From Acidimicrobiales bacterium AG-410-I20 (GTDB taxonomy: Bacteria; Actinomycetota; Acidimicrobiia; Acidimicrobiales; MedAcidi-G1), in the NCBI GenBank assembly GCA_003215175.1, contig QCKS01000015.1, forward strand, positions 1 to 33,027: DNA of 33,027 bases, given 5' to 3'. The notes under the pieces are model-generated. The model saw nothing but the letters and a program-made list of their open reading frames with translations. It ran no database searches and was not told the origin of the DNA. Both the position numbers and the translations under genes were made by a program. Below are positions 1 to 33,027 of the stretch, one piece after another. Each line of letters starts with the position of its first letter. The stretch's first letter is position 1.

Positions 1-1
1 C

Positions 2-1108
2 CAAGTTGAAGCTGCGTATCTAATCCCTTCTGATTTGAATCCAAAAGCTGGCGGAGCACCTGGTTACACACGTTACGTATTTCGTGAAACGTCTGCTGGG
101 GTTGTCCCCACTCTGGTGGAAGGACCAATTGGAACCCAGACTCGTTGTGATGATCCAGCACTTCCTTGTTCTTACCTTGATTTAGTTGAGTTAAGGGACA
201 GCGGGGGTGATATCCCAACAGAATTAAATATGTCTAAAGACGAACTAGCGACTCTTGTCGGTCAGTTGGATACTCTGTCTGCTTTTGCGTTACTCCATAC
301 AGATGTAAATACCGCTTGTAGTAATGGCTTTGTTTCCGATCAAATTCAAACTCCAAATATGGGTTCGCACTTTTATAACCCGCAATACGTTAGTGACGGA
401 ACATTTGATCCCGCTAAGCCTGAAATTCTTATCTACGCCCCTGCCGATGACTCTCTTCACCAAGGAGCACTAGGGCGCTGTCGAAATGGAGTATGGGATG
501 GACCACCGCTGAAACTTACGGGTACAGCTTTCATTCTTCCTCCTTCTGCGGTTGGTGTAGAACATCCAGAAGCATTTGCTTCTGACCTAGACAACTGGCA
601 CTCTCATTTCAACATCTGTCGCGGGAAAGACACAGGGAGTGACACGTTTGTAACAAAACAAGAATGTATAAATTCTGGCGGACAATGGAACGACGCCATA
701 GGTTGGATGCTTCATGCATGGGTTGTTCCTAATCATGACAGCCAACTTGGAGTCTTTTCTATGTGGAATCCTTCTATCGCCCCAATGGGCAATAAAAACA
801 CCATTGCGTCAGACAGACTCATTCAAGGTTCTGATTTTCCTGAAGGGGCTCAACAGTCTTTAATCACAAATTTTGCTTTTGATCCAATTATTGAAGTGGA
901 AGTTGGACAGAGCGTCTTCTTCAATAACAGTGACTCTGTCCCACATACAGTTAGTGCAGGGACTCCTGACGCTCCAGATCTGAGATCTTTTGATTCCGGC
1001 TTACTTAATCCGGGAGACAACTATCAACTTGACACTAGTGAGTCAGGAGCGTTTACTTTCTTCTGCGTTCTTCATCCTGATATGACTGCAACTGTGGTAG
1101 TGGGCTAG
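2..1108 (+). CDS. Secreted-type protein with C-terminal cupredoxin (type-1 copper) domain, 5' partial
   Basis: The reading frame is open to the left edge: codons before the TTG at 35 still read as protein, so the true start lies outside the window and that TTG is probably internal. Counting from the TTG, about residues 280-357 form a plastocyanin-like domain. It carries a full type-1 copper ligand set: His304 in SVPHTVSAG, then Cys344, His347 and Met350 in FFCVLHPDM. This suggests electron transfer or copper binding outside the membrane. The larger N-terminal part (about 270 residues) is not a family I can name. It contains several cysteines, an NWHSHFNIC segment (His189, His191, Cys195) and MLHAWVVPN (His227), which could be a second metal site (inference). 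The gene ends 17 bases before the lipoprotein gene downstream on the same strand, so the two may be co-transcribed. I am confident of the cupredoxin domain and unsure of the rest. Confidence 0.75.
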   Translation, partial: QVEAAYLIPSDLNPKAGGAPGYTRYVFRETSAGVVPTLVEGPIGTQTRCDDPALPCSYLDLVELRDSGGDIPTELNMSKDELATLVGQLDTLSAFALLHTDVNTACSNGFVSDQIQTPNMGSHFYNPQYVSDGTFDPAKPEILIYAPADDSLHQGALGRCRNGVWDGPPLKLTGTAFILPPSAVGVEHPEAFASDLDNWHSHFNICRGKDTGSDTFVTKQECINSGGQWNDAIGWMLHAWVVPNHDSQLGVFSMWNPSIAPMGNKNTIASDRLIQGSDFPEGAQQSLITNFAFDPIIEVEVGQSVFFNNSDSVPHTVSAGTPDAPDLRSFDSGLLNPGDNYQLDTSESGAFTFFCVLHPDMTATVVVG

Positions 1109-1125
1109 CCAAGATTCCTTGAACA

Positions 1126-2199
1126 ATGTTTGTAAAAAGATTTCTTCTTACCCAAATCCTTTTTCTGGTGATTCTTAGTTCTTGCGGTAATGATGAAGAG
1201 TCCTCATCCGTCCCTGTCAACGAAGCAGTCGCTACAAGCACGACCACAACGACCACAACGACCACAACCACAACCACAACCACAACCACAACCACAACCA
1301 CAACCACAACCACGCTCGCTCCTGAACCGCCCACTATCTCAGACTTACTTAATGCTTCATATCCGTTGAATATTGCACACGCAGGCGGAGATCAGGACTA
1401 TCCACACTCAACCATGTATGCCTTCAAACAAGCTGTGGCTAAGGGTGCGGACGTGTTAGAGATGGATCTCCGTGTTACCGCCGATGGGGTTTTAGTCGTG
1501 CATCACGATGAGACCGTTGATGGAACTACTGGAGCTTCAGGAACTGTCTCTGAAATGACTCTTGCTGAGTTACAAGCCTTGGATAATGCATGGTGGTGGT
1601 CTCCTACTTGCTGGCCTTGTCGTGATCTAAGCGAAGAAGACTATCCACTTCGCGGTGTACGCACTGGTAACGCTCCTCCACCAGATGGATTCACTTCGGA
1701 AGATTTCCGTATTGAAACTTTTTTTGACATCGCTTTAGCTTTTCCAGAAATGCCTTTGGATGTTGAAATAAAAGACGAAGGAGCTCTTGGCTCAGAAGCC
1801 ATCACTGCTCTGATTTCTGATATCGATACTCTTGGTCGACACGATTCTGTAATTGTGGCTTCTTTCTCTTCAGATGTCATTACTGAATTCAAACAAGCTG
1901 CACCAAATATTGCCACTAGCCCAGGAACCGACGAAATGGTCGCTTGGGTTCTCAACGGAGAGCCTCTCGGAGATCATGCGGCAGTTCAAGTTCCTCCATT
2001 TTATGGAGATGTTGAAGTTCTAGTTCCCAGTTTTTTTGAAGCCGCCGAAACCGCAGGTGTTGATGTGTGGGTTTGGATGAGCGATACTTCGCAAGAAAAT
2101 TATGATTATTATCTTGAGCTTGTATCTATGGGAGCAGATGGGATCATTAACGGACGTCCAGAAGCTATGGAACAAGTTTCTCTAGGGAAGAATCAGTAG
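1126..2199 (+). CDS. Glycerophosphodiester phosphodiesterase family lipoprotein
   Basis: Members of this family hydrolyse glycerophosphodiesters to glycerol-3-phosphate and an alcohol. The 357-residue protein starts with a short basic segment, a hydrophobic helix and a lipobox LSSC (Cys20), so it is predicted to be exported and lipid-anchored. A run of 25 Thr (residues 39-63) forms a linker to the catalytic domain, about residues 80-350. Active-site features of the GDPD TIM barrel are visible: His85 in IAHAGGD, Glu112 and Asp114 in LEMDLRVTADG, His127 in VVHHDE, a later LDVEIKD strand and a C-terminal GADGIINGRPE. The usual HRG...ENT opening is altered to HAG...HST. The ATG at 1126 is kept because it gives a complete signal peptide. 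The stop overlaps the convergent gene by 7 bases. Function is confident at family level; the substrate is unknown. Confidence 0.88.
   Translation: MFVKRFLLTQILFLVILSSCGNDEESSSVPVNEAVATSTTTTTTTTTTTTTTTTTTTTTTTTTLAPEPPTISDLLNASYPLNIAHAGGDQDYPHSTMYAFKQAVAKGADVLEMDLRVTADGVLVVHHDETVDGTTGASGTVSEMTLAELQALDNAWWWSPTCWPCRDLSEEDYPLRGVRTGNAPPPDGFTSEDFRIETFFDIALAFPEMPLDVEIKDEGALGSEAITALISDIDTLGRHDSVIVASFSSDVITEFKQAAPNIATSPGTDEMVAWVLNGEPLGDHAAVQVPPFYGDVEVLVPSFFEAAETAGVDVWVWMSDTSQENYDYYLELVSMGADGIINGRPEAMEQVSLGKNQ
1240..1314 (+). repeat. Threonine-codon microsatellite, (ACCACA)n-like
   Basis: These 75 bases encode 25 consecutive Thr residues in the lipoprotein linker. From 1261 to 1313 the DNA is an almost nine-fold tandem hexamer ACCACA; before that there are three ACGACCACA units. 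The hexamer keeps frame, so copy-number change would alter linker length without a frameshift. The opposite strand reads as poly-valine and is not a gene. Confidence 0.95.
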
Positions 2200-2825
2200 C
2201 CTAAATTCCCTGATCTCATCTCATTAACTGCAGAATCATCTCCTGAAATTTCTACCAAAGCTTTATCACGTCGCCCAGTAATGAAGAGTGCTATCTCTAT
2301 AGGCTCTCCGGTCAAAGTTACCGGTCTCCCTGGTTTATTTACATGAAATGTGTCGCCTGAAGGCCGCCGTAAAGTTAAATCAATATCTTGAAGTTTTCGT
2401 GCCATTAAATGCGCTGACCTCTTTTGAATTTTCCAAATAACTTCTTGAAGCCCTTCAATGTCTTTTCGTTCTTCCCATTCAGCAGCAGCTCGCCGAACGT
2501 CTTCATGATGAACGGTGTATTCGAGAACATTTATTTGCCCATCGATTCTTCTAAGAAGTAATGGTGGGCCTTTTCTTAGTTTCCTAATCAAACTTTCGAA
2601 TGGCTTAGTTGCTAACCGTCTCGTTGTTCGCTCGGTGTGTCTAGCGAACACACCTCCTAGCACTATCCCAAGAGCTGCTATTGGTTTACGTTCTCTAAGA
2701 ACTAAATGGGCGGCTAGATGTGCAGCTGTCCATCCTTCGCATAGTGTCGATGCTTCGGGGCCTACCGTTTCTAATAGGTCGCATAGACGTTGTCGTTCTG
2801 TTTGTGCCCAATGTTGTGCATTCAT
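2193..2825 (-). CDS. TIGR03085-type metal-binding protein (DinB / mycothiol-dependent maleylpyruvate isomerase fold)
   Basis: This 210-residue protein opens with an ERQRLCDLLETVGPEA helix and CEGWTAAHLAAHLVLRER, then has LEYTVHHEDVRRA near residue 100. Those are the conserved positions of the actinobacterial TIGR03085 family. It belongs to the four-helix DinB/MDMPI superfamily, whose members bind a divalent metal through His residues, and several use mycothiol. The His in AAHL and the HHED motif are the likely metal ligands. The specific reaction is unknown. It begins 4 bases after the stop of the upstream acyl-CoA synthetase on the same strand, so the two are very probably one transcript. 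It converges on the GDPD gene with a 7-base overlap. The presence of mshC elsewhere in the window supports a mycothiol-producing host. Confidence 0.8.
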   Translation of the reverse strand: MNAQHWAQTERQRLCDLLETVGPEASTLCEGWTAAHLAAHLVLRERKPIAALGIVLGGVFARHTERTTRRLATKPFESLIRKLRKGPPLLLRRIDGQINVLEYTVHHEDVRRAAAEWEERKDIEGLQEVIWKIQKRSAHLMARKLQDIDLTLRRPSGDTFHVNKPGRPVTLTGEPIEIALFITGRRDKALVEISGDDSAVNEMRSGNLGY

Positions 2826-2829
2826 TTGT

Positions 2830-4575
2830 TCACTCTGTTGGTGTGTCTATTAAAGTTTCACGTAATTCTCGTTTGAGAAACTTTCCATTTGCATTACGAG
2901 GTAATGGTTCTTCGCTAAACCAAATGTGTTCTGGGACTTTAAAGGATGCAATTAAAGTGCGGACATGATTTTGAAGTTCTTCTGCCGTGAGTTGAGCTCC
3001 AGGTAATTTCACGATTGCTACACCGACTGCCTCTCCAAGCCTCTCATCAGGTACAGCAAATACTGCTGCTTCAGCTACAGAAGGATGTTCATAAATTGCA
3101 GCTTCCACTTCTGCTGAATAAACGTTCTCTCCGCCCCGTAACACCATGTCTTTGGCTCGATCTACAAGGAAGAGAAAGCCATCGTCATCGAGATACCCGA
3201 TGTCACCAGTGTGAAACCAACCATCTGTAAGGATTTCTTCGTTAGCTTCAGGGCGATTTAGATATCCGCGGAATACGTTGCCTCCTCTTACCCATAATTC
3301 TCCTAGTTGTCCGGCTTCCTGATCTTCTCCGTCCTCACTCACAATTCGAGATTCGAGGATAGGAACAACAGGGCCAGTGGATTCAGGTTTTGCAGTAAAG
3401 AAGTGTGCTGAATTCATGGCGATAACACCATTAACTTCTGTGAGTCCATACCCAGTTGAAGGGCGGCCATCAATTTTTTTCTCGATCTTGTGCACTAAGT
3501 CAGGTTGTACTGCAGCTCCTCCCCCTCCTAAATGACTCAAACTTGAAGTATCCCGTGCCTCAAAGTCAGGATGATTAATTAGTTCTCTCGCCATAGTAGG
3601 GACACCAGTGAATGTTGAAGGTCGTTCTTTTTCTATAAGTTCAAGAGCGACCCCCGCATCCCACCGGTACATGAGAATCAATCGGCCGCCTTGGGCAGTG
3701 ACTGGATGCAAACAACAATTACAGCCCGTGACGTGAAATAAGGGAACAGCAAGCACTGAACCGGGGTTGGATTCACCGGCTTGTTTGTCTGCTCCGGCAG
3801 GAGTTTCTCCAGCTGCTACTGCCTTCATTCCTGCTGTAACAGTCATGGCATTCCAAAATCCAAGATTCAATAGATTCGATACTGCTCCTCGATGAGTAAG
3901 CGCAGCACCTTTTGGGCGACCAGTGGTTCCAGAGGTATAGAAAATACATACGTCATCTTCAGGACTTATGTCTATTTCGGGTGCAGATGGTAACTCTGAA
4001 GCTTTTTCTATCGCATCTTCCCAATGAATTGAGTCTTCAGGGAGTTCTCCTTGTACACGAACCCCAATCACATGAAGAGAACTATTTTTCCTTAATCCTT
4101 CTAATTCGGGTTCAACTCGCTTAAGTCGTTCTTCGTCAACAATTAAAGCTTTTGGTGTACTATCCGCTAAACCGAACTCCATCTCGGCTCCTGTCCACCA
4201 AGCATTCATGCCCACCACAGCGGCTCCAATTTTCAGTGTTGCCCAATAAGCAAGTGTCCATTCTGGATAGTTGCGCATTGACAAAGCCACCCGGTCTCCA
4301 TGGCCGACGCCAACTGATGTCAAATAAGAAGCCAAAGCATCTACTTGGGTATGTGCTTGCCCATAGGTCATTCGCTCTTCGCCATAAATTAGATATTCAT
4401 TCTCGGCATAAGCGATAGATGCTGCCCATACCAATGCCATGTTCGGCGGAGCCTGGTCATAAACACGTGTAGGGACTCCCCTTACTTCTTGAACCGACCA
4501 GGCAAATGGGCCTTCAGGTCCAGTTAACTCATCCCAAGCTGCTTGATAGTGCTCGTCAACTGGTGATTTTTCCAC
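2830..4575 (-). CDS. Acyl-CoA synthetase (class I adenylate-forming, AMP-binding)
   Basis: It should activate a carboxylic acid to acyl-AMP and then acyl-CoA. All core motifs are present: the phosphate-binding loop YTSGTTGRPKGA (about residue 213), GYGLTEVNG, the hinge region HTGDIGYLDDDGFLFLVDR with KDMVLRGGENVYSAEVE, and the C-terminal catalytic lysine motif LPRNANGKFLKREL. I chose the GTG at 4575, giving 581 residues, because GAAGGGG lies 8 bases upstream on the minus strand. The frame stays open to a TTG at 4608, which has no comparable ribosome site. It is followed at 4 bases by the TIGR03085 gene and is divergent from maoC. Substrate chain length cannot be read from the sequence; medium- or long-chain, steroid side-chain or aromatic acids are all possible. 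The family call is firm. Confidence 0.92.
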   Translation of the reverse strand: MEKSPVDEHYQAAWDELTGPEGPFAWSVQEVRGVPTRVYDQAPPNMALVWAASIAYAENEYLIYGEERMTYGQAHTQVDALASYLTSVGVGHGDRVALSMRNYPEWTLAYWATLKIGAAVVGMNAWWTGAEMEFGLADSTPKALIVDEERLKRVEPELEGLRKNSSLHVIGVRVQGELPEDSIHWEDAIEKASELPSAPEIDISPEDDVCIFYTSGTTGRPKGAALTHRGAVSNLLNLGFWNAMTVTAGMKAVAAGETPAGADKQAGESNPGSVLAVPLFHVTGCNCCLHPVTAQGGRLILMYRWDAGVALELIEKERPSTFTGVPTMARELINHPDFEARDTSSLSHLGGGGAAVQPDLVHKIEKKIDGRPSTGYGLTEVNGVIAMNSAHFFTAKPESTGPVVPILESRIVSEDGEDQEAGQLGELWVRGGNVFRGYLNRPEANEEILTDGWFHTGDIGYLDDDGFLFLVDRAKDMVLRGGENVYSAEVEAAIYEHPSVAEAAVFAVPDERLGEAVGVAIVKLPGAQLTAEELQNHVRTLIASFKVPEHIWFSEEPLPRNANGKFLKRELRETLIDTPTE

Positions 4576-4590
4576 TTTTATTTCCCCTTC
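4567..4590 (-). promoter_or_regulatory. Ribosome binding site deciding the GTG start of the acyl-CoA synthetase
   Basis: On the minus strand GAAGGGGAAATAAAAGTG places a purine-rich Shine-Dalgarno sequence about 8 bases before a GTG codon at 4575. This favours the shorter protein over a start at the TTG codons at 4608 and 4605. Confidence 0.6.
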
Positions 4591-4626
4591 ACTATGTTCT
4601 AACAACAAACTCTAGAGCCCGATTCG

Positions 4627-4648
4627 TCCGCCCGCCTTGACGGGCGGA
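4627..4648. promoter_or_regulatory. Perfect GC-rich hairpin in divergent spacer
   Basis: TCCGCCCG (4627-4634), loop CCTTGA, and CGGGCGGA (4641-4648) form a perfect 8-bp stem in an otherwise A+T-rich spacer between two divergent genes. No T-run follows on either strand and no gene ends here, so an intrinsic terminator is unlikely. It may be a repressor operator or a dispersed palindromic element. The function is not shown by the sequence. Confidence 0.55.
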
Positions 4649-4700
4649 TAGTTTTACGAGCACGGTAGAGGTATAAAACCATAACTGGAGTAGATGCAAG

Positions 4701-5168
4701 ATGATAGAAATAGCTTTTGACGATATTGATGGTCTGCAAGCAGCAGCCACTGAAGAGTGGAGCGGTTGGGGTCCAGAATTTGAAATGACGCAAGAAAAAA
4801 TTAATGCTTTTGCTGAGTTGACGGGAGACCATCAATGGATACATGTTGATGTGGAGAGGGCAAAAACTGAGAGTCCTTTTGGTGGACCGATAGCACACGG
4901 GTTTTTTACCTTAAGTCTGGTTGCATCAATTAGTTGGAATGACAAAGTTCGAATTACAGGATTTCGTAACGCCGTGAACTACGGGGCTGACGGTCTACGC
5001 TTTTTAGCTCCAGTGCCTTCAGGCTCAACACTTCAAGCAAGAAGCCGTTTGAAAGAAGCCCGCGAGCATAAAAAGGGAACTCTAGTGGCTTCTCAGGTTG
5101 CTATTCACGTTCAAGGAGTAGAAGTTCCTTCAGTCCTTTACGACTCTCTTACTCTTTATCAAGGATGA
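4701..5168 (+). CDS. MaoC-family (R)-specific enoyl-CoA hydratase
   Basis: This 155-residue hot-dog-fold protein has the hydratase-2 motif FAELTGDHQWIHVD, with Asp43 and His48 as the expected catalytic pair, followed by SPFGGPIAHGFFTLSL. Its length and layout match single-domain MaoC/PhaJ-like hydratases, which add water to trans-2-enoyl-CoA. Within the catalytic motif the usual Asn-Pro is replaced by Gln-Trp, a known kind of variation whose effect here I cannot judge. A GGAG lies 11 bases before the ATG. The gene is divergent from the acyl-CoA synthetase and lies about 108 bases upstream of the thiolase, in the same direction. Context suggests beta-oxidation or degradation of a side chain. 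Confidence 0.9.
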   Translation: MIEIAFDDIDGLQAAATEEWSGWGPEFEMTQEKINAFAELTGDHQWIHVDVERAKTESPFGGPIAHGFFTLSLVASISWNDKVRITGFRNAVNYGADGLRFLAPVPSGSTLQARSRLKEAREHKKGTLVASQVAIHVQGVEVPSVLYDSLTLYQG

Positions 5169-5276
5169 TCTAAGTCAAATACTTGATCAAGATTTCTTTG
5201 AAACAAGAGGCATTTACGTCCGTTAGAGTGTTTTCGTACCTATTGCCTCAGAGTTAAACGAATTTCAGGAGTTTAT

Positions 5277-6455
5277 ATGTCGCCTATTGTGATACTAAGC
5301 GGTGCTAGAACACCAATTGGTCGTTTACAAGGTGCTATTTCAACTCAAGATGCCACAAGTCTTGGTTCTATAGCTATTAAAGCGGCTTTAGATAAAGCCA
5401 ATTTAAATGGAGATCAAGTTGATTTTGCTTATATGGGAAATGTGATCAGTGCGGGGATTGGTCAAGTTCCTGCTAGGCGTGCAGCTACTGACGCTGGGAT
5501 TCCACTAACTGTCCCATCAACGCTCCTTAACCGTGCCTGCCTCTCCGGGATACATGCCATTCATCTGGCCAGCCAGATGATTCGTCTTGGTGAAGCAAAA
5601 GTTGTAGTCGCCGGCGGAATGGAGTCCATGAGTAAAGCTCCTCACTTATTAATGCAGTCTCGTTCTGGTTATCGTATTGGCGATGGAAAAATGGTTGACT
5701 CAATGATGTTCGATGGTTTGACTTGCACCATTGAACATTGCGCCATGGGGGAAGCTACTGAACGTTATGCAAAAGAGCTAAACCTGAGTAGAGAATCTCA
5801 AGATATATTTGCCGCCCAATCTCATGAGCGTGCCAGTAAAGCACAAAAAGACGGTTTGTTTGATGATGAAATTACTTCGGTTGAAATACCTGCGCGACAT
5901 GGAGATCAAATAATAGTCAGAGAAGATGAAGGAATTCGCCCTGATGTGGACGCTGTTTCTCTCGGAAATCTTGGTCCTGCTTTTGCAGCAGATGGACATA
6001 TCACCGCAGGAAATGCTTCTCAAATATCTGATGGCGCTGCGGCAGTAGTCGTTACTACTTTGGATCATGCTCATTCTTTAGGCATTGAACCGCTGGCAGA
6101 AATAATTTCTCATGGACAAGTAGCTGGACCCGACACAAGTCTGCTTTTTCAGCCTTCAAATGCCATTAAAGAGGCTTTGCGTAATACCGACCTAAGTATT
6201 TCAGACCTTGAACTCTTTGAAATAAACGAAGCCTTTGCAGCGGTCGCTCTTGCCTCAATGCAGGATTTAGGAGTTTCGGAAGACATCGTTAATGTAAATG
6301 GTGGAGCAATTGCACTAGGGCATCCAATCGGCATGTCGGGTACACGAGTTGCTTTAACACTTGCTCTTGAATTAAAAAGACGCGGCGGAGGAATTGGGGC
6401 TGCCGCTTTATGTGGTGGTGGAGGCCAAGGCGAAGCTTTGGTACTTAAGATCTAA
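5277..6455 (+). CDS. Acetyl-CoA C-acyltransferase (thiolase)
   Basis: A thiolase of 392 residues, normal for the family. The acylated nucleophile is Cys88 in NRACLSGIHA. The second and third active-site blocks are EINEAFAAVAL, GGAIALGHPIGMSGTR (His349) and ALCGGGGQGEA (Cys379). It catalyses CoA-dependent cleavage of 3-ketoacyl-CoA or the reverse condensation; the motif set does not separate degradative from biosynthetic members, but the neighbours favour degradation. A clear CAGGAG precedes the ATG. Its TAA stop shares a base with the next ATG (TAATG), so translation is coupled to the carboxylesterase. Confidence 0.95.
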   Translation: MSPIVILSGARTPIGRLQGAISTQDATSLGSIAIKAALDKANLNGDQVDFAYMGNVISAGIGQVPARRAATDAGIPLTVPSTLLNRACLSGIHAIHLASQMIRLGEAKVVVAGGMESMSKAPHLLMQSRSGYRIGDGKMVDSMMFDGLTCTIEHCAMGEATERYAKELNLSRESQDIFAAQSHERASKAQKDGLFDDEITSVEIPARHGDQIIVREDEGIRPDVDAVSLGNLGPAFAADGHITAGNASQISDGAAAVVVTTLDHAHSLGIEPLAEIISHGQVAGPDTSLLFQPSNAIKEALRNTDLSISDLELFEINEAFAAVALASMQDLGVSEDIVNVNGGAIALGHPIGMSGTRVALTLALELKRRGGGIGAAALCGGGGQGEALVLKI

Positions 6456-7963
6456 TGTCTAATACCTCTCTAGAAGATCCAGTAGTTGAAATTGAATCGG
6501 GATTGATTAAGGGTCGTAATCGACGTGGAGTTCAAACCTTTTTTGATATTCCTTATGCTGCACCTCCTGTAGGAGAACTAAGATTTGCTCCTCCTAAACC
6601 TCCTATTTCTTGGGAAGATGTACGTGATGCTCAACGGCCGGGGAAAGCAGCTCCTCAACTTCCTGGCGAAGGACTTACGAATCGTATTCCTGTGCCATGG
6701 GAAGAAGATTGTCTGAAACTTAATGTGACAACCCCAAATGCCGACGATCAGAAACGTCCTGTTTACGTATGGATTCACGGTGGCGGTTATTTGACTGGCC
6801 AAGGCGCTATCCCTTGGTATGACGGATCCTCTTTTGCTTCTAACCACGACATTGTTGTGGTCTCTATTAACTACCGATTAGGCGCTTTGGGCTTTTGTAA
6901 TCTTGCTTCTCATTTTCCGGAAGAACGAGACTTTATCACTTCAGGTTTGCATGGAACTATGGACCAGATAGCTGCTCTGGAATGGGTTCAAAAAAATATC
7001 TCGACGTTTGGTGGAGACCCTAATCAAGTAACTATCGGAGGCGAATCAGCTGGCGCATTCAGCGTCTGTAATTTATTAGCTTCCCCTCATACAGAGGGAC
7101 TTTTTCATCAGGCAATAGCGCAAAGTGGCGCCGCACACCATATCCACACTCCGGAGAGCGCTTCAAATATTGCAGAAGATTTCTTAGCAGAACTTAACCA
7201 CCCAAATGTCAATGAGCTTCGGTCTATACCAGTATCTGAAATTCTTGAAGCTCAGCATCGCGTGATCGACAAAGACGAGAACAGAGATTTTGGGGTTGAT
7301 GCTTTTTACCCTTCTTGGGGCAGTGCTGTTGTTCCTCTCCCTCCTTCTGATCTAATCAGAGAAGGAGCCGGTTCTAACATTCCACTTTTAATTGGAACAA
7401 ATGAAGATGAAATGGCTCTTTGGGGGATAACAAATTTTGATGAAGAAAAGACTGATCGCTATATAAAGCGGATAGCTAAAAATGAAGACCCCGAAGAATT
7501 CAAAAATGTTTACAAAGAACGCTTGGGCGATTCTGAACCTGGATGGCTTGGTTGTGCCATTTCTTCTGACTGGGTTTTTCGAATACCAGCAATAAGACTC
7601 GCGGAATCTCGAGAGCAATTTGATTCCCCTACTTTCATGTATCAATTCTCATGGGATTCAACTGCGTTTGAAGGTTTACTCGGGGCAGCGCATGCACTTG
7701 AAATACCTTTTACTTTCAACATGCTTGATCAGCCAGGAGTAACTTTATTTATTGGAAATGGACCTCGCCCGGACGATCTTGCGCAGACCATGCATGATGC
7801 TTGGGCTACTTTCATAAAGACAGGCACTCCAGCAACTTCAACACTCGGAGAGTGGCCTTCATATGTTTCGGAAACCAGAACAGTCATGAACTTTGATGAT
7901 GAGTGTTCTCTTCTATCTGATCCAGAACCTGAAGAGAGAATGCTCTGGCATCAACTACGATGA
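6455..7963 (+). CDS. Type-B carboxylesterase (para-nitrobenzyl esterase family)
   Basis: An alpha/beta hydrolase of 502 residues that should hydrolyse carboxylic esters. It shows the family opening VEIESGLIKGRNRRGVQTF...FDIPYAAPP, the oxyanion-hole HGGG (about 108-111), the nucleophile elbow GGESAGAF (Ser198), an acidic member in IGTNEDEMALW, and the His in AAHALEIPF. There is no signal peptide, so it is predicted to be cytoplasmic. It overlaps the thiolase stop by one base and the next CoA ligase by four bases (ATGA), indicating a tight operon. An inferred role is to release an acid from an ester for activation by the CoA ligase next to it. Confidence 0.93.
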   Translation: MSNTSLEDPVVEIESGLIKGRNRRGVQTFFDIPYAAPPVGELRFAPPKPPISWEDVRDAQRPGKAAPQLPGEGLTNRIPVPWEEDCLKLNVTTPNADDQKRPVYVWIHGGGYLTGQGAIPWYDGSSFASNHDIVVVSINYRLGALGFCNLASHFPEERDFITSGLHGTMDQIAALEWVQKNISTFGGDPNQVTIGGESAGAFSVCNLLASPHTEGLFHQAIAQSGAAHHIHTPESASNIAEDFLAELNHPNVNELRSIPVSEILEAQHRVIDKDENRDFGVDAFYPSWGSAVVPLPPSDLIREGAGSNIPLLIGTNEDEMALWGITNFDEEKTDRYIKRIAKNEDPEEFKNVYKERLGDSEPGWLGCAISSDWVFRIPAIRLAESREQFDSPTFMYQFSWDSTAFEGLLGAAHALEIPFTFNMLDQPGVTLFIGNGPRPDDLAQTMHDAWATFIKTGTPATSTLGEWPSYVSETRTVMNFDDECSLLSDPEPEERMLWHQLR

Positions 7964-9531
7964 CTGAGCAAGCGCTTCAAACCGACATAAATGGTTTATT
8001 AATCAGAGAGAATCCTTTACCTGCTCCAGAAGGCCCCTGGAACATTGTTGACATACTTGACTACGGCCTTTCCGCATATCCAGAAAGAATTGCTCTTCAA
8101 TATCGGGAAGTTGCCCTTAGTTGGTTCGACCTTGAATCTCGTGTTTGTTCAGTTACCGGATGGCTCATAGCCATGGGGGCTTCTGAAGGAAGCCGAATAG
8201 CAGTCCAACTTTCAAATAGCACCGTTCCGGTAGAAATTTTCTTGGCCTCTCAAAGAATCGGAGCCATCTGGGTTGGGATAAACCCAAATCTTAGCCGAGA
8301 TGAAACCGAATGGATTTTACAAGATTGCGATGCTGCACTATTTATAACTCAGCAGAACCACAAAATAAATAACCCAAACACAGTCGTTATTGAGTCAATG
8401 GAAGATGACTGGATAGAGATACTGAGTTCCTGCGAACAGATCTCTAACAGCAAAAAAGAAGTGAACTCACATTCCCCTGCAGCTATCGCCTACACCAGTG
8501 GAACAAGTGGCCGTCCAAAAGGAGCGGTCCATAGCCAACACAACCTTCTCTGGCCTGGTGTCTCAAGTCGAACTCTCTATCCACCTATGGAAAATGAAAA
8601 AATTGGAACAGCATTATCTCTCTCTGTTTTAAACATCTTAGTTATCGGACCTCTTTTCTCTTTACTACGCGGAACAACTTCAGTTGTTCTAGATCCATCA
8701 AATGCTGAAAAAATGGCTGAACAAATCCGGGATGCGGAAATAAACGACCTTTTACTTGTCCCTACACAAGCGTATGATCTCGTTCACTCACAATCTGTAA
8801 CGGCTGAGGATCTTTCCTCTCTAAACAGAGTCGTGATTGGAGCAAGTCACACGCCTCAGGAACTTAGGGATCAGTGGAAAGAAAAGTTCGGTTTCTCTTG
8901 CACTATTGGCTATGGGCTTTCAGAAGCACCTTCTGGTGTAACCCGCCTTCGCCATGACCGCGAGTATGTCCCCGAAAGTGCTGGGCATGCTCTCGCTCCG
9001 GTGGACATAGAAATTTTTGATGAGGAAGGTACACATTTACCACCTGATTCTTTGGGAGAAATCTGCATTTCCCCGCGCCAAGATGGACCATGGAAAGGGG
9101 TCTGGTCCCCAATGCTTGGCTACTGGAGAAAGCCTAAAGAAACAGTAGAAGCTCTAAAAGATAACAGGCTCCATACTGGTGACATTGGATTAAAAAATAA
9201 GGACGATCATCTGATAGTTATTGGAAGACTCAGCGATGTAATCGTAAGAGGCGGAGCAAATATACATCCGACTGAAATAGAACGGGTACTTCTTTCATTT
9301 CCAGTTGTTGATGAGGCTGCTGTAATTGGTGTCCCTGATCAGCGACTAGGAGAAAAAGTTTATGCAGCGATCACTGTAAATAGAGACATTGATGTGCATG
9401 AAATATCTGATCAGATGACAAAGCATTTAGCTCGGTACAAGATCCCTGAAAAAATACTGATAGTTCCTGCACTGCCTCGTAATGCTATGGGCAAGGTAGA
9501 TAGGGAAAGACTTAGAGGTCACTTTCTTTAA
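7960..9531 (+). CDS. Acyl-CoA synthetase (AMP-binding), second copy
   Basis: A class I adenylate-forming enzyme of 523 residues. It has the phosphate loop YTSGTSGRPKGA (178-189), GYGLSEAPSG, the hinge block HTGDIGLKNKDDHLIVIGR with VIVRGGANIHPTEIE, and the C-terminal catalytic lysine in LPRNAMGKVDRERLR. It differs clearly from the minus-strand synthetase (SGTSG instead of SGTTG, shorter N-terminus), so it is a distant paralogue rather than a recent duplicate. It is the last gene of the thiolase-esterase-ligase operon, starting within ATGA at the esterase stop. Its own stop shares bases with the stop of the convergent ABC ATPase gene. The substrate is unknown. Confidence 0.92.
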   Translation: MTEQALQTDINGLLIRENPLPAPEGPWNIVDILDYGLSAYPERIALQYREVALSWFDLESRVCSVTGWLIAMGASEGSRIAVQLSNSTVPVEIFLASQRIGAIWVGINPNLSRDETEWILQDCDAALFITQQNHKINNPNTVVIESMEDDWIEILSSCEQISNSKKEVNSHSPAAIAYTSGTSGRPKGAVHSQHNLLWPGVSSRTLYPPMENEKIGTALSLSVLNILVIGPLFSLLRGTTSVVLDPSNAEKMAEQIRDAEINDLLLVPTQAYDLVHSQSVTAEDLSSLNRVVIGASHTPQELRDQWKEKFGFSCTIGYGLSEAPSGVTRLRHDREYVPESAGHALAPVDIEIFDEEGTHLPPDSLGEICISPRQDGPWKGVWSPMLGYWRKPKETVEALKDNRLHTGDIGLKNKDDHLIVIGRLSDVIVRGGANIHPTEIERVLLSFPVVDEAAVIGVPDQRLGEKVYAAITVNRDIDVHEISDQMTKHLARYKIPEKILIVPALPRNAMGKVDRERLRGHFL

Positions 9532-10508
9532 CTTAAGGCAACTACCGCAGAGTCAGAAATCTTCAGATTAACTATTTCTGAAACTTTCATTGACCCTTGA
9601 ATAGAAGTTGAGAGCTCTATTTTGCCAACTCTTATCTTGACCAAGGTAATTCCAGAACGAAAGACTGCAGAGATAACCTCACCCTTTATTCCGGTTTCTT
9701 CAGGGACTATAGAAAGCCCATCCTCTCTTATAAGCACTATTCCGGAACTGGATCCAAGTTGTCCAATTTCGCATCTACCCGAGTCATCTAGTTCAATAAA
9801 ATTTTCATGCCCCATACTTCGAGCTGATTCTTCAGAACTTGGATTTGACCAAACTTCACTGGGAGTTCCAATCTGTTCAATTTTCCCATTGTGCATAACT
9901 GCGATTCGGTCTGCTATGAAGAATGCCTCATCATGATCATGAGTTACATAAATTGCAGCTTGTTTTAGTTCTCTTAAAAGTTCAGATATATCTGCTAACA
10001 GTCGGTCACGAAGTGCCCGATCTAATGACGCCATAGGCTCGTCTAACATTAAGAGGCGTGGTTTGGGAGCAAGCGATCTAGCAAGAGCTACTCTCTGTGC
10101 TTCTCCTCCAGACAAACTTCCAATCTTTCTATTTTGGAAACCGTCTAAATCAACCATGCTTAAGAGTTCGTCTACTCTTTCTTGTCTTTCAATCCCCGTC
10201 ATTCGAAGTATCTGTAGTCCGAAATCAATATTTTCACCAACATTGCGATGAGGGAAAAGAGCATGATTTTGAAACATCAAACCAAATCCACGTTTATGAG
10301 GAGGGACTTCAGTCATTTCTTGTGTTCCCCACCATATTTTCCCGCTTTCCGGATTTTCAAGACCAGCAACCGTGCGCAATAAGGTGCTTTTGCCGCAACC
10401 TGAGGAGCCGAGAAGTACCACGATTTCTCCTTCTCCCACTTCAAAATCACATTCGTTAAGCACATACGTTCCATCAAATGGGACTTTTACATTTTCAACT
10501 CTGAGCAT
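9528..10508 (-). CDS. ABC transporter ATP-binding protein, ThiQ/FbpC-like
   Basis: The ATPase subunit of the importer, 326 residues. Walker A is LLGSSGCGKSTLL (34-42 core), the Q-loop lies in GLMFQNHALFP, the signature is LSGGEAQRVALARSL (132-136 core) and Walker B is LLMLDEPMASLD (Asp156, Glu157), with the switch His in YVTHDHDEA. It is about 90 residues longer than E. coli ThiQ. The extra C-terminus (about 235-326) looks like the regulatory TOBE-type extension of FbpC/PotA-class ATPases. The start ATG overlaps the permease stop (TGATG). The ThiB-type binding protein and the TPP riboswitch argue that the system imports thiamine or a related compound rather than iron. Confidence 0.9.
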   Translation of the reverse strand: MLRVENVKVPFDGTYVLNECDFEVGEGEIVVLLGSSGCGKSTLLRTVAGLENPESGKIWWGTQEMTEVPPHKRGFGLMFQNHALFPHRNVGENIDFGLQILRMTGIERQERVDELLSMVDLDGFQNRKIGSLSGGEAQRVALARSLAPKPRLLMLDEPMASLDRALRDRLLADISELLRELKQAAIYVTHDHDEAFFIADRIAVMHNGKIEQIGTPSEVWSNPSSEESARSMGHENFIELDDSGRCEIGQLGSSSGIVLIREDGLSIVPEETGIKGEVISAVFRSGITLVKIRVGKIELSTSIQGSMKVSEIVNLKISDSAVVALS

Positions 10509-12127
10509 CAGAAATCACTCCTAATTGTTTCTCTCTTAAACACGGAACCTTCAATGAGTATTACCGTCGCAGCCGTAATTACCATCAAAGTGACTGCTAA
10601 GGCCATAGCTTGCCCGCGCAATGCTTCACCAGGCGCTCCAAGTAAACGGAAAAGAACTAAAGGGGCGGTCAGCCGGTCTGGACTTCTCGGTAGAAAAGAT
10701 GTAGCGCCAAATTCTCCAATTGAAATTGCAAAAGCAAACGCTGCGCCGACTCCCAGAGCTCGAAACGCGATCGGGAAATCAATGTACTTAGTTACTTTGC
10801 TGGGTGAGGCTCCAAGCAAAGAAGCGGACTCGCGTAAAGAAGGATCGATACGTCTTAGTGTTGGGATCACTGTCCGCATAACAAATGGAATTCCTAAAAG
10901 TGCGTGCGCTATTGGCACTAAAATCCATGAAGACCTTAGATCTAAGGGAGGTGTATCTAAAGAAATCAACATCCCGAAACCTAAAACTACGGCTGATACT
11001 CCTAAGGGAAGCATCATGCCAAAATCTAAGAAGTTAGAGAGCCAACGATTTCCATGAACAACGAAGAATGAGGCGACACCTCCCAAAAGGGCGGCTAAAA
11101 CTGCTGCAACCACAGCAAACAGCAATGAGTTTTTTAGAGCTGCTAAAGATGACAAGGGAACTAAAGAAATACGATCAGCCATTGCTGAAAAGTTCTGAAA
11201 TGAATATCCATCTCCTACCCCAATTGCTCGTTCTACAAGAATGACGATAGGTAGACCTACAAGAATTCCTAACAGGAGAATATTTCCTACCAGGAGTTTT
11301 CTTGATGCTCGCTCAGGATTTAGTTCGACTTTACTCTCCACGACTGCTTGTCGTTTTTGTAAGAAATTCATGATTAAGACCATGACCATTACTGCGCCTA
11401 ATTGGATAACAGCTAAGACAGAAGCAACCGATATATCTCCTCTCCAAACCGCTTGTCGCCAAATCTCTGTCTCTATTGTTGCTCTTGTTGGCCCGCCGAG
11501 TAGCAAAACTATTCCAAAAGAAGTCAAACAAAATACAAAAACAACTGATGCAGCAGCTGCTAACGCAGGAACTAATCGAGGGAGAGTGATTTTTCTAAAA
11601 ATGTGCCATGGTGCTGCTCCCAAAATTTTTGCTTGTTCTTCAACTCTTGGATCAAGACCTGCCCAAAAAGAACCCACTGTTCTTACGACAATTGCGAGGT
11701 TAAAGAAGATATGTGCTAGCAGTAACGCCCAGACAGTGTGATGAAGCCGAAACATCCCTTGATCTAGTCCAAATCTTTGAAATAACGCCATAAACGCACC
11801 TGCTGCTACCACTGTTGGTAAAACAAAAGGAATAGTTGTCAAAGCCTGAAATAGTTTCTTTCCTGGAAATGAAAACCGTGCCACAAGATAAGCCGCAGGC
11901 AAGGCAAGCATCATTGTGCAAACAGTAGATAAAAAGGCTTGCCAAATTGTAAACCATGCAATTTGACGAAAAGGCTTACTAGAGAGGTAGGACCAAAACT
12001 CATTAATCCTTTCCCCATCTAAAGTATGACTAAAAATTTTTAGTAATGGCCAATAGAAAAAAACCCCGACAAATAAAACTGGTAAAAAAAATAGAAACGC
12101 CCACACGAACCTTTTTTGGGGATTCAT
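10508..12127 (-). CDS. thiP: ABC transporter permease, fused two-module ThiP-like
   Basis: An integral membrane permease with two homologous halves and about 12 predicted hydrophobic segments. Each half carries an ATPase-contact EAA loop: EEQAKILGAAPWHIFRKITL in the first and ESASLLGASPSKVTKYIDFP in the second. I take the ATG at 12127, which forms an ATGA overlap with the binding-protein stop and yields 539 residues, close to E. coli ThiP. The frame also allows an ATG at 12148, seven codons earlier. The fused arrangement is shared by ThiP and by iron permeases, so the name rests on the ThiB-like partner and the upstream TPP riboswitch. It is translationally coupled to both neighbours. Confidence 0.87.
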   Translation of the reverse strand: MNPQKRFVWAFLFFLPVLFVGVFFYWPLLKIFSHTLDGERINEFWSYLSSKPFRQIAWFTIWQAFLSTVCTMMLALPAAYLVARFSFPGKKLFQALTTIPFVLPTVVAAGAFMALFQRFGLDQGMFRLHHTVWALLLAHIFFNLAIVVRTVGSFWAGLDPRVEEQAKILGAAPWHIFRKITLPRLVPALAAAASVVFVFCLTSFGIVLLLGGPTRATIETEIWRQAVWRGDISVASVLAVIQLGAVMVMVLIMNFLQKRQAVVESKVELNPERASRKLLVGNILLLGILVGLPIVILVERAIGVGDGYSFQNFSAMADRISLVPLSSLAALKNSLLFAVVAAVLAALLGGVASFFVVHGNRWLSNFLDFGMMLPLGVSAVVLGFGMLISLDTPPLDLRSSWILVPIAHALLGIPFVMRTVIPTLRRIDPSLRESASLLGASPSKVTKYIDFPIAFRALGVGAAFAFAISIGEFGATSFLPRSPDRLTAPLVLFRLLGAPGEALRGQAMALAVTLMVITAATVILIEGSVFKRETIRSDF

Positions 12128-13149
12128 CGAAGTACGATTTGTGTCCACCGCTCAGTCCAGTTGTTTCGATTTCTTTCAATGATCTCTGGATCAAGCATGT
12201 AGGGATCTTCAACTACTTCAGCAAATTCAGCAAAAGTTGCTGGGAGTTCTGCTTCATTTGAAGCGGGAAACATCAACATAGAGTTTGGTATGTCTTGTTG
12301 AAATGTATTCGAAAGCATGAAATCAATCAGATTTTCAGCAGCTTCTTGGTTCTTAGTCCCATTAACGACACCAGCAAACTCTATTTGTCGAAAACAAGTG
12401 TCGGTCAATACCCCTGTGGGAGGGCTATCAATAGGTGTTTCGGCATATATGACTTCAGCGGGCGGACTTGAAGCGTATGAAACAACTAGTGGATGCTCTC
12501 CGCCACCGGCAACAAATTCAACTTCATAAGCATCTTCCCATCCTGAAGTAACAGTCACATCATTGTCTCTTAAAGCAGCCCACCAAAGTTCCCAGTCATC
12601 GCCATATTCAGCAATTGTGGCTAAGAAAAATGCCAGACCTGGGGATGAAGTCTCAGGGTTCTGCACAACCAGTTGACCAGAATACTTTGAATCAATTAAG
12701 TCATCTAAGTTTTTTGGGGGTGGAAGATCTGAGCTAAAGCTATCTATCCAGTAATTTATGCAGACATCACCGAAATCAATAGGTGTAACCCTGTGCTGAG
12801 TATCGAGTTGAATTTCTTCTGAGACTTTACTTAATGAGGGTGATTCGTATACAGCGAATATGTCAGCATTCAACGCCCTTTGAAGGAATGTGTTATCAAT
12901 CCCGAATATGACATCGGCAGAAGGATTACTTGAAGTAAGTATTGCTGAAGCTAAAAGCTGTCCTGTGTCTCCTGCCATTTGAACTTCAACATTTACCCCG
13001 GTTTGCTGAGTAAATTCTTCAAATACGCCTTCAGAGATCCAGAAAGAATCGTGAGTTAAGAGAGTGACTGTGTCATCTTTCTTCTCAGCGCAAGTGGTAG
13101 CGGTTATTACGACAAATATAACTGTGATCAATAATAGAAATTTTTTCAT
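12124..13149 (-). CDS. thiB: Thiamine-type ABC transporter substrate-binding protein (ThiB-like)
   Basis: A periplasmic or lipid-anchored solute-binding protein of 341 residues. A basic, hydrophobic N-terminus ends in ITATTC. This is a weak lipobox because the residue before Cys is Thr, so lipidation is uncertain. The mature part carries hallmarks of the ThiB/TbpA family: VTLLTHDSFWIS, then FTQQTGVNVEV, PSADVIFGIDNTFLQRAL, and a WWAALRDNDVTVTSGWEDAY segment. It should capture thiamine or its phosphates for the ThiP/ThiQ pair. The ATG lies 4 bases after GGAGGGAG, which is also the 3' end of the TPP riboswitch, so translation is expected to drop when TPP is abundant. It overlaps the permease start by 4 bases. 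Confidence 0.9.
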   Translation of the reverse strand: MKKFLLLITVIFVVITATTCAEKKDDTVTLLTHDSFWISEGVFEEFTQQTGVNVEVQMAGDTGQLLASAILTSSNPSADVIFGIDNTFLQRALNADIFAVYESPSLSKVSEEIQLDTQHRVTPIDFGDVCINYWIDSFSSDLPPPKNLDDLIDSKYSGQLVVQNPETSSPGLAFFLATIAEYGDDWELWWAALRDNDVTVTSGWEDAYEVEFVAGGGEHPLVVSYASSPPAEVIYAETPIDSPPTGVLTDTCFRQIEFAGVVNGTKNQEAAENLIDFMLSNTFQQDIPNSMLMFPASNEAELPATFAEFAEVVEDPYMLDPEIIERNRNNWTERWTQIVLR

Positions 13150-13154
13150 TTATC

Positions 13155-13267
13155 TCCCTCCGCTGGCATTACCCAGTTCAGGTTCAATCGGGTCGGTAGT
13201 ACCTTCATCAAAATTGATGACGACAACTACCCTCTCAGCCCACCATCTTGGTGCGAGCTCCCCGGTG
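13155..13267 (-). promoter_or_regulatory. TPP riboswitch (THI element)
   Basis: Read on the minus strand, the spacer upstream of thiB holds the conserved THI-box blocks in order: CACCGGGGAGCTCG, GGCTGAGAGGG, a variable P3-type arm with a TCATCAATTTTGATGA hairpin flanked by GGTAGT/ACTACC, then ACCCGATTGAACCTGAACTG and GGGTAATGCCAGCGGAGGGA. This is a near-perfect match to TPP aptamers. The 3' end GGAGGGAG is also the Shine-Dalgarno sequence of thiB and no terminator hairpin with a U-run follows, so control is probably at translation initiation. Only about 20 bases separate it from the GH3 stop. A CATAAT at 13288-13293 overlapping that stop is a weak -10 candidate; otherwise it lies on a read-through transcript. 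Confidence 0.95.
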
Positions 13268-13288
13268 TTTTTCTTGAGGTTAGTACGA

Positions 13289-15832
13289 TTATGTGGATAG
13301 GTCTACAGATAAAACCTTTCTTATATCCATAGAGGAAGCTCCTATATTGAGCTCAAACTTTCCAGGATCTATAAACCAACCAGATTCCGGTCGATGGCCT
13401 AAGTGATGACCGCCAGCCGCAACAGGAATGCGATGATTACGAGATTCGTAGTCAGGGTCTCCAGGGTCAAAGACGGCAAAGGAGCGATAATCAAGCTCTA
13501 TCAATGCATCGATTGTTTCGCCAGGCTGAAGTTTCACTTTTAGGAATCCTTTGAGTTCCTGCGGGGGTCTCTGTGAAACTGGCGAAACTGGAGCAACATA
13601 ACATTGCACTGTTTCACTGCCAGTTCGGTCACCTGTGTTCGTGACTGGAACTGAAACATAAATTTTTTCGCCTTTTTCTAATTCTTCAATCGTTTTTGCT
13701 CCACTAACTACTGGTTCTCCCCACTCAAAAGTGGTGTAGCCCAAACCGTGTCCAAATGGGAACGCAACAGCAATATCTCTAGCTTGATACCAGCGATAAC
13801 CTACAAATACCCCTTCTCCATAGTTGACTACACCTGCTTCACCTGGATAATTAATGAACGCAGGAGTGTCTTCTAATCGATGGGGCCATGTATTGGGAAG
13901 TCGTCCTCCTGGCTCTTCTGCACCAGTCAAAACATCCACTAAAGCATGGCTCATCTCCTGACCACCGAACCAAGTTTGGAGCACTGCAGGTGCTATATCT
14001 GCCCAATCAGTTGTTACTACTGAACCAGAATTCACAACGACAACAGTATTTGGATTTGCCTCACAGACTCGTCGAATCAACTCAGGTTGATTACCCGGCA
14101 ACTCCATGAATTCACGGTCACGACCTTCTGTCTCCCAATCGGCATTTGTTCCAACCACTACAACAGCAGCATCGCAGTTTGCAGCAGCATCAACCGCCCT
14201 TTCAAGCAAATCACCAACAATTGGGAACTGAAGTCCGAGTTGAACTCCATGCAAGAAAACACTTTTTTCGCTTGAGAACTCAACAGTAAGCTCAACAGGC
14301 TTATCGGCAGATAAAGAAACAATTGCTTCTATTTCTACGCTTCCCATTCCGAAAAAAGCTTCTCCTTGTGGCGGTGGTTCAGAAATTCCGTCTAGAACTA
14401 TCTCACCATCTACATAAACGCGAGCTCGACCCGCTTGAATAAGGGTCAGTGTGTGATCTCCATCAATCTCGGTATGGAGTTGAGCTGTTGCTCGAAATGA
14501 AAAAGATCCGAGTTCATCTGCTCCAGATTGATCTTCGGGTGTAAGTAATCGTCCACTTTTACCCGTATGGGTTGCATAAGGTTCCCCTTCCCAAGCCACT
14601 CCATTGAAATATTCAACTCGGAATCCATTACTTCCTTCAGAATTGGTCAACAATCTCTGAGGAACTGGACGAGGTGTTCTATCAGTAATCGCCCCAATTT
14701 CGTAATGAATCTCGGTTTGAGGACTTAGTCTTTCTTTTAACGCTTCTACTGGGGTGATCTCATATTGTGGAACAAGGGATGCAGAACCCCCGCCCATAAG
14801 CATTGCGCCGGCCGCATTTGGCCCAATAACTGCTAACGAAGAAATGCTTTCCATCTTGAATGGAAGAACATCATTATTTTTTAGGAGAACCATTGCTTCT
14901 GTTGCTGCAGTTCTCGCTAACTCACGGTGAGCACTTACATCCAACGTTTCTTCGGGCTGGTTTAATGGCTCTTCAAAAGCGTTAGTTCTCTCAAGAAGTA
15001 AAAGAAGCCTCTTAACCGCTTCATCGATAACTCCTTCGGGCACTTCCCCATTTTCTACCGCTTCTACTAAACGGGCTCCGTAAAAACGTCCCGGTCCGGG
15101 CATTTCTAGATCTAGCCCTGCTAGCGCCATTTCATTTGTTGTTTTTGCGGCATACCAATCTGTGACTACTATCCCAGTAAACCCCCACTCTTCGCGGAGA
15201 ATTTCTGTCAATAACGTTGGATTCTCACAAGCAAACGAACCATTCACTCGGTTGTAGGACCCCATTATTCCCCAGGGCTCAGCTTCTTTTACCGCCATCT
15301 CAAATGGACGCAAATAAATTTCCCTTAAAGCTCGTTCAGGAACTCGGGAATCAATACTGTGTCTTTCAAATTCAGAATCATTGGCTACAAAATGTTTAAT
15401 CGTTGTTCCCACATTTTCGCTTTGGACACCTTTGATAAAACCGATTGCTATACGACCAGTCAAATATGGATCTTCGGAATAGCATTCAAAATTCCTACCT
15501 CCAAGAGGCGTTCGATGAATGTTCACAGTTGGAGCTAATAGAACATGACTTGCACGAGCGCGTGTCTCTAAACCAAGCACTTTGCCTATTTCTTGGATGA
15601 GTTCAGGATTCCACGTCGCTCCAAGAGCAGAACCACAAGGGACACAAAGAGCTGGAGTGCCAGTACCTAAGAGTCCTGCACCGCGTGCCCCATTCGGCCC
15701 ATCTGTAACTTTTAATGCAGGTATTTGAAGACGATCTACAGGATTAGCATCCCAAATGCCTCGACCAGTCATAAGAGAGACTTTTTCTTCTAAAGTCATT
15801 TCATTTACGAAACTTTCATGGTTGGTATTCAT
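13289..15832 (-). CDS. Glycoside hydrolase family 3 beta-glucosidase with PA14 insert
   Basis: 847 residues with the usual order of GH3 beta-glucosidases: catalytic barrel (about 1-300), alpha/beta sandwich interrupted by a PA14 carbohydrate-binding domain (about 395-535, FRVEYFNG...ARVYVDGEIVLDG), then a C-terminal fibronectin-III-like domain (ETVQCYVAPV...LKGFLKVKLQPGE). The nucleophile is Asp225 in GIVVTDWYA. KHFVAND (146-152) and GGRNFECYSEDP line the sugar pocket, and the acid/base Glu is expected in WETEGRDREF. There is no signal peptide, so it probably acts in the cytoplasm on imported oligosaccharides. GGAGAGAT precedes the ATG at 15832. No sugar transporter or regulator lies next to it. 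The thi importer downstream is a different pathway. Confidence 0.95.
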   Translation of the reverse strand: MNTNHESFVNEMTLEEKVSLMTGRGIWDANPVDRLQIPALKVTDGPNGARGAGLLGTGTPALCVPCGSALGATWNPELIQEIGKVLGLETRARASHVLLAPTVNIHRTPLGGRNFECYSEDPYLTGRIAIGFIKGVQSENVGTTIKHFVANDSEFERHSIDSRVPERALREIYLRPFEMAVKEAEPWGIMGSYNRVNGSFACENPTLLTEILREEWGFTGIVVTDWYAAKTTNEMALAGLDLEMPGPGRFYGARLVEAVENGEVPEGVIDEAVKRLLLLLERTNAFEEPLNQPEETLDVSAHRELARTAATEAMVLLKNNDVLPFKMESISSLAVIGPNAAGAMLMGGGSASLVPQYEITPVEALKERLSPQTEIHYEIGAITDRTPRPVPQRLLTNSEGSNGFRVEYFNGVAWEGEPYATHTGKSGRLLTPEDQSGADELGSFSFRATAQLHTEIDGDHTLTLIQAGRARVYVDGEIVLDGISEPPPQGEAFFGMGSVEIEAIVSLSADKPVELTVEFSSEKSVFLHGVQLGLQFPIVGDLLERAVDAAANCDAAVVVVGTNADWETEGRDREFMELPGNQPELIRRVCEANPNTVVVVNSGSVVTTDWADIAPAVLQTWFGGQEMSHALVDVLTGAEEPGGRLPNTWPHRLEDTPAFINYPGEAGVVNYGEGVFVGYRWYQARDIAVAFPFGHGLGYTTFEWGEPVVSGAKTIEELEKGEKIYVSVPVTNTGDRTGSETVQCYVAPVSPVSQRPPQELKGFLKVKLQPGETIDALIELDYRSFAVFDPGDPDYESRNHRIPVAAGGHHLGHRPESGWFIDPGKFELNIGASSMDIRKVLSVDLST

Positions 15833-15860
15833 ATCTCTCCTTTCTCTCTCCCCAAAGAAA

Positions 15861-16640
15861 TTACTGCTTACTAGATTCTTGATTCCTTAAAGCCCACCAA
15901 GCATCAAGGCGGATGCGAAGTTCTTTTGAATCTAAATCTCCTTCAGTTCGTTTTATCTCTAGTAGATACGAAAGCGCTTCGGCAACATCTGGTCCCGGTT
16001 CAATGTTCAAATGCTCCATTACTGCTGTTCCATCTAATCCGGGGCGCTCTGCAGCCTGCCGATCCTCTTCTGCTAAAGCAGCGATCCGGCGTTCAAGATC
16101 GTCCATTGCTTCTTGAATCCCTCGGGCCTTAACTTCATTACGTGTTGTACAATCGCATCGAATTAAGTGATTCAATTTCCCCAATAAGGGGCCGGCATCT
16201 CTTGCATATCTCCGTACTGCTGAATCAGACCATCCATCGATATAACCTTTAAATCGGCCAGAAAGTCGTACAAGTTCTACTACTTCCTCAATGACGTTTT
16301 CTGGATAACCAAGCTTTTCGAGTCTCTTCCTCGCCATTCTTGAGCCAACAACCTCATGATGACGGAAAGTTACTCCGCCATGTTCAAATGAACGGGTTTT
16401 AGGTTTTCCAATATCATGGAAGAGCGCGCCTAGCCGAACTGTTATTTCCGGGTCCGTTTTAGATACCACAGCAATGGTGTGAGCCAAAACATCTTTGTGT
16501 CTATGTATCGGATCTTGTTCCATGCTTAACAACAGCAACTCTGGAACAAGCGAATCCATCTCGCCTGTTTCGATAGCTTCTAATAACGCGGACTCACAAT
16601 CAGAAGCTAATAAAATTTCTGAGAGTTGCTCACTAGACAT
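15861..16640 (-). CDS. HD-domain protein resembling the C-terminal half of an actinobacterial CCA-adding enzyme
   Basis: 259 residues. The sequence follows the C-terminal part of actinobacterial CCA tRNA nucleotidyltransferases: HRHKDVLAHT (about 46-55), the HD pair in GALFHDIGKPKTRSF (His75-Asp76), FRHHEVVGSRMARKRL, SAVRRYARDAGPLLGKLNHL, DCTTRN and GLDGTAVMEHLNIEPGP. HD domains in these enzymes give phosphatase or 2',3'-phosphodiesterase activity. The N-terminal nucleotidyltransferase head (about 200 residues with the GxD metal motif) is absent: a TAG stands four codons before the ATG at 16640, and the next gene upstream is divergent and unrelated. It may be a stand-alone phosphohydrolase or one half of a split enzyme. 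No strong ribosome site is visible. Confidence 0.8.
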   Translation of the reverse strand: MSSEQLSEILLASDCESALLEAIETGEMDSLVPELLLLSMEQDPIHRHKDVLAHTIAVVSKTDPEITVRLGALFHDIGKPKTRSFEHGGVTFRHHEVVGSRMARKRLEKLGYPENVIEEVVELVRLSGRFKGYIDGWSDSAVRRYARDAGPLLGKLNHLIRCDCTTRNEVKARGIQEAMDDLERRIAALAEEDRQAAERPGLDGTAVMEHLNIEPGPDVAEALSYLLEIKRTEGDLDSKELRIRLDAWWALRNQESSKQ

Positions 16641-16729
16641 ACTCAGAGTCTAGAGAGATCTGAGATAACACCTATGTGCGGCATAGGCTAATAGACATAT
16701 AACGTTCTCTTTGCGGAGATTGATATTAG

Positions 16730-17677
16730 ATGACTAATTGGATGAGAGACCCACGAGACAGTGGGAATAGAAGTTTTGGACCGGCTTTTGGCGGTCCGCG
16801 TCGATCTTCACCTAATCGTAGAGGGGGTGGGCTTAGGGATTTACTTCAAGAGAGACGTGGCATTGTCATTATTGTGGTTATAGCTATTTTCTTTATTGTC
16901 GCTGCAATTGGTGCAAGTAATAGACCAAATTCAGAAGAAGGACAGCAAGACCTTTTGTCTGAAGTTCAAAGTGCGATGGTACAGGCTGGCCTTCCAACGG
17001 TTGAAGTTAGAGTCATAGATTGGACGGTCATCCTAGAGGGACGTGTACCAAGCAGTGACTTAAAGGAGGCTGCGGGAAGAGTGGCACAAGCTCAACCTGG
17101 CGTTGTTAGTGTTGACAACCGACTGATCATTCCTGAAGTAGTCGTAACTGAAATAGAAACTGAAGTTGTTCCGGAGTTACCAGCCGCTCTGAGTGACCTT
17201 TTACTACAGGCTCGTCTGAGCGAAGCCGCTGCTAGGTCACCTATTGAATTTGAAAGTGGTGGCGATCGAATCACCGAAGACTCTGCTTCAACTCTTGACC
17301 AAATCGCTAATTTCTTATCATCTAACCCAAATGTTCGAATTCAAATTATTGGACATACAGACAGCGATGGAGATGAGGTAGCGAATCTGAATCTATCTAC
17401 TCTCAGAGCTGAAGCAGTCCGATCACAGCTAGTCGCTCGAGGTATAGATCCTGAAAGGCTTCTAACACTCGGTTACGGAGAGTATGACCCTGTATCCGAC
17501 AACATCACACAAGAGGGAAAGAAAAGGAACCGACGTATTGAATTCATCGTTCTTCCAGAAGGAAACGAAGGCATAGAGCCTCCAACTACTACAACAGAAC
17601 CTCCAGCCACCACCACAACTGTCTTAGAAACTCCAACTACATCAACAGAGTCTTCTGAAACTACCTCAGAGTCTTAG
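16730..17677 (+). CDS. BON + OmpA-family envelope protein (OmpATb/ArfA-like)
   Basis: 315 residues. A Gly/Arg-rich cytoplasmic N-terminus is followed by one membrane helix (about 44-62, GIVIIVVIAIFFIVAAIGA), a BON-type segment (about 75-135, VEVRVIDWTVILEGRVPS), and an OmpA C-terminal peptidoglycan-binding domain (about 165-277). The latter contains IQIIGHTDSDGD, LSTLRAEAVRSQLVARGI and GKKRNRRIEFIV. A Thr/Pro/Glu-rich tail (about 283-315) resembles the low-complexity linkers of other exported proteins here. The architecture matches mycobacterial OmpATb/ArfA, so a cell-wall-associated role is likely. It is divergent from the HD-domain gene across about 90 bases that should hold both promoters. 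Confidence 0.88.
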   Translation: MTNWMRDPRDSGNRSFGPAFGGPRRSSPNRRGGGLRDLLQERRGIVIIVVIAIFFIVAAIGASNRPNSEEGQQDLLSEVQSAMVQAGLPTVEVRVIDWTVILEGRVPSSDLKEAAGRVAQAQPGVVSVDNRLIIPEVVVTEIETEVVPELPAALSDLLLQARLSEAAARSPIEFESGGDRITEDSASTLDQIANFLSSNPNVRIQIIGHTDSDGDEVANLNLSTLRAEAVRSQLVARGIDPERLLTLGYGEYDPVSDNITQEGKKRNRRIEFIVLPEGNEGIEPPTTTTEPPATTTTVLETPTTSTESSETTSES

Positions 17678-17700
17678 TATTTCACTTAGTAAAATTAGTT

Positions 17701-18603
17701 ATGGCAAAGAAATGGCGCGATCGAGTCACTGAGAACACCGTAGAACTCTTTAGTCACGCCCCAGATCCTTTAGAGAACACTTTTGACCATTTAGGAGATC
17801 CAGGACTTTTTGGTCCTGATTCCGTCACTTGGCTAGTTATGAGCGATGTTGCTTCTTTTATTGGTGGTATAAGAGCGCTAATCGTGCAAGCTGCTCATCC
17901 TGAAGTAGCTGCTGGGGTTAGCGATCACTCCCAGTATGAACAAGATCCGCTAGGGCGACTTTCACGAACAGCGTCCTACGTTACGGCAACAGCATATGGA
18001 TCAATGGCCGAAGTAAATCAATCAATTAGGGCTGTTCGATTCGCTCATCGGCCAGTATCAGGGATCTCTCATCGCGGAAAAGAATATTCAGCAGATAAAT
18101 CTGATCTCGCCGCTTGGGTTCATAACGCCTTGATTGACTCTTTTCTCACTGCATACCGCATATATGGTTCTCGCTCGATGACTCAAGCGGAAGCCGATAC
18201 TTACGTTCTAGAGCAAACTCGTCTTGGAGCCCTACTAGGAGCAGATCCTTTACCTTCTGATGCTAATTCTCTGTCTTGCTGGCTAGCTGAACATCCTCTG
18301 GTTGACACGTCTCCCGCCGGTAGCGAGGCCCGTAAATTTTTAGCTCGACCTCCCCTACCTTTATTTATCTTGGTCGCTTACAAAATTCTTTTTTATGCTG
18401 CTGCTGCCACTGTCCCACGCCAACTAAGAAAAGCTGTGGGAGTCCGAAATCTACCCGGTGCTCGTATCGGAGGGCATATTTTGATCAGAATCCTACGTTT
18501 TGCTCTTGGCTACTCGCCAGCATGGGGAGCTGCCTTGGATCGTTGTGACCAGCCACGCCCAGCAAAAGAACGAATAAGAGATACTTCGGGTACAACTAGA
18601 TAA
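17701..18603 (+). CDS. DUF2236 / MpaB-type oxygenase-family protein
   Basis: 300 residues. It contains the DUF2236 (ER-bound oxygenase mpaB/mpaB'/rubber oxygenase catalytic domain) pattern: GDPGLFGPDSVTWLVMSDV near the N-terminus, RALIVQAAHPEVAAGVSDHS, DPLGRLSRTASYVTATAYG, AVRFAHRPVSG and AWVHNALIDSFLTAY. The conserved His residues in AAHP, FAH and WVH are the likely heme or metal ligands known from latex-clearing protein relatives. The substrate in bacteria is generally unknown. A hydrophobic stretch near residue 222 may touch the membrane. It lies 23 bases after the OmpA-like gene, with a weak ribosome site, and just before an FAD oxidoreductase. Confidence 0.82.
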   Translation: MAKKWRDRVTENTVELFSHAPDPLENTFDHLGDPGLFGPDSVTWLVMSDVASFIGGIRALIVQAAHPEVAAGVSDHSQYEQDPLGRLSRTASYVTATAYGSMAEVNQSIRAVRFAHRPVSGISHRGKEYSADKSDLAAWVHNALIDSFLTAYRIYGSRSMTQAEADTYVLEQTRLGALLGADPLPSDANSLSCWLAEHPLVDTSPAGSEARKFLARPPLPLFILVAYKILFYAAAATVPRQLRKAVGVRNLPGARIGGHILIRILRFALGYSPAWGAALDRCDQPRPAKERIRDTSGTTR

Positions 18604-18631
18604 AGTCCTTAACAAGTAAACACAGGTAGAA

Positions 18632-19942
18632 ATGAATACCCAATCAAATCATATGACAGATGTAATCATTATCGGAGCCGGCGTAGTCGGAGCATCAATC
18701 GCTTTGGAGTTACAACGTTCGGGGCGATCAGTAACCGTTATTGATAAAGGTGAGTCTGTCGGTGGAGGCTCTACTAGCGCGAGTTCCGCTCTTATACGAT
18801 TCAACTACTCAACTCGTTCAGGCGTAGTTGCTGCTTGGGAATCTTTCCATAGGTGGAATGCATGGGAAGAGCACCTCGGATACGTAAACGGTCCGATAGC
18901 CCAATTTCATCCTCTGAGCATGCTTCTACTTGAGCCACCAGGGTTTGACCGTTCTTCTTACCTAAAACATTTCAACGAATTGGGAATACCATTTGAAGAG
19001 TTAGACGAAAAGAGTTTGTCTGATAACTACCCGATGTTTGATACTGGTCGTTTCTGGCCTCCCAGTCTGCCAAATGATGATCAGTTTTTTAAGAATTCTG
19101 AAGGGAAACTTGGCGGGTTCTTTGTTCCATACGGAGGGTTTATTGATGACCCTCAGTTAGCAGCTCAAAATCTTATGGACGCAGCACGTCATTTTGGTGC
19201 AAAAGTTTCTCTGCGAACCTCAGTAGTCGAAATCAAAAAAACAAAAAATAAGGTTTCTGGAGTCAAGTTAGAAAACGGTGAAGTTATTGAGTCTTCAATT
19301 GTCATTAACGCAGCTGGGCCATGGAGTTCACATATAAACGATTTGGCCGGAGTAAGTGAATTGATGGAGATGTCCACTAAAGCTATGCGGCAAGAAGTTC
19401 ACGCTATTCCAGCTCCTGCAGAATTTAACTTCACCAATACCCCAGTAATGATCGGCGATCTTGATTTAGGCTTCTACACAAGACCGCAGCCCGGTGGGAC
19501 TTTAATTGTTGGTGGAGTGGAAGCTGACTGTGATCCTGTTTTTTGGGTTGAAGATCCAGATGATGACTCTTTAAATCCGACAGTTGATAGTTGGGAAGCT
19601 TTGGTTTGGCGTCTTGCTAAGCGCATTCCTGGAGCTTCTGTTCCAAATAGACCAACAGGCCTAGCAAGTCATTACGACGTTACGCCTGATTGGACTCCGA
19701 TTTATGACCGAACTGATCTAGGAGGCTTTTATATCGCTTGTGGCACTAGCGGGAACCAATTTAAAAACGCTCCTCTAATCGGTCATTTAATGACTCAGTT
19801 AATATCCGCTTGTGAAGCTGGACATGATCATGACAATGATCCTGTTCAAGTGCTTTGCCCTATGGTCAATGAAATAGTTGATCTTGGAACTTTTTCACGA
19901 AACAGAAAACCAGTAGCCGGCACTGGCACAGTCTTAGGATAA
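18632..19942 (+). CDS. FAD-dependent oxidoreductase (DAO / sarcosine-oxidase-like)
   Basis: 436 residues with an N-terminal dinucleotide-binding fold, DVIIIGAGVVGASIALEL (GxGxxG), followed by an acidic strand end VTVIDKGE, then VINAAGPWSSHINDLAG in the middle and a C-terminal GFYIACGTSGNQFKNAP that closes the FAD site. This is the DAO family, which includes sarcosine/dimethylglycine dehydrogenases, glycerol-3-phosphate dehydrogenase and D-amino-acid oxidases. SASSALIRFNYST near residue 50 resembles sarcosine-oxidase-beta-like enzymes. No folate-binding GCV_T domain follows, so a demethylase role is not assured. An internal ATG eight codons downstream (NHMTDVIII) is an alternative start. A small lipoprotein gene starts 5 bases after its stop. 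Confidence 0.88.
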   Translation: MNTQSNHMTDVIIIGAGVVGASIALELQRSGRSVTVIDKGESVGGGSTSASSALIRFNYSTRSGVVAAWESFHRWNAWEEHLGYVNGPIAQFHPLSMLLLEPPGFDRSSYLKHFNELGIPFEELDEKSLSDNYPMFDTGRFWPPSLPNDDQFFKNSEGKLGGFFVPYGGFIDDPQLAAQNLMDAARHFGAKVSLRTSVVEIKKTKNKVSGVKLENGEVIESSIVINAAGPWSSHINDLAGVSELMEMSTKAMRQEVHAIPAPAEFNFTNTPVMIGDLDLGFYTRPQPGGTLIVGGVEADCDPVFWVEDPDDDSLNPTVDSWEALVWRLAKRIPGASVPNRPTGLASHYDVTPDWTPIYDRTDLGGFYIACGTSGNQFKNAPLIGHLMTQLISACEAGHDHDNDPVQVLCPMVNEIVDLGTFSRNRKPVAGTGTVLG

Positions 19943-19946
19943 AGAG

Positions 19947-20378
19947 TTGTTTTCAAAGAAACTGAGGGTAAAAGCAGTCGCTTTACTTTTACTGATTGCT
20001 GGAGGTTGTAGCTCTAGTTCCATTAGTCTCCCCCCCGACGTAACAACTGCTGCGGAAGGTTTAGCAGTTTTTTGCACTCTGTACCGCAACATTGAACTTA
20101 TTGACCACAACACTGGGAATGCTGATTTAAACCAGCGTTCTTGGAATCAACATCTCGGTTTAGCTCGTAATCTAATTAATTTAGCGCCTCGACAAATTCA
20201 AGGAGCAACATGGGATTACTTACACATTTTGGAAGTAAAAGCGTTACAAGTAAAACAACTAGGGTGGATCAATAGTTCAGAAATCCCAGTAGTAACTCAG
20301 AGAGCGTTGAATAGCCAACTCCGTCCGCTACTAACCGGCGCTGCTTCTTTGAATGCTTTCACAAACGCACAATGCTAA
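19947..20378 (+). CDS. Small predicted lipoprotein of unknown function
   Basis: 143 residues starting with TTG at 19947, the only start in this frame that retains the full signal peptide. A basic N-terminus, a hydrophobic stretch VALLLLIAGG and a Cys (about residue 21) followed by SSSS form a typical bacterial lipoprotein signal. The mature part is about 120 residues, helical by composition, with two further Cys residues, one in AVFCTLYRN and one at the very end. I do not recognise a family. It follows the FAD oxidoreductase by 5 bases and is probably co-transcribed. It is convergent with the paa operon. Confidence 0.65.
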   Translation: MFSKKLRVKAVALLLLIAGGCSSSSISLPPDVTTAAEGLAVFCTLYRNIELIDHNTGNADLNQRSWNQHLGLARNLINLAPRQIQGATWDYLHILEVKALQVKQLGWINSSEIPVVTQRALNSQLRPLLTGAASLNAFTNAQC

Positions 20379-20380
20379 AT

Positions 20381-20412
20381 ACTTGATCTACCAGACAGCT
20401 TTTGGATCAAGT
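20381..20412. other. Inverted repeat at convergent gene ends
   Basis: ACTTGATC (20381-20388) and GATCAAGT (20405-20412) form a perfect 8-bp stem with a 16-base loop, spanning the last codons and stop of paaC and lying just past the lipoprotein stop. The plus-strand side is followed by AAAAAG and the minus-strand side by ATTTAGC, so neither has a real U-tract. It may be a weak bidirectional terminator. Confidence 0.35.
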
Positions 20413-21137
20413 AAAAAGACTTCTCTTATTCTTCCAAACAAGTAATCAAAATCAGAATGCCTTTGGGTTCTATTTTCATTATCCGCTTGAATAAACAACC
20501 CTGAATCTAATACCCCAAATCTTTCTTCAAGTCGTGTGCGCCAAATCGGAAGCAGGTCAGAATATTTTCCTGAAACTACTCCACAAGAGATTGCCTCTTC
20601 TTCTCCAGGAATAGGAGAAAATAATCCAAGAACTTGAGGAACTACTACCTCCAAAGCATTCATCAAACGCAACTTGCTGTCAGGAACCATAAGCAAGTTC
20701 TCAACAAGTGCTTCAGCATGACGGCGATGATAAGTCTCTTCTTTTAAAGCCCGCTCGGAAATTGAAATTAATTCAGGTAGCGACGAATCACTAAAAAGCT
20801 CCCAACGTAGATCTTCCGCCATGTCATAACACCAATGTCTTATTAATGCCTCTTCCCACCTTCGGTGGGTTGATTCAACTAACTGGCAAGATCGCCATTC
20901 TTCAGATTTACGATTAAAAACGTAAGTATCAATGCCTGAAGGACATTCCAATATCAACGTATATAACATCAAAGCATGACCTAATTCATCTTGGCCAATA
21001 CTGGCAAAAGCCATATCTTCTTCCAAAAAAGGGGCTACTCCTATCCATTCGGTATGTTGCTGACCCATCAAATGTTCATCATCTGCAAAAGCCAGTAAAT
21101 ACTCTTTTACTGGAGGGGTAAGAACTGAATCATTCAT
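20388..21137 (-). CDS. paaC: 1,2-phenylacetyl-CoA epoxidase subunit PaaC
   Basis: 249 residues of the ferritin-like PaaC family, the structural partner of PaaA in the epoxidase that converts phenylacetyl-CoA to its ring-1,2-epoxide. Visible features are HTEWIGVAPFLEEDMAFASI near residue 30, QDELGHALMLY, and RALKEETYHRRHAEALVENL around residue 130. The DELGH and EETYH segments keep ExxH-type diiron ligand patterns. It is the last gene of the cluster and starts 8 bases inside the end of paaB. The subunit assignment is strengthened by the adjacent paaA, paaD and paaB. Confidence 0.9.
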   Translation of the reverse strand: MNDSVLTPPVKEYLLAFADDEHLMGQQHTEWIGVAPFLEEDMAFASIGQDELGHALMLYTLILECPSGIDTYVFNRKSEEWRSCQLVESTHRRWEEALIRHWCYDMAEDLRWELFSDSSLPELISISERALKEETYHRRHAEALVENLLMVPDSKLRLMNALEVVVPQVLGLFSPIPGEEEAISCGVVSGKYSDLLPIWRTRLEERFGVLDSGLFIQADNENRTQRHSDFDYLFGRIREVFLLDPKAVW

Positions 21138-21411
21138 TGTTTTTCTTGTTTCGTTGTAGCTTTCTCCAGCGCGCTACTCTTTCTCCGTCGTTATGGCGAT
21201 GTGGCTTATCTAAGTTTGAATCGATAAATCCTTCTTCGCTCACACAAATATTTTCTCGATTAACTAACCACATATGGGTACCTTCTGCGCGTCGCGCATA
21301 ATTCTCACGCGCTAGCACTAAAGCAAGTTCATCGGTTGCTGCTTCAATACTTCCTGCATGACGGAATTCTTCTTTTCCATCTGGTTTAAGAAAAACTTCA
21401 TAGACACGCAT
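21130..21411 (-). CDS. paaB: 1,2-phenylacetyl-CoA epoxidase subunit PaaB
   Basis: 93 residues, the normal size. It has the PaaB pattern: YEVFLKPDGKEEFRHAGSI, AATDELALVLARENYARR, then EGTHMWLVNRENI. PaaB is the small non-catalytic subunit that bridges PaaAC heterodimers in the epoxidase. It starts 2 bases after the paaD stop and overlaps paaC by 8 bases, so expression is coupled. Confidence 0.92.
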   Translation of the reverse strand: MRVYEVFLKPDGKEEFRHAGSIEAATDELALVLARENYARRAEGTHMWLVNRENICVSEEGFIDSNLDKPHRHNDGERVARWRKLQRNKKNNE

Positions 21412-21413
21412 AT

Positions 21414-21881
21414 TTAATCCCGGAGAACCTCTATAACTTCACGACAATTTCTACAAAGATGTATTGATCTACAGCGACTCGGACCAAAATGGGATTTCTT
21501 ATCTGTCATAGATTTGCATCTTGGGCATTCAACTCTTTCGTTTATTTGTACAGCAACAGTGAAATTTTCTGCAAGATCTTCTTTTGCCTTTGCTGTGATC
21601 CGATCTACAGTCCAGACCGGAGTGTTCAGCCACTGAACATCTACTTTTTTTACTCCCGGTACTCCTCTAACAACTTCCTCGATGTCTTGAGCGATAACAC
21701 CTAAAGCCGGACAACCAGAAAAAGTTGGTATGAGTTCTACTAACACTTCATAAGCCGTATTAATCTCTATATTTTCTAGTAAGCCTAAATCAACTATTGA
21801 AATCCCTGGGTACTCAGGGTCATTAACAGTATTTATCGCTGTATGAATATCCTGAATTGAAGTCGAATTATTTGATGTCAT
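21414..21881 (-). CDS. paaD: PaaD, epoxidase maturation protein (MIP18 family) with zinc-ribbon-like C-terminus
   Basis: 155 residues from the ATG at 21881, chosen because it forms an ATGA overlap with the paaA stop; the open frame extends upstream into paaA but without a better start. The N-terminal DUF59/MIP18 domain has VNDPEYPGISIVDLGLLENI and PTFSGCPALGVIAQDI, where the Cys is the conserved reactive residue of this family. The C-terminus holds Cys pairs ECPRCKS and LCRNCREV, typical of PaaD. It is thought to help Fe-S or metal assembly of the epoxidase. Its position between paaA and paaB departs from the usual paaABCDE order. Confidence 0.92.
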   Translation of the reverse strand: MTSNNSTSIQDIHTAINTVNDPEYPGISIVDLGLLENIEINTAYEVLVELIPTFSGCPALGVIAQDIEEVVRGVPGVKKVDVQWLNTPVWTVDRITAKAKEDLAENFTVAVQINERVECPRCKSMTDKKSHFGPSRCRSIHLCRNCREVIEVLRD

Positions 21882-22792
21882 GTCGCAACTTTTTCCAGAG
21901 CTTCGCGAACCCAACTTGACTTCTCCCAACTCTCTGACGCCTCAGAAATACGTCGAGCTGAATCAGGACCTCCCATAGCTAATGTCCGTTTTAAGGGCTC
22001 CCAGTCAATAGGGCCTATCTCCCACCGATTTTCTTCTTTATTCCATCTCAAGTCTGGGTCAGGAATAGTAAATCCATATCCTTGTAAAAGAGGCACGAAT
22101 TTCTGTATCCATCGATCACGTAGAACCTCATTTCTTTCAGATTTTATGTGCCAACGAAGTAGCAAATCATTCGGCTTTGAATCTGGTCCAAACAACTGAA
22201 GTGCGGGCCACCACCAATCATTTATTGAAGACTGGAACATGCTTCTTTGGATTTGTGTTCCCTCAGCAATCCGTAGTACAGATTCCTCTCCAAATCGGAG
22301 ATGAAAACCCTCTTCAGCAATGATTCTTTTAAGGATCCGTTTGTAAGGACCATAAGAACAGTTCTTGAAAACTGCCTGTTGACTTACAAGAGCTGCCGCG
22401 TCTACAAGAAAAGCTATCGCTACTTGGTCTCCCCAAGTTTTAGCTCGATAGTGAAATACATTATGAAATTTACTTTTACCAGCAAAGAGATCTCTCATCA
22501 TTTCTTGGCGTGTTTTTATTTGTAAATCTGCAGCAACCATGTACAAAAGATGAGCATGACCTATCTCATCTTGTGTTTTAGCTATTACAGACATTTTGTG
22601 ACGTAACCCAGGCGCTCTGGGTATCCAATCTCGTTCTGTTAAGCCACCCATGAGTTCGCTGTTCGCATGCATTTCTATGAAGTCAAAGACAGCCTGACGA
22701 TATTCTGTGGGCATTTCATCAACTGGTTCAACAATCCCGCCACTATCTAGAAAATTTTCAAAAGTTTCTAAAGAATCCCATGACCGGTTCAT
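21878..22792 (-). CDS. paaA: 1,2-phenylacetyl-CoA epoxidase catalytic subunit PaaA
   Basis: 304 residues of the diiron ferritin-like monooxygenase family. Diiron ligand segments are ANSELMGG (Glu46), IAKTQDEIGHAHLLY (Glu76, His79) and IIAEEGFHLRFGEE (Glu161, His164). FQSSINDWWWPALQLFGPDS is a characteristic PaaA block. It is the catalytic subunit that inserts one oxygen atom into the ring of phenylacetyl-CoA. AGGAG stands 7 bases before the ATG. It is the first gene of the A-D-B-C cluster, downstream of an A+T-rich divergent spacer shared with the LLM oxidoreductase. No CoA ligase (paaK) or reductase (paaE) is adjacent. Confidence 0.95.
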   Translation of the reverse strand: MNRSWDSLETFENFLDSGGIVEPVDEMPTEYRQAVFDFIEMHANSELMGGLTERDWIPRAPGLRHKMSVIAKTQDEIGHAHLLYMVAADLQIKTRQEMMRDLFAGKSKFHNVFHYRAKTWGDQVAIAFLVDAAALVSQQAVFKNCSYGPYKRILKRIIAEEGFHLRFGEESVLRIAEGTQIQRSMFQSSINDWWWPALQLFGPDSKPNDLLLRWHIKSERNEVLRDRWIQKFVPLLQGYGFTIPDPDLRWNKEENRWEIGPIDWEPLKRTLAMGGPDSARRISEASESWEKSSWVREALEKVAT

Positions 22793-22884
22793 ACTTATCT
22801 CCTAAATACAGTTTAGATTTAATTAAAGTTTTAATCAATTTTTCATTGTTCAACTTCTGGAAAACTGCACTTGAGAGTTAGGCT
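22793..22884. promoter_or_regulatory. A+T-rich divergent spacer between paaA and the LLM oxidoreductase
   Basis: These 92 bases separate two divergent genes and must contain both promoters unless longer transcripts exist. On the minus strand TTGAAC and TTGATT hexamers lie upstream of TAAACT, but the spacing to the ribosome site is too short to call a promoter with confidence. No clear operator palindrome is seen. Confidence 0.3.
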
Positions 22885-23868
22885 GTGACTATGACACAAC
22901 TTGGCTACCAAATCCCAAATTTCAATTATCCGAATGGCTCCAGAGAAACTCTTTTTGAAGATGTAGTTGCCCAAACTCTTGCTGCCGAAGCGAGCGGCTT
23001 TGACACTGTCTTCGTGATGGACCACTTCTACCAGTTACCAGGAATTGGAAATCCTGATGACTACATGCTTGAGTGCTATTCGCTATTAGCAGCACTTGCA
23101 GCAAGAACTTCAAAAATTCATCTCGGTTCACTAGTGACTGGCAATACTTATAGGAACCCTGCCTTTTTAGCGAAAACAATCACCACCCTTGATGTAATTT
23201 CAGGTGGCCGGGCCCTACTTGGTATCGGCGCTGGATGGTTTGAGTTGGAGCATGACGCTCTAGGTTTTGAGTTTGGGACTTTCACCGATCGATTCGAAAA
23301 GCTTGAAGAAGCTTTACAGATCATTCTTCCAATGCTGGAGGGGGAACGCCCAAGTTTTTCTGGAAAACACTACTCAGTTGTTGATGCAATAAACGAGCCC
23401 CAGCCCCTTCATAAAATCCCCGTAATGATCGGTGGCGGAGGTGAGAAAAAAACTCTTCGAATGGTGGCGCAATATGCGGACGAGTCCAATTTGATTTGTA
23501 ATCGTGAAGAAATACCTAGAAAACTAGAAGTCCTAGAAGAGCATTGTGGCCGACTAGGTCGTGATAGAAACGAGATTTGCGTTTCTTGGCTTGGATTCTT
23601 GGGCATTGCTCCCACCGAGGAAGCTGCCGAGGTAGTTAGAAAAGAGTATTGGCAATCTAAAGGTATTGATTGGGATGCTGCTGATGATGACTTTAAAGCC
23701 ATGCTTACTTCGAGGATGGTTTTTGGTGGTCCCGATCAAGTAAAAGAGCAGATCCAAGGACTAATTGATCTCGGTTTAGACGGATTGACCTTAAATATGA
23801 TTCCCAATGGACATGATGCAGAGATGGTTGCACTGGCCGGAGAAACACTGGCTCCTTTATTTAAATAG
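22885..23868 (+). CDS. LLM-class flavin-dependent (probably F420) oxidoreductase
   Basis: 327 residues of the luciferase-like monooxygenase TIM-barrel family. Motifs are QTLAAEASGFDTVFVMDHFYQ near residue 30, IHLGSLVTGNTYRNPAFLAK, TLDVISGGRALLGIGAGWFE and KIPVMIGGGGEKKTL. The pattern is that of the F420-dependent TIGR03560-like group, common in actinobacteria. The substrate is unknown. The start could be GTG at 22885 or the ATG two codons later. Its TAG stop shares a base with the GTG start of the DUF167 gene, so they are coupled. It is divergent from paaA, but a role in phenylacetate breakdown is only a guess. Confidence 0.88.
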   Translation: MTMTQLGYQIPNFNYPNGSRETLFEDVVAQTLAAEASGFDTVFVMDHFYQLPGIGNPDDYMLECYSLLAALAARTSKIHLGSLVTGNTYRNPAFLAKTITTLDVISGGRALLGIGAGWFELEHDALGFEFGTFTDRFEKLEEALQIILPMLEGERPSFSGKHYSVVDAINEPQPLHKIPVMIGGGGEKKTLRMVAQYADESNLICNREEIPRKLEVLEEHCGRLGRDRNEICVSWLGFLGIAPTEEAAEVVRKEYWQSKGIDWDAADDDFKAMLTSRMVFGGPDQVKEQIQGLIDLGLDGLTLNMIPNGHDAEMVALAGETLAPLFK

Positions 23869-24140
23869 TGCCACAAAGAGATTTCTGTAATTTAGAAGCA
23901 TTTGTTTCTCCAAGAGCTAGTCGGAGCGGCGTTCTTTATAACCATGGGATTATCAAAATCAGAGTTAATGAAGCTCCAGTAAACGGCCGTGCCACAGAGG
24001 CAGCATGTAGAGAATTAGCTAAAGCGCTTGGCATAAAGCGGTCGCAGGTCTCTACTTCGGCGGGGTCAAAAGCTCGTACAAAAAGGTTTCATGTAGAAGG
24101 ACTCAGCGAGCTTGAAGCCCTGTCTCGTCTCGGTAGATAG
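23868..24140 (+). CDS. DUF167 / YggU-family small protein
   Basis: 90 residues with the DUF167 hallmarks: FVSPRASRSGV at the start, then IKIRVNEAPVNGRATEAACRELAKALGI and the SAGSKARTKRFHVEGL block near the C-terminus. The molecular role of this widespread family is not established. The GTG start overlaps the preceding stop codon by one base (TAGTG). Its last 38 bases overlap the convergent DUF2071 gene. Confidence 0.88.
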   Translation: MPQRDFCNLEAFVSPRASRSGVLYNHGIIKIRVNEAPVNGRATEAACRELAKALGIKRSQVSTSAGSKARTKRFHVEGLSELEALSRLGR

Positions 24141-24861
24141 AAGGACTCAATTTCTTTGGTAATCCTATCCTTACTGGCACTCCTGGTGAATACATCGCAT
24201 GGGGTTCTCCAACGGGTTTGGGCAGACCAGCAGCTTCAATGAACTCATCTTTAAGATGATGCAATTTGGCTTTATACAAAGGCCAAGGCGGGTGGTCAAT
24301 AGGCGCCCATATGAAATTCTTTGTTGGGGATTGTGCAATCAAACCCCAACGTGCTGTTAAAAACCGTTCTAAATTGCCATCGGTTTTTTCTTGTTTTTCA
24401 ATAACGATGTTTGATTGAAGATCTCGAGTAGGCCATCTTCGCATAGCTTTAGTTGCAACATAATTTCCAACGCTGGTATGGCTAACTTTTCCATAGCAAT
24501 ACGGAATTTTATAAACAGTTCTTGCGGTTAAGGTTGGGATGATCTTGTTTATGTCTAAGGAGAAAAACCATACTCCCGACTTTTCACCGCATCTAACGTA
24601 TGTCCGAACATTAACCTCGGGGAAAGACCCAACATGGGGCAATGGATGCATCATTGGAAATCCTAGATCGTTCATTTGAAAAGGAATCAAGCCAACCCAT
24701 GCATCTCCGTCAAACGTTTCAACTTCAATTCCTTTAGGAAGTAGCCTCGCAACAGTATCTACTGGATACCGCCAGTGAAGAAAAACAAGATCTATCCAAT
24801 TTTGAACCATTACTGCCCTTTTAATTTTTACTGGGCAAGAATTTGAAAGAAGTTGACTCAT
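24103..24861 (-). CDS. DUF2071 / YqjF-like protein
   Basis: 252 residues from the ATG at 24861, two bases after the stop of the upstream membrane-protein gene; the open frame continues upstream but overlaps that gene. DUF2071 features are visible: WIDLVFLHWRYPVDTVARLLPKGIEVETFDGDAWVGLIPF, EVNVRTYVRC and GVWFFSLDIN, with RWGLIAQ later. The fold is related to acetoacetate-decarboxylase-like proteins, but no activity is firmly known. Together with the membrane protein it forms a small minus-strand unit divergent from a photolyase gene. The 38-base convergent overlap with DUF167 is unusual but both proteins look intact. Confidence 0.85.
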   Translation of the reverse strand: MSQLLSNSCPVKIKRAVMVQNWIDLVFLHWRYPVDTVARLLPKGIEVETFDGDAWVGLIPFQMNDLGFPMMHPLPHVGSFPEVNVRTYVRCGEKSGVWFFSLDINKIIPTLTARTVYKIPYCYGKVSHTSVGNYVATKAMRRWPTRDLQSNIVIEKQEKTDGNLERFLTARWGLIAQSPTKNFIWAPIDHPPWPLYKAKLHHLKDEFIEAAGLPKPVGEPHAMYSPGVPVRIGLPKKLSPSIYRDETGLQAR

Positions 24862-24863
24862 TG

Positions 24864-25277
24864 TTACAAAATGATCATTAATGCAATAATCGATCGCGAA
24901 GACCAGCCGATTGTTCGAATCCAATTAGTTTTGATTAATGCGTTAATGACATCAAATGTGTGGCTGTTAATTAGTAGTGAATGTTTTGGAACTTGAAGAA
25001 AAACTGTCGATAAATGCACTTTTATCAGGATTAAACCCCCGATGAAAGGGAGAAGTCGACCATTCACAGGGTCAAAGAAAAGCCATAATGTAGTTACTCC
25101 CTCTGCCAGCATCGGAAACCCAACCACCCAGGAAGTTCTTTTCTGATGCTCGGAAGCATAAGATCTTGATTCGTTTTCACCTACCCTGTGGAAGAGGGGG
25201 TAGTGCACAATTTGCACGAACCAAATGATTCCTGCCATAAAAACTGTTGATATGAAATGAATATATGCGATGGTCAC
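24864..25277 (-). CDS. Small four-helix membrane protein of unknown function
   Basis: 137 residues with about four hydrophobic segments: IAYIHFISTVFMAGIIWFVQ, VVGFPMLAEGVTTLWLFF, FIGGLILIKVHLSTVFLQVP and a short one at the C-terminus. The motif IWFVQIVHYPLF followed by ASEHQKRTSWVVGFPML resembles uncharacterised membrane proteins often seen near photolyase genes in marine bacteria (from memory, not checked here). It is divergent from the photolyase across a 118-base spacer and starts the unit with DUF2071. His residues within and near the helices (IHF, VHYP, EHQ) could bind heme or metal; this is speculation. Confidence 0.75.
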   Translation of the reverse strand: MTIAYIHFISTVFMAGIIWFVQIVHYPLFHRVGENESRSYASEHQKRTSWVVGFPMLAEGVTTLWLFFDPVNGRLLPFIGGLILIKVHLSTVFLQVPKHSLLINSHTFDVINALIKTNWIRTIGWSSRSIIALMIIL

Positions 25278-25326
25278 GTTCTGTAATGTACCGAGATGAT
25301 TATTTAGGTCAGCATTATGTGACAGA

Positions 25327-25370
25327 TGTAACGATTGGCAACAGCATAATTTCTGATTGGCTGTCTTACA
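25327..25370. promoter_or_regulatory. Repeats in the photolyase / membrane-protein divergent spacer
   Basis: GATTGGC occurs twice (25333-25339 and 25355-25361), 22 bases apart, about two helical turns. The pair is framed by TGTAA (25327-25331) and TTACA (25366-25370) as an outer dyad. This could be an operator for a light- or stress-responsive regulator, but no regulator gene is in the window. Confidence 0.35.
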
Positions 25371-25395
25371 TTTAAATTCATCAGGTTAGAACACA

Positions 25396-26904
25396 ATGAC
25401 ACTTAAAACGCAGGCAAAAAAACCAACCATTCTTGTTATGGGAGATCAAATCAATAGGAACATTTCTTCTCTTATGGGCCACTCCCCTTCCACCGCTCGA
25501 ATTCTTATGGTTGAAATTGAAAAAAAATTTGATTCTAACCAATGGCATATTCAGAAAGCTCATTTGATTCTTTCTGCAATGCGACATTTTGCTGATGAAC
25601 TTCGGCAAGAGGGTTTTGAAGTTGACTATCGGGTTTCAAAGGATTTAGTTACCGGCATCACTGAGCACTCGAAAGAATTCATGCCAGAAGAAATGATTGT
25701 GATGGAGCCAATGAATTGGAATGGTCAAAAGATTGCTGAGAAATGTGGTCTCAAAATCATAAGAAACAATCAGTTCCTCTGCCATTATGAAGATTTTGCT
25801 GGATGGGTGGACTCTCGTAAGTCATTCAAAATGGAAGATTTTTACCGTTGGCAGCGTAAACGGCTACAGGTTCTAATGGACGGAGATTCTCCAATTGGTG
25901 GAAAATGGAATTTTGACCATGAAAACCGTGAACGGCCTCCTCAAGATGGTCGGAAATGGCCAGAAGTTAAATTATTCACTCATGATCAAATTGATAAAGA
26001 GGTTTTAAGTAGTTTGGGCAATGCCTGGGGGGCAGTTCCAAAAGGAGTCTGGCCCGTAACAAGAGAACAAGCTCTAATCCGATTAGATGAGTTTATTCAT
26101 GACGCTTTACCAATATTTGGACCATACGAAGATGCAATGCTCAGCCAAGAATGGAAATTAGCACACTCAGTTCTTAGCTCCTCGTTAAATATTGGACTAT
26201 TACATCCCAGTGAGGTGGTCGCAGCAGCCGAATTTTCTTATCACGATGGTAATGCTCCAATTAACAGCGTTGAAGGTTTTATTAGACAAATAATTGGATG
26301 GCGAGAATACGTCTGGGGCTTGTACTGGCTTTGGATGCCGGAATATAGGAATTCAAATTATTTAGAAGTCAATCGAGAAGTGCCTCCTGCTTTTCTAGAA
26401 AAAGATGCTACAGAAATGGCGTGCATTAGTGGAGCTATGGACCACTTGCATGAGTATGCGTATACGCACCATATTGAAAGACTTATGGTCTTTGGAAATC
26501 TTTCTTTAACTAGTGGATTAAATCCGCAGGGTGTAACTAATTGGATGTGGTCTCGTTTTATTGATGGTGCAGAATGGGTAATGCTGCCAAATGTTTTAGG
26601 AATGGCTGTTCACGCTGATGGCGGGAAAATGGCAACAAAACCCTACGCCTCTGGTGGAGCTTACATAAATAGAATGAGCAATTACTGCTCGGATTGCATT
26701 TACGATCCTAAAAAACGTAGTGGAGAATTAGCCTGCCCTTTTACTACTTTGTATTGGGATTTTCTTGCTAGAAACGAAAATAAACTTTCTAACAACCCGC
26801 GGATGGGTCAACAATACGCTGGATTAAGAAGGCTTTCGAATCTTGATGAGGTCCGCAATAGAGCTTCAGAAGTACTGTTTCACCTTGACGACGGAACCCT
26901 CTGA
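25396..26904 (+). CDS. Fe-S bacterial cryptochrome/photolyase (FeS-BCP, PhrB-like)
   Basis: 502 residues of the cryptochrome/deoxyribodipyrimidine photolyase-related family. Four cysteines, Cys343 (MACISG), Cys431 and Cys434 (NYCSDCIYD) and Cys447 (LACPFTT), have the same spacing as the [4Fe-4S] ligands described for Agrobacterium PhrB (88, 3 and 13 residues apart). THHIERLMVFGN contributes the His of the (6-4) repair site, GWREYVWGLYW and AEWVMLPNVLGM line the FAD pocket, and KPYASGGAYINRMSNY is a family signature. The likely role is light-driven repair of (6-4) photoproducts or light sensing. The N-terminal antenna domain starts ILVMGDQIN. It is divergent from the small membrane protein and DUF2071 unit. 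Confidence 0.93.
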   Translation: MTLKTQAKKPTILVMGDQINRNISSLMGHSPSTARILMVEIEKKFDSNQWHIQKAHLILSAMRHFADELRQEGFEVDYRVSKDLVTGITEHSKEFMPEEMIVMEPMNWNGQKIAEKCGLKIIRNNQFLCHYEDFAGWVDSRKSFKMEDFYRWQRKRLQVLMDGDSPIGGKWNFDHENRERPPQDGRKWPEVKLFTHDQIDKEVLSSLGNAWGAVPKGVWPVTREQALIRLDEFIHDALPIFGPYEDAMLSQEWKLAHSVLSSSLNIGLLHPSEVVAAAEFSYHDGNAPINSVEGFIRQIIGWREYVWGLYWLWMPEYRNSNYLEVNREVPPAFLEKDATEMACISGAMDHLHEYAYTHHIERLMVFGNLSLTSGLNPQGVTNWMWSRFIDGAEWVMLPNVLGMAVHADGGKMATKPYASGGAYINRMSNYCSDCIYDPKKRSGELACPFTTLYWDFLARNENKLSNNPRMGQQYAGLRRLSNLDEVRNRASEVLFHLDDGTL

Positions 26905-27051
26905 AGCAAGGCTTAATCATTAATGAAGAGCGACAATGTGTTTTGAAGGTAAGGAAACTAATGGGGAACTTGGTCGAGAAGCCACTCACTGATGCTTTTC
27001 CCTTGAAATCTTATCTTCCTTCCGCAGATAGAAAGACCACCAGTTACAGCA
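26905..27051. other. Convergent intergenic spacer, no gene seen
   Basis: 147 bases between the ends of the photolyase and YbaK genes. I see no reading frame, RNA gene or hairpin with a T-run that I can support. A TTTTTT run at 27056-27061 lies inside the end of the YbaK gene. Confidence 0.5.
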
Positions 27052-27540
27052 TCAATTTTTTACTGAAATTTCAGAAACTTCCCCACCAGATGCAGTAACT
27101 AAATCCTCCGGACCTATGGAAAAGACAGCATGAGGGGTTCCCGCTGCGGCCCATACTTCGTTGTAACCAAGAAGATCTTTGTCTATAAACACTCGGAGTT
27201 TTTGTCGCAATCCGAAAGGGGGCACCCCTCCAATAGAAAATCCTGTGGCTTCTCTTACTGTATGAGCATCCACTCGTTGACATGCTTCTCCCCCGGCTAC
27301 AGAAGCAAGGCTTGATTCGTCTAACTGATTCTTTCCGCTCACATAAGCTAAAACAAGTTCATTATCTACTTGAAAAATGAGGCTCTTTACTATCTGGCCG
27401 ACATCAACTCCAATAGCATCAGCCGCTTCTTGAGCGGTTCTTGTGCTCTCAGGAAAAGTTTTTGGCTTAACTATGACGCCAAGCGTCATTCCAGTTTCTA
27501 CAACACGCTGGGTGGCTTCAGGTAATTCTTGATTATCCAT
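27052..27540 (-). CDS. YbaK/EbsC-family aminoacyl-tRNA deacylase
   Basis: 162 residues, the usual size of free-standing YbaK-domain proteins. Features are the catalytic-lysine strand VGQIVKSLIFQVDNELVLAY (about 46-66), SGKNQLD, and the C-terminal SIGGVPPFGLRQKLRVFID with AGTPHAVFSIGPEDL. Family members hydrolyse mischarged aminoacyl-tRNA, such as Cys- or Ala-tRNA(Pro). Which substrate applies here cannot be told from sequence alone. It starts 61 bases after the P450-UbiB fusion on the same strand, so it may share its transcript. Confidence 0.9.
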   Translation of the reverse strand: MDNQELPEATQRVVETGMTLGVIVKPKTFPESTRTAQEAADAIGVDVGQIVKSLIFQVDNELVLAYVSGKNQLDESSLASVAGGEACQRVDAHTVREATGFSIGGVPPFGLRQKLRVFIDKDLLGYNEVWAAAGTPHAVFSIGPEDLVTASGGEVSEISVKN

Positions 27541-27601
27541 CTATGAAGTACTTAAGCATCTACTTCCGATCAATTCCAACTCATAAACTTTTTAAGATGG
27601 A

Positions 27602-30553
27602 TTAATTACTTTTTTCTTGATCTGCTTCATGGTTGAATACATGATTTCGAATGCCTGAACCAGATGGCAGCAACCGGTCAGCCATAACGTCTCTGCGTCT
27701 TGTGAGGTCGCGCCAAGTAAGGGCTTCAACATCATCTCTTATTCCAGCCGCACGCCTAAATGATGCTTCAGAAACTTGAAGATCATTTATCCCTAGTCCA
27801 AGTTCTGCAGAAACCCTAAATCCATGTTTGGTTAAAAACCCGGAGCTGATTGTTGAGAATTCTTCTAACAAATCCATATCGGGGTCTAACTTCTGAACAA
27901 ATGAGGCAAGGTAAGCAAAGTTCTTCACAAATAGCATTAATTCCTTAGGTATTCGAGCCCCACTAGCAAGTAATTCTTTCAAAAGTTGCTGAAATTCTGA
28001 AACAAACTGTTCCTCTGTAAGTTGAAGCGGGTCAAAATCTATTCGATCTAATTGGAGCTTTTCTATAAGTTCACTCACGTCAGTATCTGGAGGAAAAGCC
28101 CCCAAATCTCGCACTGCTAATACTTGAGATTCAACATCGCCAGACATCAAGCTTGTGATGTAACGAAGAAATGAAACCCGTCGATCATGATCAAGTCGAC
28201 CTACCATGCCATAGTCGACAAGGCCAATAACCCCGTCTTCAAGAACAAATAAATTTCCCGCATGGAAATCTCCGTGGAAAATGCCATGAAGAGCAGCTCC
28301 TTCTAATAGCCCACCTACCATATTTCTAAATAAGTCACGAGCAGCTGTTTCATTCAGTTGTTCTGAATCAAGCCGAGTTAGTGGAATCCCTGGTACACGC
28401 GACATAACGATTACACGATTAGTGGTTTTATCAAGAACTGGGTTTGGAGCAACCCATTGACTCTTATTTCCTGTCGCTAATGCTCGTCGAATTTCAAACA
28501 AGTTGGCTACCTCTAGGCGAAAATTCAGTTCTTCGGATATTGTTTCTGCAAAAAGTTGAACTAATGCTGGCGGGTTAGCTAGTGCCGAAATTGGTATTCG
28601 TCCAACTAAACGAGGAGCTACCCATGCCAATACACGTAAATCACGAACAACCTTTTTTTGTATTCCGGGTCTTTGAATCTTAACTACTACATCAGATCCA
28701 TCTTTAAGCGTTGCATTATGCACCTGAGCTATAGAAGCAGCAGCAAATGGTTCTATTTCAAATTCTTTGAACTCTTCATTTACTTTCCCGAGGTCTCCAC
28801 GAATAATACGATTAATTCTCCACCACTTAGCAGGTTTTGCTTGATCTCGGCATCGTGAACATTCATCGACTAGAGACTGAGGGAAAACACCTTCAGCGGC
28901 AGAAATCAACTGTGCCAATTTCACATAGGTGGGCCCTAGACGTTCAGCAGCGATACGAAGCCGTCGATAAAGAGACTCTGTTCTTTTTTCTTTGGAAAGT
29001 TTTCGATCAAGAATTTTCCAACTTAAAAAAGCCAAGCCAAAACGAACAGTTGTATGAATCAATCTTGTTATTGGAGGAAGTGTAGGAGCGTTAACTAGAC
29101 GTGGTATTCCTGAGGAAATTGCTTTACGCACTTCATGAGCATCCTGAATCCACTTATTTTCATAATCTGGGGCTGTGGTCCCTTTATTAAAAGAACCTTC
29201 AGTTTTATTACTTTGGAAGTTCAAGTGATGGTTTACTTCTTCATTAACTGGTTTGTCCAATATCTGAAATTCAAGTTTCTCTGGGCCCCAAATACCCATT
29301 GAAAGCGGCTTCCAAGTCACGGGAGAAGTCAACTGAAACGCTGGAACAGCGTCTAAGAATGCATTCAAAGCCTCTTGAAGTTCAGCTCGAGCGAGAGCCG
29401 CTCCAAGACAATGATGAGCGCCTAATCCAAACCCTAAGTGTGGGGCTCGGTCTGAGCGACTCAAATCAAACTGAAATCCGCTATCTGGTTGCCCTAAACC
29501 TGCAGCATGAAGGCCTAAAAATACTGTGGTTCCTGCCCGAAAAAACAAACCATCAATTACAGAGTCTTCAGTAGCTACACGAGCCGTTGTCCTCACGGCT
29601 CCTATATATCGAAGCGATTCTTCTACTGCTGCTGGAACTAACGACCGGTCTTGTCTTAATTTCTCATATTGATCTGGTTGTGTAGCGAGCACCGCTAATA
29701 GAGAACCAAGTTGATTTCTTGTAGTGTCCGTCCCGGCAAGAAGAATTGCTTCAATCATTGCTACGAGTTCATCTGTACTCAAACGGTCTTCTTCATAGCT
29801 CGCTTGAACTAAATCGCTTACTAGATCGGCATGGGGGCAACTTTTTCGATCTGCTACAAGATCTGTTGTATACTGATCCAACTCTTGTTGAGCGATAGAG
29901 ATTCCTTCTAGCCGTTCTAAAACAGCACTTGCATCAGCATCTAGTGCAGAGAAAATCGTGTCTGCCCACATTCCAAACTGATCCTGATCAGTGTCATCGA
30001 TTCCTAAGAGTCGACAAATCACTGGGATTGGGTAAGGCCTGCAGAATTCTTCTACCAAATCACCGCCACCTTTTTGCTTTAAGGACTCAAGCAAATTTGA
30101 AGCATGTTCATACATAAATGGTCGTAACGATTCACTACTTGCTGGAGTAAACGAAGAATTAACCAGCCTCCGCAACCGTCGATGATCTTCGCCTTCTACG
30201 GAAAGAACATTAGGCCTCATTTGTAATTGTTGACTTGAGCCGGGCAGCAATTCTCTAGCTTTTTCAACCAAGACCTCAAGATCTAAATCCATTGTTGCTT
30301 CTGCTTGGAAAGTATTTAGGCCAGAAAGAACAGTTATCCAAGAAGAGTCACGTAATATTTCGCGGGTTTGGTCATATCCGACAATCAACGGTCCGGCAGG
30401 TGTCCTAACTGCCCAATGTCCCGACTCATGAAGATTTTCAGTGGCTTGAATAAGTTCTGAGAAGTCTGAAATCTCAAAATCTACAAAAGGGAGTGAGCCT
30501 GGGGCGCTTACATCAACTAGTTGCGAAGTATGTTCGTTACTGCTCAAGTTCAT
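27602..30553 (-). CDS. Fusion of cytochrome P450 and UbiB/ABC1 atypical kinase
   Basis: One continuous frame of 983 residues holds two complete enzymes. Residues about 20-430 are a bacterial cytochrome P450: HRRLRRLVNSSF (helix C), AGTDTT (273-278, oxygen-activating helix I), EESLRY with the ExxR pair Glu312/Arg315, and heme-binding FGLGAHHCLG (Cys382). After a polar linker (about 430-480), residues about 485-905 are a UbiB/COQ8/ABC1 protein: LGPTYVKLAQLIS (the KxGQ motif changed to KLAQ, 545-548), the Ala-rich loop AAASIAQVH (604-612), Lys625 in VVVKIQRPG, EELNFRLE, catalytic HGDFHAGN (760-767) and metal-binding DYG (780-782). The last 75 residues are polar with no membrane helix, unlike anchored UbiB. 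No Met codon lies in the linker, so a separate UbiB product would need an alternative start. The substrate is unknown; a lipophilic isoprenoid is a reasonable guess. Confidence 0.93.
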   Translation of the reverse strand: MNLSSNEHTSQLVDVSAPGSLPFVDFEISDFSELIQATENLHESGHWAVRTPAGPLIVGYDQTREILRDSSWITVLSGLNTFQAEATMDLDLEVLVEKARELLPGSSQQLQMRPNVLSVEGEDHRRLRRLVNSSFTPASSESLRPFMYEHASNLLESLKQKGGGDLVEEFCRPYPIPVICRLLGIDDTDQDQFGMWADTIFSALDADASAVLERLEGISIAQQELDQYTTDLVADRKSCPHADLVSDLVQASYEEDRLSTDELVAMIEAILLAGTDTTRNQLGSLLAVLATQPDQYEKLRQDRSLVPAAVEESLRYIGAVRTTARVATEDSVIDGLFFRAGTTVFLGLHAAGLGQPDSGFQFDLSRSDRAPHLGFGLGAHHCLGAALARAELQEALNAFLDAVPAFQLTSPVTWKPLSMGIWGPEKLEFQILDKPVNEEVNHHLNFQSNKTEGSFNKGTTAPDYENKWIQDAHEVRKAISSGIPRLVNAPTLPPITRLIHTTVRFGLAFLSWKILDRKLSKEKRTESLYRRLRIAAERLGPTYVKLAQLISAAEGVFPQSLVDECSRCRDQAKPAKWWRINRIIRGDLGKVNEEFKEFEIEPFAAASIAQVHNATLKDGSDVVVKIQRPGIQKKVVRDLRVLAWVAPRLVGRIPISALANPPALVQLFAETISEELNFRLEVANLFEIRRALATGNKSQWVAPNPVLDKTTNRVIVMSRVPGIPLTRLDSEQLNETAARDLFRNMVGGLLEGAALHGIFHGDFHAGNLFVLEDGVIGLVDYGMVGRLDHDRRVSFLRYITSLMSGDVESQVLAVRDLGAFPPDTDVSELIEKLQLDRIDFDPLQLTEEQFVSEFQQLLKELLASGARIPKELMLFVKNFAYLASFVQKLDPDMDLLEEFSTISSGFLTKHGFRVSAELGLGINDLQVSEASFRRAAGIRDDVEALTWRDLTRRRDVMADRLLPSGSGIRNHVFNHEADQEKSN

Positions 30554-30623
30554 TGACCTCCACTTATCTCTGATTAATTTTATCTTTCGGTAACTACGCT
30601 CATGTCAAGATGTGTTCTTTATC

Positions 30624-30642
30624 ACACAACTTAAAATTGTGT
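30624..30642. promoter_or_regulatory. Short palindrome upstream of the P450-UbiB gene and tRNA
   Basis: ACACAA (30624-30629), a 7-base loop CTTAAAA and TTGTGT (30637-30642) form a perfect 6-bp inverted repeat in the 115-base divergent spacer. It could be an operator. The short stem makes chance occurrence quite possible. Confidence 0.3.
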
Positions 30643-30668
30643 TAACTTTCACAGTCAATGTTCTTTCT

Positions 30669-30745
30669 GCCCTCGTAGCTCAGTCGGATAGAGCGACCGC
30701 CTCCTAAGCGGTAGGCCGCAGGTTCGATTCCTGCCGAGGGCGCCA
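30669..30745 (+). tRNA. tRNA-Arg (anticodon CCT)
   Basis: A full cloverleaf can be drawn: acceptor GCCCTCG/CGAGGGC, D-stem GCTC/GAGC, anticodon stem ACCGC/GCGGT around loop CTCCTAA with anticodon CCT, T-arm GCAGG-TTCGATT-CCTGC, discriminator G and an encoded CCA end (30743-30745). CCT reads AGG arginine codons. It lies directly upstream of mshC on the same strand. Confidence 0.96.
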
Positions 30746-30775
30746 TGACGCATTTCTCCTACTACGTTGTTTTAG

Positions 30776-31969
30776 ATGAAAAAGGTTAATGGCATGGCTG
30801 GGCCTATGAGACTGTACGACACTGCATCTCAAACAATAAAGGTCTTCGACCCTGAAATTTCAACAAGTATGTATGTCTGTGGTATCACCCCCTATGACGC
30901 GACTCATCTTGGTCATGCCTTTACGTACTTGACCTTTGACCTAGTTATTAGACGACTTGAAGACCTCGGCCATGAAGTAAAAATGGTTCGAAATGTAACA
31001 GATGTTGATGATTCCATTCTTCCGAAAGCCAGAGAGCTCGGCATTCATTATCAAGATCTAGCTGCTAAAGAGATGAAGCAATTTAATAAGGACATGATTG
31101 ATCTGAATATGAGGCCTGCTTTTACTGAGCCCAGAGCAACAGAATCCATTGACGCAATTGTGAACTTAATAAAACAACTTAAAGAAGCTGGTCATACTTA
31201 CATGGTGGATGGCGTTACCTTCTTTGATACCTCCACTTTTGATTCATTTGGCTCTATTTCTGGTTACGACGAAGAAACTATGAAAACTTATGCTGCAGAA
31301 CGTGGGGGCCGACCAGATGACCCAAAGCAGCGAAATCCACTTGATTTCGTTTTGTGGCAGCCTTCCGCTGCTGACGAGCCCTCATGGGATTCTCCATTCG
31401 GAGTTGGACGCCCTGGCTGGCATATCGAATGTTCTGCAATGGTAATGAGTGACCTAGGTGAGACCATTGACCTTCATGGGGGTGGAGAAGACTTAATTTT
31501 CCCCCACCATGAGTGTGAAGAAGCGCAGAGTAAAGCTGTAACAGGTAAACCACTAGCTCGACACTGGATGCATGTAGGAATGGTTGCTTACGAAGGCACA
31601 AAGATGTCTAAGTCTTTGGGAAATCTCGTTTTTGTTCGCGATTTATGCAGTAAATATGATCCTCGGGCCCTGAGGCTTTCTTTATTAGGTCATCACTATA
31701 GATCTGGGTTTGAATGGTTTGATGAAGATATCAATAAAGGCGTTGAACGGCTTGATAGGTTAATCAAAGCATCACAGTGTTCCAAAGGGCCTGATTCTTC
31801 TTCTCTTCTTTCTTCTGTACGGAATGCTCTTGATAATGATTTGGATACATGGAGTGCGCGCGAGTCGCTTGACCTATTCGCTAAAGAAACCCTCGAGGGA
31901 GTAGAAGAGGACTCGAATGCTGCTTCAACTCTTAGTGAAGCAGCAGCGTTACTCGGTGTTTTAATTTAG
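30776..31969 (+). CDS. mshC: Cysteine:GlcN-Ins ligase MshC (mycothiol biosynthesis)
   Basis: 397 residues. MshC is an ATP-dependent, CysS-like ligase that joins cysteine to glucosaminyl-inositol in mycothiol synthesis. The diagnostic N-terminal block is MYVCGITPYDATHLGHAFTY; CysS has GPTVYD and HARS-type residues at the same places. Zinc ligands are expected at Cys35, Cys219 (WHIECSAM) and His244 in FPHHECEEA. HLGH and KMSKS (276-280) bind ATP. It lacks the long C-terminal tRNA-binding region of CysS, as expected. The start may be the ATG at 30776 or the ATG at 30794, which has AAAAAGG in front of it. It follows tRNA-Arg and precedes cysS by 41 bases. It is good evidence for an actinobacterial host. 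Confidence 0.93.
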   Translation: MKKVNGMAGPMRLYDTASQTIKVFDPEISTSMYVCGITPYDATHLGHAFTYLTFDLVIRRLEDLGHEVKMVRNVTDVDDSILPKARELGIHYQDLAAKEMKQFNKDMIDLNMRPAFTEPRATESIDAIVNLIKQLKEAGHTYMVDGVTFFDTSTFDSFGSISGYDEETMKTYAAERGGRPDDPKQRNPLDFVLWQPSAADEPSWDSPFGVGRPGWHIECSAMVMSDLGETIDLHGGGEDLIFPHHECEEAQSKAVTGKPLARHWMHVGMVAYEGTKMSKSLGNLVFVRDLCSKYDPRALRLSLLGHHYRSGFEWFDEDINKGVERLDRLIKASQCSKGPDSSSLLSSVRNALDNDLDTWSARESLDLFAKETLEGVEEDSNAASTLSEAAALLGVLI

Positions 31970-32010
31970 CGCTCACTTCTTAAGTATCAGGTCTGTTGTA
32001 TCCTGATCTA

Positions 32011-33027
32011 ATGCTTTGCTTTGCCGATAGTTTGACTGGAAACAAGAATGAGTTCGTGCCTCGAGACTCTGGGAAAGTTTCTATTTATTGGTGTGGCCCC
32101 ACTGTCTACGATATTCCACACCTTGGTCATGCCCGTTCTTCTTTAGCATTCGATGTATTAGTTCGCTACTTGAAATGGTCTGGTTATGAAGTGACCGCTG
32201 TTTCAAATATCACCGATATTGATGACAAAATTATTGAACGCGCCGCTACGGAAGGAACAACAGAACCTGAACTAGCAAGGCTATACGAAGAAAAATATAT
32301 AGAGGAGATGGATCGGCTAGACATCATCCGCCCTGATTATCGACCCCGAGCTACAGAGTACATCGATGAGATGATCGCTATTATTCAAGATCTTGTAAAT
32401 AGAGATATGGCTTATTCAACATCTTCTGGGGTTTACTTCTCAGTAGAAAAACTTGATGACTACGGAGCTTTAGCTCATCAGTCTCTTGACCAACTACGAG
32501 AAAATGCTGGTACTCGAGTAGAGGTGGATACTGAGAAACAGGATCCACTTGATTTCGCTCTTTGGAAAGCAGCAAAACCTGATGAACCTGCTTGGGAATC
32601 ACCTTGGGGTTTGGGTCGTCCTGGATGGCACATTGAATGTGTCGCAATGTCTCTAGACCTATTAGGTGATGACTTTGATATTCATGGCGGCGGTGACGAT
32701 CTCATGTTCCCACATCATGAAAATGAACGAGCAGAGTGCGTTGGATGTGATCGACTATTTGCCAGAACATGGGTTCATAACGGGATGGTTCAAGTTGACA
32801 ATGAAAAAATGTCTAAGTCTCTCGGTAATTTTCTTACTCTTAATGAACTACTAAGTTCTTGGGATCCACGGGCTCTTCGCTTGCTAGTTCTCCAAACTCA
32901 TTATCGAAGAACAATGGAAATAAATGAAGATGGAATGGAAGCAGCAACTGCAGCTCTTGACCGGCTAGATAGTTTCGAACGAAGAATAGATGGAATGGAT
33001 TTACCCAAAATGGGTCCTGCTACTGAT
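32011..33027 (+). CDS. cysS: Cysteinyl-tRNA synthetase CysS, 3' partial
   Basis: The frame runs open from the ATG at 32011 to the right edge, 339 codons without a stop, so the gene is cut by the window. The start gives the normal CysS N-terminus: MLCFADSLTG, then IYWCGPTVYDIPHLGHAR with zinc ligand Cys28 and the ATP-binding HLGH. Next come VSNITDIDDKIIERA, RPGWHIECVAMSLDLLG, DIHGGGDDLMFPHHENERA and EKMSKSLGNFLTL. It charges tRNA-Cys with cysteine. GPTVYD and HHENE distinguish it from the adjacent MshC, which arose from CysS by ancient duplication. No strong ribosome site is visible in the 41-base gap after mshC. Confidence 0.95.
   Translation, partial: MLCFADSLTGNKNEFVPRDSGKVSIYWCGPTVYDIPHLGHARSSLAFDVLVRYLKWSGYEVTAVSNITDIDDKIIERAATEGTTEPELARLYEEKYIEEMDRLDIIRPDYRPRATEYIDEMIAIIQDLVNRDMAYSTSSGVYFSVEKLDDYGALAHQSLDQLRENAGTRVEVDTEKQDPLDFALWKAAKPDEPAWESPWGLGRPGWHIECVAMSLDLLGDDFDIHGGGDDLMFPHHENERAECVGCDRLFARTWVHNGMVQVDNEKMSKSLGNFLTLNELLSSWDPRALRLLVLQTHYRRTMEINEDGMEAATAALDRLDSFERRIDGMDLPKMGPATD

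Follow-up and report, generated by a model that had tools for sequence, protein, structure and literature searches.

A cytochrome P450 fused to a UbiB/COQ8-type domain in marine Acidimicrobiales and its association with light-response genes

Gene organization of the window

The window, which is the whole stretch of 33,027 nucleotides that was analysed, is a contig of Acidimicrobiales bacterium AG-410-I20. It carries a gene of the minus strand (27602..30553) that encodes a protein of 983 amino acids, in which a cytochrome P450 is followed by a UbiB/ABC1 domain. From the ATG at 30553 to the stop codon at 27602 the gene formed one frame of 983 codons, while the plus strand across the same interval was full of stops. 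The single-frame P450-UbiB fusion described in an earlier note on this DNA was thus confirmed and its strand, which the note had left unstated, was assigned.

A gene for a protein with a YbaK-like aminoacyl-tRNA editing domain (27052..27540, minus strand; PF04073) is co-directional with the fusion gene and begins 61 bp downstream of it. This neighbour was conserved in the genus and is probably unrelated to the fusion. A gene for a deoxyribodipyrimidine photolyase-related protein (25396..26904, plus strand; PF04244) is convergent with the fusion gene at a distance of about 700 bp. It was the only nearby gene of the window linked to light, and it was found beside the fusion in three of the five fused genomes of the genus. 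Apart from this gene, the window genus lacked the light-response cluster described below. No CarH regulator was matched in the source genome, which is 83% complete, and no strong match was found in the genus.

On the other side of the fusion gene, two class I cysteinyl-tRNA-synthetase-type genes stand in tandem on the plus strand (30776-33027), the first encoding 397 aa and the second running off the contig end. The two are probably MshC and CysS, and the first is a conserved neighbour of the fusion within the genus. Farther away in the window are two PaaA/PaaC-type di-iron proteins and a PaaD-like FeS assembly protein, a phenylacetate-type oxygenase module (20388-22792, minus strand), and a protein with an MpaB/rubber-oxygenase-type catalytic domain (17701-18603, plus strand; PF09995), possibly an oxygenase of hydrophobic substrates. 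A glycerophosphodiester phosphodiesterase lipoprotein with a long threonine run after its signal region is encoded at 1126-2199 on the plus strand.

Domains and conserved residues of the fusion protein

The P450 domain was assigned to residues ~19-435 (29249..30499, minus strand) from the PF00067 match, the alignment and the structure match of model residues 19-434. An alignment-defined linker of residues ~436-483 (29105..29248) joins it to the UbiB/ABC1 domain at residues ~484-963 (27665..29104), assigned from PF03109, a TIGR01982 match below cut-off, and COQ8A and a mycobacterial ABC1 protein in the PDB. In Pfam, PF00067 matched residues 107-400 (E 1.1e-25, 90.8 bits against a cut-off of 22.8) and PF03109 matched residues 568-808 (E 1.1e-53, 182.3 bits against 22.9). 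Since both domains scored above the curated cut-offs, a chance open frame was excluded. In a phmmer search of the PDB the first half retrieved P450s, and the second the mycobacterial ABC1 protein and COQ8A/COQ8B. The second half scored 257 bits with TIGR01982, the UbiB equivalog of the ubiquinone pathway, below its cut-off of 487.55, indicating a member of the same family and not a UbiB orthologue.

All motifs listed in the earlier note were found at the places it gave, and their key residues were invariant in an alignment of 21 fused proteins (relatives 52-87% identical). In the P450 half these were A273, D276 and T277 of AGTDTT (273-278), E312 and R315 of ExxR (312-315), and the heme ligand Cys382; a tail reading WKPLSMGIWGP is specific to the family. 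The P450 signature of I-helix AGxDT, ExxR and the FxxGxxxCxG heme loop was also present when counted across 45 fused proteins. In the UbiB half, invariance extended to K545 and Q548, A604, A606 and S607 of the A-rich loop (604-607, reported earlier as AAAS), K625, E674 and E675, HGDFHAGN (760-767), and D780 and G782 of DYG (780-782), so the signature of A-rich loop, Lys, HGDxHxxN and DxG was invariant or nearly so. The KxGQ position read KLAQ (545-548) in 21/21 aligned fused proteins, with K and Q unchanged and G replaced by A. KLAQ was also read in 10 of the 39 rows classed as standalone UbiBs, a set that includes some truncated copies of fused genes. The linker was the least conserved stretch, yet the spacing from GIWG to KLAQ was near constant at 116-122 residues.

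No ferredoxin, flavin or reductase domain was found in the fusion, Pfam giving P450 and kinase-like domains only. The "self-contained" enzyme proposed earlier was therefore not borne out; with no electron-transfer module fused, external redox partners are needed. No segment of the protein reached transmembrane-like hydropathy. An integral membrane protein is thus not supported, and the product would be at most peripheral to the membrane.

An AlphaFold2 model built on a 78-sequence alignment had a mean pLDDT of 85.4 and a pTM of 0.85, superseding a poor run with 21 sequences (pLDDT 65). Residues 19-434 of the model superposed on solved P450s, with P450BioI first (VIA Z 43.1, rmsd 2.3 over 370 residues); the nearest solved P450s were CYP107-like, P450BioI and steroid P450s. 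The VIA results covered the P450 half only, and the UbiB half was thus assigned by sequence.

Distribution and origin of the fusion

After removal of duplicates, at least 45 distinct fusion proteins were recovered from three families of marine Acidimicrobiales, and 45 distinct full-length ones kept both P450 and UbiB motifs. Across 397 whole genomes of the order the fusion was found in families f1, f27 and f59 only, and it was absent from about 360 genomes elsewhere in the phylum Actinomycetota. A scan of GTDB contigs gave 34 loci, assigned by label to Acidimicrobiales or other Actinobacteria apart from one Gemmatimonadetes contig. At 80% query coverage, no fusion was found on plasmids. Standalone UbiBs of 41-46% identity were present in most other families of the order, and the other P450 matches of the same genomes were frames of ordinary length without a UbiB match.

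The source is a contig of a draft, incomplete genome, so an assembly artefact or a chance open frame had to be weighed. The fused relatives came from independent assemblies, including AG-439-B19, a single-amplified genome by its name, and this refutes the artefact reading; both domains, moreover, lay far above their Pfam cut-offs. The chance that the frame is spurious is negligible, and that the fusion itself is real is virtually certain. A stop or frameshift in the linker, named earlier as a refutation, was not seen: the linker was open in all complete relatives, and none was split. An apparent split into two ORFs at locus L063 was ruled out because the break was a scaffold gap of Ns. Longer frames at L024 and L031 had no P450 match and were rejected as fusions.

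In a tree of the UbiB domain, all fused copies formed one group with support of 100, apart from every true standalone. Five entries inside this group labelled as not fused proved to be fused genes truncated at a locus end or at the N gap of L063. The P450 tree again placed the fused copies in one clade, and the extra rows within it (L017, L063 and L125) were all cut copies. Both trees were quick ones with SH-aLRT support only. Since each half forms a single clade, the fusion arose once. The fusions of the window genus nested within the copies of family f59 at 72-78% identity and were only ~52-60% identical to the other copies of their own family. This suggests that the gene was probably transferred between the window genus and f59. 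Across the whole set, the proteins had diverged to about 50% identity with the fusion retained.

Light-response genes around the fusion in relatives

In four of the six deep branches of the fused family, the fusion gene lay in or beside a light-response cluster. The members of this cluster were a CarH/LitR-type B12 regulator, a DNA photolyase, an FAD oxidoreductase, an SDR-DUF2867 protein, a DUF1295 protein and an acyltransferase. In several f59 genera the order was FAD amine-oxidase-like enzyme, fusion, regulator with HTH and B12-binding domains, SDR-DUF2867 and DUF1295, with the acyltransferase and DNA photolyase convergent. The FAD oxidoreductase lay upstream of the fusion across a gap of mostly 41-149 bp, and the regulator gene began either within ~20 bp of the fusion stop or, as many copies showed, with a 4-bp overlap of it. 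Genus g108, whose fusion is 57% identical, had the full set. Genus g4 had a reduced set of regulator, SDR and photolyase, with DUF1295 and the acyltransferase in one locus, and genus g2 was rearranged, the photolyase lying 6-7 bp or ~385 bp downstream together with the FAD oxidoreductase, DUF1295 and SDR. The cluster was missing from the two remaining deep branches, g32 (f27) and g64 (f59).

The regulator examined at L045 contained HTH_17, B12-binding_2 and B12-binding domains, the expected set of HTH, 4-helix B12 and cobalamin-binding parts, and regulators of three loci carried a Wx9EH motif, as known from CarH; the match to the CarH model was weak and far below cut-off. No CarH-type operator (TGTACA pairs) was found. 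Among the identified cluster genes there was no P450 ferredoxin or reductase, and none of the cluster genes occurred near the standalone UbiB or P450 relatives. This neighbourhood in the relatives is the strongest hint at function. Since in most lineages the fusion shares its locus with a photolyase, enzymes of lipid and redox metabolism and a repressor of the B12 photoreceptor type, its reaction probably belongs to a response to light or photo-oxidative stress; for the lineages with the cluster we consider this association likely.

A light-inducible LitR-type cluster of Pseudomonas contains a photolyase, a short-chain dehydrogenase, an FAD-dependent oxidoreductase and UfaM (PMC9758184). Common to both is a LitR/CarH-type regulator adjoining photolyase, SDR and FAD oxidoreductase genes. 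The putatively light-inducible cluster described here differs in having the P450-UbiB fusion, DUF1295 and the acyltransferase and no carotenoid genes, with UfaM named in Pseudomonas.

An ancestral operon with separate P450 and UbiB genes beside the light cluster was sought in the wider order and none was found; CarH-like genes stood there in other contexts. In a sister genus within the family, one locus (L145; G018, C68) had CarH-like, SDR-DUF2867, DUF1295 and photolyase genes without the fusion. In several genomes of family f54 (L196, L198, L199 and L206), a distant UbiB homologue of 26-29% identity was located ~3-6 kb from a CarH-like gene.

Co-occurrence, habitat and proposed function

The family sample comprised 48 genomes, 14 of them with the fusion; these are incomplete drafts. 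SDR-DUF2867 was present in 9/14 fused and 1/34 unfused genomes of the family (Fisher p 1e-5, kinship ignored). Published depth data place MedAcidi-G1 and MedAcidi-G2B at less than 150 m, with the remaining genera chiefly in dark water (PMC10205998). The fusion was found in 11/17 genomes of the photic genera against 3/31 of other genera (p 1e-4, kinship ignored). Rhodopsin occurred in 10 of 67 genomes searched, all ten with the fusion, kinship being ignored, and within the family in 3/14 fused and 0/34 unfused genomes (p 0.02, kinship again ignored). Both the light-response cluster next to the fusion and the enrichment of the fusion in photic-zone genera within the family are new here.

The phytoene/squalene synthase family PF00494 was present in only one of the 48 family genomes (G038, fused) and in none of 26 further fused genomes. 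This near-absence makes carotenoids, hopanoids and squalene-derived lipids unlikely substrates, and the terpenoid substrate suggested earlier is correspondingly improbable where it is of the carotenoid or squalene type. The host family makes menaquinol (PMC10205998), and COQ8 is proposed to use its ATPase activity to pull CoQ precursors out of the membrane so that other enzymes can process them (PMC8346625).

From these data we propose that the fusion is a UbiB-assisted P450 that acts on a membrane lipid as part of a response to light or photo-oxidative stress, to which we give a probability of about 0.4. The UbiB module, as a COQ8-like ATPase, would bind and hydrolyse ATP at the membrane surface and would help to draw a hydrophobic lipid out of the membrane or keep it bound; menaquinone and acyl/prenyl lipids are the likeliest candidates. 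The P450 module, receiving electrons from a ferredoxin and a reductase that are separate proteins, would insert oxygen into this lipid. We infer that the modules are active as ATPase and as P450, that the substrate is a lipid which passes from one module to the other, and that light induces the gene. In its most specific form, put forward more tentatively, the proposal is a novel type of natural P450 fusion whose ATPase module hands a membrane lipid to the attached P450, the whole acting as a light-induced membrane-lipid or menaquinone oxidase of sunlit-ocean bacteria.

The P450 might instead be a catabolic or secondary-metabolite enzyme acting on an external or secondary hydrophobic compound (terpenoid, steroid or xenobiotic), with the UbiB part helping with the ligand and the light genes incidental. 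Many Acidimicrobiales P450s are thought to degrade organic matter (PMC10205998), the closest solved structures include CYP107-like and steroid enzymes beside P450BioI, an enediyne cluster contains UbiB-family genes (PMC9464397), and two fused branches do without the light cluster. However, four deep branches have that cluster, its genes closely spaced and in part overlapping, and the fusion tracks the photic genera although P450s overall are more numerous in deep ones (PMC10205998). We therefore regard a catabolic role as somewhat unlikely.

Comparison with known systems

How UbiB/COQ8 proteins use ATP and lipids has long been debated, in part owing to the difficulty of finding their client enzymes. 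The second half of the fusion resembles COQ8A, COQ8B, UbiB and mycobacterial ABC1 proteins (PDB 5yjz, 7cy2) in its ABC1 domain, A-rich loop, HGDxHxxN, DxG and the K and Q of KxGQ, a likeness evident from sequence. It differs from them in reading KLAQ for KxGQ, in its N-terminal P450 and lack of a transmembrane segment, and in a host family that makes menaquinol (PMC10205998). The first half is a complete P450 like the class I bacterial enzymes (CYP107-like, P450BioI), with AGTDTT, ExxR, heme Cys and a VIA Z of ~43, to which the fusion adds the C-terminal UbiB domain and the family-specific tail. As in the self-sufficient P450 BM3 (CYP102), the P450 is N-terminal in a natural fusion, but the partner is an atypical ATPase/kinase and not an electron-transfer module. 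Known P450 fusions are thereby extended beyond redox partners. The earlier note knew of no described system of this architecture, and no description of a P450-UbiB/ABC1 fusion was found in the open-licence literature either (subscription journals lay outside the search).

The finding ties an ABC1-family protein to light-response gene clusters of bacteria among marine Actinomycetota. Plant plastid ABC1K kinases are likewise ABC1-domain proteins tied to photo-oxidative stress and prenyl lipids; they are eukaryotic and without a P450 fusion, and the analogy is functional only. If the fusion were a light-induced lipid oxidase, ABC1-family proteins would have a link to light stress in bacteria too, and not just in plant plastids. 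With both modules in one soluble-looking protein, ATP hydrolysis and lipid oxidation could potentially be measured together.

UbiB-P450 gene pairs elsewhere

On plasmid pMMRN of Mycobacterium marinum, UbiB and P450 were encoded by overlapping genes (L228, 2668-5323). The four nearest chromosomal relatives of this UbiB, from Mycobacteriaceae and another family of the class (L229-L232), had an adjoining P450 in 4/4 cases; in one of these the P450 gene comes first and overlaps UbiB by 4 bp. No adjoining P450 was seen for the 26 UbiBs next in rank, and the standalone UbiBs of the order Acidimicrobiales had none within short flanks, while a similar pair was found in one other Acidimicrobiales genome (L074). 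Like the fusion, these Mycobacterium-type pairs encode UbiB and P450 side by side, with mostly overlapping ends; unlike it, they are separate genes, mostly UbiB first, and their P450s are only ~27-38% identical to the fused one. Such a distant relationship suggests that the pairing arose more than once. The occurrence of unrelated P450s beside other UbiB genes in mycobacteria and their relatives indirectly supports a functional UbiB-P450 link, and covalent fusion together with recurrent pairing would name a P450 as a client of UbiB.

Gene pairing would also fit a UbiB part that serves the attached P450 as a regulator or chaperone (in heme loading, folding or ATP-gated control) without handling substrate. 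The kinase-like fold with its kinase-type Pfam matches points the same way, and the predicted pTM of 0.85 across both domains would be compatible with a fixed contact. However, the motifs typical of UbiB ATPases (A-rich loop, HGDxHxxN, K and Q of KxGQ) show no variation, and the other P450 matches of the same genomes are frames of ordinary length that lack a UbiB match; we judge a UbiB part confined to such a role unlikely. That two independent enzymes share one chain by accident or for equal amounts, with uncoupled chemistry, is very unlikely: the linker is the least conserved part and a shared substrate is only inferred, but the fusion was kept through divergence to ~50% identity, never split in complete relatives, and other UbiB and P450 genes were paired independently.

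On the M. marinum plasmid, the UbiB-P450 pair was followed by DUF4129, MoxR and DUF58 genes.
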